From Halobacterium hubeiense (GTDB taxonomy: Archaea; Halobacteriota; Halobacteria; Halobacteriales; Halobacteriaceae), in assembly GCF_001488575.1 (NCBI RefSeq), contig NZ_LN831303.1, forward strand, positions 248,001 through 312,000: a stretch of 64,000 bases of DNA, in the 5' to 3' direction. The translations under genes and the position numbers were made by a program. The notes beneath the pieces were generated by a model. The model had not been told where the DNA came from. It saw only the letters and a program-made list of their open reading frames with translations, and did no database searches. Each line of letters begins with the position of its first letter. The first letter of the stretch is position 1. Below, in pieces: positions 1 to 64,000 of the stretch.

Positions 1-391
1 TGTAGCATTTCCATATGTCGTCTTTCTCTTCGGTGCCGAGTCGCCAGCAGTTGGCGAAGTGCTGGCGGCGGGAGTCACGATGGTACTGGTCGAGCGCCTC
101 CTGGAATTCTTCGTCGGATGCTACGTCAATGTCTTCGTCCATGCGCTGTCGTTTTCGCATGGAGTCTGCTGCAAGAGCGCCTTTGAGAGAATTGTATCCG
201 CCAGGATGCTGGAGGATTCCTTCATTCTTGTCGTCGAAGTTCGTGAGGTGGTTGCAGAACAACCCCTCGGTGAAGTACGTCTCAAGCTGCCGTTTTTCGC
301 TCAGTGAGCGGTAGCGGCGGACAATCATCTGTTGGGAGGGGATGGGTGTGTACTCGGAGGCAGGTTTGCGAGAGGGGTTGAGAAAGATCAT
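1..391 (-). CDS. Partial hypothetical protein, DUF2971-like
   Basis: The N-terminal 130 residues of a protein that runs off the left edge. Reading the minus strand from the ATG at 391 gives an open frame with an early aromatic, FDDKNEG-containing segment (around residues 53-59) and later NCWRLGTEEKDDIWKCY near the edge. The pairing of an 'F..hL..FdD..EG' motif with a later 'CW....E...W..Y' motif is typical of DUF2971-type proteins, which are often found in defence islands and have no firmly known reaction. An internal ATG at 325 would give a shorter product; I chose 391 because the frame stays open and the residues between are plausible. Family assignment is tentative. Confidence 0.45.
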   Translation of the reverse strand, partial: MIFLNPSRKPASEYTPIPSQQMIVRRYRSLSEKRQLETYFTEGLFCNHLTNFDDKNEGILQHPGGYNSLKGALAADSMRKRQRMDEDIDVASDEEFQEALDQYHRDSRRQHFANCWRLGTEEKDDIWKCY

Positions 392-691
392 ACGCATACC
401 TCTATAGGAGACCATAATAACAATTTGTTTCCAGATAATCGGAGAGCGTCGGTCGTCCGCAGGTCACGCGGTTATTTAGAAGCGATTTTCCATAGCGGAC
501 TAGTTGCCTACCCCTGTTGACATCTGTCCCAGAGGCCAAGTAATCTCACATCCCAGAAAGCGCCTTGATGCATACACGCTCTGTATCTCGCACGCAATTT
601 GTATCAGTTTCTAAGGATTTTAACAGAGCCACGAAAGCAAAGTTGATATAGAGGATAATTTTGGAAAAGCACTCAGTCCTGTCAGACGGTT
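392..691. other. Intergenic, AT-rich, no gene seen
   Basis: About 300 bases between two minus-strand genes. It is AT-rich, contains no convincing reading frame, and should hold the promoter of the leftward partial gene (an AT-rich stretch lies at about 404-430) and the 3' end of the NTPase gene. I see no repeat or RNA structure that I can support. Confidence 0.5.
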
Positions 692-3385
692 CTAAGAGCT
701 ATTTTCGCCTAGTGAGTTATCTACCACATACAGTTCATATGAGGGAAGGTCGAATGAAGCTGTATTCTGTCCGTCTTTGCTTCTAAATTTTATTTCAGTC
801 CACACCTCACCACCGGTTGGATCGAATCCATCTAACCGATACTTGTTCTCACCATCCATCAGATGGATCACTTGCTCATGATCTGGCTTACCATCCCCTG
901 TTACGTCTTGTTTCACTGTTGCTTCTAACGCTGTATTCTTCGGGATATCTGCCCCCAGATTAATCGCAACCGGACGTGATGAGACACTTTGTTTCTTTGT
1001 CTCAACGGAGAGGTTTTGAGGATATTTGGGGATTTCTATATTTGCACCTTTGTACTCTTCGGGATTTATCGACCGAGCAATTGACAAATGCCTTTCTCCC
1101 TCTTCTGCTTGGTTTAGTTCTTCTTTAAGAAAGGTGCCGTACTCATAGTGAATATCGGCATTCTGCGGCTCCAATTGCAGTGCCGATTCAAAGTGTTGTT
1201 TGGCTTCCTGAGACTCCGAAAATTCGTCATTTAGAAGGTTTGCATAATTCAAATGTGCCAACGTATGGCTGGGGTCAATTGATAATGACCTCTCAAAGTG
1301 TTGCTTTGCTTCTGTAGGCCGATTAAGATCTTCCTTCAGCAGAACACCGTAATTATTGTGTGCCGGTGCATGATTAGAATGCTCTTTCAGCGTTTTCTTA
1401 TAGTATTCTTCAGCTTCTTCTGGCCTATCAAGGTCCCTGTGTAACACTAATCCAAGATTGTAAAGTGCTTCCACAAATTCAGAATCAAGTTCTAAAGCTC
1501 GTCGGTAGTAATCTGCAGCAGCTTCTGGACGGCCTAATGACTGTTGAAGTAATAGGGCATAGCTATAGTATGCCTCCAGAAATTCTGGATCGTACTCAAT
1601 TGCTTTACGTAAATGGATCTCAGCTTCTGTTGGATTGCCCTGATGCTTTGCGAGCAATAGTCCATAGTTGAAGTGAACCTCGGGAAATGTGGGATCCAGA
1701 TCTAATGCCGCTTTCCATTGATCTATCGCTAATGAGATACGGCCCCATTTCGAGAACGCAGCCCCGGCATTCAGGTGAGCTATCGGCTGTGTATATGTAG
1801 GCAACGACTCCTCCTCTGATAGAAGCACATCAGACAATTCTGAAGCATCGTCACGAGCACGGACCTGAATTGCTTCAAGTTGTATGTCGTGGATATAATA
1901 CTGTGTTTGGCGAGAAACGAGATCCTTTCCCCGAATATCTATCCATTGTCTTTTTTCTTTAAGTTTCTCAACAGACTTACGAAATCGTCCTCGGTCACCA
2001 CTTAGCAGTTCAAGGTAGATTGTACGGACGAGCTTAGAATAATACGGTAAATTTAGATCATACAATAACTTCATCGATGCTAATACATACCATTCGTCTC
2101 TTGAATCTGATTGAAGTGCTTCATACTGTATACGCCAGAGATCTTCAACATTATCTGGTAAAGCCTCTACATCGCTAATAGTGAGTTCGTCGTCGGTAGT
2201 TCCGAGTACGGCATCAATATAAATCGGTGCAGAGCGAGAAGCGGTTTGGTCAATTAAGGCTTCAAGCACTTCATTGGTTGCTGACACATCGTATTTGTCT
2301 GCCATCCGAACTGCGAGATCGTGTATGAAATCAAGACTTACATTTTCGACCCTTAGTTCCTCAAAATCATACCAGACACTTTGTTCGTCGTCAAATGAAG
2401 CAGGAAGATTTCCGGGTACATTGTGGAGTTGTCCTGATCGTGCCTCCAACAGTGCGTATAGAGTATGCCCATTCGAATTGAGAGTGTGTGACAGTTCATG
2501 TATGGTTGATTCAAGAACTAGACTCTCTCCTCCTTCGTCTATTCGGTGAATGTCTTCCCAAACGAGTAGCACATCTCCGGTAAATTCTTCGCGTGTGATT
2601 CCTTTTACATCAGCAGAATCAAGCATTCGTTCATCAGGCAGCAAAATGTGATCGACCGAATCCTCAGGGAGACGATTGATAAAAGCAGATAAGATACGTG
2701 TTTTTCCCGCACCAGATGGCCCGACGACTACATATCTACCGGGGTCTGGGTTCTTGGGAACTTCCTGCCTGTCAACAAATTCTATAGCATTTTCTGGCAG
2801 GAGCGTACTTATCACACTTTCCCGGTCTTCAGGGAATGAGTAAAGGGTGTACGGGCGTCGGTACGCGAGTTGATCGAATTCCTCCCGAATCGCAGCCAAT
2901 TCGTCAAGAGCATCAACCTGAAATTCAGCCTGAAGTTGCCGGGACAGTTCTTCATTTTGGATGACTCGATCACGAAAATCGTCAACGACGTTCCGAAACT
3001 CCTCACTCAATAGTTTTTTGAGCTCCTCATTCGCTTCCTTGTCTAAATTCACATCTTCGACTTTATTGATTTCTTCAATTAGCCAGGTGACGGCTTCTTC
3101 CTCAGATTCGAACACAATTTCTGTAAAATCAATCTGCTCAGCGACTATGTCCCAATGGAATGCTAAAGACTGTAGTTCAAGATGATCCAAGTCTTTAGCT
3201 CGGCTCTTAATCCGGTCAATCAAAGAGCGATTGAACTCGGCCGCAAGCTGCCCGAACTCGTCGTTTATTTGGGTGTTCCGTGTTACCTCGTCTAGTTTCT
3301 CATGCACATCCGATTTGGTGGGAACTGTTCGGTTAGCGAGTACAGAAAAGAGAACCGGCGCTATTTCCAAACCAGTCATTGACAT
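692..3385 (-). CDS. STAND-like P-loop NTPase with C-terminal TPR repeats
   Basis: A large (897 aa) cytoplasmic protein. Residues 1-200 are helical and charged with no motif I recognise. A Walker A loop GPSGAGKT sits at 222-229 and a Walker B strand DVLLVWED at about 271-278. An all-helical region (300-520) follows, then about seven tetratricopeptide repeats (540-790; consensus A..NYG.LL......EA...F..AL.LDP). The last 100 residues look like a beta domain with a calcium-like DVTGDGKPD loop. NTPase plus repeat sensor is the architecture of STAND proteins, many of which are anti-phage. The reaction of the N-terminal part is unknown. The gene is much more AT-rich than the flanking transposase, suggesting transfer. 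ATG 3385 is used; ATG 3379 is two codons downstream and equally possible. Confidence 0.6.
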   Translation of the reverse strand: MSMTGLEIAPVLFSVLANRTVPTKSDVHEKLDEVTRNTQINDEFGQLAAEFNRSLIDRIKSRAKDLDHLELQSLAFHWDIVAEQIDFTEIVFESEEEAVTWLIEEINKVEDVNLDKEANEELKKLLSEEFRNVVDDFRDRVIQNEELSRQLQAEFQVDALDELAAIREEFDQLAYRRPYTLYSFPEDRESVISTLLPENAIEFVDRQEVPKNPDPGRYVVVGPSGAGKTRILSAFINRLPEDSVDHILLPDERMLDSADVKGITREEFTGDVLLVWEDIHRIDEGGESLVLESTIHELSHTLNSNGHTLYALLEARSGQLHNVPGNLPASFDDEQSVWYDFEELRVENVSLDFIHDLAVRMADKYDVSATNEVLEALIDQTASRSAPIYIDAVLGTTDDELTISDVEALPDNVEDLWRIQYEALQSDSRDEWYVLASMKLLYDLNLPYYSKLVRTIYLELLSGDRGRFRKSVEKLKEKRQWIDIRGKDLVSRQTQYYIHDIQLEAIQVRARDDASELSDVLLSEEESLPTYTQPIAHLNAGAAFSKWGRISLAIDQWKAALDLDPTFPEVHFNYGLLLAKHQGNPTEAEIHLRKAIEYDPEFLEAYYSYALLLQQSLGRPEAAADYYRRALELDSEFVEALYNLGLVLHRDLDRPEEAEEYYKKTLKEHSNHAPAHNNYGVLLKEDLNRPTEAKQHFERSLSIDPSHTLAHLNYANLLNDEFSESQEAKQHFESALQLEPQNADIHYEYGTFLKEELNQAEEGERHLSIARSINPEEYKGANIEIPKYPQNLSVETKKQSVSSRPVAINLGADIPKNTALEATVKQDVTGDGKPDHEQVIHLMDGENKYRLDGFDPTGGEVWTEIKFRSKDGQNTASFDLPSYELYVVDNSLGENSS

Positions 3386-3436
3386 ATCATTACCTGTCCA
3401 ATCGTCATAAAACCCTCCACGCTAACTACGACACCG

Positions 3437-5263
3437 CTAATGACTGGTGCCTTGTGAAAACCAAGAAGAATCTAATGTTTCTGGCGGATCAGCAAGATCT
3501 AACGTCACTTCATCGTCCTCGAACGCGCGGGTGAATCTGTTCGCCTTGACGAAGTTCTCCGAACTCAAATCATGATCCAGTTCCTCGGCACCCAGCACGT
3601 TCGCTACCGTCCACATGTTGTACATGAGGACGGCGAACTTGAAGTAGAACATCCGGGTCGCTAGCCGGGGCGATCCCGACTGCGCCAAGAAGTCGTTCTT
3701 GAGCTTCCGGTAACTCGTCTCGACCCCCCAGCGGTTGCGAAAGTCGGTGGCCAGCTCCAACGGGTCGACGTCGTCGTCATCAAGCGGGATATTCGTGTAG
3801 AAGATGATCCAGTTGTCGGTCGGATCATCGGGTTCACCCTGACGAAGTCGTGACCGCTTCTGGGACTTCACAGTGAACAACCAGTGCTTCTCGTCGTCGA
3901 TCCCGCCGAGGCCGTGAGGCACCGCTTCAGCCTCACTCTCCTTGGCAACTGCGAGCCGCTGGAGCCCCTCGATCTTCTGACCCGTGTCCGGGGCCTGGAT
4001 GATGAACCCCGTCCCGGTCGACTCGAGCGCACGCACCGAGTCAGTGGTATAGAATCCACTGTCCAGGTAGGCCCGGTTGAACGACGTCACCTGCGCGGCG
4101 TACCGGAGCAGCCGGCGCACGAGCGTTCCCTTGTCGGTGTCTGCCCGCGTCGGGACGGCTCGCATCGTCATCGGCGTGTTCGTGCCGACGAGAGCGAGCG
4201 TGGTGAACTGCCACGAGTAGTAGAAGTTCCGCTGGGGCTTCGTCTTCTGGATGTCTCGGCTGGCGTCACCCTGTCCGTACCACCCCCAGTCCGTACTGTC
4301 GATGGCGACCTCGTTGGTGTCGTCGAAGTACTCGTGCTCGAAAGCGATGTCGAACAGGGCACCGTTGGCCTGTCGGAACATTCGCGTGACGGTGTCTGGG
4401 TCGAACTTCAGAAGCTGGTGCCGGACGTTACTCGGGTCGACCGAGTTATCCGCGCCGATCCACGGCTTCAACTCCATGTTCTCACACGCCTGGTTCATGT
4501 GGATGTCGTGGATCGCCGCGCTAACGAATACCCGCAGGAGGAAGTCCCGCTTGAAGCTGATACTGTCGTCGCGGTCGAAGCTGAGGTGTCGGAAGACTTC
4601 AGCTCGGAGTTCACGGCTGAGCCTCTTGATGTACGGTGGCTTCCGTTCCTCAGTGTCCGGCGACGGCAGATCAGCGAACTGGTCGGCGTAGTGAGAGTCC
4701 TTGATGGCAGTGAGGACCTGCGCGACGACGCGGTCAAAATACCGCATCTGCCGTTCGGTCAGCCGATCGCCGAGCCGGTTCAGCGTGGGTTGGCTCACCG
4801 TCTCCGTGACTTTCAGCCGGTCCCGGAACTCAGCGTCATCTAGGTTCTTCGCCACATCCGTCTCCGATTCATCGGTCAGCCGGAGGTAGAGGTACACGCG
4901 GAAAAACTCCAGCGCGTCGAGTTTGCGCGAGAGGTCCTCGTGTTCCTCGACGCCGATGAAGAGATCCCGCAGCGGGAGCCGGCCAATCGCGCGGGCGAGA
5001 TCGCCGTCGGCCCAGTGGATGGCGGCGTAGAGCGCCTGCGGGAGGTTCACCCCCTCGTAGGGCGGGTCGTCGCCGGGGACCAGCGGGGCAGCACCCCAGT
5101 CGCCGTCCTCGAGGTAGTACGACTCGGGGAACTGGCCTGCTTCGGAGACTCGGACCACGTCGTCGTTCTCGTCGAGGTCGCCGGGAAACCAGTCGGTATC
5201 GACGAACGCCCCGCGGGCGAAGTGGTAGAGTTCCGTTTGGTTCTCGTCGGATTCGTCGCTCAT
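3437..5263 (-). CDS. DDE transposase, IS4-like
   Basis: A 608-aa transposase. The catalytic triad is visible: D322 in AIDSTDW, D401 in AYLDSGFY and E515 in RWGVETSYRKLKND, the last being the YREK-type signature of IS4-like enzymes. The N-terminal 200 residues are acidic and specific to the haloarchaeal branch. Length and an unbroken frame suggest an active enzyme. Its ATG overlaps the stop of the small gene upstream by 4 bases, so the two are cotranscribed. I could not find convincing terminal inverted repeats, so element borders are not given. GC content resembles the host rather than the AT-rich gene beyond it. Confidence 0.8.
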   Translation of the reverse strand: MSDESDENQTELYHFARGAFVDTDWFPGDLDENDDVVRVSEAGQFPESYYLEDGDWGAAPLVPGDDPPYEGVNLPQALYAAIHWADGDLARAIGRLPLRDLFIGVEEHEDLSRKLDALEFFRVYLYLRLTDESETDVAKNLDDAEFRDRLKVTETVSQPTLNRLGDRLTERQMRYFDRVVAQVLTAIKDSHYADQFADLPSPDTEERKPPYIKRLSRELRAEVFRHLSFDRDDSISFKRDFLLRVFVSAAIHDIHMNQACENMELKPWIGADNSVDPSNVRHQLLKFDPDTVTRMFRQANGALFDIAFEHEYFDDTNEVAIDSTDWGWYGQGDASRDIQKTKPQRNFYYSWQFTTLALVGTNTPMTMRAVPTRADTDKGTLVRRLLRYAAQVTSFNRAYLDSGFYTTDSVRALESTGTGFIIQAPDTGQKIEGLQRLAVAKESEAEAVPHGLGGIDDEKHWLFTVKSQKRSRLRQGEPDDPTDNWIIFYTNIPLDDDDVDPLELATDFRNRWGVETSYRKLKNDFLAQSGSPRLATRMFYFKFAVLMYNMWTVANVLGAEELDHDLSSENFVKANRFTRAFEDDEVTLDLADPPETLDSSWFSQGTSH

Positions 5264-5439
5264 TCGTCACAAACCGCCTCTCGGAGTTCCTCGTACAGAT
5301 CTGGGTGATTCTTCTTCAGAATCTCGGCATCGGTTTCCAGCTCGCTGATTCGTTGCCGCACGCGTGAAGCGGACTCGTACCGCTTGCTGTCGGCGACGTC
5401 TACCTCTCCGCTGATACGGTCACGATCTGTCTTAGTCAT
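5260..5439 (-). CDS. Small charged protein upstream of transposase
   Basis: A 59-aa charged, helical protein (MTKTDRDRISGEVDVADSK..) ending in LREAVCDE. Its stop overlaps the transposase start (ATGA), so it is translationally coupled and may be an accessory or regulatory protein of the element. In-frame ATGs at 5457 and 5478 would lengthen it. A TATAACC box on this strand at 5500-5494 would place the transcript start near 5472, which disfavours 5478. I do not recognise a family. Confidence 0.55.
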   Translation of the reverse strand: MTKTDRDRISGEVDVADSKRYESASRVRQRISELETDAEILKKNHPDLYEELREAVCDE

Positions 5440-5490
5440 GATTGCCGTAACTCCCATACCGCCATTCGTTGGTGGCATACAACTTAGACA

Positions 5491-5546
5491 TTAGGTTATA
5501 TCGCCATAAAGATTAGCTCATAGCACCACATTAGCTTATAACCTAA
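5491..5546. promoter_or_regulatory. Mirror-image divergent promoter pair
   Basis: A perfect 10-bp inverted repeat, TTAGGTTATA at 5491-5500 and TATAACCTAA at 5537-5546, places the same TATAACCTAA box facing outward on both strands, one toward the small gene/transposase pair and the other toward the HRAMP-like operon. Between the arms lie two near-identical direct copies, GATTAGCTCATA (5511-5522) and CATTAGCTTATA (5529-5540). The arrangement suggests shared control of the two divergent units. The assignment as a promoter is inferred from the archaeal TATA position, about 90-120 bases ahead of the plus-strand gene. Confidence 0.55.
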
Positions 5547-5580
5547 CCTTTATTGTCGCGGCGATACATGTCTCTGGTAA

Positions 5581-5642
5581 GAAGCACGGGACGCCGGTCA
5601 GAAGTTGGCCGGGACGGGTTGCAGCCCGTCCGACCGTGCTTC
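5581..5642 (+). ncRNA. Predicted three-way-junction RNA in HRAMP-like leader
   Basis: A 62-nt segment folds by eye into a closed three-way junction. A perfect 9-bp closing stem pairs GAAGCACGG (5581-5589) with CCGTGCTTC (5634-5642). Hairpin 1 pairs 5595-5600 with 5606-5611 around a GAAGT loop. Hairpin 2 pairs GGACGGG (5612-5618) with CCCGTCC (5625-5631) around TTGCAG. It lies within the expected 5' leader of the operon, downstream of the TATA box at about 5535-5541. Haloarchaeal mRNAs are mostly leaderless, so a long, tightly folded leader is unusual. It could be a cis regulator, a processed RNA bound by the RAMP proteins, or part of a mobile end. There is no homology evidence. Confidence 0.5.
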
Positions 5643-5655
5643 GTGGAGACGAAGC
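5638..5655 (+). promoter_or_regulatory. Alternative start-site hairpin with GGAG in loop
   Basis: GCTTCGT (5638-5644) pairs perfectly with ACGAAGC (5649-5655), leaving the Shine-Dalgarno-like GGAG (5645-5648) in a four-base loop immediately before the ATG at 5656. The 5' arm shares 5638-5642 with the closing stem of the upstream three-way junction, so the two folds exclude each other. This is the layout of a translational switch. The reading is from base pairing only. Confidence 0.45.
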
Positions 5656-5868
5656 ATGTCAATGAAGACATCCGCCGGACTTCAGGATTCCGGCACGACG
5701 GACGAATCGACCACCGAAAACGTGGAAGCTGACCTCGATCTTGCGGAACTGATCGAGCAGCACGAAAACATCGACTGGAGCGACGTGCCAGGCATCAGTG
5801 CTGCGGAAGCCGGTGCGTGGACAGCACGTCTGATCGAGGCGCGCGACACGGTTCAGGAGGGTCTGTGA
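5656..5868 (+). CDS. Small acidic protein, first gene of HRAMP-like operon
   Basis: A 70-aa acidic protein with a disordered start (MSMKTSAGLQDSGTTDES) and a compact C-terminal half (DLAELIEQHENIDWSDVPGISAAEAGAW). The ATG at 5656 is preceded by GGAG in the hairpin loop. Its stop shares one base with the next start (TGATG), so it is coupled to the following gene. I do not recognise the family. Position suggests a small accessory subunit or regulator of the RAMP complex, but nothing in the sequence shows a reaction. Confidence 0.6.
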   Translation: MSMKTSAGLQDSGTTDESTTENVEADLDLAELIEQHENIDWSDVPGISAAEAGAWTARLIEARDTVQEGL

Positions 5869-6245
5869 TGCAGCGTCGTCAATTCCTCGCCGCGACCGCC
5901 GCCCTCGCTGCGCTCCCACAGGCCGCGACCGCTGACACGGGTCGCGCCGAGGAGATCGTCGAAGACCGGAGCGTCACCGACGACGGGACGTACTCGGTCA
6001 CGGACTGTGGCTCCGTTCCAGGCGGGCTGAACAACGTCCACGTCACAGCGGACATGAACGACGGCCCGCTCGAGGTCGAAGGCGTTCACGAAGAGAACGG
6101 CTGGAGCGGCGTCGGACTCCGGTGGAGGTCCGGCCCCATCGAGGTCGGCACCGGCCTCGAACCCGACGACGCCCGCGACCTCGCCGCCCGGCTGGTGGTC
6201 GCCGCCGATGCTGCCGAAGGCAACCTCGGTGGAGGTGACGCCTGA
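5868..6245 (+). CDS. Tat-signal-like small protein, HRAMP-like operon
   Basis: A 125-aa protein that begins MQRRQFLAATAALAALPQAATA, an arrangement like a haloarchaeal Tat signal (RRxFL, hydrophobic stretch, AxA-like end). The rest is acidic and ends in a helix with DARDLAARLVVAADAAEG. The last third resembles that of the next gene (G...L.., then a helix with ..A..LA..L...A), so the two are probably tandem paralogues. A strong GGAGG lies just upstream of ATG 5868. An exported protein in an RNA-binding operon would be odd; the hydrophobic start may instead be a cytoplasmic helix or a membrane anchor. Confidence 0.6.
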   Translation: MQRRQFLAATAALAALPQAATADTGRAEEIVEDRSVTDDGTYSVTDCGSVPGGLNNVHVTADMNDGPLEVEGVHEENGWSGVGLRWRSGPIEVGTGLEPDDARDLAARLVVAADAAEGNLGGGDA

Positions 6246-6640
6246 TGCAGCGCCGCGAGTTCCTGGAAACGGCCGCGGCGGTCGCCGGAGCAGCTGCCGG
6301 CGATGTCCCCGACATCGAGATCGCCGACCAGCAGAACCGTCTGCTGGAACTGGCAGATCGTGACGACGCCGAGCGGTGGGCCTACCAGACGACGCGCAAC
6401 CTCGCACACGTCCGCTCGGGGTTGGTGAATGCTGAACTCGACGCCCTGTGTGAGGAACCGACCGGCACCGTCGAAACCTACTCCGTCGGTCGCGGTGGCG
6501 TCCCGCTCGGCTTCGAGGTCAGTACCGACGACGATGAGTCCGTCGGGACGCTCGTGCATCTCTCCGCGGAACAGGCCGAGGCGCTGGCCGTCGACCTGCT
6601 GGAACAGGCGCACGCCGCGAGGGAGGAAGCCGATGAATAG
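6245..6640 (+). CDS. Paralogue of preceding small protein
   Basis: A 131-aa protein starting MQRREFLETAAAVAGAAAGD, near-identical in its first seven residues to the gene before it, followed by a weaker hydrophobic stretch that would make a poor Tat signal. The middle is helical (RNLAHVRSGLVNAELDAL), and the end contains GTLVHLSAEQAEALAVDLLEQ, matching the last third of the upstream protein. ATG overlaps the previous stop by one base (TGATG). Likely a duplicated, diverging accessory subunit. Function unknown. Confidence 0.6.
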   Translation: MQRREFLETAAAVAGAAAGDVPDIEIADQQNRLLELADRDDAERWAYQTTRNLAHVRSGLVNAELDALCEEPTGTVETYSVGRGGVPLGFEVSTDDDESVGTLVHLSAEQAEALAVDLLEQAHAAREEADE

Positions 6641-6761
6641 CCCCCGCATCACAGCCCGTATCGTCCGCACGGAGAACGGCGAGAACTACACGGAGTACCG
6701 CGTCGGCGGCGTTTCGTATCCCTCGGCTGAGGCGGTCGAAGCGGCGCTTGAAACACGCTAA
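6633..6761 (+). CDS. 42-aa protein between small paralogues and Cas7-like gene
   Basis: A short protein (MNSPRITARIVRTENGEN.. ending AVEAALETR) that starts at 6633, overlapping the previous gene by 8 bases, with GGGAGGAAG just upstream as a ribosome binding site. The sequence looks like a small beta-beta-alpha fold with a V/I-R-x-YRV pattern. Coupled translation, an excellent ribosome site and operon position support that it is real. No family recognised. Confidence 0.55.
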   Translation: MNSPRITARIVRTENGENYTEYRVGGVSYPSAEAVEAALETR

Positions 6762-6774
6762 CCCTCACAAAATT

Positions 6775-7638
6775 ATGATTGAAGACATCGACCGCGACGT
6801 GTTCGTACGGATTCAGACCGACCTACTGGTGGTCGGAGACAGCATCATGACTGACCGGCACCACGCCTCAAACGGCAACTACGAGGACGACGATCCGCAG
6901 AACCAGATCGGCGGCATCATCCCCGCCTTCCCGCTCTCGGGGTGGCTTCGTCACGGGATGGAGGAAACCGTTCAGGAGTACGGCGGAACGGCCTGCCATC
7001 CCGGAGAAGCCAACGCGAACTTCATGAAGGACGGCGTCTACGACCGCGACCTGGACGCCGGCTACCACGAGAAGGGCGCGTGTACCGACGACCCGAAGGA
7101 GGACGACGGCTGTGTGGTGTTCGACCTCTTCGGTGGCTTCGGTGGCGTCCCCGGCAAGGTGATGCGCCGCCCGATCAAGTTCAACCCTGTCCGTTCCAGC
7201 GTGGACTACACGCGCGGCCAGGCTGAGGGTCACTACCGCCGGCTCAACCGGAACGTCGTCTCCCGCAATCGGGAGGACAACCGTGAACCGCTGCGGAACG
7301 CGGAGATTGACGCCGTCGCCAACCTCGATGGCTGCTGGCACCTCTCCTTCCGGGAGATGAAGCCGGAGTTCATCGGCCTGCTGGCCGAAGGCATCGACTT
7401 CCTCGATGCTCACAAGACGGACTTCATGCACCAGCTGGGCGGTGCCCGCAACTTCGGTGCGGGGATCGTCGACTGCGAGCTCATCAACCCGCTCTACGAG
7501 GAGCGCGAACTGAAGCGCGTCTTCGACCGCGGGAAAGGCAACACGAACGCGATGGGCGAGAAGGACGACCAGTGGGCCGAAGAGTACCGCCCGGCGTTCG
7601 TCGACGCGCTCGAGGAGCGCATCGAGGAGGGACCATGA
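6775..7638 (+). CDS. Cas7-like RAMP protein (HRAMP-type)
   Basis: A 287-aa protein with the order of motifs seen in Cas7/Csm3-type backbone subunits: an N-terminal strand with polar loop (VGDSIMTDRHH, 20-30), IPAFPLSGWLR (49-59) corresponding to the 'IPGSSLRGALR' helix start, GCVVFDLFGGFG (112-123) corresponding to 'CPVCRLFGS', and a glycine-rich loop LGGARNFGAG (221-230) near the end. Family members bind crRNA along the effector filament. ATG 6775 is chosen because the upstream TTG at 6748 would overlap the previous gene. It is coupled by ATGA to the next gene. No cas1, cas2, cas3, cas10 or array is present, which matches the derived haloarchaeal HRAMP system rather than a standard subtype. 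It could also be called a type IV or III-like relative. Confidence 0.65.
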   Translation: MIEDIDRDVFVRIQTDLLVVGDSIMTDRHHASNGNYEDDDPQNQIGGIIPAFPLSGWLRHGMEETVQEYGGTACHPGEANANFMKDGVYDRDLDAGYHEKGACTDDPKEDDGCVVFDLFGGFGGVPGKVMRRPIKFNPVRSSVDYTRGQAEGHYRRLNRNVVSRNREDNREPLRNAEIDAVANLDGCWHLSFREMKPEFIGLLAEGIDFLDAHKTDFMHQLGGARNFGAGIVDCELINPLYEERELKRVFDRGKGNTNAMGEKDDQWAEEYRPAFVDALEERIEEGP

Positions 7639-8375
7639 GCGATGACGCGATGGTGGCGGTCTACCGCCACGATGCGCACAAGATGAACGGCCAGCCTCAC
7701 GACTACGCCCCAGAGACGTTCGCAGGCGTTCCCGTGAACCAGACGGTCTCCCACGGCGCGGACGGTGATGCGTCGGCGCTCAGCCGGCCCAGCGGCCAGC
7801 CTGAGCAGACCGTCGAGAACCACGAGACACACTATCGGCTGTCGCTCATCGAGGGCGAGAGTCGGTACGACCCGCAGGAGTTCACGCGCAACGGCGTGGA
7901 GAGCGCCGTGAGAGAACTCCTGACCGAAGACGACCCAGAGACAATGCATCGGGCGTGGCTGGACAGCAACGTCGTCTCGGCGTTCACGGAGAGCGTCTAC
8001 TACCCGTACACGAGTCTGAAGTACCACACGCTCCTCGTGGCGGCGCTGCTGGACAACTACCGCGACGGCCACGAGTTCGCCGACCTCCGGCTGGTCGTCG
8101 ACGACGCCGACGAGATCGTCCCTCACCAGACGGTCTACGCGGGCGAGGAGTTCGCCCTGCGGATCGACGTCGACGCCCGAGGCCAGCCGTCGGCCCGCCT
8201 CGGAAGTCGCCCCTGGCGGTCGTGGGCGTCGGCGTGGAACCGCCTGGAGGCACACCCGCTGGATGCCGATCACGACAAGTACGACATGGTGCTGGACGCG
8301 AATCTCCGCCGGATCGGCGCGTGGTCGACCGCGCTCCAGTACATCGAGGACTTCCGGGAGGTGTTCGACCAGTGA
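7635..8375 (+). CDS. Unknown conserved subunit of HRAMP-like operon
   Basis: A 246-aa protein placed between the two RAMP genes, with both junctions overlapping by 4 bases (ATGA before, GTGA after), so the three products are probably made in fixed ratio. It has a central region YYPYTSLKYHTLLVAALLDNY that recalls the first helix of Cas5 proteins, followed by a beta-rich segment and a C-terminal helical part ending YIEDFREVFDQ. I cannot decide between a diverged Cas5 and the uncharacterised conserved protein described for HRAMP loci. No nuclease motif is visible. Confidence 0.6.
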   Translation: MSDDAMVAVYRHDAHKMNGQPHDYAPETFAGVPVNQTVSHGADGDASALSRPSGQPEQTVENHETHYRLSLIEGESRYDPQEFTRNGVESAVRELLTEDDPETMHRAWLDSNVVSAFTESVYYPYTSLKYHTLLVAALLDNYRDGHEFADLRLVVDDADEIVPHQTVYAGEEFALRIDVDARGQPSARLGSRPWRSWASAWNRLEAHPLDADHDKYDMVLDANLRRIGAWSTALQYIEDFREVFDQ

Positions 8376-9280
8376 CGCGCATCCAGCAAGTCCAGTGGGA
8401 GCTGGAGATGGACTACATCGGCCACCCGTACTACGTCTCGGGGAACGCGATCCTCCACGCACTCGGCCAGCACGTCCCGCACGACGTCCACCAGCACCTC
8501 CACGCCAGTCACGGGGTGTTCGTCCCCGGCCAGTTCGGGACGTTCCCCGAAGAGCACTCACAGAGCGGCATCCGACCGTACCTCGGGAGCGGGCTCCCGG
8601 ACGTCGAGAGCTACGATGACCTGTTCCTGATGCGGAACCCGGCCCATCGCTGGCTTCTCGACAGCCGTCCGCGAGACGCGCTGAACACCCACGACATCCG
8701 CCCGCAGAGCGGGCACCCGGCGCTGTCCCACGAGACGATCATGGGCAAGCCGGAGGACGCTCGCAAGCAGCAGCAGACGACGAAGTGGTACATCAACGCC
8801 TACCTGCACGCCGATGACCCCGATGCGCTCCCGCTGGGCGAGGACGTGCTTGACGGCCTCCAGTTCGGGGGCAAACGGAACTACGGCTACGGCATCACGC
8901 GGCTGAAGGACACGCAGGTTGTCGACCTCGACGATCTGGACTACTCCCGGCTCGAAGACGGCGAGGCCTTCCTCGTGGAGGTGACGACGCCGTTCGTGCT
9001 GGAGTCGGAGTACCCCAAGGCCGCCGACCAGGACGTCCCGTGGTGGTGGAAGGAGAGCCGACGCGATCTCCGTGAGCGAGAGGAGAAGATCCTCGAGCAA
9101 CGGGAGGTCTACAAGCTCCAAACCGTCGACCACGGGCAGGTCGTGAAGTACGAGGGCGACCGCCCCATCGAGACCGCGAAGAGCGGCATCCTTCGGGTCG
9201 GCAGTCACTCGAAGTACGGCTTCGGAGAGTTCCAAGTGAAGCCGGTCGAACCCCGGTCAGATCAGTGTAAGAACTCATAG
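8372..9280 (+). CDS. Two-lobed RAMP protein, Cas5/Cas6-like (HRAMP-type)
   Basis: A 302-aa protein starting at GTG 8372, overlapping the upstream stop. It shows two RAMP-like halves: the first ends in a glycine loop QFGGKRNYGYG (165-174), the second in VGSHSKYGFGEF (276-287), the classic Cas6/Cas5 C-terminal signature. Between them lies a helical, highly charged segment (220-250). Histidines cluster at 35-47 (HVPHDVHQHLHASH), so a Cas6-like RNA cleavage role cannot be excluded, but no catalytic assignment is possible by eye. It probably caps or processes the RNA partner of the complex. Last gene of the operon. Confidence 0.6.
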   Translation: MTRIQQVQWELEMDYIGHPYYVSGNAILHALGQHVPHDVHQHLHASHGVFVPGQFGTFPEEHSQSGIRPYLGSGLPDVESYDDLFLMRNPAHRWLLDSRPRDALNTHDIRPQSGHPALSHETIMGKPEDARKQQQTTKWYINAYLHADDPDALPLGEDVLDGLQFGGKRNYGYGITRLKDTQVVDLDDLDYSRLEDGEAFLVEVTTPFVLESEYPKAADQDVPWWWKESRRDLREREEKILEQREVYKLQTVDHGQVVKYEGDRPIETAKSGILRVGSHSKYGFGEFQVKPVEPRSDQCKNS

Positions 9281-9464
9281 AAGAACGGCGAAATAGCGGA
9301 GTGAGAAATCCGAACGATGACAGGTGAATCGGCGACTAAACATCACGCGGTTCCGTGAATAAAGAAATCGTATTCACAACAACTGATATCGACGAATGAG
9401 GGCCGATTTATCCACTTTTTCTTGTAGAATTTCGATATTAGGTATGGGGATTTCTTTGAGCCGA

Positions 9465-9734
9465 TTACTGTCTACTTCGCGTACGCATCACTGCAATACC
9501 GATTCCGAGGAACATAATGAGGGCGGCAATTGGTTCGATCCACGGGAGAAGCGCTGACTCACCGGAGACAACCTCATCGTAGAACGCTCCAATGGTTGCA
9601 CCACCAAGAAACACAAGCCAGCCAACGGTTCGTCCCACCATCCAGTTCTCCGTGCGTGATTGATACACCACGATAAGCCACGCAACCACAAAGAGGCCGC
9701 CCGCCAGAAGCGTCACCCAGTCCATAATCATCAA
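9465..9734 (-). CDS. Small three-helix membrane protein
   Basis: An 89-aa protein with three clear transmembrane helices (residues 5-24, 36-51 and 64-83) joined by short polar loops and ending in a basic tail RTRSRQ. It is preceded by an AT-rich stretch. Two ATGs (MMIM) lie at the start and the first is used. No family is recognised. It runs convergently to the HRAMP-like operon and codirectionally with the pilin gene. Confidence 0.6.
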   Translation of the reverse strand: MMIMDWVTLLAGGLFVVAWLIVVYQSRTENWMVGRTVGWLVFLGGATIGAFYDEVVSGESALLPWIEPIAALIMFLGIGIAVMRTRSRQ

Positions 9735-9841
9735 TACTCAGTCCAAAAAGAAAAATCCGGCTCAGTTGGAATCCTTCAAACTAGGTAGCAAGGCGGATTC
9801 CCTGACCCACCGTACGCGGGGCCGTTGACATCTGAGAACGT

Positions 9842-10393
9842 CTACGTCGCAGTCAGCGTCTCCTCAATGATAACTGAGCGCGTCTGTGTGTGGACGACAC
9901 GGACAGTAATCTCGTCCCCCTGAGTAATTGGGCAAGCGCCACCAATAATACGGAATGCGATTTCATCGCCCGGTGCGTACTCCGAGTTGTGAATCGCGTT
10001 CGGGCCAGGGACGCCGTCCCAGCCATATGCTCGCTGGTCGAAAATATCATCCCCCTCAATATTTGACTGGTCGATATCATTACCGCCGGAGGATACTGGC
10101 AGGTCAACTAATCGACCTTGTTTCCCACAGGCACCCGATGCATCTACAACGACTTCCATATTGGACACTTGTATCGTGTCACCCGCAACGTGAGTTATCC
10201 GAATAATTCCATCATCATTCCCCGCTTGAGGGACCAATTCGCCACTTGATTGACCGACAATCGGCGCGGGCTGATTAACTTGGTCAGCAAACCCAAGTGC
10301 AAACACCGAAATTGTCGCGGCAAGGAGCACCACGATAGCGACCAGGAAAATATTCCCTATAACCGGTGAAACCGCTCGTGACGACGAACCCAT
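9842..10393 (-). CDS. Archaeal type IV pilin-like protein
   Basis: A 183-aa protein with the haloarchaeal pilin start: GSSSRAVSPVIGNIFLVAIVVLLAATISVFALGF split into a short basic leader, the AVSPVIG motif and one hydrophobic helix (about 9-33). The remainder is an acidic, beta-rich extracellular domain with two cysteines (about 89 and 154). Prepilin peptidase would cleave just before the hydrophobic helix, and the helix packs into a pilus core or anchors the protein. No pilus assembly genes are nearby, so it is an orphan pilin. AT-rich promoter sequence lies at about 10400-10440. Confidence 0.75.
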   Translation of the reverse strand: MGSSSRAVSPVIGNIFLVAIVVLLAATISVFALGFADQVNQPAPIVGQSSGELVPQAGNDDGIIRITHVAGDTIQVSNMEVVVDASGACGKQGRLVDLPVSSGGNDIDQSNIEGDDIFDQRAYGWDGVPGPNAIHNSEYAPGDEIAFRIIGGACPITQGDEITVRVVHTQTRSVIIEETLTAT

Positions 10394-10614
10394 CGTGGTT
10401 TCCTTTTATTAGTCCTGTACAAATTAGTTTATAGTCATCTATACGCTAACCAGGCGTGGAGAACGGGAAATTGCTGCTCGTCGCGACTGGGAAACCCAGT
10501 ACGTCGACCTCACCGAGTAACATCGCTGTTTCAAGCGATCAGGGACAGGTAGATGCCACTCGCCCCAGCAACACGGCTTCCTTCGCGTGGGAGGCGCTCG
10601 GTAGCTCCGTGGAC

Positions 10615-11175
10615 TCACTCAAGCAGGCCGAGTTCAGTGAGGCGGTCTTCGACGTGTTTCAGTGCGGACTGTGCATCCTCAGATTCATTTGCGCCAGTAA
10701 TGACGAGTTTCCCACTGCCGAAGAGGAGGACGACAACGTCGGGGTCGTCGAGACGATAGACGAGCCCGGGGAACTGTTCGGGTTCGTATTCGACTTGCTC
10801 TAAGCCCAGGCCGATCGCAATCGCGTTCAAGTTCAACGATTGTTCGAGACTCGCACTGGAGACGATATTCTGCACCGTAACAGAAGGATTGCTCGCAACA
10901 TCAATCCCTAACGCACGGAGGTCATCGAAGACGATTTCGAGGGCTTTGTGAACACCATCGACGCTTTGCGCGCCGGTGCAGACGACTTTCCCCGAGTCGA
11001 ATATCAGCGTGGCTGACTTCGGCTCCTGAAGGCGGTAGACAACCCCAGGGAAGTCCTCTGGATTGTACTCCGCGCCATTGAGGTCGATACCGAGCTGGTC
11101 AAGAGCGAGTTCCTGGCCGAGATCACTGGATGCAACAACGTTCTGGATTTCGATCGTGTCCGCCAGCGTGCTCAT
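10615..11175 (-). CDS. tbp: TATA-box-binding protein
   Basis: A 186-aa TBP with the usual two direct repeats: IEIQNVVASSDLGQELAL..FPGVVYRLQEPKSATLIFDSGKVVCTGA in the first half, and VTVQNIVSSASLEQ..FPGLVYRLDDPDVVVLLFGSGKLVITGA in the second. Each forms one half of the DNA-binding saddle that bends TATA boxes and recruits TFB and RNA polymerase. Haloarchaea often carry several tbp copies, some on plasmids. This copy sits alone between a pilin and a membrane protein, so it is probably an accessory copy. The acidic tail is short. Confidence 0.92.
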   Translation of the reverse strand: MSTLADTIEIQNVVASSDLGQELALDQLGIDLNGAEYNPEDFPGVVYRLQEPKSATLIFDSGKVVCTGAQSVDGVHKALEIVFDDLRALGIDVASNPSVTVQNIVSSASLEQSLNLNAIAIGLGLEQVEYEPEQFPGLVYRLDDPDVVVLLFGSGKLVITGANESEDAQSALKHVEDRLTELGLLE

Positions 11176-11393
11176 ACGCGGTATTCGTCGGACAAACTCT
11201 TAAATAGCAGGTGGAACTGTGTGGCGCTGGTAAGACCCTCAACGGCTAACTCGGCCTGAAACCTCCAAAGGCAGATCTCTCTCGCAGTGAATGCCCCCGC
11301 CGCTCACGGCGGAGAGAACGTCACTTATCTAGTGCATTGCCGCGGGCTTAATCCTCGAATGATTCAGCCCGCTCCGGCTAGAATCCTACTGCA

Positions 11394-12356
11394 TCAAGAG
11401 GGGAGTGGATGTATCCAGAGTGCGGTGGCGATACCGCATAGCAGTACGACGTCGCCCAGCGGTGTGAAGATTGGGCCCGGGGTTGCGAGGAGGTAGACCG
11501 GCTCAAACGGTGGCCGAACCATCGGTGCAAGTTCGAGTGCTGACTGGACAGCGAAGACAACGATGATGGCTTTCGCGATGGCTCGCCTGCCAAGACGTGG
11601 CCCGGTGACGAACAGTACCGCAAGGAGGAACGACGCCTCGAATAGCCACCGAACTGGTGTGTTTCCGAGTGGAATTCCAGCGTTGAGAGCCCAGGTTGAG
11701 ACGGTCATGGCGGTTGGGTCGGCGGTTACCCTCCGAACAAGTGCGGTGAGGAGGGCGGTGATCCAGCTCGCGGTGACGAGGCCGATGACCGCGACGAGTG
11801 CAGCAACACTGGCTGCGACGACGCCGCGCCGCACCGTGAGGCGTGGGGCGATGTGTGTGTCAGCGACCAGCACAGGTTGTGGGTCGGACGATGACTCCGC
11901 GACTACCACGTTTTCGAGGTTCGTGACAAGCCAGTCGTACCCGTCGTGGTAGGCGAGCCAGACTGCAGTCGCAATCGCGAGAACGGTTACAACGCTCTCG
12001 AGGGGCGCCACGAGGATAGAGAGGGGGGATGACAAGATAGCGCCACCTAGCATGGCCGTCCCGAGCGTTACGAGGAGGTCGACAACGTATACGAGGGCCG
12101 CGCCAGCAGCGACCGACCAGCGTGTCGGCTGTCGGACGAAGATGCGGACAGCCAGCAGTAACGGCGCGAACACAAGGATTGTCCCGACCCAGTTAATTAG
12201 GAGGCCTGGCAGGAGGTCCGGGAGTGGTCCGAGCGTGCGGTTTGTCGCAGCTGTCCGACTTACTGTGAGGAGGATGGACAGGAGGGCGGCCAGCGCGCCG
12301 GCGATAACGGCGGCACTGATGTCGTGGCGGCTGGCGTTGAAGTCAGGGTGCTTCAT
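11394..12356 (-). CDS. Multipass membrane protein, unknown
   Basis: A 320-aa protein with about eight hydrophobic helices spread over its length (for example 14-35, 44-65, 78-100, 105-135, 180-205). A polar loop near 140-170 probably faces the cytoplasm. The protein starts MKHPDFNASRHD and ends at the membrane. No transport motif, enzyme residue or receptor domain is recognisable. It stands alone between tbp and a divergent lipoprotein gene. Confidence 0.65.
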   Translation of the reverse strand: MKHPDFNASRHDISAAVIAGALAALLSILLTVSRTAATNRTLGPLPDLLPGLLINWVGTILVFAPLLLAVRIFVRQPTRWSVAAGAALVYVVDLLVTLGTAMLGGAILSSPLSILVAPLESVVTVLAIATAVWLAYHDGYDWLVTNLENVVVAESSSDPQPVLVADTHIAPRLTVRRGVVAASVAALVAVIGLVTASWITALLTALVRRVTADPTAMTVSTWALNAGIPLGNTPVRWLFEASFLLAVLFVTGPRLGRRAIAKAIIVVFAVQSALELAPMVRPPFEPVYLLATPGPIFTPLGDVVLLCGIATALWIHPLPS

Positions 12357-12613
12357 GCTTCACAGAGGGGGCTACCATGCCCGATCTCATTAACAGTTGT
12401 TGCAAATACGATTGCTTTATTCGCGTGGACGGCGTCGTATGCCGCTCCACGCATAATTACTAGGTAACCACTGAATAACCAATCCCGTGTTTTCAACTAC
12501 TGATAAAGTAGATCATATTGCCAACAACTGTCACGGCACCGCTTGTCGGCCCCCTTCTCTTGGCGTTGTATTGGCTACTCGACGTTTATGTAGTTCCAGC
12601 AAAAGCACTCGGT

Positions 12614-14305
12614 ATGGACAAGACGCCTCCAACCCGCCGGGATGTCCTCTCTGTGCTTGGGGTTGGTCTGACCGCCGGGCTCGCCGGCTGCAATCGCCTC
12701 ACAGACACTGGCTCCTCGCCGGATAGGTCGGCGCAGACGGGAACCAGTAGTGGCGACGCAGATATCACGGTCAGTATCTTGACTGAGTCCCAGCCAGCAC
12801 AGCTCCCTCCACTCTGGGACGACCATCGCATCGAGGACTTTCAGGCCGCGTTCACTGTCGAGACGAGCGGCGCCCCGTCACAGGTCACAGTTAGTACCGG
12901 CAGCGTCGAGATCAACAGAGAGTCTGGGCAGTGGGATAGTGATTCTGTGACCGTTCAGCCCGGCCAGATGGCTGCCGGCGAACAAGAGTTCACGGCGAAC
13001 GCTCGAAAAAACGAGACTACAGTAGCGGATACGGCGACCGCAAGGAAACCGGTGCCGGGCAACTACAAACTCGATGTAGTTCCGGAACGAAACGAAGCAC
13101 TCCGACAGACAATCCAGACCAACAGCGACGAAGCAAATTATCTCGACGACCGCGGCGGATTCACCGAAGACGACCCAGTCTTCAGCTCTTACAGCAGCCA
13201 CGAACACGTAGGGTTCGACAAACTCGGCGTCGATCTCGTCGCACTCGAATGGCGACACGACAACGACTACGAAGAACTTTCTCCAGACCCAAAAACAGAC
13301 CCTAATATAGAAACAACACAATTTATCCAAAGCATAGGCACAGATACAGGCGACCCGGAGATACAGGCGATAAAGAACGGAGAAAAAGGTGTAACCACTT
13401 ATCCAAACGGGGAGTGGAACTCTCAAACCAGAGATGGTGGTAGTTTTGACTACGAAACGTTCGCGAACGCAGAAACAGTAGGTGAGGCGCTTGATGGACT
13501 ACACACCTACCTATTCAACTGGCAGGCCATCAAAACCGATATCGGTCCAAGGAGTGATGAGGACTTCATCTATGCACCGACACTCGAACAAGCGATCGAA
13601 CAGAAAAATAACAACAATTTAGAAGCACACGGGTGGGACTTCGACCTCGACTCACACGGAAACGGCCTAATCTACGGGAAGAACCCCGATGGCAGTGACG
13701 AACTCCGAGTAATGGAAACCGTCGCCAATCCAGTAACAAGTACTCCACAAACCATACACGAACAAAGACATCCCTTAGTCGAGGATTCGAACTACCTCAA
13801 CCCGGATCATGAAGAATTCAACAAATACTGGCACCCACTCAGATTCGGATGGGACGGCTACAGCAACAGCCAAAGATGGAACTTTGAAGAAGAGAAAAGA
13901 AAAGCATCAGTCACCGTAAGAAACATCGCATCCTCGCTCCATCCCGAGGACGCTGCGGGTATAGCAGCCAGAGACCAGAATTCCTTAGGAATGACTACAG
14001 AATACCTCCAGGACTTTACTGAAAAATTGCGTACATATAATCAGAACGATGCGGACTTCCAGGAACTATACAACCAGTCCAAGATACTGGACAAGCTCTT
14101 CAGAGATGAAGAAAACAACCACGTAATCTATGGCGGCACGGAGAACCCTCAGTATGCGGTGGTAGAAGATAGCTCAGTAATTGAAGAGGTCTGGAAGGAT
14201 GAGCAGGGTCGCTACGATGACTTCGACCAGTTTCTCCGCGACAACCCCAGCCACAGCACAGCTCTGGACGACGGCAATCCAACACTGGACCGAGACGCAA
14301 AATAA
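12614..14305 (+). CDS. Large Tat lipoprotein, unknown
   Basis: A 563-aa secreted protein. MDKTPPTRRDVLSVLGVGL gives a Tat twin arginine, followed by a hydrophobic stretch and the lipobox LAGC, so it should be exported folded and anchored by lipid. Residues 45-155 look like an Ig-like beta domain, and residues 160-563 are long, charged and Asn/Asp/Glu-rich with a WHPLRFGWDGY segment. No catalytic signature is seen. Base composition falls through the gene, with the second half clearly more AT-rich, which suggests a chimera or an acquired domain. ATG 12614 is chosen because it gives the signal peptide; longer frames upstream add nothing plausible. Confidence 0.65.
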   Translation: MDKTPPTRRDVLSVLGVGLTAGLAGCNRLTDTGSSPDRSAQTGTSSGDADITVSILTESQPAQLPPLWDDHRIEDFQAAFTVETSGAPSQVTVSTGSVEINRESGQWDSDSVTVQPGQMAAGEQEFTANARKNETTVADTATARKPVPGNYKLDVVPERNEALRQTIQTNSDEANYLDDRGGFTEDDPVFSSYSSHEHVGFDKLGVDLVALEWRHDNDYEELSPDPKTDPNIETTQFIQSIGTDTGDPEIQAIKNGEKGVTTYPNGEWNSQTRDGGSFDYETFANAETVGEALDGLHTYLFNWQAIKTDIGPRSDEDFIYAPTLEQAIEQKNNNNLEAHGWDFDLDSHGNGLIYGKNPDGSDELRVMETVANPVTSTPQTIHEQRHPLVEDSNYLNPDHEEFNKYWHPLRFGWDGYSNSQRWNFEEEKRKASVTVRNIASSLHPEDAAGIAARDQNSLGMTTEYLQDFTEKLRTYNQNDADFQELYNQSKILDKLFRDEENNHVIYGGTENPQYAVVEDSSVIEEVWKDEQGRYDDFDQFLRDNPSHSTALDDGNPTLDRDAK

Positions 14306-14455
14306 CTCCAGCAGCACCCGCTAAACAAAGCCCAAATAACGGATTATTCGGGTGAGAGCTCGAATTCAGGGACGGGAGGGTTATAATTTCAGCTAAAGCC
14401 GCCCTCGTGGTAGGAACGACAATATTCATACGGGTGTTCCTGGTATCTGTGCGAC

Positions 14456-14872
14456 GTGCCCTCCACACGACGCCGCTTTCTGGTGCAGACGAGCAGTCTC
14501 GGGGGACTTGCGCTACTGGCTGGCTGTGCTGGCTGGAACGCTGATACGCCCATGGTTCCGACACTCGAAATAGCGATCGAGAATGCCACGGAGGACGCCC
14601 ACGTATTCCATGTTGCCGTTGAAACGGGCGATGGGCTCGGACAGTGGGCCTCACGTGAGATCCCGCCAGAAACGCGCGAGGTTGTCGAGAGAGAGCCAGA
14701 CGCTAAGTACGATTCCGTGGTCATCCACGGGATTGTCGACGACCAGACGACACGGGGAGAAATACTCGATATTGATGGAACGGACCGGACTGAGATCTGC
14801 CCTCGCATGGTCTTCCGGTACAACACCGAAAGCGGCCCGGCAATCCTGCAAAGCTCCGATATTCGCTGTTGA
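14456..14872 (+). CDS. Small Tat lipoprotein
   Basis: A 138-aa lipoprotein starting at GTG 14456. The signal STRRRFLVQTSS..LALLAGC has the twin arginine and a lipobox. The mature part is a compact beta protein with TLEIAIENATEDAHVFHVAVE, resembling small haloarchaeal surface lipoproteins with an Ig-like fold. Two further cysteines lie near the C-terminus. Nothing indicates a substrate. It follows the larger Tat lipoprotein in the same direction but with its own 150-bp gap. Confidence 0.7.
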   Translation: MPSTRRRFLVQTSSLGGLALLAGCAGWNADTPMVPTLEIAIENATEDAHVFHVAVETGDGLGQWASREIPPETREVVEREPDAKYDSVVIHGIVDDQTTRGEILDIDGTDRTEICPRMVFRYNTESGPAILQSSDIRC

Positions 14873-15035
14873 GCGCTCCTTCAACGAATTCCATCGAGAG
14901 GGGAACCCTCCCAAACGGAGATGTCGAGAGTGCCTGTGACAATCTGGTATCGACTGACGTGCAGCCTGTGAATCAGTAGACGGCCGTTTCGGCTGGACAG
15001 ATTGCGGCGGACGCCATTCCAGGTGTTGACTCTCC

Positions 15036-15076
15036 TTAACCAACATTCGGTGGTGGGATTCGAGTTTGTTGGGTAA
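15036..15076. repeat. TTAACCAACA-N21-TGTTGGTTAA element, copy 1
   Basis: Left arm TTAACCAACA at 15036-15045 and right arm TGTTGGGTAA at 15067-15076, one mismatch from the perfect complement, with a 21-base spacer. The geometry equals that of five other copies in this window. Confidence 0.6.
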
Positions 15077-15100
15077 TGTGGGCTGGCGTCTGGGGGACTG

Positions 15101-15338
15101 CCGGCGTCACAGTGTTGTGACGCCGGAGGCCGGGATGGGTGTGACACCAGCGACGAAACGAATCGCCGCGAAATCCCGCCAAAACAAGGGCTGTGAGTAC
15201 GGGCTGTGAGTACACCTACCGGTAGCCAGATGCGGAATACAGTGGGTCGTGTGGTGTGATTCGGATCGGCTCAGTTCGAGTCGATCGTCGTCATCACACC
15301 CGGCCGCTGAGCCGGCGTCACAACACAGTGACGCCGGC
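15101..15338. repeat. Pair of inverted hairpin repeats
   Basis: CCGGCGTCACA (15101-15111) pairs with TGTGACGCCGG (15116-15126). GCCGGCGTCAC (15311-15321) pairs with GTGACGCCGGC (15328-15338). The two 26-base hairpins are almost exact reverse complements of each other and bracket about 185 bases. They could be bidirectional terminators, ends of a small non-autonomous element, or a structured recognition site. Confidence 0.6.
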
Positions 15339-15354
15339 CCGGTCGTTCCTACGC

Positions 15355-16323
15355 CTACTCGTGTTTCTGGGCCTCCTCCAACTCCGCATAGTATTCACGA
15401 TACTCGTCGATGTCCGCAACTAACTCCAACTCACCATCCCGGCCACGCCGGAGCGTTAGCAGGTTCTCGTCGTCACGCGCGCCCCAGTCGTGTTTCTCGT
15501 CGCGATGGGAGGTGAGCTTCGCCGTCCACTGCATCGTCCGCTTAATCGTCTCATTCGGCCACTCACTCCGATCGGTCGTCTCCCGGAGGATCGCTCGCAC
15601 GTCACTGGAGGAGAGGACGAGCTGCGAGCCTCCTCTCGTGTCTGCGTGGCCGCCAAACTTCGGGAAGACGAGCGTAGCGCGGGCTTTGTTCGCGGAGAGG
15701 TCTCCGCCGGCTTTCCGCATGGCAATCTTGCGCTCGATAGGAAGTTCGTCGCCGTCGAACTCACCGCGAACGACGACGTTGGCTTCGCCGTCTTCGAGGC
15801 GTTGGACGCGTTCTTCAAGCAGCTCGTGCGTATCGGCCTCGACGCGGTCGCGAATCGCTTGGTACGGTTTGACCGTGTTGCCTGCCTCCGAGGACGTAAT
15901 AGCTAATTCCGTTGGGTCGGGGCCAGCCCACTCAATATGGGGCCGCCGGTCAAGTTCGTCTTCAAGACGACTTACTCGGTCCTGGAGGCGGTCATTTTCC
16001 GCGTGCAGGGCGTCGTTGTCAGCTTCTAGCTCAGTTATGCGGTCCTGGAGGCGTTCGTTCGCGGCTTTGCGCTGCTCGGTCTCCGTTTGGAGGGCTTCGA
16101 TGGTCTCGTCTTTCGCCTCCAGGTTCGCTTCGAGGTCGGTAACGTCGTCTTGTAGTTGTTCCGTCTTCGCAACCGCGTGCTCGTAGTCGCGATTGAGGTC
16201 GCGGACGCGGTCGTGGAGGCGTTGGACTTCCCCGGTGAGGGTCTCGAAGGCGGCTTCGGGATTCCCGTTCTGGAACTGCTCGCGGGCGTCCGTAATTGCA
16301 TCTGGCTGGTCACTCGTACTCAC
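15355..16323 (-). CDS. Coiled-coil protein, plasmid-type operon
   Basis: A 322-aa protein. Residues 30-145 form one long coiled coil with heptads (LQDRITELEADNDALHAENDRLQDRVSRLEDEL). Residues 150-322 form a mixed domain with EWAGPDPTELAITSSEAGNTVKPYQ and a WTAKLTSHRDEKHDWGARDD segment. Last gene of a four-gene leftward operon (18005 to 15355) with overlapping or abutting junctions; its ATG overlaps the preceding stop by 4 bases. Such operons occur on haloarchaeal plasmids and integrated elements. A DNA-binding or structural maintenance role is a guess. Confidence 0.65.
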   Translation of the reverse strand: MSTSDQPDAITDAREQFQNGNPEAAFETLTGEVQRLHDRVRDLNRDYEHAVAKTEQLQDDVTDLEANLEAKDETIEALQTETEQRKAANERLQDRITELEADNDALHAENDRLQDRVSRLEDELDRRPHIEWAGPDPTELAITSSEAGNTVKPYQAIRDRVEADTHELLEERVQRLEDGEANVVVRGEFDGDELPIERKIAMRKAGGDLSANKARATLVFPKFGGHADTRGGSQLVLSSSDVRAILRETTDRSEWPNETIKRTMQWTAKLTSHRDEKHDWGARDDENLLTLRRGRDGELELVADIDEYREYYAELEEAQKHE

Positions 16324-17048
16324 GCATGATCACCCCTGTTGGCCGTGGGTTCCGCTTGCCGTGGTGGGTACTGTGGTGGCTCACAGGACCCGCATGGTCG
16401 TTTGTCGTGGTCGCGTGCGTCTGCGAGCGTGTGTTCGTCGACGAACGGCAGCACTTCCGGGCAGGCGGGAATTCCACCGAGATCGGCGTGGTAGGCATCG
16501 CCGTCCTGTCCAAACCACACGCGCGTCGATGCTGCCCCAGTCTCACGCTCGGACTCGGGAGTCGGCTTGGAGTCGGGAGTCGTCTTGGAGTTGGTTGTGG
16601 TGGTGTTGGGTTGGCAGTTCCGGCAGACGTGGTAGTGGTCGGGGACGTGTTTGCGAGCTATCGGCTGGTACGTTGGCGCGTCAATCTGGGGTGGAGTACA
16701 GCGTGGGTGGACTGGACTGTCATCGCTGGGTAAGTGGACGGTGTGGTGGTTGCTTCGATTCGTCCGCAACCGCAGTACGTACGCGCTAGGATCGGTGAGG
16801 TCAATCCCGGTGTAGGCCTCGACGACTGCGCGACAGCTCGGGCAGACGAGATACCCCTCGGGCGTGGGTGTGAGGTTCTTCCGGAGCCGGACTTCGCCAC
16901 AGTCCCGGCACGTCCGCGTCTCCTGAGGCTCACTCTTGAGGGTATGGGGGTTTTGCGGGCAGTCCTCCCGGACATGCGTGCGGAGGTCCTCTGGGTTCGC
17001 GAAGTCGCGGCGATGACAGTGCCCGCACTCCAAATGCGTCACTGGCAT
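16320..17048 (-). CDS. Multi-zinc-finger protein
   Basis: A 242-aa protein rich in CxxC and CxxH pairs: a C2H2-like finger at 7-30 (HLECGHCHRRDF..LRTHVREDC), a zinc ribbon at about 46-76 (CRDCGEV..LVCPSC), CRNC near 139-142, and a final CGSC. The linker is Thr/Ser/Pro-rich. It is likely a nucleic-acid-binding protein. ATG 17048 directly follows the TAA of the upstream gene and is preferred over 17066, which would overlap it. Second-last member of the plasmid-type operon. Confidence 0.65.
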   Translation of the reverse strand: MPVTHLECGHCHRRDFANPEDLRTHVREDCPQNPHTLKSEPQETRTCRDCGEVRLRKNLTPTPEGYLVCPSCRAVVEAYTGIDLTDPSAYVLRLRTNRSNHHTVHLPSDDSPVHPRCTPPQIDAPTYQPIARKHVPDHYHVCRNCQPNTTTTNSKTTPDSKPTPESERETGAASTRVWFGQDGDAYHADLGGIPACPEVLPFVDEHTLADARDHDKRPCGSCEPPQYPPRQAEPTANRGDHA

Positions 17049-17049
17049 C

Positions 17050-17409
17050 TTACACGCCACCCCCATGGAGGCGCGCCACTAACTCGCGGAGTCTTGGGAT
17101 TGCGGTCTCTGGGCTTGGGGTTGATGGTTGGGCGGGGATCGTCGCGTGAAACCCACCCTTGTAGGCGTGCCAATCAACGCCATCCCGGACCGCCCGCCCC
17201 TGGTATGTTCGCATCGTTTGGCTTTCTCCGTCACGGGAGACGTATTGGACGTGAATGCGTGGCTGCTCGCCCACGCTGTCGGCTCGCCGCACTGCAAACA
17301 ACCGCGGCGACGCACTCGTCTCCATCCCCAACGCAACCTCCGACCGCGTGAGGGCTCGCGGCCCACGCAGAACCCGCTGGTCGGGGGAGGTCGGGTGTGT
17401 GGCTGGCAT
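17050..17409 (-). CDS. Small basic protein of plasmid-type operon
   Basis: A 119-aa protein with a basic N-terminal half (PRALTRSEVALGME), a central beta-like stretch RIHVQYVSRDGESQTMRTYQ and a C-terminal helix IPRLRELVARLHGGGV. Its ATG overlaps the stop of the upstream gene (ATGA). The family is not recognised. Neighbour context, with zinc-finger and PadR-like partners, suggests a role on the same mobile replicon. Confidence 0.55.
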   Translation of the reverse strand: MPATHPTSPDQRVLRGPRALTRSEVALGMETSASPRLFAVRRADSVGEQPRIHVQYVSRDGESQTMRTYQGRAVRDGVDWHAYKGGFHATIPAQPSTPSPETAIPRLRELVARLHGGGV

Positions 17410-18005
17410 TACCGACGCACCCCCCGGTCGTCTCGGTGTTCTGGGTGAGTTGTGTTGCTCTGGGTGAGGGTGATTTCGGCGTGGATATCCAGTTGCGTGG
17501 TGAGGGTTCTTACGTACGCTTCGAGGAATTCGAGCCCGCGTTTCGTCGGCGTGTAGTGGTTACTGCGGCCGTCCCTTTCGTCGGTGGTTTTTTCGAGAGC
17601 GCCGGCTTCGACGAGTTGATCAAGGTTCTTGTACAGGCGGCCACGAGTGATTTGGTTGTAGCCGGTCGCTTCGAGTCGCTCCCGGATTGCCAGCCCGTAC
17701 GCTGTCTCATCCGGCCGGCCGTTGAGTTCGTAGGCAGCGGCGAGCGCGTCCCGCTGGAACCCGCTCAACTCCGTGTAGTTCGTCGCTTCACCATCCTGCT
17801 GGGTGGTTGGCTGGCCACCATCCGTCACGGGTTGGGGTTCCGCGAACGCCTTCAGTGGGATATCTTCGAGTGCGCACCCACACGGCTCTGCACTCGTTTC
17901 GCCCGACGGCCGGCGTGAGATGGAGTTGAGTGGGGTGTTGCAGCGGGGGCAGTTGTAGAGTTGTGCGTCGGAACGCTCTTGTGCGCGTGCAATCGAATCG
18001 TACAT
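17409..18005 (-). CDS. PadR-like winged-helix protein with zinc ribbon
   Basis: A 198-aa protein. An N-terminal CPRC..CGC zinc ribbon lies at 19-44. From 79 onward there is a winged helix of PadR type (FQRDALAAAYELNG.., ITRGRLYKNLDQLVEAGALEKT, SNHYTPTKRGLEFLEAYV). It is likely the transcriptional regulator of the four-gene operon, of which it is the first gene, and may bind the promoter region just upstream (18006-18060). It starts at ATG 18005. Confidence 0.75.
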   Translation of the reverse strand: MYDSIARAQERSDAQLYNCPRCNTPLNSISRRPSGETSAEPCGCALEDIPLKAFAEPQPVTDGGQPTTQQDGEATNYTELSGFQRDALAAAYELNGRPDETAYGLAIRERLEATGYNQITRGRLYKNLDQLVEAGALEKTTDERDGRSNHYTPTKRGLEFLEAYVRTLTTQLDIHAEITLTQSNTTHPEHRDDRGVRR

Positions 18006-18116
18006 GAGCTTCGTACCGGGTTACGAGGCTCCATGCGGGCCCGCTGTCCGAGCAGCGGGGTCCGCGACTTCTCACGTGGACCCACCGCGTAGCGACGAGT
18101 CCGCAGATTGCCTCGT

Positions 18117-18571
18117 TAATTCAGTTATTTGTAGTAATCCACTTATTTGTTTTGCTGAAACTAGCTCAACCACTGAAGCAAATAACAGACACCTGATAAT
18201 TTATGGCCGGGCCACAGAGAAAGCCAGTATGGGTGGCCGACCTCCTGACACAACTGACCGAGAAATCTTGGTTCTCTTTCGAGACGCTGACGATCCTGTT
18301 CTTTCAACCTCGGATATAGCTGATCAGCTCTCATACAGTCTTCAAGGGACCCTGAGCAGACTCACCACTCTTGAACAAGAGAAGGTTCTCGACTCACGTA
18401 AGATTGGAAATGCCAAAGCATGGTGGCTCACTGATGCTGGACAGCGATTCCTCGAAGACACAGACGCCGACTTTGCTACCGACCTCGAAAATTCGTAGCT
18501 GTTAATTTTGCTCTTCCGTTGACGATGGTAGAAGTGTAGCAAAACGCCGCCAATGGGTTCACAGGTCCGAG
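18117..18571. mobile_element. 455-bp segment carrying wHTH gene, absent from the 20.5-kb repeat copy
   Basis: The sequence either side of this segment (18060-18116 and 18572-18645) is continuous in the related copy at 20460-20590, so either this piece was inserted here or it was lost there. The segment holds a TATA-like box near 18196-18203 and the complete wHTH gene. No terminal repeats or target duplication were evident by eye. Confidence 0.4.
18229..18498 (+). CDS. Small winged-helix DNA-binding protein
   Basis: An 89-aa protein with one winged helix (TDREILVLFRDADD..STSDIADQLSYSLQGTLSRLTTLEQEKVLDSRKI, WWLTDAGQRFLEDT). It is of the MarR/PhiH1 repressor-like haloarchaeal kind and probably dimerises on DNA. 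ATG 18229 is preceded by a TATA-like AT stretch at about 30 bases, fitting a leaderless transcript. It lies between two arms of a dispersed repeat, close to a TTAACCAACA element that it might bind; that link is inference. Confidence 0.7.
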   Translation: MGGRPPDTTDREILVLFRDADDPVLSTSDIADQLSYSLQGTLSRLTTLEQEKVLDSRKIGNAKAWWLTDAGQRFLEDTDADFATDLENS

Positions 18572-18840
18572 TCAAAACGGTAGTACTCTTGCATTCAGTC
18601 TTAACCAACAATAGCTACGAATACTCTGGTCTGTTGGTTAAGACGATATTGACTGAGCCAACCTAAGCTACCCGCAACTGCCGGACCAAGTGAACATTAA
18701 CCCACTCTCAACCCAGCCTCTCAGAGAACCCACGCCAAACCACGCAAGCCGCCAAATATCCGTTCACACGGAATTCCCGATCTCGTGTGTATCTCTCGGA
18801 AACCAGTTCTCTTAACGCGTAACCCCGTGGGTGTCCGGCT
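18572..18840 (+). repeat. Dispersed repeat, copy 1
   Basis: A roughly 270-bp non-coding sequence that recurs at 20515-20790 and, from its middle onward, at 26410-26605. It includes the TTAACCAACA element at 18598-18644, the words AACTGCCGGACC and CGATCTCGTGTGTAT, and ends near TTAACGCGTAACCCCGT. Copies differ at about one base in six to ten. Confidence 0.65.
18598..18644. repeat. TTAACCAACA-N21-TGTTGGTTAA element, copy 2
   Basis: A perfect 13-bp inverted repeat, GTCTTAACCAACA (18598-18610) and TGTTGGTTAAGAC (18632-18644), with a 21-base spacer. It lies inside the dispersed repeat about 100 bases past the wHTH gene. Confidence 0.7.
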
Positions 18841-18844
18841 AGGT

Positions 18845-19009
18845 CGGGAGAAAGGACGGAAATCCAGTGACCTATTGGAATGCTACCAGCTATTCATCAT
18901 CATCCTCGGGTTCGCTGCCCTGATTTGCACTCAGGGCGTCGGTCGAACCTTTTTGCATCGTACTTCCTTCAGCCTCCGGGATCTCCTCGTCATCGCTCAT
19001 GTTATTGTC
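18845..19009. other. Gap without a recognisable gene
   Basis: Short remainder between the repeat and the convergent membrane-protein gene. A polar stretch could be read in several frames but none has a believable start or family. Confidence 0.3.
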
Positions 19010-19540
19010 TTACACGACTGGAACTAAAAGAGTTCCCCCAAGTAGGAGTGTTAGGCCTATTATCGATAGACGAGCAATTGTCTCAACATCCTTGGCCCGT
19101 TCACCTGCTTTACCTCTGGCATTTTTGACCCAATCAGAGTATCCAGTAGTGAGAATCCATTCTAAATACTTTTCCTCCCCCATATCGTGGGCGTTTGCCA
19201 CATCTATTGTTGATTCTTTGGGACCACCATCGACCTCCCTTCCACGTTGTTCCCATAGACCAAGAATAACTGCAGCCAGTAGCAATACTGCTCCAGAAGA
19301 CATAATCACAAACAGATTGAGGGGAATGTCGACGCCTGTAGAGGAGAGAAGACCGACAAATATTGTAAGTATAATTCCATCGAATCGGGCGATTCTGTTT
19401 GCTCGTTCAGCCTGTTCCTCGAAGTCACCTAAGTGGTGGTCAAGAGTATGCCGAATATCCTCGTGTTGTCGCCTTAGGCGTCTAAGTCGGGGTGACTCTC
19501 CATCTATATTGACCTCAATATTCTGCTCCTGCTTGTCCAT
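19010..19540 (-). CDS. Membrane protein with cytoplasmic N-terminal helix
   Basis: A 176-aa protein. Residues 15-50 are a charged helix (RLRRLRRQHEDIRHTLDHHLGDFEEQAERANR). Two transmembrane helices lie at about 54-75 and 78-96, an acidic loop follows (100-150), and a third helix ends the protein (158-176). The architecture recalls SLATT-like small membrane proteins linked to defence, but I cannot confirm the family. AT-rich compared with the host. Confidence 0.6.
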   Translation of the reverse strand: MDKQEQNIEVNIDGESPRLRRLRRQHEDIRHTLDHHLGDFEEQAERANRIARFDGIILTIFVGLLSSTGVDIPLNLFVIMSSGAVLLLAAVILGLWEQRGREVDGGPKESTIDVANAHDMGEEKYLEWILTTGYSDWVKNARGKAGERAKDVETIARLSIIGLTLLLGGTLLVPVV

Positions 19541-19657
19541 TATCGGAAGCGATTAGTTGAACCCTCTTACAACTTGCTCAGGTCAATCGACCTCTGTGAG
19601 TGCTTTATCCTTGACTCATTATCTGGAAGAGGTGCTGAAGCAGTAGAATTCCCGGCT

Positions 19658-20161
19658 TTAGATAGCGTCCTCTCCTGCATAGATGTCGTCAATGAGTTCA
19701 CGGTCGGTAAATGCATCTGTCATTCTATCCAATATCTCGAACGCGATATTCATCCGTTCAGGCACATCATCTCTCCACCAGTCCAAATGAAAGTGCGTCC
19801 CGTGGGCGACTTCGTTACGTAGTCCCCTAAAATTCGCTAACCTTCCTTGAGTCTGCTTAGATAAAATACCACAGTTAACAAGAAGCTGTTCTCTGTGGCC
19901 CTGACTCATACCCGAATACAAGTAATCAAATGCGCCATTCTGGAACTCTTCCTTTATTACAAACACCAGAATCAGATGCGTTGAAAGATCCTCTATTACT
20001 GCGTGTGTTTGGATTATTAGCTGGAATAATTCATCTTTTACACTTCCAATATTTCCCCAGTCATCCCATTCATCAAGTATCGATTCCCAATCTTCTTCCA
20101 GATGAGAAACCCGCATTCTGAGACGGGTACTGTCATCTGAGTCCTGATAGCGGTCAGCCAT
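19658..20161 (-). CDS. HEPN-like protein
   Basis: A 167-aa all-helical protein with RGLRNEVAHG at 112-121; R115-N116..H120 is the R-x4-6-H (RNxxxH) motif of HEPN ribonuclease domains. The first 60 residues form charged helices, and a hydrophobic helix lies at 50-70. HEPN proteins cleave RNA in toxin-antitoxin, abortive infection and CRISPR systems. No nucleotidyltransferase (MNT) partner is adjacent, so it may act alone or be a non-catalytic relative. It stands behind a conserved intergenic module (20257-20357). Confidence 0.55.
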   Translation of the reverse strand: MADRYQDSDDSTRLRMRVSHLEEDWESILDEWDDWGNIGSVKDELFQLIIQTHAVIEDLSTHLILVFVIKEEFQNGAFDYLYSGMSQGHREQLLVNCGILSKQTQGRLANFRGLRNEVAHGTHFHLDWWRDDVPERMNIAFEILDRMTDAFTDRELIDDIYAGEDAI

Positions 20162-20256
20162 ATGATTAGTGAGGTGCAGTGAAACAAAAAAGTGGGCAAA
20201 GAATGATTTTGCATACCTCTGTGGAGCCGGTTGCGAGTGCGGCTGCAGAACGGTGG

Positions 20257-20357
20257 GGAGTGTTTTGGATTGGTGGCCTTAGCCACACGCTCCGCGTTCT
20301 GTTCGAGTGCTTTTGCTAACCAACAACCGGCCTTTCTGCCAGCGAGTGTTGGTTAGC
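20257..20357. repeat. Intergenic module: TAGCCACA hairpin plus TTAACCAACA copy 3
   Basis: TTTTGGATTGGTGGCCTTAG..CCACACG, with a GTGGC/GCCAC hairpin at 20273-20286, is followed by GCTAACCAACA (20315-20325) and TGTTGGTTAGC (20347-20357), spaced 21 bases. The same order of blocks is found at 30065-30176; the first block alone is at 28428-28455. Confidence 0.65.
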
Positions 20358-20409
20358 CAGATCGGGCAGTCATCATCGGAACTAATTGGGTGTTGCTTGT
20401 CGGCGCTAT

Positions 20410-20790
20410 ATGCACACTACGTTCGTTAGGTGGCTGTTCGGACTGCTCGCAATGACGGGACAGCGACTTCTCACGTTGAACCACCGCGTAGCGATGGGTC
20501 CGCAGATTCCCTCGTCAGAACGGTGGTACTCTCGCATTCAGTCTTAACCAACAGTAACTGCGAATACTCTGGAATGTTGGTTAAGACGGTATTGATTGAG
20601 GAGACTAAGCTACTCGCAACTGCCGGACCGTGTGAACATTAACACGCTCACGACCCAGTCTCTCAGAGAATCCGTGCCAAATTAGGTAAGTCCCCGAATT
20701 CTCCCAAATCCCCGTTCATACGGGATTCCCGATCTCGTGTGTACATCTCGGAAACCAGTTCTCTTAACGCGTAACCCCGTAGGTTCACGC
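20410..20790 (+). repeat. Dispersed repeat, copy 2, with TTAACCAACA copy 4
   Basis: The most complete copy, from about GCGACTTCTCACGTTGAACC (20463) through the perfect 13-bp inverted pair GTCTTAACCAACA (20541-20553) / TGTTGGTTAAGAC (20575-20587) to TTAACGCGTAACCCCGT (about 20765-20781). Copy 1 has the same order but with the wHTH-bearing 455 bp between the first two blocks. Confidence 0.65.
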
Positions 20791-21102
20791 GGAAATCCGC
20801 TTTCGGGGTATCCTATGAATAGCTAAGTACAGAGGGTGTACTTAGCGATAGACCGGTTCTAGGGAAATAGCGTCATACCAGTATAAACGCGGTGTGGGTC
20901 GGCCGCATCCTCTGAGGGACGTTCAGGGAGCGGGCGTTCCAAATACAGTAACTACTAGTAGATTTGTAGCAGGCAAGATATGCCGAGTTTTCGCGGTTTC
21001 AGGGCTATATACTGGAAATTTTGTGTGTGATTCACCAGCTCTGGATTTGCTTTCTACACACCGAGGTACCGAGTAGAATATCCGATACGTAGAGATGCAC
21101 CG

Positions 21103-21420
21103 TCAAGAGTCGCGCCACTTGTGGCCACACTCGACACAAGTGAACAGCCGGACCTCGTAGGAGCCGCCGGGCTTCGGTATCATCTCGTAGTTGGCCCGGT
21201 CGCTGTCGCAGTCGTCGGCCGGACAGGGCTCCTGCATCGTCTCGGTGGCGTCCTGGGTCGCGTCGGCGACGGCGGGTGCCCCGTCGTCGCGCTGTCCATC
21301 CTGGGTCGTCATCGCGGCTTCGGCTTGCGAGTCACGCGGCTCCTCGTTCCCACAGGAGCGACACACCCACGTGTCGCCCTCCGTGCGCATCATCGAACTA
21401 CACCTATCACAGAAGTTCAT
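21103..21420 (-). CDS. TFS/RPB9-like zinc protein lacking the acidic hairpin
   Basis: A 105-aa protein with two zinc ribbons. The N-terminal one (C4, C7, C20, C23) matches the RPB9/TFS N-domain; the C-terminal one (CPADDC.. LFTCVECGHKWRDS) matches the TFIIS C-domain. TFS normally rescues stalled RNA polymerase with an Asp-Glu pair at the tip of the C-domain hairpin (RSADE). Here the equivalent stretch reads IPKPGGSYEV, with the DE pair absent and a lysine present. A polymerase-binding but cleavage-defective paralogue is therefore predicted, as known for the Sulfolobus TFS4 inhibitor. The linker (25-60) is long and disordered. Confidence 0.75.
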   Translation of the reverse strand: MNFCDRCSSMMRTEGDTWVCRSCGNEEPRDSQAEAAMTTQDGQRDDGAPAVADATQDATETMQEPCPADDCDSDRANYEMIPKPGGSYEVRLFTCVECGHKWRDS

Positions 21421-22021
21421 ATATCGTGGGGGTACACGGTTGTCGAATATATGTGTTAATTTCTAATCCGTCGTGGATTTCAGGCAACTGCTCGTGCTGG
21501 CTGTACTGAGTTATTTGAATTAGGCAAGAACTGTGTTTGGTGGTTGCAGACGGTCGTTCAAACGGTCACCGGACCACGCGATTGAAGGTCCACGTCGGGG
21601 AGCAGACGCCCGACCGGGACCAACAGAAAGGCAAGTCCACGTATGGCGTCCGTGGACGGCTACGTTCGTCGGGTTACACATGGCAATGTCCTCAGCCACC
21701 GATGGCGTCATCGGACGCTCCAACTACCCAATCGCGTAACTGGGTGGTGTCTCTCGATTCAATCTGAGAGTCCCCTTACTGTTATCTGTTGTGGTTTTGT
21801 AACTCTCCCAGTTGTTTATCAATACTCGTGCAGATTCAACGAAACCTATTTAGTGCCAGTACGACATTCTTGAACTAACTCGGGTTCGTCCCGTCCTTTC
21901 TTCGCCCCCAATCGGTCCGCCGTACCATGGGAGTCATACTCGCCGCCTCCCAACTGCGTCATCCTCGTTCCGGCTCGTCTGTGGGTGCCCCCGACGGGAC
22001 GTAACCCGGCCGCATTCACTC
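21421..22021. other. 600-bp intergenic, no gene seen
   Basis: No reading frame has a credible family or start. The first part must contain the TFS-like promoter (TATA-like TTCATATAT near 21416-21424) and the end holds the promoter of the small zinc-protein gene. The middle (21530-21760) has modest coding potential in several frames, none convincing. Confidence 0.4.
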
Positions 22022-22231
22022 ATGAACGAAACAGACCTCCCCTGTTCGGACTGTGGGAGCGCCCTCACCGAACGAACGATTCCCGCGACGGACCTCCCAC
22101 TCCCAGTAGAGACGGAACAACCAATTCAGGTCGCCATCTGCCCGTCCTGTGAGGCCCGCTACTATCCAGAGCAGACACTCACCACCCTCGCAGGAACACC
22201 GGCCGACCCAGCACGCCACGGAGACCGGTAA
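22022..22231 (+). CDS. Small two-CxxC zinc protein
   Basis: A 69-aa protein with CSDCG at 8-12 and CPSCEARYYP at about 40-49, forming one zinc ribbon. This belongs to the many small zinc proteins of haloarchaea, thought to act in regulation or protein-protein contacts. It leads a short three-gene unit, with the next start 5 bases after its stop. Confidence 0.65.
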   Translation: MNETDLPCSDCGSALTERTIPATDLPLPVETEQPIQVAICPSCEARYYPEQTLTTLAGTPADPARHGDR

Positions 22232-22236
22232 GCCGA

Positions 22237-22884
22237 ATGGACAGCAGCTGCGCACACACTGACGACGGGTACGGCAGTCAGTTCCCTGCTATCTTCGAGA
22301 CTGGCGCGACAGTTCTCGTCGCCACAGCCGGGTCACCAGCTGACTACGACATCGACCTTGAAGCGCTCGCAACCTTCGGAACCGGGTTGGATACGGCTAT
22401 CGTCGTTACGACGGCGACGCCCGCGACGGAAACCATCGAAGCATTCGCTGCACGGACCGGCGTCAGCGAACGCCCAGCTCTCAAACTGGTCGATGCAACA
22501 GGAACCCGTCCTGCGTACGGCGCACCATACGACGAAATTCCGATTCTCTCCACGACTGGCCCGGACGACCTTGAACGCCTCCTCGTCGCGCTCGCCGACC
22601 TCACAGAATCCTCGGTTCGGTCGCCAGCTCGCCGCCATCTCGTCGTTCGCTCGCTCTCGCTGCTACTCGAAGCCAATCCCGTCAAGCGCATCACGACCGT
22701 CCTCGAACGAATCCGCGCATACCGGTCGTCCTCTGGACTCTGTCTGTTCGGCTTCGACTACACGAACTACGACGAAGCGACGCTCGCTGCGCTCTCTGAA
22801 CACGTTGACGGTGTCCTCTGGGTTCGAGAGCGAGCTGCCGACCAACCCGCCTTCGAGTACGAACCGACGACCCACCAGCTATGA
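22237..22884 (+). CDS. RecA-fold-like haloarchaeal protein without clear Walker A
   Basis: A 215-aa protein with alternating strands and helices (TVLVATAGSPADYDIDLEAL, DTAIVVTTATPATETIEAFAARTG, GLCLFGFDYTNYDEATLAALSEHVDGVLWV). The pattern matches a haloarchaeal branch of RecA-superfamily proteins where the P-loop is degenerate or lost; no GxxxxGK[ST] is seen. It probably regulates or binds partners rather than hydrolysing ATP. It overlaps the following gene by 4 bases. Confidence 0.6.
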   Translation: MDSSCAHTDDGYGSQFPAIFETGATVLVATAGSPADYDIDLEALATFGTGLDTAIVVTTATPATETIEAFAARTGVSERPALKLVDATGTRPAYGAPYDEIPILSTTGPDDLERLLVALADLTESSVRSPARRHLVVRSLSLLLEANPVKRITTVLERIRAYRSSSGLCLFGFDYTNYDEATLAALSEHVDGVLWVRERAADQPAFEYEPTTHQL

Positions 22885-23279
22885 CACACTCCGACATCGA
22901 CGTTCCCGCAGAATGGCGCGTCCAGCAGCCCGCCGACCAGCTACGCTCGCCCACGAAGTGCTACTATCGGACATCGACCGGCACCACGTTCATCGTCACA
23001 ATCGTCCCGGATGTCCCCGACGGCGACGGCTATAGTCTCCGACTCTCGACGGAAACACCGACGAACGTCCGCCACGACTATCTCGTGGACCGGTACGACT
23101 CGTGTCAGACAGTCACGTCGGCAGCCGAGTCGTTCATCCCGCACCTCACGCGGCAAATCCGGAGAGACAAACTCTCCGCGTCCGACCCGAGCATCGACGC
23201 AGTCCAACGGACGATCAAGTCGTTCAGAGAAGAGTCTGTTCTCCAGTCGCTCCGTCGAACCATCGGCCGGCTCTTGTAG
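22881..23279 (+). CDS. Small unknown protein, cotranscribed
   Basis: A 132-aa protein, starting at the ATG that overlaps the preceding stop. It contains an N-terminal beta-rich part (PAEWRVQQ.., TFIVTIVPDVPDGDGYSLRLS) and a C-terminal basic helix (RQIRRDKLS.., SLRRTIGRLL). No recognisable family. Likely acts with the RecA-like protein before it. Confidence 0.55.
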   Translation: MTHSDIDVPAEWRVQQPADQLRSPTKCYYRTSTGTTFIVTIVPDVPDGDGYSLRLSTETPTNVRHDYLVDRYDSCQTVTSAAESFIPHLTRQIRRDKLSASDPSIDAVQRTIKSFREESVLQSLRRTIGRLL

Positions 23280-23335
23280 TACGCGACGCGAGAACACCCG
23301 AGAGCGTGGATACGACTTCTGCACTCTCGGCGGTG

Positions 23336-24682
23336 TTATTCGACGATTTGGATGGTATTGCCGTTTGAGGTGACGTGGAGGTCGTGGCCGACCTCGTAGC
23401 CCTGACTCTCCGCGAGGCTGACGTACCCAGAGAATCCTTCCATGTTCTGGTGGGCGGGGATGAGGTGATCGGGCTGGAGGGTGTCCAGCATCTGGTAGTG
23501 TCCCTCTTGCCGGAGGTGGCCGGAGACGTGGACATCATCGTAGATACGCGCGCCCTGCATCCGCAGCAGTTGCTCGCTCTGGTAGCGCTGGCCCTCGTTG
23601 GTCGGCTCCGGGATGATACCCGCCGAGAATATGACCTTGTCGCCCTCTTCGAGGTCGTATGCAGTTTCGCCACGACCCATGCGGGTGAGCATCGCGCGCG
23701 GCTCGCCTTGATGGCCGGTGACGATAGGCAGGAAGTTCTCCTTGCCCTCGTTCATGATGCGCTCGAACGCGCGGTCGACGCTCTTGCGGTGCCCGAACAT
23801 CCCAAGGTCGTTCGTGAACGAGACAGCGCCGATGCGTTCAGCCGCGCCGGAGTACTGTTCCATCGAGCGGCCGAGCAGAATCGGCTCCCGGCCGATGTCT
23901 CGAGCGAACTCGACGAGGCTCTTCACGCGCGCGATGTGGCTCGCGAACGTCGTGGCGACGATGCCGCCGTCGTAGTCCTCCATGCTCTGCATGACATCCT
24001 TGAGTTCGCTGCGCGCGACGGACTCGCTGGGCGTACGGCCTTTTCGGTTGGCGTTGGTGCAGTCCTCGACGTAGCAGAGGACGCCCTCGCCTTCGCGGCC
24101 GATTTCGCGGAAGCGCTCCATGTCGATGGGGTCGCCGATGACCGGGTCGTGGTCCATGCGTTTGTCGAGGCCGTAGACGACCGCGCCCTCCGGCGTATGG
24201 AGAACGGGGTTGATAGCGCCGATGACGGAGTGGGTGACGTTGACGAATTCGAGTTCGACGTCGTCGCCGATATCCATCGTCTCGCCGGCCTCCATCTCCA
24301 CGAGGTCGTTGTCGACGCCGAACTTCTGCTCGCCCTCGATTTGGCCTTTCACGAGTTCGAGCGTGAACGGCGAGGCGACGATGGGCGCGTCGTAGCGGTG
24401 CGCGAGCTTGCTGATTGCGCCGATGTGGTCGAGGTGGCCGTGCGTCGGCACGATTGCCTGCACGTCGCCCTCGAGGTCGTTCATGATGCGGTCGTCGGGG
24501 ATAGCGCCCATATCGATGAGGTCCAGCGAGTGCATGCCCTCGGTCTCGATGTTGTCGTGAATCAGTACCTTCGAGAGGTTCAGCCCCATGTCGAAGACGA
24601 CGATGTCGTCCCCGGCACGGACCGCAGTCATCTGCCGACCGACTTCCTCGTAGCCGCCGATTGTCGCAATTTCGATTTCCAT
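23336..24682 (-). CDS. rnj: RNase J, beta-CASP ribonuclease
   Basis: A 448-aa metallo-beta-lactamase/beta-CASP ribonuclease. The metal motif THGHLDH is at 80-86, the start [21 protein letters not shown] is typical of archaeal RNase J, and the C-terminal part has PAHQNMEGF. It degrades RNA processively in the 5' to 3' direction, with preference for 5'-monophosphate ends, in the cytoplasm. Length is normal for archaeal RNase J. Conserved chromosomal gene; flanking small genes look like core haloarchaeal genes too. Confidence 0.93.
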
Positions 24683-24958
24683 AGTAGGTCCGATCAGAGT
24701 AGTCCCAGTACTCCGTCAGGAGGACGCCCGGAAGAGGAGAGTAGGGAAACAAACGCTAGCAACAACAGCGGACAACGGCGTGTGACGGCCGATGACCGTA
24801 TTCAGCCAGCGTAGACACCCGACTCGGGGACGACGCGTGTTTCGGTTACCTCACTGTAGGTGCCCGCCACGTAAATACCTCGGGAACGAGTCCCCTGCAC
24901 AGCCCTCGACATAGCGGCCAGTTGTTTTTCCTTAGTTCGTGTCGTCTTTCCGCACGGA

Positions 24959-25228
24959 ATGCCCGAAGAAACGATTTTCCGCGTCTCATCGCGACGCACG
25001 CAGGACGATATCGCCGACTCACTCCGCACGCTTGCGGAGAAACTTGAAACGGGTGAAGACGTTACGTTGTCAACTGATGACGAGTCAACGACGGTGACCG
25101 TGCCGGACGAACCCCGATTCGAGGTCGAAGTCGAGCAGGAAATTCCGTCGTCTGGCGGCCAAACGGAAACCAGCATCGAGGTGGAAGTTGAGTGGAAGGA
25201 AGGAGCCGACTCGTTCACCATCGAGTGA
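24959..25228 (+). CDS. amphi-Trp domain protein
   Basis: An 89-aa protein with the amphi-Trp pattern: a start EETIFRVSSRRTQDDIADSL, an amphipathic helix, an acidic middle and the final WKEGADSFTIE. Family function is unknown; it is widespread in haloarchaea. The ATG at 24959 is close to an AT-rich stretch at 24918-24935, fitting a nearly leaderless mRNA. Confidence 0.8.
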   Translation: MPEETIFRVSSRRTQDDIADSLRTLAEKLETGEDVTLSTDDESTTVTVPDEPRFEVEVEQEIPSSGGQTETSIEVEVEWKEGADSFTIE

Positions 25229-25354
25229 GCGTCTGTTTCGTTCATCCTCGAGGTGACGGCGGCCACCAGCTAGCTGGAATTTGATAATATCGAACTCACC
25301 GGGATAGAAGAACACATCGTACACCTTTTGCCTCAGTCCGACGAACGTAGTCGT

Positions 25355-25525
25355 ATGGGTTTCGGTAGCTACGACGAGTCCGAACAACAAGACCAGAACG
25401 TCGAGGCGGACGAGGACAAGGGAGTCAACGTCCACGAGAACGACCACGAGGGCGACGTTCACTTCGAGACGGACGCTTCGACGGACGACCTCGTCAACCA
25501 GCTCAAAGACATCAAAGACGACTAA
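25355..25525 (+). CDS. Small acidic haloarchaeal protein
   Basis: A 56-aa very acidic protein (MGFGSYDESEQQDQNVEADE.., ending LVNQLKDIKDD) of a type common in haloarchaeal chromosomes. It has a GFGSYDESEQ start and a short C-terminal helix. Function unknown. ATG 25355 is preferred over an upstream start that would add unlike residues. Confidence 0.7.
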   Translation: MGFGSYDESEQQDQNVEADEDKGVNVHENDHEGDVHFETDASTDDLVNQLKDIKDD

Positions 25526-25613
25526 CGGGCAGAACTCCGGGAGACACGTACTAGAATCCCGTACCCGTTCCGGGAACACAATTCATTTTCCGAGGGCGTA
25601 CGTACTGTCCAAG

Positions 25614-25817
25614 GTGCCTCTAGATGACGTGCTTCGTGAGCGTGTCGTCTTCTTCGGTGGGAAAGCGACCGGCGTCGAGTGCCCGGACTGCGAGTTCCGA
25701 AGCCGAGACACCGACTTGTCCCCGCACAACGTTCGGGACGTGACGTGTCCGGACTGTGGGACGACAATTCTCACTGAATCTCAGATGTCGGACCTCCGGC
25801 AGTCAGGGAAACTCTAA
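25614..25817 (+). CDS. Small zinc-ribbon protein
   Basis: A 67-aa protein starting at GTG 25614. Its only clear feature is one zinc ribbon, CPDCEF at about 23-28 and CPDCGT at about 45-50. It is one of the small zinc proteins typical of haloarchaea; nucleic-acid or protein binding is assumed. Last of the conserved block 21-26 kb. Confidence 0.65.
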   Translation: MPLDDVLRERVVFFGGKATGVECPDCEFRSRDTDLSPHNVRDVTCPDCGTTILTESQMSDLRQSGKL

Positions 25818-26639
25818 GAAACCGTCGACGGGCGCTCTTCGCTGTATTTGGTAGGTATCGAACCGAGTGTTCGCGTGGATACGTTTCTGCTCGTGTTTTG
25901 GCATACATCGTGAAGCTACTGGCTAGCTTCGATGGTAGCTAGTCTAGCTCATTTACTGAAAATACAGAGTTTCGGTGCAGTGAGGAGCTGCTAGTAGAAG
26001 TTTGATGTGGAGTAGCCAAACTCACAGAGGGATTTTTCAAGGAGCGGCGTTCCATATACCGTAACTACTAGTAGACTCACAGAAAACGATACCACCCGTA
26101 TCACCGGCGCTTATTGGAGAAATACCGAAGATATAGTGCGCGGAAGGTTATTTTCTGGTGCGCTTTCTCTTCACCAGTGTGTCCGGTGCAATAGCCGCTT
26201 AATAGGGCTACAAGTTGAATACGACAGCGATTAGATTCGCTCTGTCTGGTTACTTACTGTCCTCTGTTTCTGGTGGTAATTGTAGGTAGTCGGTGAGCGT
26301 CAAATCAGTAGAAGCCTCTCTTAGCCAGTCGTCGTCAGGTGGCCCATCTTCCAGTGATTCTTCCAGTTTGTCCCTCAACGATTTCCTTGAGTCAACAACC
26401 CTATTCGCAGTTGGTTAAGACGATATTGACTGAGCCAACCTAAGCTACCCGCAACTGCCGGACCGTGTGAACACTAGGACGCTCGCAACCCAACTCCTCA
26501 GAGAATCCGCGCCAAACCACGTAAGCCCCAGAATCTTTCCGAATACCCGTTCACACGGGATTCTCGATCTCGTGTGTATATCTCGAAAATCAGTTCTCTC
26601 GGCGTCAAGCCTGAGGAGCGAGTTCAATACCCTACACCT
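25818..26639. other. 820-bp repeat-containing intergenic region
   Basis: No gene is supported. It contains a GTAACTACTAGTAG word (about 26059-26072) preceded by GGAGCGGCGTTCCA, both shared with 20930-20960, and the third, shortened copy of the dispersed repeat at 26410-26605, which begins inside the right arm GTTGGTTAAGAC of the TTAACCAACA element. Confidence 0.55.
26410..26605 (+). repeat. Dispersed repeat, copy 3, truncated
   Basis: This copy starts at GTTGGTTAAGAC (26410-26421), the right arm of the inverted element, and follows copies 1 and 2 through AACTGCCGGACC, GTTCACACGGGATTC and CGATCTCGTGTGTAT. The left arm and everything before it is missing. Confidence 0.65.
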
Positions 26640-27302
26640 TCAACTACCAGTGATAGCCACTCCACTTACCGAATCAATCTCTGTCTCATTCACTATTAAC
26701 GACTCACGTCCATCATTTGCTAAATCGTCAATATCCGTCGTCGCAAGCTCGGTGCTCCCAGATGTTCTCTTCGCTAAATCGTGGGCATCAACACAAACCC
26801 AGTAGTCCTCTTCTTTATCCTCTCGAATATCTTTGAGAGCATCGTGTAAGTCTGGATAATCCTCTTCTCGGTTCCACTGGACAACCAATCTATCAAATTC
26901 CTTTTTACGGTCGCTCACATGGGACTCCATCCCACGAGCGAAGTCTCGAAGTTCCTCGACTACGTCACGTGCGTTAGCAAATTGCTTCCCCTCGTAGTAC
27001 GCCTTTAGATACTCTGCGGCTCCACTATCCTTTCTATCAAGGTGGCGACGAACATCCCTCAATTCCATGGGGCCTATCTCTGAATCGTAGTTCTGGTCGA
27101 TATATCTAGCGTGTTTCAGGACGGCACTCCGGTGTTGTTTGATTTTCTCTTTCCGTTTTGCCTCGTATATTGAGTCAATATGTTCAGTAAGGTAGAAATC
27201 CTTCCCTCCATTGAGATAGGTTCTGCATTTCTGATGATGGAGGTCAACAGGAAAACAAAAACCTAGAACAATTCCCTTATCAAGAAAAGCATTATCCGAC
27301 AT
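26640..27302 (-). CDS. PIN-like nuclease domain protein
   Basis: A 220-aa protein with the pattern of a PIN domain: AFLDKGIVLGFCFP at the start (D8), a helix with acidic residues (TEHIDSIYEAKRKEK, 39-53), a long helical insert, then DYWVCVDAHDL (D172) and LATTDIDDLANDGR (D190, D192). PIN domains cleave RNA using three or four acidic residues. It is the second gene of a pair; its ATG lies 2 bases past the stop of the upstream gene, so they form one unit, perhaps a toxin or effector with its partner. AT-rich. Family match is by motif only. Confidence 0.55.
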   Translation of the reverse strand: MSDNAFLDKGIVLGFCFPVDLHHQKCRTYLNGGKDFYLTEHIDSIYEAKRKEKIKQHRSAVLKHARYIDQNYDSEIGPMELRDVRRHLDRKDSGAAEYLKAYYEGKQFANARDVVEELRDFARGMESHVSDRKKEFDRLVVQWNREEDYPDLHDALKDIREDKEEDYWVCVDAHDLAKRTSGSTELATTDIDDLANDGRESLIVNETEIDSVSGVAITGS

Positions 27303-27304
27303 TG

Positions 27305-28231
27305 TTATTGGTGGGATTCAGTCAAGATAACTTGGTCGTAACTGTCTGAGAGTTCGTAAAATATCTCGCTTGTCGGGCGCTCTTCGATCAATCCTTCACG
27401 AACAGATTCTAGCCTTGTATCTAACTCTTCGATGTGTTTTGGCTTCTCCTCTAGCCAAGACTCTAAGCGTCTTTCTGGGATATTCTGTCGATAGAGGAAC
27501 CGAAGAGTGATCTGACTTAGCTTCTCGATGAAAAACTCCAAGAATGCTAATTGTCTCCCAGGGTGCGCATTCTCTTCAACGAGCATCCGCATCGTATCTT
27601 CCCACGTCAAGAAGTAGTGATAGACTTCCTCATACTCCTCCTCAGGATACGTACGGAACATCTCATTTAGCAGTTCTTCGGTTTGTGAGAGTTCGGAGGA
27701 GAAGTGGTCTAACGATTTCAGTCCTTCCTCATGAGCCTGCGATTCAGCAGAGAGATGCCATCTAAGGTCGCTATATGTTCTGATGAACTCATCGTGAGCG
27801 TATTCACGATACTGGAGTTGCTCTAGCTGCTTCCGGTTTTTCGTGCCATGCTCCTGAACAACAGAATTTGCAGTTCTGAATATGGCGTTTTTCAGGTCTT
27901 CCTCAAGAGAGAAGTCAGCCTCACTAACCTGATTAGCTGGATAGTACGCCTGCCCTTCTTGGTGATTAGCACTAGGCGCGAAGATAACTGCGGGGTTTAT
28001 CGAGTGTTCTTCAACTACCTCGCCATATTTGTACCAGTGGCGAGGAAATCCAATATTGACGCCTTCTTTCTCTATCAGCCGGCGGTCCGTGAGACAGGAT
28101 AGTTTGAAAAACTTCGTTCGACCAGTCTCCTGATTGTCCTGTTCCCGCCGTTCCATCAAAACACGGTATACTAGATACTCAGAGGCTCCCAAATCGTACG
28201 TGTTGCCGCCTGAGCTATCTGGTTGTGTCAT
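27305..28231 (-). CDS. Partner of PIN-like gene, unknown
   Basis: A 308-aa, mostly helical protein. The N-terminal third has beta segments (TKFFKLSCLTDRRLIEKEG) and a possible winged helix; the rest is helical and acidic. ATG 28231 is chosen because a TATA-like GATATAAC lies about 35-40 bases upstream; a start at 28279 would lie before the expected transcript start. Function unknown; tight coupling to the PIN-like gene suggests that they act together. AT-rich, likely acquired. Confidence 0.55.
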   Translation of the reverse strand: MTQPDSSGGNTYDLGASEYLVYRVLMERREQDNQETGRTKFFKLSCLTDRRLIEKEGVNIGFPRHWYKYGEVVEEHSINPAVIFAPSANHQEGQAYYPANQVSEADFSLEEDLKNAIFRTANSVVQEHGTKNRKQLEQLQYREYAHDEFIRTYSDLRWHLSAESQAHEEGLKSLDHFSSELSQTEELLNEMFRTYPEEEYEEVYHYFLTWEDTMRMLVEENAHPGRQLAFLEFFIEKLSQITLRFLYRQNIPERRLESWLEEKPKHIEELDTRLESVREGLIEERPTSEIFYELSDSYDQVILTESHQ

Positions 28232-28741
28232 ACTATTTGGAGGACTTCGATTACGCGTTGTCAGGTTATATCTCGTCAAGCACTAAAGTGTATGCGAATC
28301 GGTTTAAGTTGGTTGAGGGAATTTCTTCTTAATTAGTCGTCTTTGGGGCACTATCCTAATCAGAGGCGGTGTGTAGCTATTTGTATAAGGGACAACTTCG
28401 GCTAAGTCGGGCTGAGGTGTGCGGCGTGTTTTGTATTGGTGGATTTAGCCACACCAGCCAGTGAGTAGTAGTTACAGCAGAACGCTGGTGCGGTTAAAGG
28501 ACGCCTGCCAGCGAGAGCAGTGACGTTGACACGCAGTACCGCGCCGACGATACCCATGTGAAAAACCCTTCAGGCTTGAACTCCTCCTAATCGGCGACCG
28601 ACGCCAAAGGGTACGACATCCAATGTGAACGCAGGCGCGCATCCCCAGTATGTAGGCGAGGGGTGCATACTTCACACTCGTATAATCAGGACCCCGCACG
28701 AAGGCGAGCGAATTATTGTGGTGGTGTGGCGTCCTACGCCT
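28232..28741. other. 510-bp intergenic with TAGCCACA block
   Basis: No gene is evident. A block TTTTGTATTGGTGGATTTAG followed by CCACACC (28429-28455) matches the first half of the intergenic modules at 20257 and 30065, but no TTAACCAACA arms follow. The rest is moderately GC-rich without a supported reading frame. Confidence 0.45.
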
Positions 28742-29359
28742 TCATTCAGAGGTAGTCTCTGGTAGTTGTCCAATGTATTTGTGGGCAGAATACCACGCCA
28801 CTAGGATAACCGCGGTCCACAGAGCTATACCGGTAATCAATGTGATCCTCCCTGGCCAAGTTCCGAATTCCGGAGGCCAGAATCGGAGAGAGATTATGGC
28901 GAGAGCGATGTACGCGGCGGCTGCTACAGTTATCAAGGCATAGGTTGGGACGCGGTACAAAGATCGATCTATCAAGCCATTTCCGACACCGAAGAACCCG
29001 CCGTATTCGTGTTCCCAGTTAAATTTGCTATTTACTGTTTTGAGGTCTTCCTCGATTGCATAGAGATGCCGTGCGAGCGCTCCGATTTGGCGATATGTTC
29101 GGGCAGATTCGATATAGAGCAAACCCAGAATAAATGGTGTGACTGCAATCACCGCGTGATTTCCCGATAGAAGCCCGTATCCAATAATTGCACCAATAAC
29201 AGTTACGCCCCCGGTTAGCCGCTTTTGCTGTAGCTCAATACGTAAATGGGTCTCTTCACGGAGAACCATGTACTTCTCTTTTAGCAACTCGAGACTCTCG
29301 CCGTCTAAATTCGTCGAAGAGTCGGGACGAGTCCCGTCCTCCTCATCCGATTCGCCCAT
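28742..29359 (-). CDS. Membrane protein, four helices
   Basis: A 205-aa protein. An acidic N-terminal segment (MGESDEEDGTRPDSS) and a charged helix (LLKEKYMVLREETHLRIELQ) precede four hydrophobic helices (about residues 52-70, 75-92, 135-155 and 165-190). This resembles haloarchaeal membrane proteins near defence genes, but the family is not certain. ATG 29359 is chosen because a TATA-like TTCTATAAG lies about 26-34 bases upstream; a longer start at 29407 is possible. Confidence 0.55.
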   Translation of the reverse strand: MGESDEEDGTRPDSSTNLDGESLELLKEKYMVLREETHLRIELQQKRLTGGVTVIGAIIGYGLLSGNHAVIAVTPFILGLLYIESARTYRQIGALARHLYAIEEDLKTVNSKFNWEHEYGGFFGVGNGLIDRSLYRVPTYALITVAAAAYIALAIISLRFWPPEFGTWPGRITLITGIALWTAVILVAWYSAHKYIGQLPETTSE

Positions 29360-29492
29360 ATCGTGATGCATCAACTGAAAACTTATAGAATCAACTCCTA
29401 TAACCATCTATTTCAATACTATACTTGAGTAACGAGACGCCACCGACATGGGTTTGTCGCGCTCATACACACGAGCGGGTTTACCTAGGTAT

Positions 29493-29996
29493 TCAGTCTT
29501 CTAAATCGTGTACGGCGTCAAATCCGTGAAGGAGTACTGGATGTGCCCATCTAATTAACGGGTCGTCTTGTGTAGCGGTCCCACCTAAGACTGCTTTTGT
29601 GCTATCATTCGGAGACCAGATGTGGTAGTGCTTCCACTTTGTGTCACTATGCTTCCAAAGCAGAGTTTGGTTCCGGAATAGGACCTCTGCTCCACTCTGG
29701 AACGGAAGTAGGACTCCAGGAGCTGTATCCCCTGGTTGAAATTCATAGTCTGGTTCGTGATTTTCGGGGGAAAACCCGCCACAGATATCTTCTTTACCCC
29801 CGGTAAATACCTCGCCAACAAGCTCCACACCAGAAGGTAGTTCAAAGGGCTCATCACCACTCACAACGCCGATGACTTCGTCACACTGGCCGCAATATAA
29901 TGTTCTCGAATCAGAACTATCGTAAACCTGTTTAATATCCGTGCCACATTCCGGGCACTGACTGGGAACCTTGTACCTCGGGTTAGAATCTTCCAT
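29493..29996 (-). CDS. Zinc-ribbon protein, unknown
   Basis: A 167-aa protein. The N-terminus carries a zinc ribbon CPECGTD (14-20) with CGQC (35-38). The rest is a beta-rich domain with a SGAEVLFRNQTLLWKHSDTKWKHYHIW core. It could bind nucleic acid or a partner; no enzyme motif is visible. AT-rich. Upstream of its start lies the conserved intergenic module at 30065-30176. Confidence 0.55.
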   Translation of the reverse strand: MEDSNPRYKVPSQCPECGTDIKQVYDSSDSRTLYCGQCDEVIGVVSGDEPFELPSGVELVGEVFTGGKEDICGGFSPENHEPDYEFQPGDTAPGVLLPFQSGAEVLFRNQTLLWKHSDTKWKHYHIWSPNDSTKAVLGGTATQDDPLIRWAHPVLLHGFDAVHDLED

Positions 29997-30064
29997 ACAA
30001 TTCAGTAATATATTCCAAATGTAAATATTCTATCTCGGCTGCGCTGTGCGGAACTATGGGTAGT

Positions 30065-30176
30065 ATTTTGGATTGGTAGCTTTGGCCACACGAATCGTGT
30101 TCTGCGCGTAGGGGGAGGATTTGGTGGTTGTGTTAACCAACAGAATGTCGCCATGAACTACGAGTGTTGGTTAACA
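30065..30176. repeat. Intergenic module: TAGCCACA-like block plus TTAACCAACA copy 5
   Basis: GTATTTTGGATTGG TAGCTTTGGCCACACG and CGTGTTCTG are shared with the 20257 module; they are followed by TGTTAACCAACA (30131-30142) and TGTTGGTTAACA (30165-30176), a perfect 12-bp inverted repeat with a 22-base spacer. Confidence 0.65.
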
Positions 30177-30262
30177 GATGAGGCGCCCGGCCAACAACTG
30201 TTATCGGAATACGTCCGTGCGGTACTCGCCGGACTACGCGAGTTCTGCGACAGCATGAGACG

Positions 30263-31567
30263 CTATGTGTCTTCGTATTCTTTGAGTGTGACTTGGGAGG
30301 CGTCGAGGCCGGCTTTCCGGGGGTCTTGCGAGGAGAACTTCCTCGACAAAGCAATCCGGGCTTCGTAGCTGAGGACTGCGATTGTGGGGATGGAGAACGC
30401 GAGAAGTGGGGTGAGCTGTGTTTGGAGAATTAACTCGCCAGCAGCGTATGCGAAGAGGATGAACGCGGGTGGCCAGAGTGCGGGGAGCGTGCGGTAGCCG
30501 TGGTTGATGCGGTCACGGACGGGCTGGTAGAAGAGCCAGTCAAGAGCGGTAAGCCACCCAGCGAGCACAGCCACCAACAACACACAGCCGATGGCGATGT
30601 TCAATACTAAGCTATAGTTGACAGTCGAACTCACCCAGGCTGGGTCGGGAACATCATTCCAAGTGCTGGCATTCGTGAGCGCCCAGTAGATTCCGACGAG
30701 AACACCACCGACAAGCCCGATTTTACCGCCGGGTCCACCGGCGACGACAGCCCCGAGAACCCCACAGAGAAGACAGGACGCGATTAGTATCCCTGTAAAG
30801 GAGGCAAGGACACCAACAATAAACCCAAAGCCGCCGCTTGGTGCGCCTTCTTGAATCGCCACCCACGAGATCGCACACGCAACGACACTACTGCCGATAA
30901 CTGTCGCTACAGTCGTCCAGCCCGACCGCGACGTATCCTCATCCCGATCACGCTCCCACACACCATCATATGGACTACTATACACGCTAAACGCGGTTAA
31001 CGCCACATAGATACCACTCCATACGATCGTCCCGTTAACTCCCTCAAGCACCCCCACAAGATCAACACCGATGACGAGGACAATCGACACGACCAGATTT
31101 CCAACCCAGTACCAAGTAGCTTGAAACCCAGGTCCAATCTTGTCTTCGCCTTCAGGTACATCCCCGTCGGATGATGACCGGGTACTGGAAGCAGACGATG
31201 TCGACTGTGAGGAAGCGGTCGCTGCTGTGCGCCCAGCTGTGGATTGCGTGGAACCAATCGATGGTGTGCTTTGACTCGCTGCATCACCTGTAATATCGTG
31301 GGCGTGAGCGTTGTTATGGCAGGCTTCGCAGAGGGTTGTGAGATTCGAGAGTTGGTTTGTGCCACCACGTGATCGCGGGACGATATGATGAGCGTGGAGG
31401 GGGACGCCATCATCGCCAGCGTGGGGGCCACTCTCAGCGTCACAGTTCTGGCACGTCCAATTGTCGCGTTCGTAGACCGCTTGTCGACGTGCATCCCAGT
31501 CCGGAGGATACCGTCCATCGTGGGCGTCTTGAGAGTCCCAACGTGAGTTTATCCCATCCGATGCCAT
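30263..31567 (-). CDS. HNH endonuclease fused to multipass membrane domain
   Basis: A 434-aa protein. Residues 20-90 are a complete HNH nuclease: CQNC at 39-42, HAHHIVPRSRGG at 58-69, LTTLCEACHNNAH at 76-88. A Ser/Thr-rich linker follows (91-140). From 150 onward there are about eight transmembrane helices. HNH nucleases cut DNA with one metal ion; fusing one to a membrane domain would place the cutting activity at the inner membrane face, as expected of a protein that meets incoming DNA. Fusion with this many helices is unusual. An inactive membrane sensor is an alternative. Confidence 0.7.
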   Translation of the reverse strand: MASDGINSRWDSQDAHDGRYPPDWDARRQAVYERDNWTCQNCDAESGPHAGDDGVPLHAHHIVPRSRGGTNQLSNLTTLCEACHNNAHAHDITGDAASQSTPSIGSTQSTAGRTAATASSQSTSSASSTRSSSDGDVPEGEDKIGPGFQATWYWVGNLVVSIVLVIGVDLVGVLEGVNGTIVWSGIYVALTAFSVYSSPYDGVWERDRDEDTSRSGWTTVATVIGSSVVACAISWVAIQEGAPSGGFGFIVGVLASFTGILIASCLLCGVLGAVVAGGPGGKIGLVGGVLVGIYWALTNASTWNDVPDPAWVSSTVNYSLVLNIAIGCVLLVAVLAGWLTALDWLFYQPVRDRINHGYRTLPALWPPAFILFAYAAGELILQTQLTPLLAFSIPTIAVLSYEARIALSRKFSSQDPRKAGLDASQVTLKEYEDT

Positions 31568-31629
31568 CTGCTTATTATCGGACTTAACGAGGTAGAATAC
31601 TTACCAGTTACCACTCAAGCGTAAGCTAA

Positions 31630-32988
<1,359 letters not shown>

Positions 32989-33188
32989 TTTCCGCGCTGT
33001 ACCACTATGAACTGTCTCCACCGGAGCCCTTCCCGGGACCGATACGCCTTGACGACAGCAAGGAGAGGGGTTTTGGGATTGATGGAGGATAGATGTGTAG
33101 ACGTGCGGTCGATGAGCAGGTGCAAGCTGTGGTGGTTTCGCATCGGTCGCGTGGCAAGATTGAATACCCGACATGGTGTGCGGCCACT

Positions 33189-34130
33189 ATGTCCGAGACC
33201 GAGCCGTTGGAACGACTCTGTGTCCATGAGAGTATCGACGAGAAGGTCCCTATCGACTCGTTTATCGATGCGCTAAACGACCTCCCGGTTCCTGTGGAAG
33301 TGATTGGCGATGACGATCCAGAGCTCGACGAGACGGATGCTGTCGCTTCTTACCGTCCTCGGGAGTGGTTTCCCGATGCTGGTTGGGTTCACTGTCTCCG
33401 GGCTGGGTACGATGAATTCGATACAGACGCGTACGAGAGTACTGGAACGCCGTTGACGAATAGTACGGGCATTCATGGGACGACGGTCGGCGAACTCGTG
33501 GCCAGCTACATGCTCATGTTCGCGCGTCGAATGCACGTGTATCGCGACCAGCAGAACCAACGACAGTGGTATGACCCACCGTACGAGCAGCCGTTCACTG
33601 TCGCTGGTGAAACAGTGTGTGTCGTTGGGCTCGGAACTATTGGCCGGGGAGTCGCAGAGTATGCCGACGGCATGGGGATGGACGTGATCGGTGTTCGCCG
33701 TTCGGATGAGGATGTACGCCATGTCTCAACAATTTATTCGCCGGCGGACTTGGACGAGGCCATCGACGAGGCTCGATTCGTCGTCGCGGCGGTTCCAAAA
33801 ACACCGGAGACGGAAGGAATGTTCTCGACAGCGGAGTTCGAGCAAATGCGCGACGACGCCTATTTAATCAACGTCGCGCGAGGGCCAGTCGTCGACCAGC
33901 ACGCTCTCGTCGACGCCTTGGAGGATGACGTTATCGCTGGCGCTGGATTGGACGTATTCGAAACTGAGCCGCTCCCGGAGTCGTCCCCACTGTGGGACTT
34001 TGAGGAAGTCATCATCTCTCCTCACGAGGGGTCGACGACGAACCGCTACCACCACGACCTTGCTGAGTTGGTGGAAGAAATATTCGACCAGTACCAATCA
34101 GGCAATCCCCTCCGAAATCGGGTCGCGTGA
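33189..34130 (+). CDS. D-isomer 2-hydroxyacid dehydrogenase
   Basis: A 313-aa NAD-dependent dehydrogenase. The Rossmann motif VVGLGTIGRGVAE is near 140-152, the RGP motif (INVARGPVVDQHALVDAL) near 235, and the C-terminal catalytic His region SPHEGSTTNR near 280. Family members reduce 2-keto acids or oxidise D-hydroxy acids, such as 3-phosphoglycerate or glyoxylate. The substrate cannot be told from sequence. ATG 33189 is chosen because upstream residues do not look like this family. It runs opposite to the minus-strand genes that follow. Confidence 0.85.
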   Translation: MSETEPLERLCVHESIDEKVPIDSFIDALNDLPVPVEVIGDDDPELDETDAVASYRPREWFPDAGWVHCLRAGYDEFDTDAYESTGTPLTNSTGIHGTTVGELVASYMLMFARRMHVYRDQQNQRQWYDPPYEQPFTVAGETVCVVGLGTIGRGVAEYADGMGMDVIGVRRSDEDVRHVSTIYSPADLDEAIDEARFVVAAVPKTPETEGMFSTAEFEQMRDDAYLINVARGPVVDQHALVDALEDDVIAGAGLDVFETEPLPESSPLWDFEEVIISPHEGSTTNRYHHDLAELVEEIFDQYQSGNPLRNRVA

Positions 34131-34190
34131 GAACTTCCCTCGCCCCGAAGGGTGGGACTTTCTCCTCGATTCTCTGTAAGGGTGTTCTGA

Positions 34191-34634
34191 TTACCTGCTT
34201 GCTAGAACAACGGGGCACGAGGCGTTCAGCAATACGCTCTGTGCTGTGCTCCCGAAGATGACTTTCCCGACGGGTGATTTTCCTTTCCCGCCGATTACGA
34301 GATACCGAGGGTCGGTTCGGTCGACTTCTGCGAGGATTTTGTCTGTCGGGTCGCCGATGCGTCCCTGCGTTTCGACCCGGTCGGAGTCGTACTCGTCGAG
34401 GGATTCGTGGACGGCCTGCCGGGCGATTTCGGCCGCGCTTTGCTCTTCACGGCTGATGGTGAAGCTCTCGGACGCCGGCGTTCCCTCGAGTGCTGCTTTG
34501 TGTTCGTTGAAATCCTCTTTTGGGATGACGTGGAGGACACGCAGCTGCTCGTCGTACGCTGTCGCGAGCTCGTACCCGAGTTCGAGGATTTCGTTCGATT
34601 CCAGTTCTTGGCCGACCGCTGTGAGTATCGTCAT
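34191..34634 (-). CDS. Universal stress protein UspA family
   Basis: A 147-aa UspA domain protein. MTILTAVGQELESNEILELGYELA opens it. The ATP-binding end pattern VIGGKGKSPVGKVIFGSTAQSVLLNASCPVVL (G-2x-G-9x-G-S/T) shows an ATP-binding type. Short leader; codirectional with the CorC-like gene upstream (44-base gap). Probably stress-related regulation by nucleotide binding. Confidence 0.88.
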   Translation of the reverse strand: MTILTAVGQELESNEILELGYELATAYDEQLRVLHVIPKEDFNEHKAALEGTPASESFTISREEQSAAEIARQAVHESLDEYDSDRVETQGRIGDPTDKILAEVDRTDPRYLVIGGKGKSPVGKVIFGSTAQSVLLNASCPVVLASR

Positions 34635-34677
34635 GTGTGTTCTCCGTGGATGGGTTGCTGTGGGACAATCGGCAGCG

Positions 34678-36054
34678 TCAACTTACTGACTCCGCCGACC
34701 GGCCCGCTGCTAATTGATCGTGCTGTTCAGTTATTCGAACTCGCTTGATACGGCTGTCATCGACCCGTTCGACACTGAACTCGACGGCGCCGTGGTCGAA
34801 CGACTCGCCTTCCTCGACTAACCGGCCGGCCCGGTTGAAGATGAAGCCGGCAATCGTCTCAAACTCCTCGCCCTCCGGGAGGTCGATATCGAGCGCGTTG
34901 TTGACCGCTTCGATGTTCACATCGCCACGCGCGCTAACACTGGTCTCGTCGATGACCGTGATCTTCTCTTCCTCTTCGGCACCGAGGAGCTCGCCGACGA
35001 TTTCCTCGACGAGGTCTTCGGTCGTGATGATTCCCTCGGTCGTGCCGAACTCGTCGATAACGATAGCCATCTCGACCGGCTCACGGCGCATCTCCTCGAA
35101 CAGGTCAGCCACGTTCTTGCTTTCCGGCACTTGGAGTGGCTCTTCGACGAAGTGGTCGAGAGATTCGAGGTCGCTTTCCCCGTACCGCCACTCCCGCACC
35201 AAGTCCGAGAGCGTCACAACGCCGATGACGTTGTCCAGACTGCCCTCGTAGACTGGCAGGCGCTGGTGCCCACTCCGGATGCACGTGGCGATTGCTTCGT
35301 CGATATCGTCGTCTCGATCGACCGCTGTGACGTCGAGTCGCGGCGTCATCACCTCCTTGGCGATGGTGTCGTCGAACCGGAAGATGCGTTGGAACATCTC
35401 GCGTTCTTCCTTATCGAGAACCCCCTCTCGTTCGCCCGTCTCGATCATCTGCTGGATCTCTTCGCGGGTGACGTAGGAGGTCTCGATAGTCGACCGCCCG
35501 CCAGTGACTCTGTTTATCACACGCGTCAGGTAGTCGAAGACGACGATCAGTGGGAGCAAGAGGTACTCGGCGAACTTGAGGGGTCTGGCGATGCGGAGTG
35601 CCCATGATTCCGTGTTCTCGACCGCGTAGGATTTCGGAGCGCTCTCCCCGAACAGCAAGACCAGGGCAGTGATACCGAAGGTCGCGAAAGCCACCGATTG
35701 CCCCTGTCCGAATCCGAGCATCACCAGTAGGCCGGTCGCGAGTGAGGACATCGCGATATTGACGAGGTTGTTACCCACGAGGATCGTCACGAGCAGCCGG
35801 TGGGGGTCGGACTTCAACGCTTTCAGTGTCTGCGAGCCAGGCACCCCGTCGTTGGTCAGAACCTCGACCCGGTGGTCAGCCAGCGAGAACATCGCGATCT
35901 CCGACGAGGAGAAGAACGCGGAGAGCGCGATCAGGGAGCCGATAAGGATGACCCCACCTATAGCGATGGCACTATTGGGGACGGTGACGCCACTGACGCG
36001 GACCGCCAGCGGCGCCACCTCCATCAACGATGCGTCCATCGCGGGGTCGTGCAT
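34678..36054 (-). CDS. CBS-domain CorC/HlyC-type transporter
   Basis: A 458-aa protein. N-terminal DUF21 domain with four transmembrane helices (26-190), two CBS domains in the middle (about 225-345, with TPRLDVTAVDRDDD and VIGVVTLSDLV), and a C-terminal CorC_HlyC domain (FETIAGFIFNRAGRLVEEGESF). Such proteins are linked to magnesium or cobalt efflux. It starts 4 bases past the peptide ABC operon's last gene, so it may be read through from it. Confidence 0.88.
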   Translation of the reverse strand: MHDPAMDASLMEVAPLAVRVSGVTVPNSAIAIGGVILIGSLIALSAFFSSSEIAMFSLADHRVEVLTNDGVPGSQTLKALKSDPHRLLVTILVGNNLVNIAMSSLATGLLVMLGFGQGQSVAFATFGITALVLLFGESAPKSYAVENTESWALRIARPLKFAEYLLLPLIVVFDYLTRVINRVTGGRSTIETSYVTREEIQQMIETGEREGVLDKEEREMFQRIFRFDDTIAKEVMTPRLDVTAVDRDDDIDEAIATCIRSGHQRLPVYEGSLDNVIGVVTLSDLVREWRYGESDLESLDHFVEEPLQVPESKNVADLFEEMRREPVEMAIVIDEFGTTEGIITTEDLVEEIVGELLGAEEEEKITVIDETSVSARGDVNIEAVNNALDIDLPEGEEFETIAGFIFNRAGRLVEEGESFDHGAVEFSVERVDDSRIKRVRITEQHDQLAAGRSAESVS

Positions 36055-36057
36055 CGA

Positions 36058-38181
36058 TTACGCCTCCTCGACCGACTCCGTGACCGGCTCTCCATCGGCA
36101 GTCTGGGCCTCTGTCCCGGCGCGTTCGCGAGCGTACTGCGCCAGCAGTTCGCTGTCGACGTCCTCGACCGGGAAGTGGCAGGCTGCCTCGTGGTCGCCGT
36201 CTTTGAACGCGTCCCGTTCGGGGTTCGTTGAGCGACACTCCGCGCTGGCTTTCGGACACCGTGGCGCGAAATTACAGCCCCCGGGAAGGTTGACCGGGTT
36301 TGGTGGTTCACCCGGTAACAACACCCGCTGGCGATTGGTGCTGGGGTCCGTTTTCGGTGACGCGGCCAGCAGCGACGCAGCGTAGGGGTGTTTCGGGTTC
36401 TTGACGACTTCGCGGGTGTCGCCAATCTCGATGACGCGGCCGAGGTACATCACCGCCAGCCGGTTGGCGATCTGGGTGAGGCTGGCGAGGTCATGCGAGA
36501 TGTAGACGATGCCGATGTCGCGCTCGTCGGCCATGTCCCGCAGGATGTTGAGGATGTTCGCTTTCAGCGACACGTCCAGCATCGATGCGGGCTCGTCACA
36601 GATGAGCAGCTTCGGTTCTAACACGAGCGCCTGCGCGATGGCGACGCGCTGGCGCTCCCCGCCAGATAGCTGGGCCGGGACTTGGTCGAGGTATTTTTCG
36701 GGTGGGTTGAGGCCGACATCGGAGACGGTTTGGCGGACCCGACGGTCGATGGTCTCCTTGTCATGCCCCTGGATTTTGAGTGGTTCGGCGACGGCGTCTT
36801 TGACACGCTGGCGTGGGTTCAGCGAGTCGAACGGGTCTTGGAAGATGAACTGGACTTGCGAGCGGAACTTCTTGGTGCTCTCCTCGAGCAGGTCATCGAC
36901 AGACGTACCGTCAACGTGGATGTCACCACCAGTCCGTGGTTGTAGCGCGGCGATGACTTCGCCCAGTGTCGATTTCCCACACCCGGACTCGCCAGCCACG
37001 CCGAGAATTTCGCCTTCACGGACTGTGAGGTCGACGCCGTTGACGGCCTTGACGTAGTCCGGTTCGGCGCCGCGCAAGTCGTCGACAAGCGACTGGGTCT
37101 GTTTGAACCACTTTTCCAGATTCTCGGTTTCGAGGATGACGTCTCCCGTGTCGCGGGCCGTTTCATCGTCGCCGCCCGTGTCGATACCCCACGTATCGGG
37201 GTCGGTGGCCGCCTCACGCATGGTGTCGACGTCTTCGGGGTAATAGCAGGCCGACAGCTGCCCGCCGTTTGCGGTCAACGGTGGATGGCCGTCTTCGCAT
37301 TCAGTCGTCGAAAACGGACACCGATTGCGGAAGACGCATCCGGACGGTTCCGCGGTTAGGTCCGGTAGTGACCCCGGGATGGAGATCGCTTGTTCGTCGA
37401 ATTCGTCGACTTCCGGGAAGGCGTTCTGTAACCCCATCGTGTAGGGGTTGGTCGGGTTCGTGAACACGTCATGCGTCGCCCCCTGCTCCATTACCTTCCC
37501 GCCGTAGAGCACCGACACTTCGTCGCAGGTCTCGGCGACGACCCCGACGTCGTGGGTGATGAGGAGCATCGAACTATCCACTTCGTCCTGAATCTCGAGC
37601 AGTTTGTCGATGATCTTGTCCTGCACGATGACGTCGAGGCCGGTCGTCGGTTCGTCGGCGATGATGAGGTCCGGGTCGAGCGCGAGCGCCATCGCGATGG
37701 TGACGCGTTGGCGCATTCCCCCAGAGAACTCGTGGGGGTAGTCGCTCGTCCGAGCCGGGTCGAGACCGACGATCTCGAAGACTTCGGCGACGCGTTCGTC
37801 GGCGTCCGCTTTGGAGACGTCTTTGTGCTTGCGGATTGCCTGTCGAATCTGCGCCCCGACGGTCATCACAGGGTCCAGCGAGTCCATCGCACTCTGTGGG
37901 ATGTAGGAGATTTCCTCCCAGCGGACGTCTTGCCACTCGTTCTCTGAGAGGTCGACCAGCTCTCGGTCTTTAAACTGGACGCTCCCCGATTGGACTTTAC
38001 CGTTGTCGTCCAGTAGCCCGAGGATGGTCTTTGCGATGGTTGATTTCCCGCACCCGGACTCGCCGACGAGGCCGTAGTTGTCCTGTTCGCCGATGGAGAA
38101 GGAGACGTCGTTGACGGCGTGAATGTCCTTCTCCGAGGTTTCGTACGTGATTTTGAGGTTGTTGACTTCGAGTAGGGTCAT
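36058..38181 (-). CDS. Fused dipeptide ABC transporter ATPases (DppD-DppF)
   Basis: A 707-aa double ATPase. Each half has Walker [10 protein letters not shown], an ABC signature (FSGGMRQRV, then LSGGERQRV) and Walker B ([11 protein letters not shown], then [11 protein letters not shown]), followed by the C-terminal oligopeptide extension with four cysteines ([17 protein letters not shown]), which may bind a cluster. In most bacteria DppD and DppF are separate; fusion is common in haloarchaea. It powers peptide or small-molecule uptake with the permeases just upstream. ATG 38181 overlaps the dppC stop. The longer reading upstream overlaps dppC and is rejected. Confidence 0.9.
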
Positions 38182-39098
38182 TCTTGCTCCGTTTGCAGAT
38201 CTGGGTTCACTAGCTCCTCGAACGCCCGGCCGACCAGGAAGACAGCCGTGGTGACGGCAGCGATACCAATGGCGGGCGGGAGGACCCACCACCACGCAAC
38301 CCGCATGGCACCTGCGCGGAAGACCTGCTCGAGCATCCGCCCCCAGGAGGTCATCGTCGGGTCACCGAAGCCGAGGAACGCCAGTGAGGCGCCGGCAACG
38401 ATTGACCACCCGAACGCGTAGGCGGTGTAGAGGAACCCGATACCGAGCACGTTCGGAGCGACGTGCAGGAACATCGTCCGCAGGTGGCCTGCCCCGCGTG
38501 CTCGTGCTGATTTGACGAAGGTCCGTTCTTTGACCGTCATGACCTCCGACCGGATGACTCGTGCGGGCATCTTCCAGAGGAACACGACGAGTACGGCGGT
38601 GATCAACCAGATGTTCGGGGAGACGAACGAGAGGATGACCAGCGCCATCGGCAGGAACGGGAGTGCGAACGTCAGGTCGGTCAGCCGCATCAGCGCCTCG
38701 TCGACGCGGCCGCCAAAGTACCCGCTCGTGAGACCGACGAGGAAGCCCAGGACGCCGGTGCCAATCCCACCGAACAGGCCGACGATTAGCGTCGGGCGTG
38801 CACCCGCGAGGAACTGACTGAAGACGTCCTTCCCGAAGGAGGTCGTCCCCATCGGTGCCTTCGCGGTGGGGCTTTCGAGACGCATCATCGAGCCACCGGA
38901 GCGCATCGTATGCTCGATGGGATGGTGCGGCGCCAGATACGGGCCGAACAAGCCCACGAAGACGAACGCCATGATGATGGCGAACCCAATTTTCGCTGAG
39001 GTGTCTTCAAGGACGACGCTCAGTGTACGACGTGCCCGCGACAGCTCTTCTTGCAGGCGATCTTTCGCTGTTTCGACGTCAAGTGCGTACCCAGACAT
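38178..39098 (-). CDS. dppC: Dipeptide ABC permease DppC-like
   Basis: A 306-aa inner-membrane permease with about six helices, an N-terminal OppC_N segment (SAKIGFAIIMAFVFVGLFGPYLAPH) and the cytoplasmic EAA loop (VKSARARGAGHLRTMFLHVAPNVL) that contacts the ATPase. It starts at ATG 39098, sharing a base with the dppB stop, and ends overlapping the ATPase start. Coupled, equal synthesis with DppB is expected. Confidence 0.9.
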   Translation of the reverse strand: MSGYALDVETAKDRLQEELSRARRTLSVVLEDTSAKIGFAIIMAFVFVGLFGPYLAPHHPIEHTMRSGGSMMRLESPTAKAPMGTTSFGKDVFSQFLAGARPTLIVGLFGGIGTGVLGFLVGLTSGYFGGRVDEALMRLTDLTFALPFLPMALVILSFVSPNIWLITAVLVVFLWKMPARVIRSEVMTVKERTFVKSARARGAGHLRTMFLHVAPNVLGIGFLYTAYAFGWSIVAGASLAFLGFGDPTMTSWGRMLEQVFRAGAMRVAWWWVLPPAIGIAAVTTAVFLVGRAFEELVNPDLQTEQE

Positions 39099-40081
39099 TA
39101 GACATCACCCGCTTCGACGGTCGGGTCCAGTTTCGCGTAGGCGATGTCCGCGGCCAGATTCATCACAATGACAGCCAGCGCCATGATGAACACCGCGGCC
39201 TGGACCGTCGGATAGTCTTGATTGAGGATCGCATCGACGAGCGCACGACCGATTCCCGGCCACGCGAACACCACTTCCAGCGTAATGACTCCCTGGAAGA
39301 GCATGCCTGTCCGGAGCGCGAAGTACGTCACCAGCGGGAGCAGCGAGTTTCGGCCAGCGCGAGCCAGCTGTTCCATCTCCGATAGTCCCTTTGCGCGGTG
39401 GAGTTTGAGGAACTCCGACCCTTTGCGCTCGACGACGGAGTTCCGCGCAAGCATCAGGAAGTCCCCGCTGTAGAACAGCACTGTCGCCGTGAACGGGAGG
39501 ATGTAGTGTTTCAGGAAGTCCATCGAGAGGTACGTCTCTGTCACCCCCTGTGGGTTGGCCACCGGGCTCCGCATGCCAAACGCTGGGAACCACCCCAGCC
39601 CGTACGAGAAGATGATGAGCAGGAGGATGCCGGTGACGAAGATCGGGGTGGCGCGGAAGAACGTCGTGGTGATGATTCCCGTCTGCTCGAACCACGACCC
39701 GCGGTTCCAGCCGGCGTACATCCCAGCGAGGGAACTGACGACTGCAGTTGTCACCAGTGCGGGTAGGAGCAATACCAGCGTGTTCCGCAACGCAGGCCCG
39801 AGAATCGACCAGACTGGCCGCTGTTCGGTAAGCGAGAGACCGAACTGGAACGTGAACAGGTTCTGGATGTACTTCAGGTACTGAATCCAGATCGGCTCAT
39901 CGAGGCCGTACATCGCACGCAACTCAGCGACCTGTTCCGGCGTTAGTGAGCCGGAGGCGACGAGCCCGCTGAACGGGTCGCTGGGCAGGAACCGAAGCGT
40001 CGCGAAGATGATGCTAACCGCTACCAGAGTCAATATCGCGGCGATCGCCGTCCGTTTGATCAGGAATCGTCGAAAGCTCAT
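39098..40081 (-). CDS. dppB: Dipeptide ABC permease DppB-like
   Basis: A 327-aa permease with six helices and the typical start RRFLIKRTAIAAILTLVAVSIIFATLRFLPSDPF broken by the first helix. The EAA loop (LKLHRAKGLSEMEQLARAGRNSLLPL) lies at about 240-265. It forms the transmembrane heterodimer with DppC. Follows the binding-protein gene by 15 bases. Confidence 0.9.
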   Translation of the reverse strand: MSFRRFLIKRTAIAAILTLVAVSIIFATLRFLPSDPFSGLVASGSLTPEQVAELRAMYGLDEPIWIQYLKYIQNLFTFQFGLSLTEQRPVWSILGPALRNTLVLLLPALVTTAVVSSLAGMYAGWNRGSWFEQTGIITTTFFRATPIFVTGILLLIIFSYGLGWFPAFGMRSPVANPQGVTETYLSMDFLKHYILPFTATVLFYSGDFLMLARNSVVERKGSEFLKLHRAKGLSEMEQLARAGRNSLLPLVTYFALRTGMLFQGVITLEVVFAWPGIGRALVDAILNQDYPTVQAAVFIMALAVIVMNLAADIAYAKLDPTVEAGDV

Positions 40082-40096
40082 GGTGTGGGGTGATTC

Positions 40097-42025
40097 TTAC
40101 GAGAAGTCCGGCTGGTCGAGTTCGGAGCGCGTTGCGTGGCCGTGCTCGACCCGCTCGTCGAAGGCTTCCCAGGCGTCACCCTCCGGCCAGACGAGCATGT
40201 CGTTGCTGTCGAACGTGTAGCCAGCCTGTTCGAGCATCGTCTTGGCCTGCTCGGGGTTGTATTCGTAGGGTTCGGTCTCACCGTGGAACGGCGTCATCAG
40301 CGGCGTGAGGAGGTTCTGCCCGTCGATCGCTTCCCCCTGCCCTGTGAGAACGTTGTCGACGAAGCTCTGCTTGTCGAAGGCGTGGCTCAACGCAACTCGG
40401 AACGTTTTGTCCCGGAACAGTGGGACGATGTGGTTGAGGTGGACGTCCGTGGGCACGTAGTTGGGCGAGGTCTGTTTCTCGACGCCATCCGCTCGTGAAG
40501 CTCGATCGGCCTGTTGGTTGGAGACCGTCATCCCAATCGCGTCGATGTCGCCCGACTGCATCGAGCCGATGAGTGTCGAGACGTTCCCGACGTTGACCAC
40601 GACCATCTCGTCGATACCGTCGCCGGCGACGAAGTACTCCTCGCCGATGAGTTCCCGGCGAGTATCGTCGTCCCACAGCCAGTGGTCCTCGTATTTCGAG
40701 AGGCGCAGCTCCTGGCCCTGCGACCAGTTCTCGAACTGGAATGGCCCAGTCCCGACGGGGTTGTCGGGGTTGTACTCGGAGGGATTATCGACATCCTCCC
40801 AGCGGTGCTTGGGAATGATGGAACTACGGACAGCACGCTGGGTGACGAACGAGGCGTCGGGTTCTGTGAGGTTGAACCTCACGCGGCCGCCGCCGGTGGT
40901 CGAGACCACTTCGACGCTCTCGATAGTCCGGTAGAACGGACCCTGCTGGGGCGCAGTGTGCTGTTTGTACTGTTCGACGCTGAACTTGACGTCCTCTGGG
41001 GTGAACGGTTCCCCGTCGTGCCACGTAACTCCCTCCCGGAGGTCCATCTCGACGGTGGTATCGTCGACGACCTCGTGGCCGGTCGCCAAGCCGGAGACGA
41101 TATCCAGTTGCGGCGAGGCGTCGTAGAGCCCGTCGTAGACGTTCAGCAGACGCTTCTCTTCCAGTCCACCAGTCGACCAGGGGAGATTCGTCCCCTGCAT
41201 GCCAGCGGTGACGCCCTTGACCCACGTCGTTGAGTCACCTTGCGGCTGGAGGTTCACCTGCGTCCAGATGAACGAGTCCCGGGTCGTCCCGTTGCCGGGT
41301 GTCGGCACGTATCCTTCCCAGTCTGCGGTGTTGGCGACGTTGATAACGTCAGGGAAGTTTGCGGCGATGAGGTAGGCGTCCTCACTGAGCTTGCGCTGAA
41401 TCTCCTGACAGAGCTCGGCACGCGCTTCTTGGTCGCCGATCGTCTGCGCCTGCTCGTCGAGCAGCTCGGTGATTTCGTCGTTCTTGTAATTGTAGTAGTT
41501 CCCACCGGTCTCCGGGTGGGCACGCATCAGGAACGGGTTCGGGTCGAGGCCACGCTGCGGGTCGGGCCCGTGGAGGTTCATCACGACCGGCACCGGGTGG
41601 CCGATGTCAGCCCGCCAGAACTCACCGTACCTGGTGCTGGGCTGGACGTTGACCAGGTCGACCGGCACCCCGACGGAGTTGAACGAATCTTGGACCGTCA
41701 AGGCGAACTCGCGCATCCACGGCGTCTCCGACTGCGCGAAATGGGTCGTGACCGACGGGACTGACTGCCCCTCGACTGCCGTGTATTCGAACTGGACGGC
41801 CTCGTCGTTGACTGACTCGCCTTTCGTCTCGACGGGCCACTCCTCCCAGAACCGCGATTCGATGGAGCGACCATCGCCACTGGACTGAGTCCCACCGTTG
41901 TTACTCTGGTTGCCGTTGCCCCCGCAGCCGGCTAACGCCGAAATTCCCGCTGCGCTCGCGATGCTGAGGAACCGTCGACGCGACACCTCACCTTTCGTGA
42001 CTTCGAACGGTTTTTCTCGCGACAT
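40097..42025 (-). CDS. dppA: Peptide ABC substrate-binding lipoprotein
   Basis: A 642-aa SBP_bac_5 family protein. The signal SRRRFLSIASAAGISALAGCG gives a Tat motif and lipobox, followed by Gly/Asn/Ser linker. The body has typical family segments such as LREGVTWHDGEPFTPEDVKFSVEQY (split by loops). The domain order looks unusual: a segment resembling the C-terminal lobe (WRADIGHPVPVVMNLHGPDPQRGLDPNPF) lies before the classical N-terminal lobe, suggesting a circular permutation or internal rearrangement. ATG 42025 has GAGGGGAG upstream. It captures peptides or similar solutes outside the cell. Confidence 0.85.
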   Translation of the reverse strand: MSREKPFEVTKGEVSRRRFLSIASAAGISALAGCGGNGNQSNNGGTQSSGDGRSIESRFWEEWPVETKGESVNDEAVQFEYTAVEGQSVPSVTTHFAQSETPWMREFALTVQDSFNSVGVPVDLVNVQPSTRYGEFWRADIGHPVPVVMNLHGPDPQRGLDPNPFLMRAHPETGGNYYNYKNDEITELLDEQAQTIGDQEARAELCQEIQRKLSEDAYLIAANFPDVINVANTADWEGYVPTPGNGTTRDSFIWTQVNLQPQGDSTTWVKGVTAGMQGTNLPWSTGGLEEKRLLNVYDGLYDASPQLDIVSGLATGHEVVDDTTVEMDLREGVTWHDGEPFTPEDVKFSVEQYKQHTAPQQGPFYRTIESVEVVSTTGGGRVRFNLTEPDASFVTQRAVRSSIIPKHRWEDVDNPSEYNPDNPVGTGPFQFENWSQGQELRLSKYEDHWLWDDDTRRELIGEEYFVAGDGIDEMVVVNVGNVSTLIGSMQSGDIDAIGMTVSNQQADRASRADGVEKQTSPNYVPTDVHLNHIVPLFRDKTFRVALSHAFDKQSFVDNVLTGQGEAIDGQNLLTPLMTPFHGETEPYEYNPEQAKTMLEQAGYTFDSNDMLVWPEGDAWEAFDERVEHGHATRSELDQPDFS

Positions 42026-42368
42026 TCCACTCCCCTCTTTCCCCCATACCTGCCTGAACTTGGCCCCGAAACCCGACAATCATCATCATTCTTTATATGG
42101 GAAAGTGTATCATGGAACAACCACACCCGAATACCACCCCAGATAGAGGTCAGTCACTCACGCGCGCGCGAGCCGAGGCCCGACGGGCCACACAGCCCTC
42201 ATCAACAGCCGTCAATCGACGCAAACAACTGGCTCGATGGCACTACAGGTGCCTCCGCTCCCGCGTTTCAACCATCGGACCCAGCAACAGCAGCACCGCA
42301 ACAACACTCAGCGCATGTACGGTACGCGTTCGCCGTCGCGAAAAACGAGGTACGCCACACCCGCGAAG
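42026..42368. promoter_or_regulatory. dppA promoter region with conserved CTTTATAT block
   Basis: Read on the minus strand, an ATATAAAG box (plus-strand CTTTATAT at 42091-42098) lies about 66 bases before the dppA start, flanked by GACAATCATCATCATT and GGGAA. Nearly the same block at 48093-48122 stands 63 bases before the acyl-CoA synthetase start. The remaining sequence to the regulator's stop at 42369 has no supported gene. Confidence 0.55.
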
Positions 42369-43082
42369 TCAACCGCCTTCGTTCACGTCCTGGTCGCCAG
42401 AGAAGATCAGGTCGAACAACTGGTTTTCCGCGAGTCGCAGACGCTCACTAAGCGTCGACTGGGCGATGTCAAGCTCAGTCGCGATATCGTCTGCCGAGGC
42501 CCGACGCGGCGTTTCGAAGTATCCCAACTCGTGGGCCGTCTGGAGGACGTTCAGCTGATCTTGGGAGAGTTCGTTTCTGACCACGCGGCCGAGCTGACCA
42601 CTCCCCAGCGGCGCACCCGTCGTCTCAACCTGATTCACGCTCAAGAGCTCGAATTCCCCGAACTGTTCTTGCAGTTTATCGGCGAGCCGCTGGAAATCGT
42701 CCCACTCAGCGACCGTAGCGACACCATTGAAACATTCCGGAGTGAGCACCAACCGATTCGGAATCGCCTTCTCACGTAGGATCAGCCCCAGGAGGAATGG
42801 ATACGGTTCGTGAGAGACTACTGTCAGACGGTACGCCTGCTGGTCGCTTTGGTCGTCGGAGACGCGCTCGGAGTAGAATAGCTCGACCCGTGAGAGGGAT
42901 GCCAGCGCTGTCTCCGGATCGAATGTGCTCTCCGAAATAACTAGTAGCGATTCGATCCAGTCGCCTTCGGCAGCGTAAAAGGCGTTTTCGAACTCGATAC
43001 GCCGGGTTTCCGGGAGCTGTGACGCGAGCAGGTCAGCAACCCCGGACCGCTTCGTCTCAAATTCGATGCGAAGAATATTGAA
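42369..43082 (-). CDS. Bat-type HTH regulator, start codon unclear
   Basis: A roughly 237-residue open frame. The N-terminal part (ILRIEFETKRSGVADLLASQLPETRRIEFENAFYAAEG) is a haloarchaeal Bat-like sensory domain; the C-terminal part (LSQDQLNVLQTAHELGYFETPRRASADDIATELDIAQSTLSERLRLAENQ) is the HTH-10 domain. A TGA sits directly upstream of the frame (43083-43085) and there is no ATG, GTG or TTG before residue about 110, so translation would need ATT (43074-43076), or the gene is a recent pseudogene. It is next to dppA and could regulate the transporter. Confidence 0.7.
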   Translation of the reverse strand, partial: FNILRIEFETKRSGVADLLASQLPETRRIEFENAFYAAEGDWIESLLVISESTFDPETALASLSRVELFYSERVSDDQSDQQAYRLTVVSHEPYPFLLGLILREKAIPNRLVLTPECFNGVATVAEWDDFQRLADKLQEQFGEFELLSVNQVETTGAPLGSGQLGRVVRNELSQDQLNVLQTAHELGYFETPRRASADDIATELDIAQSTLSERLRLAENQLFDLIFSGDQDVNEGG

Positions 43083-43261
43083 TCACCTTAGCTCGCCGCT
43101 ATCGGTCTCGTTCTCACGATACGCAATAAACCTATTCAAGTATTATTATATATTCAACACGACTCTCGCGGTAATCGAGCAACCAACTGACGTGAACAGC
43201 GCCGCTATAACATGCCCCGACCTATGCCGATAATTCCGGCTCAAGAGTCCGTTACGCCGGA

Positions 43262-44338
43262 CTAAAGGCGCGAGCGAAGGTCCTCGACGACCGCCTCAGT
43301 TCCCGCATCACCGCCAAGGTCTGGAGTCCGTGGCGCGGACTGGTCAGATATCTGCCCAATGACGGCACTCCAAAGTGCATCTGCGGCGGCCTCCTCTCCG
43401 ACATCCTCGAGCAGCATCGACCACGAAAGGACGGACGCCAGCGGATTCGCGACGCCCTCACCGACGATGTCGGGTGCACTCCCGTGGACGGGCTCGAACA
43501 TTGACGGATACTCCTCACCCGGGTGGATATTCCCGGATGGTGCGAGGCCCATACTTCCAGTAATTTGGGCGCCGATGTCGGTCAAGACGTCTCCGAAAAG
43601 GTTCGAAGCGACGAGGACGTCGAACTCGTGAGGTCGCCGAATCAAGTCCATCGAGGCCGCATCAACCAGCAATCGCTCGACAGTGACGCCGGGATACTCC
43701 TCGCTCACCTCCTCGACGATGTCGTCCCAGAACACCATACTGTGGGCCTGTGCGTTGGATTTGGTGACGCTCGTCAGGTGTCCCTCACGTTCGGCCGCGG
43801 CCTGGAAGGCCGCGCGCACGATGCGTTCTGTTCCCTGCCGAGTGAAAAGCGCCGACTGAACGGCCGTCTCGTGTCCGAGACCGCGGTGTTCACGGCCGCC
43901 GATATCAGCGTATTCACCCTCCGTGTTCTCGCGGTAGACTACGAAGTCAATGTCGCCGGCCCCGTACCCCTTGAGTGGACTCTCGATACCCTCGAAGAGG
44001 ACGTTCGGCCGCTTGCAGACGTACTGGTCGAACCCTTTCCGAATCGGGAGCAGGAGCCCGTGGAGCGTCACGTGGTCAGGGACCTCCGGGTGGCCAACAG
44101 CGCCCAAGAAAATCGAATCAGCGTCGGCCAGCTCGGCGAGTCCGTCCTCCGGCATCATCTCCCCATGCTCGAGGTAGTACTCGGTTCCCCAGTCACGCCG
44201 GGTGAAATCGAATTCGAACCCGTAGTCGTCGGCCACGTCCTGGAAGAGCGGGAGGGCCACGTCGAGGACTTCTGGGCCGATGCCGTCGCCGGGAATCAGT
44301 TCGATGTCATACGTCGTTGTTGTTTGGTCTTCAGTCAT
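43262..44338 (-). CDS. Isopropylmalate/malate/tartrate-type dehydrogenase
   Basis: A 358-aa decarboxylating dehydrogenase of the isocitrate/isopropylmalate family. IELIPGDGIGPEV is the start, YRENTEGEYADIGG the substrate loop, and SNLFGDVLTDIGAQITGSMGLAPSGNI the metal/NAD site. LHGLLLPIRKGFDQYVCKRPN resembles D-malate/tartrate dehydrogenases more than LeuB. Context (peptide uptake, MFS, acyl-CoA synthetase) supports catabolism of a hydroxy-diacid. NAD type is assumed from family. Confidence 0.85.
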   Translation of the reverse strand: MTEDQTTTTYDIELIPGDGIGPEVLDVALPLFQDVADDYGFEFDFTRRDWGTEYYLEHGEMMPEDGLAELADADSIFLGAVGHPEVPDHVTLHGLLLPIRKGFDQYVCKRPNVLFEGIESPLKGYGAGDIDFVVYRENTEGEYADIGGREHRGLGHETAVQSALFTRQGTERIVRAAFQAAAEREGHLTSVTKSNAQAHSMVFWDDIVEEVSEEYPGVTVERLLVDAASMDLIRRPHEFDVLVASNLFGDVLTDIGAQITGSMGLAPSGNIHPGEEYPSMFEPVHGSAPDIVGEGVANPLASVLSWSMLLEDVGEEAAADALWSAVIGQISDQSAPRTPDLGGDAGTEAVVEDLRSRL

Positions 44339-44545
44339 TGTGGTCGGATGATCGCTGTCGATCGGTCGTACGGTGCGATTCTCCCGAGCTGTAGCAACCG
44401 CTGAATACCGATATCACCTGCTGACAGTGGACACGGTCCTCTATCAACGACATTAGACCATGTCCCGATTGTGGGAGCCGGATATCGCCTGAGTCCGTAT
44501 ATGGAACAGGGAGCGTTCTCATCGGCGGAGTTGTGCTCTCCGCCA

Positions 44546-45778
44546 TTAGTCGATCACCCACAGAATCACCGTGATCACCGTCGCGATGCAGAGAATCACC
44601 GCCAAGACGCCGAACGCTACCCGGAATCCACGCACATCAGAGAGGTATCCTACCGCCGCGGGGCCGACAGCGCCTGCGGCAACTAACAGCGTCCGGACGA
44701 CTCCGAGCGACCCCTTCGCGATACTCTCCGGTAACACAGTGACGAGGTACGCGCCGCGTACGGGCCGATATCCGTGAGCGCCGACGCCGAGCACAATCAC
44801 CGTCGCCCCGAGCCCGATTGCCCCCGCGGTCCCCGACAGCACAACGAGGGCGACGAGTCCCGCCGTCGCCGCGGTGAGCGTACCCACAACGAGCGGCAAA
44901 ACGCCGACACGGTCGCTCGCTTCCCCGGTAACCAGCTGGACTAGACTGACCGCGAACAGACCGCTGAACAACAGATTAGCGGTTACCGACGGGAGATTCC
45001 CTGCGCCCATGAGATACAGCGGGAGGAACGCCACGAGGCCGTTGTACACGAACGAGAACAGAATCGTGACGACGACGAACGCCGAGAACTTCGGCTGGCG
45101 GAACAAGTCGACGTACTCTCGAAGCTGGGGCGACCCGTCACGCTCCGTGGCGGCGGGCTCTCGCTCGAGGTGGCGAGGCACGCGGACGAGGAACGCGAGA
45201 GCGACCGCCAGCGCTGCGAGACCCCCCACCAGAAACAGTGTCCGCCACGGCGCTCCGAACACTCCCGGCAAGGAGGTCGCGGCCACGACTGCAGCAGGTG
45301 CTGCGACGCCGGCGAGACTACCGACCGTGTCGAAGACGCCCAGCGACCGCCCGGTTTCAGTGGGGTAAATCCGAGACAGCAACTCGATCGCGACGGTCTT
45401 GTACGTCCCTGTGCCGGCACCGACGAGCAACATCGCACCAGCCAACACCGCGAACGGCGCATCCACCACCAGCGAAAGCGCCCCGATTCCCGTTACAACG
45501 CCACCGACCGTAATGACGCCTACTGACCCCGACCGGTCAGCGATATACCCGGATGGGAACTGCATCGCGGCGTACACGAGCATGAGTCCCGTGAACGCTA
45601 GTCCAAGGTCAGTCCGTGTAACGTCGTATATCGTCTCGAACTGCCCGAACAGCGGCGGGAATGCGTACCGCAGGAATTTGCCGAGGAACCACACGAGCGC
45701 GGTCAGCGCCAGCGCGTCGTAGCGACGGAAGCGGGACAGCGAACCGAGACGTCCCGTTGTGATGTCATCGGCCGTCAT
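44546..45778 (-). CDS. MFS transporter
   Basis: A 410-aa protein with twelve transmembrane helices and a MFS loop 2-3 region (GYIADRSGSVGVITVG). Charged loops are short and a Glu/Arg-rich cytoplasmic loop lies mid-protein (185-210). Substrate unknown; by context an organic acid. It lies 207 bases upstream of the dehydrogenase gene and 102 downstream of the acyl-CoA synthetase, all leftward. Confidence 0.85.
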   Translation of the reverse strand: MTADDITTGRLGSLSRFRRYDALALTALVWFLGKFLRYAFPPLFGQFETIYDVTRTDLGLAFTGLMLVYAAMQFPSGYIADRSGSVGVITVGGVVTGIGALSLVVDAPFAVLAGAMLLVGAGTGTYKTVAIELLSRIYPTETGRSLGVFDTVGSLAGVAAPAAVVAATSLPGVFGAPWRTLFLVGGLAALAVALAFLVRVPRHLEREPAATERDGSPQLREYVDLFRQPKFSAFVVVTILFSFVYNGLVAFLPLYLMGAGNLPSVTANLLFSGLFAVSLVQLVTGEASDRVGVLPLVVGTLTAATAGLVALVVLSGTAGAIGLGATVIVLGVGAHGYRPVRGAYLVTVLPESIAKGSLGVVRTLLVAAGAVGPAAVGYLSDVRGFRVAFGVLAVILCIATVITVILWVID

Positions 45779-45880
45779 AGCACGAGTGGATGGTTCCGTC
45801 GACCGGTGGTCAAGACGCAGCGCTGTCCGCCGTTCGCGTTCGACCTTCGCCGATAGTCAGGTGCGACTTGCATCGATGGG

Positions 45881-48046
45881 CTACTCACGAGTCCGGACGA
45901 GCGCGTCCACAGCCACGGGCCCATGCTCGGTGACGACGACGGGGTTGAGGTCCAGCTCCGCGACAGTGTCGACACCAGCTGCTAACTCACCGATACGGAT
46001 GAGGAAGTCAACGATAGCATCGACGGAGAGCGCGTCTCCCTCACGGCGGTTCCGGAGGAGCGACGCCAGCGCGGTCTCCTCGACCGCTGCTCTGGCATCA
46101 GCTCGTGAGAATGGCGGGACGAGTGTGGCACTCTCATCGAGCGCTTCCACGAGAACGCCACCAGGGCCGACGGAGACGAGCGACCCGAAGACTTCGTCGG
46201 GCGCGATACCCGTAATCGCCTCAACACCGTCGTCGACCACCGGCTGGACAAGCACACCCTCGATATCGTCCTCGTCGATGGCTGCAAGTGCAGCATCCAT
46301 CACGTCTTCGTAGGCAGCACGGACGGCTTCGGCTGAGTCTATGCCGAGTTCTACGGCGCCGACATCGGTACGGTGAGGGAGCGCTGGCGAGTCAATTTTG
46401 AGGACGACTGGAAATCCAATGTCCTCAGCCGCTGCGACGGCCTCCTGGACATCGGTCGCCAGACGGGTCTCGACTACTGGAATGTCGTAGACGTTCAGCA
46501 AGCGTTCGGATTCCTGCCACGTGAGTACTTGGCCACGTGGCAGGTCGACGTTGGTTGCGTTCTTGCGCGCGTCGGCAACGAGGTCGGTTCGTGACGGCTG
46601 GTTGGTCAAGCGGGTTTGTGCAGTGACGAAGTCGCCCGTCGACGCGAGAGCGTCCAAGCACCGGCTAGGATCTTCGTAAACGGGGAGGGACTCTCGCAGG
46701 CGTGCGTACGGCGGTGTCGCCGTCGGATCATCGGATTCCTTGCGTCCAGTCCAAAGCACGTACACGGGGTCGTCAGCTTCTGAGGCGATAGTTGCTAGAT
46801 CATCGGCGATGGTCTCGGCACGCTCGTCGACGCCGGGCAGCCCGATGGCGAAGACGTAGGCGTCGAACGCGTCGTCGTCAAGCACGGCATCGGCAATCTC
46901 AGGGAGAACGTGAGCGCCGTAGCCACGAATATCAGCGGGGTTGTTGAACCCGCCGTACGTCAGCAGCTCCTCGATGTTCAGGAGCTGCTGTTCAGTTTCG
47001 CCATCGATATCCGGAAGGGAGAGGTCCCGTTCGGCGGCCATATCGGCCAACAGGCTGGCAAGCCCACCACTAGTTGAGGCGATACAGACCCGGTCCCGAT
47101 CGGGATTCCCGTACGCAGTGTGGGCGCTTGCGCGCGCCAGCAGGTCTGGGATGTCGGGGACACGTTCAACTCCCGCCTGATTGAATGCAGCTGTCCAAGC
47201 GTCGTCATCGCCGGTGAGCGAACCGGTGTGACTCAATGTCGCTGCTTCGGCTAGTTCGGAGGAGCCGATTTTCACCGTGAGAACCGGCGTCCCGTTACGA
47301 ACGGCGTTTTCGGCGACCCGCAAGAATCGTTCGGGGTCATCGATTCCTTCGATATACGTGCAGACGACGTCGACATCGTCTAGCTCAGCGAGATAGGCGA
47401 CGTAGTCGGCAGCCGTGAGGTCGACCTCGTTGCCGGTCGAGACGATATGGCTGAAGTGGACGTCACTATCGGCTGCGCGCTCGAAGAACGTCGTAAACGC
47501 CAGCGCGCCGGATTGGCTCACGAGACCAATCCCGCCAGGTTGTGGTTCCCGCGAACAGGTTGCTGTCAGCGTCGCGCCCTCACTGGCCATGACACCGATA
47601 CAGTTCGGCCCGACGACCTGAATCCCGGCTTCGGTCGCTGTGGCGGCTAGCTGTGCTTCGAGGTCGGTGCCTGTGTCGTCAGCTTCAGCGAACCCCGCGG
47701 TGAGAACCAGGGCGACGGGGACGCCCCGCTCTCCCGCAGACTTGACGACATCGACGACGTGTTCTCGTGGGACGCTGACAACTGCCAGATCAACTGTCTC
47801 GGGGATGTCTGAGATGTGGTCATAACATTGCCGGTCCCAGACTTCGTCTCGTCCGGGGTTGACCGGATAGAGCGTCCCGTCGAACCCGTACTCAAGCAGG
47901 TTCTCCACGAGGTTCCCGGAGTAGAATGAGTCAGGGCTTGCGCCGACGACCGCAACCGACTCGGGGTCGAACAGCGGATCCAGCTCAGGAGCCGACACCG
48001 ACTCAGTAGACGAATTCCCCTCATCATCCGCTTCGTCGCTCAACAT
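45881..48046 (-). CDS. ADP-forming acyl-CoA synthetase, alpha-beta fusion
   Basis: A 721-aa protein. N-terminal CoA-binding domain (LFDPESVAVVGASPDSFYSGNLVEN), central succinyl-CoA-ligase-like flavodoxin domains with the phosphohistidine loop region (AATLSHTGSLTGDDDAW), and a C-terminal ATP-grasp domain from about 500 (GFPVVLKIDSPALPHRTDVGAVELGI). It makes acetate or another acid plus ATP from acyl-CoA, ADP and Pi, or the reverse. ATG 48046 is chosen over 48097, since the extra residues are basic and unlike the family; GAGGGGAA lies just upstream. The promoter closely matches that of dppA. Confidence 0.88.
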   Translation of the reverse strand: MLSDEADDEGNSSTESVSAPELDPLFDPESVAVVGASPDSFYSGNLVENLLEYGFDGTLYPVNPGRDEVWDRQCYDHISDIPETVDLAVVSVPREHVVDVVKSAGERGVPVALVLTAGFAEADDTGTDLEAQLAATATEAGIQVVGPNCIGVMASEGATLTATCSREPQPGGIGLVSQSGALAFTTFFERAADSDVHFSHIVSTGNEVDLTAADYVAYLAELDDVDVVCTYIEGIDDPERFLRVAENAVRNGTPVLTVKIGSSELAEAATLSHTGSLTGDDDAWTAAFNQAGVERVPDIPDLLARASAHTAYGNPDRDRVCIASTSGGLASLLADMAAERDLSLPDIDGETEQQLLNIEELLTYGGFNNPADIRGYGAHVLPEIADAVLDDDAFDAYVFAIGLPGVDERAETIADDLATIASEADDPVYVLWTGRKESDDPTATPPYARLRESLPVYEDPSRCLDALASTGDFVTAQTRLTNQPSRTDLVADARKNATNVDLPRGQVLTWQESERLLNVYDIPVVETRLATDVQEAVAAAEDIGFPVVLKIDSPALPHRTDVGAVELGIDSAEAVRAAYEDVMDAALAAIDEDDIEGVLVQPVVDDGVEAITGIAPDEVFGSLVSVGPGGVLVEALDESATLVPPFSRADARAAVEETALASLLRNRREGDALSVDAIVDFLIRIGELAAGVDTVAELDLNPVVVTEHGPVAVDALVRTRE

Positions 48047-48407
48047 ACAATCGGGTTCCCCTCTTGAGGGCAATATCATACTCCCGAACAGGGACAATCA
48101 CATTCATTCTTTATATACGGGGGAATGTCTGGCGTTGCACTCAGTCGAGCCAAGCAATTCGGAGAAAACCTGGGATAGCGTAGGGAAGTCGGATTCAGAA
48201 ACTCGCGAGAGCACCGGAGACAAGTCGACCTCGTTGGGGGCGGGCGTGAACGCGTCGTTGATGTCGTCGACTTGATCGGGGTGAATCGCCAGTTTCCCAT
48301 CGGATCCGAACTCGATGACTCCGTCTGTTCTCGGAGCCCATCAGTGTCGTCAATATCTGTGCTATCGGCACCCGAATGTCTTTGACAGCTTGGTTGAATG
48401 CGAACGT
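48047..48407. promoter_or_regulatory. Acyl-CoA synthetase promoter region
   Basis: CTTTATAT at 48109-48116 (ATATAAAG on the minus strand), with GACAATCACATTCATT before and a GGGGGAATG after on the plus strand, matches the block upstream of dppA at a similar distance. The other half (48130-48400) has no gene that I can support and holds the promoter for the methyltransferase. Confidence 0.5.
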
Positions 48408-49169
48408 ATGGACGACGGAACCGAACAGAAGCGGTCGACAGCCGCGCTGTTCGACGAACAAGCCGCGGCCTATCTGGATAGTCGTGTCCACCGAGCCGGA
48501 GACGACCTCGACCAGCTGGTCGAGTGGGTCGGTGCCGCTGATCGCGCACTAGACGTCGCCACAGGCGCAGGCCACACGGCTGGCGCACTTGTTGAAGGCG
48601 GTGCTACTCAGGTTGTTGCGACTGATGCCGCACCGACGATGGTCGCCACGGCGACGCAAGCGTTTCCCGGCGTACGGGGTGTGATTTGTGATGCCGAACG
48701 ATTGCCGTTCGTCACAAACTCGTTTGACGCGGTGACGTGCCGTATCGCTGCACACCATTTCCCCGAACCGACGGACTTCGTGGCGGAAGTTGCTCGCGTC
48801 CTCAAACCTGGTGGAACGCTTGCCTTCGAAGACAACGTCGCACCCGATGATGAGGCGCTCGACAACTTTCTCAACCGCGTCGAACGAATCCGTGACCCAA
48901 CGCACGTCCGTTCGCATCGCGTAAGCGACTGGCTCCGTTGGTTCAAGGGTGCGGGTCTGACTGTCGAGACCTCACGTGTTGTCACGAAGACGCTCGATTA
49001 CGACGAATGGGTCGCAAACGTTGACCTGTCCGCCGAGCGCCGCAAACGCCTCGAAGCAACCTTCGCCGATCGGCCCCCCGAAGCAACTGAGGCGTTTGAA
49101 ATCACGGACGCAGAAGATGGTCTCGAGTCGTTCGCGAACCTCAAACTGTTGCTCCGCGCCACCCGATAA
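48408..49169 (+). CDS. SAM-dependent methyltransferase, class I
   Basis: A 253-aa protein with the class I order: motif I ALDVATGAGHTAGAL (about 43-57), acidic end of strand 2 VVATDAAPTMV, motif II FDAVTCRIAAHHF, and LKPGGTLAFEDN. It resembles UbiE/COQ5-type enzymes. The C-terminal 80 residues form a dimer/substrate lid. Substrate unknown. ATG 48408 is chosen; upstream codons add nonfamily residues. Orientation opposite to its neighbours. Confidence 0.85.
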   Translation: MDDGTEQKRSTAALFDEQAAAYLDSRVHRAGDDLDQLVEWVGAADRALDVATGAGHTAGALVEGGATQVVATDAAPTMVATATQAFPGVRGVICDAERLPFVTNSFDAVTCRIAAHHFPEPTDFVAEVARVLKPGGTLAFEDNVAPDDEALDNFLNRVERIRDPTHVRSHRVSDWLRWFKGAGLTVETSRVVTKTLDYDEWVANVDLSAERRKRLEATFADRPPEATEAFEITDAEDGLESFANLKLLLRATR

Positions 49170-49199
49170 CGACCACCGCTGTCATGGTGAGGTGGCCCG

Positions 49200-51356
49200 T
49201 CAGTCGTTTTCGATTGGACTGTCTCTCGGTTGAGTTTCGTCGCGCGATTCCTCATTTGGGTGGAAACACGCCGCTTCGTGGTTCTCCCCGACCCACGTGT
49301 CAAGCGTGGGTTCCTCGCTGTAACATTGGTCGGTGGACTTCGGACAGCGTGAGGCGAACCGACAGCCAGTCGTTCTCGTCGCGGGGCTGGCTGGCTGCCC
49401 CTCAAGCGTGACGCGGTCGCGGGTCCCGCGTGGATCCATCTCCGGGATTGCCGCGAGCAACGCCTCCGTATACGGGTGTTTCGGGCTGTTGAAGATGCGT
49501 TCCGTGTCGCCTCGCTCTACGAACTGACCGAGGTACATGATTGCCAAGCGATCGGCAATATAGGAGAGACTGGGCAGGTCGTGAGAGATGTACAGAACGC
49601 CAATCTCTTCTGTGTTAACTAACTCACGGAGCAGATTTAGCACATCTGCTTTCAGCGAGACGTCAAGCATCGAGGCGGGTTCGTCACAGATCAACAGATC
49701 AGGGTCAATAACCAGAGCTCGTGCAAGCGCCACCCGCTGGCGCTGGCCGCCGGAGAGTTCGTCCGGGTATGCGTCCAGATAATGCTCGGCTGGCGCCAAG
49801 CCGACGCGTTCGAGCGTTTCCTTGACGGCCTGCTCCCGCTCGTCGAGGCGGTATCCGTGGATTGTCAGTGGTTCCTTAACGAGTTGTTTGACCGTCATCC
49901 GGGGGTTCAGGGAGTCGTATGGATTCTGGAATATGACCTGAACTCGCTCGCGGAACGACTGGAGGTTCCCGTCCTGATAGTGGTCGTGGGAGTTGCCGTC
50001 GAATGTGAATGTGCCCGCGCTGGGCTCTTCGAGGAGCCCCAGTGTTTGTGCGAGCGTCGATTTCCCGCAGCCGGATTCACCGACGACGCCGAGGATTTCG
50101 CCGCGCGAGACGGAAAATGACACGTCATCGACGGCACGAACCCGTGTCCCCGTACTGTCGAAGACATCACGGAGGACATTCCCCTGACGCTCGTACGCGT
50201 CACGAAGCGTACTCGCAACTCTCGTAATCGAGGGTGACCCCCCTTCTAATGGGAGCCTGCCGAGGAGGGAGGTGTCGCTCTCGTACCATTTGCTCAATCC
50301 TTCGACCTCCAGGAGGACCTCGCGGTTGCTGGACCCTGCGTCGTGCTCGGGACTGCCCCACGTCGATGGATCGTCAGCCTGTTTTCTCATCCGGGTCGCG
50401 CGCTCAGTGTGGTGGCAGGCAACTCGCTGGTTCCGGTAGGGAAGTTTCTCCAGTTGCGGCTGCGTAGTCTCACACTCTTCGTCTGCAAAGGGACATCGTG
50501 AGTTGAACGCACACCCAGTGGGGGCTTCGTCCAGCATCGGCGGTTCGCCGGACATCGAGATGAGTTCGTTGCTATCGTCGTCCTGTGTGGGATAGGCCTG
50601 CTTTAGCCCCATTGTGTACGGATTCGATGGGTTGAGAAGGACGTTATCCACGTGGCCCTGTTCCATGACTTGCCCACCGTAGAGCACGGACATTTCGTCG
50701 CAGGCCTCGGCGATGACGCTCAGGTCGTGGGTGATCAGGAGAAGCGAGCTGTCCGTCTCCTCCTGAATCTGGAGGATGTTGTCGATGATCTGGTCCTGAA
50801 CAACGACATCGAGTCCCGTCGTCGGCTCGTCGGCGATGATTAATTTCGGGTCGAGTGCGAGCGCCATCGCGATAACGACGCGTTGGCGCATCCCGCCAGA
50901 GAAGCGATGCGGGTACTCTTCGATTCGCTCGGGGTCCAGTCCGACGGTTTCGAAAAGCTCACGCGAGCGGCGCTGAGCGTGCTGATCGGACACGTCTCGG
51001 TGCGTCTGGATGGCTTGCCGGATCTGCGCGCCGACCGTCATCACGGGGTCAAGTGCGTCGATGGCCGTCTGGGGGATGAACGCGATTTCCTCCCACAGGA
51101 AGTCGCGGCGTTCCGCCGCGGTCATCGACCGCAGGTCTCGTCCCTCGAATTCGATTTCCCCGGATTCGATCACTGCACAGTCTGGTAACAGCCCTAGAAT
51201 TGCCTTCGCAGTTGTCGATTTCCCTGAGGCTGATTCGCCCGACAGTGCGTAGTTAACGCCGTCCTCGATAGTGAATGAGACGCCGTTAACACTATGTCGT
51301 GGTCCTTCTTCGGTGTCGTATCGAACCACTAGGTCATTAACGTTAAGCAGCGTCAT
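49200..51356 (-). CDS. Second fused DppD-DppF ATPase, orphan
   Basis: A 718-aa double ABC ATPase with the same plan as the one at 36058: Walker [10 protein letters not shown] (first half; a Ala-Ser variant) and GESGCGKST (second half), signatures FSGGMRQRV and LSGGQRQRV, Walker [12 protein letters not shown] and [11 protein letters not shown], and cysteine-rich extensions after each. A longer insert separates the halves. No permease or binding protein is adjacent, so it either serves the permeases at 38-40 kb or a partner elsewhere. The first P-loop keeps the essential Lys and Ser/Thr. Confidence 0.88.
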
Positions 51357-51996
51357 TTTTGGTCCCCGTTACCGGCGTGTAGCGTCGGAAAGTCTGCCAG
51401 AATTGATTGCCAGCGGCTGTTTTCCAACACCTCCGTGGAGACACACCCGCGTGAATTCATGCTATGTGTGACCAATCCACCTCGTAGTTATATATCCACG
51501 GTTCACTATATTCAATATATACCTGACATGATGGCGCTGAGGATGTCAAGTTCACCTTCGGTAAGTCGAATCGTGGTGAATGAGGTGAGGCACTGGCGAA
51601 GTTCGTATGCTGCCCAAAACGATCCTCTGAATTTATATTGGAATCTGGCTAAGATTCGGACAGGCGAATTGTCCTCCAAAAGAAGGTGCGAGAACGGCTC
51701 GATATTACAGCGAGAACAGCGCGAAACCCCACGGCGTTAGCCGTGGGATGAAGCGCGTAAGCTTTAGTTGACATCTCTTCTGGTAGTTTGGATGCCAAGT
51801 CCGAGGCAAATCCACCAAAGACGCTGTCTCACTCGGGAGCCATACCGGCTCAGCCCAGAATTCGACCAGGAAGCTCTCCCGTGGGGATGGCGGTCTGTGG
51901 CCAGCACAATCCGACACCGTCAGTTGCGGAAAAAGTCAAGAACGGCATATACAGGCCGTACAGGCTGACTACATCCGGGATTAACTCCGAGGCGGG
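51357..51996. other. 640-bp intergenic with solo IS200/IS605-type end
   Basis: No gene is supported. AT-rich promoter-like sequence (51490-51530) probably drives the ATPase gene. Around 51690-51760 lies a remnant of an IS200/IS605-type right end with a perfect hairpin. Confidence 0.5.
51728..51747. repeat. Solo subterminal hairpin of an IS200/IS605-type element
   Basis: CCCACGGC (51728-51735) pairs with GCCGTGGG (51740-51747) around a GTTA loop, in a context (GCGAAACCCCACGGCG.., GGGATGAAGCGC) typical of TnpB-element right ends in haloarchaea. No tnpB is attached. Confidence 0.55.
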
Positions 51997-52452
51997 TCAC
52001 TCCTCTGCGCGGCGGTCTTCGATATCTTCGATAATGGCTTGTGCTCGTTCTTCTGCAGTTTTGGAGTGGTCGCTTGTCGGCTCTGTACTCTCATCTCGAT
52101 CGAGGCTGGGGACTTCGTGTTCCCAGCCCTGCTTGGCGTAGGCGTCGTCAGGTGCTTTCTCAAAGATTCGAGCGGCTGAATCGAGCGACGCAAGTCGTTG
52201 TTTTAGTTCATCGGCTCGATGCGGATTGATATAATAGGTCGTTTCTGCTCGTTCGACGAGCCGATCCTCGAAGAGGCGAGCCATCGCTTTTGATGCGCTT
52301 GTCTCGCTGAGGTCTGTTCGTGCTGCGATTTCACTGGGCGTGAAGCCGTACTGGTGGTGTGCGACGAGGAAGCTGAGTGCTTCGTATTCGTTCGTATCCG
52401 GCTTCACCGGGTATGGGTCGTCATTTGTGAGGTCGTCGACGGGAACTACCAT
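51997..52452 (-). CDS. MarR/TrmB-like HTH protein
   Basis: A 151-aa protein with an HTH at 27-75 (YEALSFLVAHHQYGFTPSEIAARTDLSETSASKAMARLFEDRLVERAET), followed by a short helix and an acidic, disordered tail. It probably binds DNA as a dimer. Such proteins are frequent as antitoxins or repressors on haloarchaeal plasmids. No toxin is adjacent (the next 2.2 kb has no gene). Confidence 0.7.
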   Translation of the reverse strand: MVVPVDDLTNDDPYPVKPDTNEYEALSFLVAHHQYGFTPSEIAARTDLSETSASKAMARLFEDRLVERAETTYYINPHRADELKQRLASLDSAARIFEKAPDDAYAKQGWEHEVPSLDRDESTEPTSDHSKTAEERAQAIIEDIEDRRAEE

Positions 52453-54706
52453 CTTTCCTACTATGTGTTACCAGCTGCCATTACGGTTTTCGGCGCGGGT
52501 ATTGGACCGGATGGCTTTGTTGAAATCCTATTGGTTCAACCATTCCGCAGCTGAACCATCCCCTAAATGGATATGCGAATCTAATATACGGGTGAGCCCA
52601 GCCGTCGTCTCTACGGCAATTAGAAGACGTTGTCATAGCAGCATACGCGTTTCTCGATTCAATTCGATTCGTCCCACAATTCGTCTTCGACTGAAATCTC
52701 GAACTGTCCATCAGAGGAGACTATCGCTCCCGCTTACCCCCTCCCCGACTACCGCCATCGCCATCGCCCTCGTCGTCGACGTCGATGTCGTCGCTGTCGC
52801 CGCCGCCCCCGGACCCCAGTGCTTCCGCTGTTCTCGCTCCACCCAAACCCCATCGTCTCTCGAGACGCCGCCCCCTCTCGCCGCCCCGACTCTCGCTCGT
52901 TCTCCATCGCTGTTCGCCGCGATGTTGACTCCCCATCATGCCGAGTCCAGACCACTCCCCGAATCGCCGCCCCCGGCGCGACCGCATCAGTCCCCCGCCC
53001 ATGCCGAGCCACGATGGACCCACCACCTCGCCACTCGCTCGCCAGCCACCCATCCTCGCTGTTCGGTCCTCGCCAGACGACTCCCGTAGCCCCACCCCTC
53101 GCCAGACGATCTCCCCCGCCGCTCCACTCACCAGACGTCGTCCACCGAAGCCGCCGGTTGCCTCCTCGCTCCTCGCTGTCTTCTCAACTCAGTCCCTCGC
53201 CAGTCGCCGCCGCCGAGCTCGTCCACGCCACACCTCGCCGTTGACGCCTCCTGTCCTCCCCGCCTCGCCGCGCCTCTGCCCCGCCTCCACCAGTGCGCTC
53301 CCCCAGGGTTCCCACCAATATCAACAATCTGGTAGTACCTCTATCGCCTACGCTCCCACTCCACCCCTCACCCTCGCCTCCAACTCGGCTCTGCCTGAAT
53401 CATCCGCCACGCGACCACCAACTGGAACTTCAACTTTCCTGAACCCTAATTGTGTAATTTCGGCTGGTCGTACACGACAATAGTAGATGACACTATAGCC
53501 TCTGTAAAGCAATCTAAGGGCGTGTCTGAACGTACACGCTCGATTTCGGGGGTGGCGAATTAAACAGATTACCCCCTGAATTGTACCGCCGTCTGGTGAT
53601 TACACAAACTAACAGGTAGAAAGCATAAATAAACATGGAAGCGCTAATTCGGTTGCCGTCTGGTGATTACACGGGGTTTTGAAGCCGGTTCAAGAGTTAA
53701 ACACGGACACGCCGAATCCTACTGCCGTCCGGTGATTACGGTACTAAACATACATCCCCCGGAATCCGACCGCCGTCTGGTGATTAGGGTGCCGAGTCGA
53801 TTCTGTGAGGGCGCTCTGAACAAGTAAATACAACCCCCGTGAAATTCTGGTGCCGTCCGGTACTTACGGGATTAAACACAGACACCCCGTAATCCCAACG
53901 CCGTCTGGTACTTACGTGATTTGCTGTCTGCGTCGCAGTTCTACTGTGGCAGTAAACACGCACCCCCCGGAATTCGACTGCCATCTGGCAATTACGGAAG
54001 TAAACATGAGACCCCCGAATCCGACCCCTGTCGTGTACTTAGAACCGAAAACCACCGGCTAAACTATATTGAATGTGGTAGGTATGGTGATAGCGGTGGG
54101 AGAACACCGCCGATGATCACGGGCGAGACGACCCAGAGATAGCGTGGGTTGAGCTCGGGTGACGACTGGTGAATACTTGCGTTCGGTATTGGGCGTCTCT
54201 GTGGATGATTCGTTGTTGGTGGTGTGCTGGTTGTGGGATTGGGGTGTCGTTGAGGTTTCTCACGTCCGTCGTCGTTGTAGAAACGTTACTGCGTTCGGCT
54301 TTCGTGCGTGTGGGCTCGTTGTGGGAGGGGTATACTGCCGAAGCTGGCGGTGTAGACGCTAGTTCAGATTTGGCGGGTTCGACCCCACTGCTCGCGACCA
54401 GTACACGCCACCCGTATCGTGTCGAATTCGGGGTGGTGGCTGCTGGAGGACGTGTTCGGCATTCTCCTGTGCGGGTTGCGCCGTGCATCGCTCCCGAAGT
54501 CGTGTGGAGAGCCATCGATTGTACTGGTGGCGTTCATTCGTCGTGGCTGTGGTGTCGTTGTGTCGTGCGCCTGGGCGTGGCGTGTGCTCGTTGTGGCGCT
54601 CGTAACGGATCGTGCCGGTAGGAGACTGCGCGAGTAGAGAACAGCGTGGGGAGTCGGATGGTGCGCTAGCGGTGGGCGGCACCGACTCGGGATGTCCTGG
54701 TGGCGG
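52453..54706. other. 2.2-kb gene-free region with composition switch and repeat array
   Basis: No credible gene. From about 52720 to 53450 the plus strand is strongly C-rich with many CTCGCCAGACG-like repeats, which makes stops rare and leaves long open frames in several frames at once; none resembles a protein. From 53550 to 54045 a repeat array follows (separate entry). From about 54150 to 54660 the plus strand is GT-rich. The change from C to G bias across the array resembles a replication start or terminus. Confidence 0.6.
53588..54042. repeat. Higher-order iteron array (128-bp period)
   Basis: Eight copies of a core GCCGTCTGGTGATTAC-like word start at 53588, 53655, 53724, 53772, 53852, 53900, 53980 and about 54027. 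Distances are 67, 69, 48, 80, 48, 80 and 47, so from 53724 onward the pairs repeat every 128 bases. Each core is preceded by a TAAACA..CCCCGGAATCC-like block. This is a direct-repeat array of the kind found at plasmid origins or centromeres. Degeneracy and unequal spacing argue against CRISPR. Confidence 0.7.
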
Positions 54707-55836
54707 TTACTGGGCGGGCGCTGTAGTGTCGTCGCCGGTGTCGTCGCTGGTGTCGTCGACGGGTTCCTCGGTGGATGAGTCGATGGTTACGACTTCGCCC
54801 TCCTGTTCGAGATCAAGTCGGAAGCCGCCTTCGACGTGGTTGCCGCCGAGGTCGTCGTCCCACTCTGGCGTGTAGCGGATGGTTTCGTCGGGCATGATGT
54901 CGTTGTTCTTGAGGAAGCCTCGCGCCGAGATTGTGTGGGTCTTGCCGGAGCGGTAGGCGTAGACATCTCCCCGGTCGTAGTTTTGCTCAAGCGGGATAAT
55001 TGCGATCTCGTTCCCACTGTCGTTGTACGCGAGAATGACGGCTTCGGTGTCTTCGAGGTACTGTTCAGCGACTGTTGAGTTCGGGGCAAGCCGGCCGTCT
55101 TCACGGAGCGTGATGAACTCACGACCGTGGAAGACGCCGAAGCCCTCGTCTGAGAGTGAATCAGAGATTTCGGCGATCGATGGAACCGTGTGACGTTGGC
55201 AAGCTCCTCAATGTTACAGACGAGCAGCGGCTTCCGACGAGTCATCATTTCCCAGCCGTTGGAGTACGTGATGCCGTGGTGCAGCATCCGCTTGTACTCG
55301 TTTTTGTTCTTGCCGAGGTATTTTCCGTCGACGGAGTAGAACTGCCCACTCATCTGGTTGAGTGAGTCCTGTAAATTTTCCGCGATTCGCTGGGACTGAG
55401 CCGCCGCACGCAGCGACACGTTGTACGTGTGACTCGGGTTCTTCAGGTCGATCTGCGCCATGCGACTCTGCCCAGCACGTTGGCCATCAACCTGCGAATC
55501 CATGATCGTGCCACCGACTTCCTCCGGCGTGTCTCCACGATGCCGCTCACGTTTTTCTTCATCAGACACCCCCAACACTCCATCTAGGGCACTTCGGATG
55601 ACCATTCCGGCCATTGTGTGAACACCGCGCTTGAGGCGGCCTTTCTGTCGTTGTGCTTTCGGCGACCAGTCGGCACGTGGCTCGAACACGACCTGGAAGA
55701 GCACAGCGCCGTCAGCTTGGATGATCGTCTCAAGCAGGTTCGACAGCGGGGACCGCTCGGTAGTTTCGGTGTCGAAACGAGTGAGAACCGTCATCCAGTC
55801 CTTCCGACGTTCCTCGACACCCTCGTACCGAACCAT
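54707..55836 (-). pseudogene. Decayed conjugation-type ATPase N-terminal region fused to unrelated tail
   Basis: In one minus-strand frame (55836 to about 55190) lies a segment like the N-terminal domain of VirB4/HerA-type conjugation ATPases of haloarchaeal plasmids (VRYEGVEERRKDWMTVLTRFDTET, MLHHGITYSNGWEMMTRRKPLLVCNIEELANV). Near 55185 the frame shifts by one base into another, ending at 54707 (VPSIAEISDSLSDEGFGVFH.., ARGFLKNNDIMPDETIRYTPEWDD). A TAG lies a few codons before the first ATG while the frame is still family-like, so the N-terminus is cut too. No Walker motif remains. Reads as a remnant; the tail may be a separate small gene. Confidence 0.5.
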
Positions 55837-55938
55837 GTACGGGACACCGTCGAAGACTTCCGTGATGTCGAACTAACTGTTTGAGCCACTCTCAAACGTT
55901 CGACCGACGCCATCCACGAATTATGGGATGACCCGAAC

Positions 55939-55979
55939 TTAACCAACAAACTGAGTGGACTGTCCCAGATGTTGGTTAA
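55939..55979. repeat. TTAACCAACA-N21-TGTTGGTTAA element, copy 6
   Basis: TTAACCAACA (55939-55948) and TGTTGGTTAA (55970-55979) form a perfect inverted repeat with a 21-base spacer, between the decayed conjugation gene and the small zinc-protein gene. Confidence 0.65.
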
Positions 55980-56058
55980 ACCCTTTCTGGGGGTGGCTAA
56001 CGTCTCGGTTCTCCCCACTACTTACCAGTCTAGCGTCGCAACCGTCAATCGTCCCCAG

Positions 56059-56496
56059 ATGGATCTCGGAGAATCGCTGCATCACGAATCAGATGAAAAC
56101 CAAGATCTTCCACAGATGCAGTGTGACGCGTGCGAGTCAGCACTCCAGTCCCCAGAACGACATTCGCTGTCGTTTCTGCTTCTTGACCAGCTTACAGCTC
56201 CACTTATCGGCTGTGACGACCACCGACAGCAGTTCGCTTCGATCTGTGGATACACGACGGAGGCATCCGCTGAACTCCTCGACCACCGCCCTGCTGGCGG
56301 GGTGAGCTGTCCCAGCTGCGGTCTCGCAGCACATACGCCACAGCAGCCGCTTGTCCCGGTCGAAGGTGGCGCTGTCGCGATTCTCGCCTGTCCCGAGCAT
56401 CAATCTGAAGTTATCAGTCGGTTCCACACCGGTCTCGACACACAGTACCAATTGACCGCCGAACTCGATGCAGCCGGCCCTCGTGACGTTCTGTAG
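56059..56496 (+). CDS. Small CxxC protein, plasmid-type
   Basis: A 145-aa protein with CDACESAL at about 18-25, a CDDH near 47, and CPSCGLAAH at about 81-89, so one or two zinc sites. The remaining residues are hydrophilic and end in AAGPRDVL. Its start (56059) has little leader after the copy-6 element. Function unknown; adjacent to the partition genes. Confidence 0.6.
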   Translation: MDLGESLHHESDENQDLPQMQCDACESALQSPERHSLSFLLLDQLTAPLIGCDDHRQQFASICGYTTEASAELLDHRPAGGVSCPSCGLAAHTPQQPLVPVEGGAVAILACPEHQSEVISRFHTGLDTQYQLTAELDAAGPRDVL

Positions 56497-56587
56497 CGCG
56501 TCTCACTCACGACGACGCTGATGGGTTGCCTATATCAACATCGGCTTTAGCAAGTCCCCTATCAGAAGAGCAACTCCCACGACTGCG

Positions 56588-56998
56588 CTACTCGTCGAAG
56601 GTCATTCCGTAGCCCCACTCTTCGAGGTGCTCCTCGACTTCGTCGAGATGGTCTAGTCCGGTCTTCATCAACGCCTCCCGGAGGTCAGTCAGGGAGACGT
56701 CGTCGTCGAAGCGGTCTTCGAGTTCTCGCTGGGCGTCACGCTCGCCGCTCTTGGTGTCGCTCTGCAGGAACAGCGGGACGCGCTCGCGGCCGTCTTGGAC
56801 GCCGTCACGCCGGAACTTGTACGGAATCTGCATCGAGCGCTGCTGCCGAGACGACTCCGTGGTCCCGCCCGTCGCGCGCTCGCGCTCCTCGGTCCCCGAC
56901 TCGGTCGTGGACGCCTCCGTCGCTGTCTCCTCTCCGCCTGCGCTCTCGTCGCTCGACGCAAAGGGGTCCTCGCCCGCGCCCTCTTTCATCCCCGTCAT
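56588..56998 (-). CDS. ParA partner protein
   Basis: A 136-aa protein. The first 55 residues are Ser/Thr/Glu-rich and disordered. The rest has a conserved basic patch (SMQIPYKFRRDGVQDGRERVPLFLQ) and a C-terminal helix pair (VSLTDLREALMKTGLDHLDEVEEHLEEWGYGM). Its ATG overlaps the stop of parA by 4 bases, so it is translated with it. In position it is the ParB-like DNA-binding partner, though no ParB motif is seen; it may bind the 13-bp array upstream of parA. Confidence 0.65.
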   Translation of the reverse strand: MTGMKEGAGEDPFASSDESAGGEETATEASTTESGTEERERATGGTTESSRQQRSMQIPYKFRRDGVQDGRERVPLFLQSDTKSGERDAQRELEDRFDDDVSLTDLREALMKTGLDHLDEVEEHLEEWGYGMTFDE

Positions 56999-57870
56999 GC
57001 GGACAGCACCTCGTGGTCGAGGTCGCCGGGCTCGGGCGGGTTCGGCGCTTCCAGCCCGACCTGCTCTTCCAGGTGGCGGGCAATCCGGTCGAACTGGGCG
57101 AGCGTCTCGATTTCGTAGTCGCGCCGGCGGTCGCGGTGGTTCCGGACGTACTCGAACGCCGAACACTGTTGCATCCAGCAACCCTCCATCAGGGACGCCC
57201 GCTCGCCGATGACCTCGGGAATGGGGTAGTCGATTTCGTCGAGAATCGTGCGCTGGTCGCGCGTGTTCTTGAACCCGACCGGCACCGCGGCGAGGACGCC
57301 CACCTCGACGTCCAGTTGGTCCTCCAGCCCTGCGACCAGCGATTCGAGGCCTTCGACGGCGGCTCGTCCCTTCGCGCTCGGTTCGACGGGGATGACGAGC
57401 GAGCGCGTGGCGTGAATCGCGTTGTAGAGGTGTGGCCCTTCGGTCGCGGGCGGGTCACAGATGAGGACGTCGTACTCGTCGGGCACGCCGGCGTCTTGGA
57501 GGACGCGCAGCAGCTGCGCGTGCATCCCGAAGGCTTCTCCCATCGCTTCGGCTTGGTCTTTCTCGCGTTGGAGGTATTCGGCGAGGTCCGAGAGCATGTT
57601 GTGCTCCGGGATGATGTCGACGCCTTCGACAGTCCGTACGAGGTCGTCGAAGTCGCCGCTGGGGCGCCGAATCATGTGTCGGACGATGTTGTCCACGGAC
57701 TCGGTGCGGTCCGTGTCGACGCCGAAGAGTCGGGAGAGGTCGCCGTCTTGCGGGTCGAGTGGGACGACGAGCGGTTTCAGGCCCGCTCGTGCGTGCGCGA
57801 CCGCGAGGTTCGCGGCTGTCGTCGTCTTCCCGACCCCGCCGGCCTCGCTGTACGTCGAGTACGCTAACAT
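56995..57870 (-). CDS. parA: ParA/Soj partition ATPase
   Basis: A 291-aa ParA-type ATPase with the deviant Walker A (EAGGVGKTTTAANLA, residues 9-23), an Asp-rich switch (PLDPQDGDLS), and Walker B YDVLICDPPATEG. It positions or segregates plasmid DNA on the nucleoid. ATG 57870 is chosen because homologues start MLAYxTYSEAGG; a start at 57894 would add eight residues. A 13-bp direct-repeat array lies just upstream. Confidence 0.9.
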   Translation of the reverse strand: MLAYSTYSEAGGVGKTTTAANLAVAHARAGLKPLVVPLDPQDGDLSRLFGVDTDRTESVDNIVRHMIRRPSGDFDDLVRTVEGVDIIPEHNMLSDLAEYLQREKDQAEAMGEAFGMHAQLLRVLQDAGVPDEYDVLICDPPATEGPHLYNAIHATRSLVIPVEPSAKGRAAVEGLESLVAGLEDQLDVEVGVLAAVPVGFKNTRDQRTILDEIDYPIPEVIGERASLMEGCWMQQCSAFEYVRNHRDRRRDYEIETLAQFDRIARHLEEQVGLEAPNPPEPGDLDHEVLSA

Positions 57871-57945
57871 ACTCACTTCATGGACACCACTCATCTTGAA
57901 AGTTCTGTGTGTTCATTCATTGTTGAACGGGAACGAACTCTCTAG

Positions 57946-58101
57946 TGAACATAATCAATGAATGTATGCCCTGAACGCAACTAATGAACACAGTCAATGA
58001 AAGCCACTACTGAATACCAGTAATGAATGTCATTACTAGATGGCTGTATTGGGTGTCAACACTAGACTCTAGTCGCGAACGCAAACGATGAACCGCAGAA
58101 A
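57946..58101. repeat. 13-bp iteron array upstream of parA
   Basis: Twelve consecutive 13-base units starting at 57946, seven of which (57946, 57959, 57972, 57985, 57998, 58011, 58024) begin TGAA, and the last of which (58089) begins TGAAC again in phase. Consensus TGAACxxxAxxAA. A further TGAACGGGAACGA lies at 57924. Tandem short iterons next to parA are typical of partition centromeres (parS/parC) or of autoregulatory operators. Confidence 0.65.
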
Positions 58102-58106
58102 CCAGT

Positions 58107-58547
58107 CTACCGGACTTCCGGTTCGCTGACCGGCTCCGCGAACGCGACCGACTCCTTGACGTCCGTAATCTCGACCTCGGCGCGGTCGCCGGGCTGGGTG
58201 CCTGGAACGATGACGATGAATCCGCGCTCGACTTTCGCGATGCCGTCGCCTTGGTCGCCGAGCGTGTCGATGGTCACCGTTCGCACCTCGCCCTCCTCGA
58301 CCGGTGGCTCCTGCACCTGCCCCCGCCCGGTCGACGATTCCTCAGACGGCTGCTCGCTCCGCGACGCTGCTGCGCCCCCCGACTCAGCGCCCACCTGCGA
58401 ACGCAGAAGCGCGACCCGATAGACATCGCCGACTTCCAGCGAACTGTCCGTCACCACTTCCTTCGGCACCGAAACCACGTACTGGTCATCATGTTCCTCC
58501 AGCGTCGTCTCGTAGAGCGTCCGCAATGAATCAGGAATCTCAGTCAT
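58107..58547 (-). CDS. TRAM-domain protein with AbrB-like N-terminus
   Basis: A 146-aa protein. Residues 18-45 (DQYVVSVPKEVVTDSSLEVGDVYRVALL) look like an AbrB/swapped-hairpin DNA-binding element. A Ser/Gly/Glu linker follows (50-85). Residues 90-140 are a TRAM domain (VEEGEVRTVTIDTLGDQGDGIAKVERGFIVIVPG), which binds RNA, especially in tRNA/rRNA modification or as a small archaeal RNA chaperone. ATG 58547 is chosen over 58580. It ends close to the 13-bp array. Confidence 0.8.
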   Translation of the reverse strand: MTEIPDSLRTLYETTLEEHDDQYVVSVPKEVVTDSSLEVGDVYRVALLRSQVGAESGGAAASRSEQPSEESSTGRGQVQEPPVEEGEVRTVTIDTLGDQGDGIAKVERGFIVIVPGTQPGDRAEVEITDVKESVAFAEPVSEPEVR

Positions 58548-58602
58548 CACCCATAATTCACCACCCAGCACTAAAGACAATGGGAATTACTGCGCCCGCC
58601 GC

Positions 58603-59826
58603 TCAGTAGTTCCCGTTGATGACGTTTGCGACGCGCTGGCGGTCAAACAGCTGTTCGTCCTCGGGAATTTCGGGGTATGGCCCCTCCGTGTAGGTCGGCC
58701 ACTCGCCGAACTGCTCGGGGTACAGTTGTTTGGCGGTCATCTCGATCTGGAAGAGGTTCAGAATCGGGCCCTGGTAGCGGGCGCCCTGCGCGTAGATGCG
58801 GTCGTTCTCCACGGCACCGAGCTTCTGCCCGACCTCGCTCTCGCGGAACCCCGACCGAATCGCCTCGATGTCCGTCGAGGGGTGCATCCCGCCGAGCGCG
58901 AGAATCACGTCGGGGTCGGCTTCCGCCAGCGCCTCCATGTCTACCGTCGTCGAGGACTCGACGCCGGGGCCGAACGCGCTCTTGGGCTCCAGCGGCCGCG
59001 TGTGCGCGGTCAGGAACCCAGGGTCGTCGAGCCGGTAGGCGTAGATGCTCTGCAGGTCGCTGGCGCCGACCATCACCGCTGCCGGGCGCTCGTCCTCGGG
59101 CGGAAGGTTCGACTCGACGGTGTCCAGCAGGTCGCTGCGCACCGCCGCCAGCGCCTCGTAGCGGTCCTCCGCCTGGAACACCTTCGCGACCCGCTCGAAC
59201 ATCTCCCAGAGGCCGTAGTACTCGTAGCTGTCCGCCCACTCCGAGGGCGGCTGGGCGTGCGTGTCGCTGAACTGGTTCCCGAACCACGGCCCGATGCGCT
59301 CCCGGACCTCCTCGATGTCGTCCATGTTCCAGTCCGAGAGGGCGAACACGCTCGCCGGGTCCGCGAGGTGGACGTCGCTGTCCAGCTCGTAGAGCGTCTC
59401 CATGCTCGGGTTCCACGACGAGTACAGGCCCGTCCAGTCCAGCGAGACGCCCTCCAAGCGGGGCGTGAACTGGTTCCAGAGCGCGTCGTAGTAGTCCGGC
59501 GCGTGCATCGCGTTCACGTCGTCGCCGCGCCCGAGCGCGAACGCCATCCCCGCGAGGTGGGTGAGCCGCGTGAAGATACTCTCGGGCACCTCGTCGAACT
59601 CGACGTCGCCCATCGGCGCCATGCTCACCGTGTACGACCCGCTTGTGGTCGTGTTCGCGGATTCGCCGGCCGACGTGCCGGTCGTGGTATTCGCGGCGGT
59701 CGAACTGTCGTCGTCGCTCCCGCCGAGGCAGCCGGCGAGCAGGCCGCCGCCGAGGAGCGCGCTGCCGCCCTTAAGGTAGTCTCTGCGCGTACGAATCCCG
59801 TGTCGAATCTGGTTGTCGTTGCTCAT
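58603..59826 (-). CDS. Iron/siderophore-binding lipoprotein 1
   Basis: A 407-aa TroA-like (class III) binding protein. The Tat-lipobox signal (TRRDYLKGGSALLGGGLLAGC) is followed by an Asp/Ser/Thr linker. The body has the two-lobe pattern with DPDVILALGGMHPSTDIEAIR and ends at ..YPEQFGEWPT.. ERQ-like DRQRVANVINGNY. It would hand ferric-siderophore or haem to the membrane permease. Last of four tandem paralogues (58603 to 63456), sharing about half their residues; sister of the gene at 61058 in its C-terminal part. Longer readings from 59928 are rejected. Confidence 0.85.
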   Translation of the reverse strand: MSNDNQIRHGIRTRRDYLKGGSALLGGGLLAGCLGGSDDDSSTAANTTTGTSAGESANTTTSGSYTVSMAPMGDVEFDEVPESIFTRLTHLAGMAFALGRGDDVNAMHAPDYYDALWNQFTPRLEGVSLDWTGLYSSWNPSMETLYELDSDVHLADPASVFALSDWNMDDIEEVRERIGPWFGNQFSDTHAQPPSEWADSYEYYGLWEMFERVAKVFQAEDRYEALAAVRSDLLDTVESNLPPEDERPAAVMVGASDLQSIYAYRLDDPGFLTAHTRPLEPKSAFGPGVESSTTVDMEALAEADPDVILALGGMHPSTDIEAIRSGFRESEVGQKLGAVENDRIYAQGARYQGPILNLFQIEMTAKQLYPEQFGEWPTYTEGPYPEIPEDEQLFDRQRVANVINGNY

Positions 59827-59828
59827 TG

Positions 59829-61055
59829 TCAGAAGTCTCCGTTGATGATGTCTGCGACCGCTTGCCGGTCGAATAGCTGCTTTGACACCGAGAATGCCGG
59901 ATACGATGTGCCGGCGGAGTCCGGCCATGTGCCGAACTGCTCGGGATACACCTGCTTTGCAGCCATCTCCAACTGGAAGAGGTTGGCAATCGGGCCGCCG
60001 TACCGGATTGCCATCGGATAGACTCGGCCACTCTCGACGGCGGTGATTTGTTGGGCGACGCGGTCCGATTCGAGGTGGGATTTGATTTCGTCGAAGTTGC
60101 GTTCCGGGCCCAGGGCGTGCGTGGCGAGAATGACGTCGGGGTCCGCTTCGACGAGCGCTTCGAGGTCGACCTGTGTGTACCCCTCTACGTCGGCGAACGC
60201 GTCTTCGACACCGAGCGGGCGGAGATGCGCCTGCTCGAAGCCTGGGTCGTTGAGATTGAACGGGTAGATGCTGAGAGCCCCATCGGAGATCCCCATCTGC
60301 ACTCGGGCGACTCGTGGCCGCTCAGATTCCGCGGGGCGATTCGATTCGAGTTCGGACACAATCTCCGAGTGAATCGCTGCTAATGCCTGGTACCGGTCTT
60401 CGCGCTGGAACACGGCTGCGACCTTCTCGAAGATTTCCCAGAGCGTGTAGTACTCGTAGTTCTTGGCCCACGCCTCCGGCGGTTCTCCGTGGCGGTCGCT
60501 GTATGCGTTTCCGAACCACGGTGAGATGTTCGTTTGGACTTCCTCGACGTCGGCAGCATCCCAGCTGTCCATGACGGTCATGTACGCCGGGTCCGCGAGG
60601 TGGACGTCGCTGTCCAGTTCGTAGAGCGTCTCCTTGTCGATGTTCCACGAATTGATGAGGTCCGTCCACTCGACCGGGACGCCGTCGAGCCGGTCGAGGA
60701 ACATGTTGTAGAGCCCGCCGAAGAGTTCGGGTGCGTACATCGCGTTGATTGCATCGCCGTATCCGAGGGCGAGCGCCATGTCGGCGTGATGAACGAGGAC
60801 GGTGAACGCGCTCTCCGGCGGCGAGTCGAACTCCACGGTCCCGACTGGCGACATCGTCACCGAGTAGCTCTCGCTCCCCGACGACGTGGTCTCTGTCGCG
60901 GTTTCGGTGTCGTCCGCGGCCGTCTGTGTCGACGGTGACTCTGAGTCTGTTTGTCCGGTACAGCCGGCGAGCAGGCCGCCACCGACGAGTGAGCCACCGA
61001 ATTTCAGGTAGTCACGCCGGGTCGGCGCCTCGTATCGAGTGGTGTCATCGTCCAT
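59829..61055 (-). CDS. Iron/siderophore-binding lipoprotein 2
   Basis: A 408-aa paralogue with a Tat lipoprotein signal (TRRDYLKFGGSLVGGGLLAGC). The body has FTVLVHHADMALALGYGDAI, DSDVHLADPAYMTVMDSWD and a lobe with DPDVILATHALGPERNFDEI. It differs from its siblings mainly in the specificity-defining loops, so tandem duplication has probably given several ligand ranges. Starts 2 bases after the stop of the next upstream gene. Confidence 0.85.
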   Translation of the reverse strand: MDDDTTRYEAPTRRDYLKFGGSLVGGGLLAGCTGQTDSESPSTQTAADDTETATETTSSGSESYSVTMSPVGTVEFDSPPESAFTVLVHHADMALALGYGDAINAMYAPELFGGLYNMFLDRLDGVPVEWTDLINSWNIDKETLYELDSDVHLADPAYMTVMDSWDAADVEEVQTNISPWFGNAYSDRHGEPPEAWAKNYEYYTLWEIFEKVAAVFQREDRYQALAAIHSEIVSELESNRPAESERPRVARVQMGISDGALSIYPFNLNDPGFEQAHLRPLGVEDAFADVEGYTQVDLEALVEADPDVILATHALGPERNFDEIKSHLESDRVAQQITAVESGRVYPMAIRYGGPIANLFQLEMAAKQVYPEQFGTWPDSAGTSYPAFSVSKQLFDRQAVADIINGDF

Positions 61056-61057
61056 TG

Positions 61058-62275
61058 TCAGAAATCTCCGTTGATGATGTCTGCGACGCGCTGGCGGTCG
61101 AATAGCTGTTCGTCCTCGGGGATTTCGGGGTAGGGACCTTCCGTGTACGTCGGCCACTCGCCGAACTGCTCGGGGTAGAGCTGTTTGGCGGCCATCTCCG
61201 TCTGGAAAAGGTTCATTATCGGTCCCTGATTGCGGCCGCCCTGCGTGTAGATGCGACCATTCTCGACGGCGGACACGGAAGCCGTCGTGGAGTCGTCGCT
61301 CAGGCGGTCGCGGGTCTTCGTGACGTGGCGGTACTCGGACATCCCCGCGAGACAGAGGATGACGTCGGGGTCGGCTTCGACGAGCGCCTCGTAGTCGACC
61401 GACGATTCGGTCGCCACACCGGCGAAGGCGTCCGTCGCGCCGAGCGGCCGAGTGTGAGCGGTCAGGAATCCTGGCTCGTTCAGCGCGTACACGTACATGC
61501 TGTCCTGGCTCTGGTTCAGGATAATCATCGCCGCCGTCGGGCGCTCGTCCTCCGGCGGGAGGTTGGACTCGATGGTCGAGAGCAGTTCCGCGTGGACGGA
61601 CTGGAGGGCCTCGTAGCGCTCCTCGGCCTGGAAGACCGCCGCGACCTTCTGGAAAATCTCCCAGAGCGTGTAGTACTCGTAGTTGTCCGCCCACGCCTCC
61701 GACGGTTGCTTGTTCGCGTTGCTGAACGTGTTCCCGAACCACGGCGCGACATTCTCGGTGATTTCGTCGATGTCGTCGCGGGTCCAGCCCCCCATCGTCG
61801 TCATGTACGCAGGGTCGTCGAGGTGGAGGTCGCTGTCGAGTTCGTACAGCAACTCCTTGCTCGGGTTCCACGAACCAGAGAGATCCGCCCAGTCGACGGA
61901 GACGCCGGGGAGCCGTTCGAGGAACTTGTTCCAGAGAGTGTCGTTGTACCCAGGGTTGTACAGCATCGACGAGACGGCGTCGCCGTGGCCGGCGGCCGTC
62001 GCCATGTCCGCGTGGTGCGGGAGAATCGTCATGACGCTCTCCGGCGGCTCCTCGAACTCCACGGTGCCGGCCGGCGACATCGTCACCGAGTACGACTGAT
62101 TGTCCGTGCTGGTCTCCGTCGCGGTGTTCTGGACCGTCGTCTGGTCGGTCGTTTCCGGGCTCTCGCTGTCACTCCCACCGAGACAGCCCGCGAGCAGGCC
62201 GCCACCGAGGAGCGCGCCGCCGCCCTTGAGGTAGTCTCTGCGCGTTGGAGTCTCGACTCTATCCGAGTCGCTCAT
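61058..62275 (-). CDS. Iron/siderophore-binding lipoprotein 3
   Basis: A 405-aa paralogue with Tat lipoprotein signal (TRRDYLKGGGALLGGGLLAGC). MTILPHHADMATAAGHGDAV and DPDVILCLAGMSEYRHVTK mark the lobes. Overlaps the stop of the fourth paralogue by 4 bases (ATGA). The C-terminal 60 residues (YPEQFGEWPTYTEGPYPEIPEDEQLFDRQRVADIIN) are almost the same as those of paralogue 1, suggesting recent duplication or gene conversion. Confidence 0.85.
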   Translation of the reverse strand: MSDSDRVETPTRRDYLKGGGALLGGGLLAGCLGGSDSESPETTDQTTVQNTATETSTDNQSYSVTMSPAGTVEFEEPPESVMTILPHHADMATAAGHGDAVSSMLYNPGYNDTLWNKFLERLPGVSVDWADLSGSWNPSKELLYELDSDLHLDDPAYMTTMGGWTRDDIDEITENVAPWFGNTFSNANKQPSEAWADNYEYYTLWEIFQKVAAVFQAEERYEALQSVHAELLSTIESNLPPEDERPTAAMIILNQSQDSMYVYALNEPGFLTAHTRPLGATDAFAGVATESSVDYEALVEADPDVILCLAGMSEYRHVTKTRDRLSDDSTTASVSAVENGRIYTQGGRNQGPIMNLFQTEMAAKQLYPEQFGEWPTYTEGPYPEIPEDEQLFDRQRVADIINGDF

Positions 62276-63456
62276 TCGAAATCACCGTTGACGATGTCCG
62301 CGACTGCTTGGCGGTCGAAGAGTTCGGTGTCAGAGGTCACGTCTCCGAACTCGTCGGGATAGAGCTGTTGGGCTGCTCGTTCGGTGAGGAAGAGGTTGTG
62401 AATCGGGCCTTGCCGGAGATAGCCGCCACGATATACACGCCCGTTCTGCACTGCAGTCAGCCGGCTACCGACGGTGTGGTTCCGCATGAACTCCAGAACG
62501 GTGTCGCGGAACTCACTGGCTGACTTCCGTTCGTGGCCACGGATGAGGATGACGTCTGGGTCGACTTCCAGTAGCGTCTCGTAGTCGTATTCGCCGCGGT
62601 TGGTCGTACTGAGGTTCTGGATGTCGGTACCCGCGAGGGCGTCGGTGACGCCGAGGTCGCGCCACTGTTTCTTGCTGGTCCCCTGGTCGTTGAGCCGGTA
62701 CGGCGAGAACGACGTCGGCTCGTCGGTCCCCTCGAACGTCAACAGAACGTTCGGACGCTCTTCTGTCGGTGGAAGCCGGCTCTGAATGCCTGCGATGTAG
62801 TCGTCGTGGAACTGCTTGAACGCTTCGTAGCGCTCTCGCTGTTGGAACACGTCTGCGACCTTCTCGAAGGCCTGATACAGCGTGTAATACCGGTAGTCGT
62901 GCCACTGATCCGACCGCCGGAAAATTAGGTTCCCGATGAACGGGGCGACGTTATCCGTGATCTCTTGGATGTCGGACTGCGACCAGTCAAACCAGTTGAT
63001 AAGCATCTGAGGATCATAGAGGTGGACGTCGCTGTCCAGTTCGTAGAACTGTTCTTTCGTCCGGACCTCCGGATTCTGTTCGATCGTTGCCTGGTCGACA
63101 TCGACGCCCGGGAGTTCGTCGTAGACGTACGTGTAATAGCGGTCCCCGCCACCGATCCCTGCCAGTCCATCGGCTTGTCCGAGCGCGACACCCATGTCGG
63201 CGTATCCACCACTGTACGGCACCCACTGTTCGGGGACGGCGTCGAACTGGACCTCGCCGACTGGTGCCATCGTTACTGTGTATGATTCAGGTTCCGTCGT
63301 CGGATTGCTGGTCGTCTCGTTCGTCTCTGACGTGGTAGCCGTTGAGTCGCTGCTGCCTGTGCAGCCAGCAAGCAGACTGCCACCGACGAGTGCGCCGCCG
63401 CCCTTGACGATGTCTCTCCGCGTCGGTATCTCGTGTGTGTGGTCGTCCTGCGCCAT
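62272..63456 (-). CDS. Iron/siderophore-binding lipoprotein 4, operon leader
   Basis: A 394-aa paralogue, most divergent of the four. Tat signal TRRDIVKGGGALVGGSLLAGC. The body has QWVPYSGGYADMGVALGQADGL and DPDVILIRGHERKSAS. First gene of the four-gene unit; its ATG lies 2 bases from the IdeR-type palindrome, so the transcript is probably leaderless and directly iron-repressed. Confidence 0.85.
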   Translation of the reverse strand: MAQDDHTHEIPTRRDIVKGGGALVGGSLLAGCTGSSDSTATTSETNETTSNPTTEPESYTVTMAPVGEVQFDAVPEQWVPYSGGYADMGVALGQADGLAGIGGGDRYYTYVYDELPGVDVDQATIEQNPEVRTKEQFYELDSDVHLYDPQMLINWFDWSQSDIQEITDNVAPFIGNLIFRRSDQWHDYRYYTLYQAFEKVADVFQQRERYEAFKQFHDDYIAGIQSRLPPTEERPNVLLTFEGTDEPTSFSPYRLNDQGTSKKQWRDLGVTDALAGTDIQNLSTTNRGEYDYETLLEVDPDVILIRGHERKSASEFRDTVLEFMRNHTVGSRLTAVQNGRVYRGGYLRQGPIHNLFLTERAAQQLYPDEFGDVTSDTELFDRQAVADIVNGDFE

Positions 63457-63458
63457 AG

Positions 63459-63476
63459 TTTTAGGCTAGCCTAAAA
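63459..63476. promoter_or_regulatory. DtxR/IdeR-type iron box
   Basis: TTTTAGGCTAGCCTAAAA is an 18-bp perfect palindrome containing the TTAGGCTAGCCTAA core of DtxR/IdeR-family sites. It overlaps the region where TATA-driven transcription of the binding-protein operon should begin, immediately before the ATG at 63456. Metal-bound repressor would block transcription when iron is replete. Confidence 0.8.
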
Positions 63477-63558
63477 ATACATAACTGTTACTATCCATGT
63501 TGGTTCCTTTCAAGAACCACGATTCCGGGACCGGACGCACGATCGGCGCCGATGTTCG

Positions 63559-64000
63559 CTACTCGTCGTCGTGGAGCGGGCTCTCCATCGATACCGTCGG
63601 CCCGTGCGTGCCCGCCTCGACTGTCGCTTCGATACGGAACACGTCCGCTAGCAGCTCCTCGGTCACGACCTCCTGGGGCGCACCGCGCGCCTGAATCTCA
63701 CCGTCCCGGAGCGCAATTACGTGGTCGGCGTAGCGGGCGGCCTGCTCGATGTCGTGGAGCACGAGTACGACCGTGATGTCGCTCTCGTCGTGAAGTTTCT
63801 CGACGATCTCTAGGACCTCCAGCTGGTGATGTGGGTCGAGGAACGTCGTCGGCTCGTCCAGCAACAGGATGTCCGTCTCCTGGGCGAGAATCATTGCGAT
63901 CCACGCCAGCTGCTTCTGGCCGCCGCTCAAGCTTCCGAGCTCCCGCGTTCGGAGGTGGCCGATGCCCGCCAGCTCCATCGCGCGATTCACGGCCGCCTGG
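63559..64000 (-). CDS. Siderophore ABC transporter ATPase, C-terminal part
   Basis: The frame continues past the right edge; 147 residues are seen. It has the ABC signature LSGGQKQLAWIAM, Walker B DILLLDEPTTFLDPHHQ, H-loop VLVLHDIEQAARYADHV, and a short C-terminal tail. It closely resembles FepC/FhuC-type ATPases. It runs toward the binding-protein operon on the same strand, with about 100 bases and the iron box between. Walker A and the N-terminus lie outside the window. Confidence 0.9.
   Translation of the reverse strand, partial: QAAVNRAMELAGIGHLRTRELGSLSGGQKQLAWIAMILAQETDILLLDEPTTFLDPHHQLEVLEIVEKLHDESDITVVLVLHDIEQAARYADHVIALRDGEIQARGAPQEVVTEELLADVFRIEATVEAGTHGPTVSMESPLHDDE

Follow-up and report, generated by a model that had tools for sequence, protein, structure and literature searches.

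A leader RNA with two alternative folds at the start codon of an HRAMP operon and of many other haloarchaeal operons, a candidate translation switch

The HRAMP operon and its surroundings

The window, i.e., the whole stretch of 64,000 nucleotides that was analysed, belongs to a 3.13-Mb haloarchaeal genome of four contigs and harbors an operon encoding the RAMP proteins R1 and R3 as well as the conserved HRAMP protein R2 (Table 1). The predicted fold of R1 matches Cas7 of type VII and type III systems (E 6e-7), and the structural support for R3 is weak, its predicted model being poor. With a Cas7-like and a Cas5-like protein the operon at 6748-9280 fits HRAMP as described previously (PMC8730458, PMC12669027). 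It also shares with HRAMP the absence of a CRISPR array, which the original prediction had named for HRAMP systems in general and which a repeat-array search confirmed for positions 1-25000 of the window. In contrast to the described systems, a DDE transposase adjoins where HRAMP "typically" has an HNH or PD-(D/E)xK nuclease, which is not a strict criterion (PMC12669027), and no match to either nuclease was found among the operon ORFs scanned.

The transposase is located head to head with the leader of the operon and is kept beside HRAMP in relatives. Inverted repeats of 35-58 bp, which exceed those in shuffled sequences, sit immediately beyond the transposase on one side and R3 on the other in L032, L041, L056/L066, L061, L103, and L160, with weaker ones in L049 and L102. 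The element of L032 (2860-8620) has terminal inverted repeats of which the inner 26 nt are perfect, and no clear target-site duplication was seen there, whereas the element of the window (3437-9383) keeps the right end only, the left end being lost. The matched terminal repeats around transposase, leader and HRAMP indicate that clade-1 HRAMP travels as a transposon, a link that could put the function of HRAMP in a new light. A weak copy (20/25) of the terminal-repeat motif is also present outside the HRAMP element. Beside the transposase, a gene encodes a protein of 897 aa in which an AAA/STAND-like NTPase region is combined with TPR repeats, and a TPR neighbor is likewise found in H. salinarum 91-R6 (L158). 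Moreover, a small divergent ORF, MTKTDRDRISGEVDVADSKRYES..., occupies the place taken in relatives by regulators of the wHTH, RHH or Phd type, and is a possible transcriptional regulator of the operon.

Table 1. Features of the leader, the operon and the neighboring genes (window coordinates)
Feature	Position	Strand	Basis or remark
Protein with NTPase region and TPR repeats	692..3385	-	
DDE transposase, ISH3/IS4-like	3437..5263	-	Pfam DDE_Tnp_1 6.8e-10; NCBIfam ISH3 1.3e-23
Small divergent ORF	5264..5441	-	
TATA-like promoter element TTTATTGT	5549..5556	+	32 nt 5' of P1a; sequence
Conserved RNA module, leader and first ~54 nt of first ORF	5577..5709	+	homology-block boundaries
P1, closing stem, 9 bp	5581-5589/5634-5642	+	
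P1a, 5' strand of closing stem	5581..5589	+	sequence, fold, covariation
P2 hairpin, purine-rich loop	5595..5611	+	5595-5600/5606-5611; pairs switch GC/CG/UG/UA among copies
P3 hairpin, loop mostly nUGnnr	5612..5631	+	5612-5619/5624-5631; fold, covariation
P1b, switching strand	5634..5642	+	partner P1a or, via 5638-5644, P4b
P4 hairpin, 7 bp	5638-5644/5649-5655	+	immediately 5' of ATG 5656
GGAG, Shine-Dalgarno-like, P4 loop	5645..5648	+	sequence
P4b, strand next to start codon	5649..5655	+	covariation, geometry
First ORF of operon, 70 aa	5656..5868	+	no family match
P5 hairpin, codons 7-13 of first ORF	5674..5694	+	5674-5679/5689-5694
R1, Cas7-like RAMP protein	6748..7638	+	PADLOC Csm3 E 5e-4; predicted fold
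R2, conserved HRAMP protein	7632..8375	+	no family match
R3, Cas5/Cmr3-like RAMP protein	8387..9280	+	PADLOC Cmr3 E 2.8e-6
Right terminal inverted repeat of HRAMP transposon	9353..9383	-	left copy missing in window
Weak copy of terminal-repeat motif	12402..12426		

Two folds of the leader and their covariation

The leader can fold in two ways. When P1b pairs with P1a, the result is P1 as the closing stem of a three-way junction, P1(P2,P3); when it pairs with the bases that abut the AUG, P4 is formed. Both folds were found exactly where they had been predicted, with every named pair, and they are mutually exclusive as proposed since the five bases 5638-5642 are part of P1 as well as of P4. The minimum-energy fold of the 141 nt from 5540 to 5680 includes P1-P3 (-61.1 kcal/mol, z = -3.8), with one of 200 shuffled sequences folding as well; when the leader of the window is constrained to one state, the energies are -38.9 for the P1 state and -36.2 for the P4 state.

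The original prediction had made its case dependent on conservation or covariation of the stems among related loci. Both are present, for both folds, in about 125 distinct haloarchaeal leaders, and the claim therefore survives. In 22 HRAMP leaders 87.5% of the possible pairs of P1-P3 are formed, compared to 37-42% in slid controls, and nine pairs have changed on both sides. For 78 distinct non-HRAMP copies, the alignment of which was fitted to the structure, the values are 90.5% versus 30-52%, and 98 cells show a double change (33 in shuffles). P4 is paired to 90.9% (29-49% when slid), and P4b tracks P1b through the variants GCUGUC/GACAGC, GCUCC/GGAGC, GCUUUC/GAAAGC, and GGGUUC/GAACCC. In contrast to the alignments A2 and A3, which had been fitted to the structure of the model, the test of pairs that belong to P4 only involved no such fitting: it used the raw sequences of leaders with the common GCUUC/GAAGC core and asked for the pair that follows P1b on its outer side. 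This pair is complementary (GC, CG, UA) in 41 of 43 non-redundant leaders, while 2000 shuffles gave 19.8 on average and 29 at most. The tests of geometry and strand were run on raw sequences as well, because plain MAFFT aligns P2 and P3 poorly. As P1-P3 and P4 covary, the P4-only pairs doing so independently, both folds are under selection, and the same architecture is found at the same distance to the ATG in HRAMP and non-HRAMP operons.

The borders of the conserved module allow a further reading, namely that the leader is a folded single-stranded DNA recombination site which, like integron attC, exchanges gene cassettes. The homology extends over 5577-5709 with L004/L032, over 5578-5697 with L012/L060 and from 5574 onward with L027, and the flanks differ. 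Since such blocks start exactly at P1a or exactly at the ATG, the module is exchanged as a unit, and as in attC the structure is retained while the sequence drifts and different, exchangeable genes follow the same leader. However, G.U pairs outnumber A.C mismatches in P1 by 53 to 9, so that selection acts on the transcribed RNA strand, and the leader's G.U-rich pairing, the fixed spacing of its TATA-like element and its strict adjacency to the start codon all point to RNA. A DNA recombination site was rejected on this strand test and is considered very unlikely.

Occurrence of the RNA and its client genes

A blastn search of relatives identified by R1 found the leader 5' of HRAMP in many genera, and diverged copies were recovered by a repeat logic, in which P1b must be complementary to both a 5' strand and the strand before the ATG. 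In this way the leader of L089 (GAGAACCCG...CGGGTTCTC...GAACCC-ATG) was found, where sequence similarity is gone. According to the covariance model or the P1/P4 pattern, the RNA is present at 46 of 57 intact, non-duplicate HRAMP loci with enough upstream sequence, i.e., at about 80% of the loci of both clades, including the clade with an R1 of no more than 55-61% identity. Which ORF comes first behind the leader varies between HRAMP loci, and in L081 it is the Cas7-like R1 itself.

The RNA is not specific for HRAMP. The covariance model built from the HRAMP leaders detected it in 180 of 392 Halobacteria genomes (E 0.01 or better), a number in which distant copies are undercounted due to the training set. 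R1 is found in 105 genomes and together with the RNA in 61, where 48 are expected, which is a mild co-occurrence. Most copies precede genes that are unrelated to HRAMP, always directly before the first codon, and they reside on chromosomes, plasmids, and viral contigs (four loci on the latter). The clients comprise type IIG restriction enzymes (L200, L216), Mrr-type endonucleases (L145, L194), LAGLIDADG homing endonucleases (L150-L153, L165), an HNH endonuclease (L205), PD-(D/E)XK/SF1 helicase-nucleases (L144, L181, L198), a tyrosine integrase recognized by eye (L224), as well as SWIM and small zinc-finger ORFs, with no obvious metabolic theme in common.

These data bear on the suggestion, also part of the original prediction, that the leader is processed into a trans-acting guide or scaffold RNA that is bound by the Cas7/Cas5-like complex of HRAMP. 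The high frequency of the RNA at HRAMP loci of both clades would agree with such a role, as would the RNA-binding Cas7 fold, the missing CRISPR array nearby and the position of the Cas7-like gene as first ORF in L081. However, 119 of the 180 RNA-bearing genomes lack an R1 homolog, the association of both is mild, most copies stand before other genes, P5 lies inside codons, and the stems vary freely while a spacer-like variable segment was not seen. A guide specific for HRAMP was thus given up as the principal reading once the genomes had been searched with the model, and we regard a trans-acting RNA as distinctly unlikely. As the RNA precedes many non-HRAMP genes, a cis-acting switch at the start codon is favored instead, and the result indicates where not to seek the guide of HRAMP.

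Rfam 15 gave no match for the leaders of the window, L089, L096, L151, L153, and L169. Phage records contained no real match, two Stenotrophomonas hits covering 25% at E 0.03, and among the matches listed for the phylum sample none lies outside the haloarchaeal order. A weak antisense match of the model to the leader itself (5567-5644, minus strand, 18.6 bits, E 0.28) was taken as an artefact of the palindromic stems.

Several individual copies were observed besides. The genome of the window carries a second one (G000:C1:1091935-1092011; L156 6936-7012) directly before a gene for a 177-aa SWIM zinc-finger protein. On pNRC200 of H. salinarum NRC-1 (L157, NC_002608.1 213729-225855) the RNA, at 219729-219855 before VNG_RS11530, precedes a degraded HRAMP consisting of R3 and a remnant of R2, and this locus adjoins genes for a transposase, a Phd/YefM antitoxin and wHTH proteins. 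A plasmid of Halocatena marina has three copies in a stretch of 1.4 kb, one of them inverted with respect to the other two, and each stands before its own ORF (L161 6002-7345; same region in L154). On the viral contig L222 the RNA (11174-11252) is antisense between virion genes and precedes a short ORF of 16 codons. The end of this ORF agrees with that of the L224 integrase, and it is apparently what is left of a deleted integrase gene. In L205, from position 3087, RNA and HNH endonuclease gene lie directly 5' of trpDFE-like genes, perhaps after a recent insertion.

The leader as a putative switch of translation

Within 113 leaders P4 has 6.6 bp on average and in 103 cases directly borders the start codon (0 nt between them), and P1 and P4 overlap by at least 4 nt in 111. 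The two states are near iso-energetic, with E(P1)-E(P4) = -1.5 +/- 2.6 kcal/mol, and P1 is the favored one in 79 of the leaders. The best TATA-like octamer is located 29-34 nt 5' of P1a in 58 of 79 non-HRAMP copies. Given a TATA-like element about 32 nt before P1, the transcript should start at P1. Of 114 leaders, 49 have a Shine-Dalgarno-like 4-mer in the interval from P1b to the AUG, compared to 21 in shuffles; such a sequence is missing in more than half of the leaders and, where present, lies in the loop and not in the stem of P4.

From the covariation of both folds, the contact of P4 with the start codon and the similar energies we infer, as the original prediction had done in its first alternative, an effect on translation. 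Thus, the leader is rather probably a cis-acting bistable mRNA element that governs translation initiation of the first gene and is a module common to many operons. Transcription would begin at P1, which would be the first to fold as the RNA is transcribed and would close the P1/P2/P3 junction, leaving the surroundings of the AUG free (ON). If instead the 3' strand of P1 paired with the nucleotides that immediately precede the AUG, P4 would cover the initiation region (OFF). With so little energy between the states, the balance could be tipped by a small molecule, a protein or the ribosome binding as a partner to the three-way junction; since P1 is mostly favored, the OFF state may be rare without such a partner. 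The same leader would then be a shared control module of many haloarchaeal mobile-element and defence operons, with HRAMP as one client. It is a more tentative idea that a single undescribed switch family forms the shared regulon leader of HRAMP, restriction enzymes, homing endonucleases, the integrase and SWIM proteins and licenses translation upon one common cellular or infection signal.

The preference for P1 in most copies and the location at the extreme 5' end might also suggest a constitutive structure that stabilizes or insulates the mRNA without switching. This leaves unexplained why the P4-only pairs covary independently, why P4 reaches exactly to the start codon and why the energies are so similar, and we deem it unlikely. 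Mutually exclusive folds are furthermore the usual anatomy of transcription attenuators, in which one fold stops RNA polymerase. As neither fold is followed by a U-run and P4 stays linked to the AUG whatever the context, attenuation is extremely improbable.

The proposed switch of translation resembles translational riboswitches, which are bistable 5' leaders as well and in which the helix that closes the junction can give its 3' strand to another helix at the start codon. Like a riboswitch, the leader has a conserved structure and an alternative, mutually exclusive expression helix. It differs in widely varying peripheral stems, a hairpin in the coding region, the lacking Rfam match and clients without a metabolic theme. 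Leaders that are autoregulated by proteins, of the ribosomal-protein type, are similar in being structured, in having hairpins around the AUG and in being shared by several operons, whereas the clients here are mobile-element and defence genes. Also in contrast to HRAMP as described, the RNA is not confined to it. The leader therefore seems to represent a translation-switch family not described before and not a component peculiar to HRAMP. In Archaea the fluoride riboswitch of Thermococcus kodakarensis is a natural example and, according to a publication of 2021, the only experimentally determined one (PMC8241225). Haloarchaeal mRNAs are mostly leaderless and control by structured leaders was judged "not typical" there (PMC4983044), and synthetic riboswitches that mask the Shine-Dalgarno sequence and the AUG work in Haloferax volcanii (PMC8241225). 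If the proposed function is true, a family of RNAs whose two exclusive folds covary, present in nearly half of the haloarchaeal genomes sampled, would represent a broad new layer of archaeal control and a single handle on many mobile and defence operons.

The hairpin P5 inside the first ORF was not part of the original prediction. In non-redundant copies its loop is centered about 28 nt into the ORF, at one fixed position. A P5 of at least 4 bp is found in 28% of non-redundant leaders versus 4% of codon-shuffled ones, and one of at least 5 bp in 22% versus 1%. P5 would be at the leading edge of the initiating ribosome and probably aids ribosome positioning or belongs to the binding site. The compensatory changes in its stem (SAG/SGT in the window, SGG/SAT in L062, TRE/EFA in L004) alter the encoded protein, and thus it is the RNA that is kept.

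Follow-up and report, generated by a model that had tools for sequence, protein, structure and literature searches.

The window analysed here, the whole stretch of 64,000 nucleotides, lies on a 349,522-bp contig (C2) of a 3.13-Mb Halobacterium-type genome and contains an element of about 0.6 kb, set in about 2.2 kb of DNA that has no annotated gene (Table 1). It includes an array in which a 31-nt unit is repeated eight times in direct orientation; a repeat search of the window located the copies at spacings of 67, 69, 48, 80, 48, 80 and 47 bp. The 16-mers that define the A sites start at 53588, 53655, 53724, 53772, 53852, 53900, 53980 and 54027, and a second, TAAACAC-like word, B, stands about 26 nt ahead of each of them, with a word-to-word distance of about 35 bp within the unit; on the minus strand the unit contains a run of G. 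A profile of the A site trained on 203 units, all from arrays outside Halobacterium, recovers all eight sites with scores of 23.8 to 37.0, and no position in 20 simulated windows (first-order Markov) scored above 13.8. An isolated weak match to the same profile (score 15.5) occurs on the minus strand at 45365.

The preliminary description of this DNA had begun the array at 53588 and had seen core words alternating at 48 and 80 bp, giving superunits of 128 bp at 53724, 53852 and 53980. All of these positions are exact, but the 128-bp period holds for units 3 to 8 only; units 1 to 3 are spaced by 67 to 69 bp instead, and this spacing is kept in relatives. In tandem repeat analysis, suggested as a check, the repeat search returns the eight copies; the array is absent from the output of Tandem Repeats Finder. 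The array itself is borne out, but the B word and the left block were absent from that account. A CRISPR array, which it had already discounted, is rejected here as well: it needs near-identical repeats and spacers of about one length, and the copies in the window are 61–84% identical to the reference copy at spacings that vary from 47 to 80 bp.

The 26-nt core of the left block has a single match in the window, where none is expected by chance. The variable word of the block is GTACACG in this replicon, at 53470–53476 and 53532–53538, and its two copies flank a TATAG..CTCTNTAAAG stretch. The block at 53439–53470, CTGAACCCTAATTGTGTGAATTCGGCTG, is near-invariant and conserved across families, and some loci have a dyad of the TTAGAGA/TCTCTAA type between the two left-block words. 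The flanks are strongly skewed in composition: GC skew is negative to the left of the element in 23/23 oriented loci and positive to the right in 21 of the 22 loci with enough sequence. Most of the left flank is just 42–57% identical between the window genome and H. noricense, and a gene hidden in the flanks was rejected, the differences between the two showing no codon-position bias in three ORFs.

Table 1. Features of the element and of its neighbourhood, in window coordinates.
Feature	Position	Strand	Basis
MarR-like winged-helix gene, far-left member of the module in relatives	51997–52452	−	
Left flank, no convincing gene, C/T-rich on the plus strand, GC skew about −0.4	52600–53430	.	
Left block, conserved: CTGAACCCTAATTGTGTRAWTTCSGCTG followed by two copies of a plasmid-variable word	53439–53570	+	Alignments, profile search
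Composite units: B word, C-rich stretch + AATCC, A site	53561–54042	+	A/B covariation test
A-site array, eight GCCGTCTGGTNATTAC-like sites	53588–54042	+	Repeat search, profile; spacing common to relatives
Right flank, G/T-rich on the plus strand, reaching the small-gene remnant from 54707	54060–54800	.	
Small module gene, remnant; reading frame open as far as the stop, ATG/GTG/TTG start absent before 54895	54707–55168	−	
Remnant of the VirB4/HerA-like ATPase gene, residues 133–363 of 1164, one TAG inside	55189–55881	−	

The element recurs in other haloarchaea. With 53400–54100 as the query, blastn matched six plasmids of PLSDB, best among them plasmid 2 of H. noricense (89.5% over the whole query); the other five are 69–80% identical over 11–49% of it. 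The same query matched 17 of 391 haloarchaeal genomes. A profile of the left block plus the first unit, built from 24 sequences, found 35 places in 27/391 haloarchaeal genomes and 11/86 genera, most of these places being already known and part of the profile and three genomes (G223, G279 and G353) being new. H. salinarum R1, of a laboratory species, carries the element on pHS2, at about 77600–78060 of NC_010369.1 (L140), between an IS-interrupted ATPase gene and the RHH-like gene OE_RS11570. Two arrays occur on one contig or plasmid in Halobacterium sp. KA-4 (L039), where some 3.5 kb separates them and one consists of five units rather than eight, and in L138. Searches of open-licence papers did not turn up the element. 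A scan for A sites in 19 stretches of about 10–50 kb, smaller than whole replicons, was aimed at finding an autoregulated gene and returned almost exclusively the arrays themselves; beyond them it gave a second array on Fb21 p1, single weak sites in L049 and L117 and, again in L049, one site of a second array that is partial.

The scan of 32 arrays used a position-weight matrix whose training set was these arrays themselves and which includes no term for spacing. Exactly eight units were present in 24 arrays, five to seven in another seven (some of which lie at a contig end or have suffered a deletion) and ten in one. Among 211 intervals, the 207 of up to 100 bp all measure 47, 48, 67, 68, 69, 79, 80, 89 or 90 bp; the four longer ones (125, 136, 184 and 184 bp) are near the sums expected across missed units. 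The pHS2 array is spaced 67-69-47-89-47-69-47, the second array of the Fb21 megaplasmid 68-68-47-79-47-79-47 and the second array of Fb21 p1 69-70-48-80-48-80-48. A self-repeat scan run without the matrix, from which A-motif sites were retained and B words and other self-matches skipped, gave 67-69-47-89-47-69-47 in G223 (its 67 and 89 each join two raw entries), 68-69-47-90-47-89-47 in G368-4, 69-47-137-89-47 in G368-3 (where a last entry at +176, without an A motif, was left out), 68-68-48-109-48-110-47 in G279 (its 110 joins two raw entries) and 138-48-101-48-101-48 in G353. The later arrays thereby add intervals of 70, 101 and 109/110 bp, the classes at 101 and at 109/110 coming from one array each.

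With n for each class assigned by the analyst, the means of six interval classes fit (n+1/2) × 10.52 bp with an intercept of −0.01 and residuals of at most 1.0 bp, and an open scan from 6 to 20 bp returned a best period of 10.54 bp. Random class means would agree in phase to this degree with a probability of about 0.01 for the six classes and 0.0025 for the first four; independent events are fewer than arrays, because the arrays share ancestry and some are near copies. The 32-bp step, equated in the preliminary description with about three helical turns, proves to be one of a series, the intervals of relatives fitting 4.5, 6.5, 7.5, 8.5, 9.5 and 10.5 turns. From A to the next B the distance, derived by hand, is 12, 33, 44 or 54 bp, approximately a whole number of turns. 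Since A follows A at half-integer turns, neighbouring A sites should lie on opposite faces of the DNA; with A sites on alternate faces, and whole turns from each to the next B, an ordered higher-order complex could therefore form. The mutual dissimilarity of the 32-nt inserts between conserved units, also remarked on earlier, extends to relatives: in 110 comparisons among 11 chosen arrays, identity is 0.30 between spacers, against 0.27 for shuffled sequence and 0.70 between units. Spacer length is kept; spacer sequence is not. Through complete turnover of the spacers the half-turn spacing has been maintained, which documents helical phasing clearly and leads to the prediction that insertions of 10 bp will be tolerated and insertions of 5 bp will not. 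That the array is organised as the binding site of a multimeric protein would be, as remarked earlier, is well supported at the level of sequence, as is the helical phasing.

The words themselves vary from array to array, and they vary together. B is often palindromic and A follows 35 bp on; the pairs that shift in concert include TTCATGAA/TCATTAC, GTATAC/GTATAC, CTATAG/CTATTAC, TATATAC/TATTTAC and TGAATA/TGAATA. In 18 chosen arrays the match between A and B exceeds that of every permutation (0/20000 reach it), although the array's own B is the best match to its A in only 6/18. The RHH proteins of G210 and G342 are identical and their left flanks 98.8% identical, but their words differ, which suggests that arrays are swapped as cassettes; likewise, the RHH proteins of Fb21p1 and G087a are 95% identical and the words differ. 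No single protein stood out in Mantel tests as tracking the words: the correlation with a putative helix of the ATPase (r 0.37, 13 rows) is about equal to that with parts of the RHH protein, and the G210/G342 pair runs counter to it. On the pair and the Mantel tests, the RHH protein and the ATPase helix are each rejected, or at least weakened, as the sole specificity factor. One word per replicon was also rejected, as differing words are found on the arrays of the Fb21 megaplasmid and on contig C4 of G095.

In its fullest form, and in the orientation of the window, the locus reads MarR, Mrr-like nuclease, p239, DUF7344, RHH-like, [element], small protein, ATPase, with all genes on the minus strand. 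Halorubrum halophilum and Halobacterium sp. KA-4 carry full modules. In the window no RHH, DUF7344, p239 or Mrr gene lies between the MarR-like gene and the element, and the window genome yielded no RHH match at E 1e-6. The module has evidently decayed in this genome, to judge from the gene remnants, yet the spacing of the array is intact despite the loss of neighbouring module genes. Further along the window, a parA gene occupies 56995–57894, and adjacent ORFs between 58603 and 62275 that by eye resemble substrate-binding proteins look like a tandem duplication.

Protein similarity alone identified nine full-length close ATPases, and for all eight that are uncut by a contig end (L117–L122, L125 and L126) the element lies 0.2–1.1 kb past the 3′ end of the gene, in the opposite orientation; the ninth (G342) stops at a contig edge, and an array lies near the end of another contig. 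The element is beside none of four truncated ATPases (L128–L131) and none of three paralogues of 35–41% identity (L134–L136), and the parts of L134–L136 that were scanned contain no array-like family beside the paralogous genes. Approached from the element, a near-full-length ATPase (at least 1013 aa) falls within the examined stretch in 5 of 22 loci, some of these stretches being short or ending at contig ends; on the Fb21 megaplasmid the ATPase and the second array lie a few kb outside it. The site is thus often, though not provably always, carried alone. Loci without an ATPase would be expected if the site can be served in trans, but the lack of a full ATPase near most loci also fits a function independent of it. 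The protein has no Pfam or NCBIfam match; its structural model (mean pLDDT 66.6) matches VirB4/TrwK (E 9.7e-12), HerA, TrwB and DndH, and a C-terminal winged helix and a PD-(D/E)XK-like domain are putatively read from its sequence. Homologues occur in 213/391 genomes at E ≤1e-20 and in 139 plasmids at E ≤1e-50. An RHH-like match is present in 17 of the 32 array-bearing loci, one being a fragment and one lying on the far side of the module. We speak of an RHH-like protein on the basis of a sequence pattern and of one sub-threshold Pfam match (RHH_5, E 0.0013, in the pHS2 member), the other members having no Pfam or NCBIfam match and the low-confidence structural model no fold match in the PDB. 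A CetZ tubulin gene (Pfam CetZ_C) adjoins the RHH-like gene in L121, L124, L125, L126 and L133, where it is partial.

Sequence comparison establishes the unit and its almost constant number and geometry, together with the synteny and the covariation of the words. Our preferred explanation, which we hold tentatively, is that the element is a cis-acting site of nucleoprotein assembly, most likely one that loads a translocase for plasmid DNA transfer, as clt does. A clt-like loading site is preferred on two grounds, the constancy of a VirB4/HerA-like translocase as partner and the survival of the site alone. The array would be the phased DNA-binding part of a conserved cis element within the module ATPase, small protein, [element], RHH-like, and a DNA-binding protein would occupy its eight pairs of B and A words; the most likely occupant is the RHH-like protein, acting alone or along with the small protein or the C-terminal domain of the ATPase. 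The ordered higher-order complex assembled on alternate-face A sites may then load or orient the VirB4/HerA-like translocase on the plasmid that encodes it, for transfer of the DNA, much as TraB acts at clt. The trans-acting genes of the window having decayed, its copy of the site would either be a relic or depend on proteins supplied in trans. It is possible, but doubtful, that these elements form a new class, in which an eight-unit scaffold at (n+1/2) turns, bearing paired words swapped as cassettes, loads the motor for relaxase-free transfer of archaeal plasmids. The movement and maintenance of haloarchaeal plasmids and megaplasmids are poorly known, and the element offers a concrete cis site and candidate proteins for these replicons, including pHS2 of H. 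salinarum.

The main rival is a centromere, in which the RHH-like protein binds the phased repeats and the complex is moved by the ATPase, by ParA or, in some plasmids, by CetZ. The preliminary description had offered a centromere as an example; it stands as a possibility, but a rather unlikely one. Plasmid centromeres of the parC and tubC kind, bound by ParR and TubR, are likewise direct-repeat arrays near the gene of a DNA-binding protein, and the 12-bp spacing from A to B resembles that of their repeats. The RHH-like genes, the CetZ genes beside some of them and the parA gene 3 kb from the array in the window would all suit such a role. However, a ParABS or TubZRC system has a constant motor and binding protein in one operon, whereas the ParA proteins of four replicons (L137–L139 and the window) are separate, about 3–13 kb off and only 23–51% identical, with mostly unrelated partner proteins, and the recurrent neighbours of the element are instead the ATPase, the small and the RHH-like genes. 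No constant ParM, TubZ or ParA partner was found for the element, and its long quantised spacers are unlike parC and tubC. CetZ was found in only five loci, which by genome label belong to a single genus group, and in none of the other loci searched, and a CetZ-based, TubZ-like partition was rejected or at least weakened on this ground. Arrays with different words on one replicon or contig (Fb21 megaplasmid; G095 contig C4), and an array kept without an RHH gene in the window genome, also speak against a centromere.

A replication origin, or an enhancer bound by a plasmid initiator, is distinctly unlikely. GC skew changes sign at the element, an orc1/cdc6 gene lies about 2–9 kb away on three closed plasmids, and the unit has its G-run; the strong skew, however, is a short, local property of the flanks. 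Haloarchaeal Orc1/Cdc6 origins, according to PMC3528665, have inverted ORBs adjoining an orc1/cdc6 gene. The G-run repeats near plasmid replication genes on some plasmids recall that arrangement, but unlike ORBs the repeats are direct, and no fixed orc1/cdc6 family adjoins the element: the Orc1/Cdc6 proteins of the three closed array plasmids are just 32–35% identical, and in the window genome some 100 kb of the same contig separates the array from the nearest Cdc6_C match. The origin named as an example in the preliminary description is, in its Orc1/Cdc6 form, unlikely.

Helical phase matters too for the accessory sequences of site-specific recombination, integration or DNA-packaging systems, and the strictness of the phasing would suit one of these, as would the match of the ATPase to phrog_5156 (a PHROGs family of unknown function) and the integrase-like gene that adjoins the ATPase of the Fb21 megaplasmid. 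We nonetheless regard such a system as very unlikely, since a scan of the neighbour families against Pfam found no recombinase or terminase, relatives of the ATPase were absent from a pattern-based scan of viral contigs, none of which has the exact left-block pattern either, and blastn against phage records returned no match. A transcribed regulatory or structured RNA locus, for which the long conserved region without annotated genes and its strand-biased composition might speak, is highly improbable, given that the block and the array fold unremarkably on either strand (8 pieces, z −1.5 to +2.1), that the window has no Rfam match and that half-turn phasing of repeats is a property of the double helix.

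A loading site for plasmid transfer, the reading preferred here, has two known counterparts. One is oriT with accessory RHH proteins of the TraY/NikA type. Like oriT, the element is a cis site with phased candidate protein sites, an RHH-like gene and a translocase whose model matches VirB4 and TrwB; unlike oriT, it comes without a relaxase of the families PF03432 or PF08751 in any of the six element-bearing genomes searched, in four of which (G017, G110, G368 and G256) the element stands next to a full-length ATPase. The lack of these two families leans towards a clt-like site over a classical oriT, and would also fit a role outside transfer. The other counterpart is the TraB/clt system of Streptomyces, in which, according to PMC4170104, a plasmid-borne translocase of the FtsK/HerA superfamily acts with a cis locus of short TRS repeats. 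A locus of this type would have its repeats bound by the winged helix of the translocase and be needed in cis for transfer of the plasmid. The element differs from clt in having two covarying words per unit, eight units and quantised half-turn spacing, and in its larger, VirB4/HerA-like ATPase, its additional RHH-like and small proteins and its archaeal setting, a role in transfer being putative here. As to the translocase, the window has a remnant alone and most element-bearing loci have none. As at clt, however, a translocase of the FtsK/HerA superfamily is encoded beside the locus for 8/8 full-length, uncut close ATPases, and the element may work like the clt loci of Streptomyces, of which it would be a putative member.
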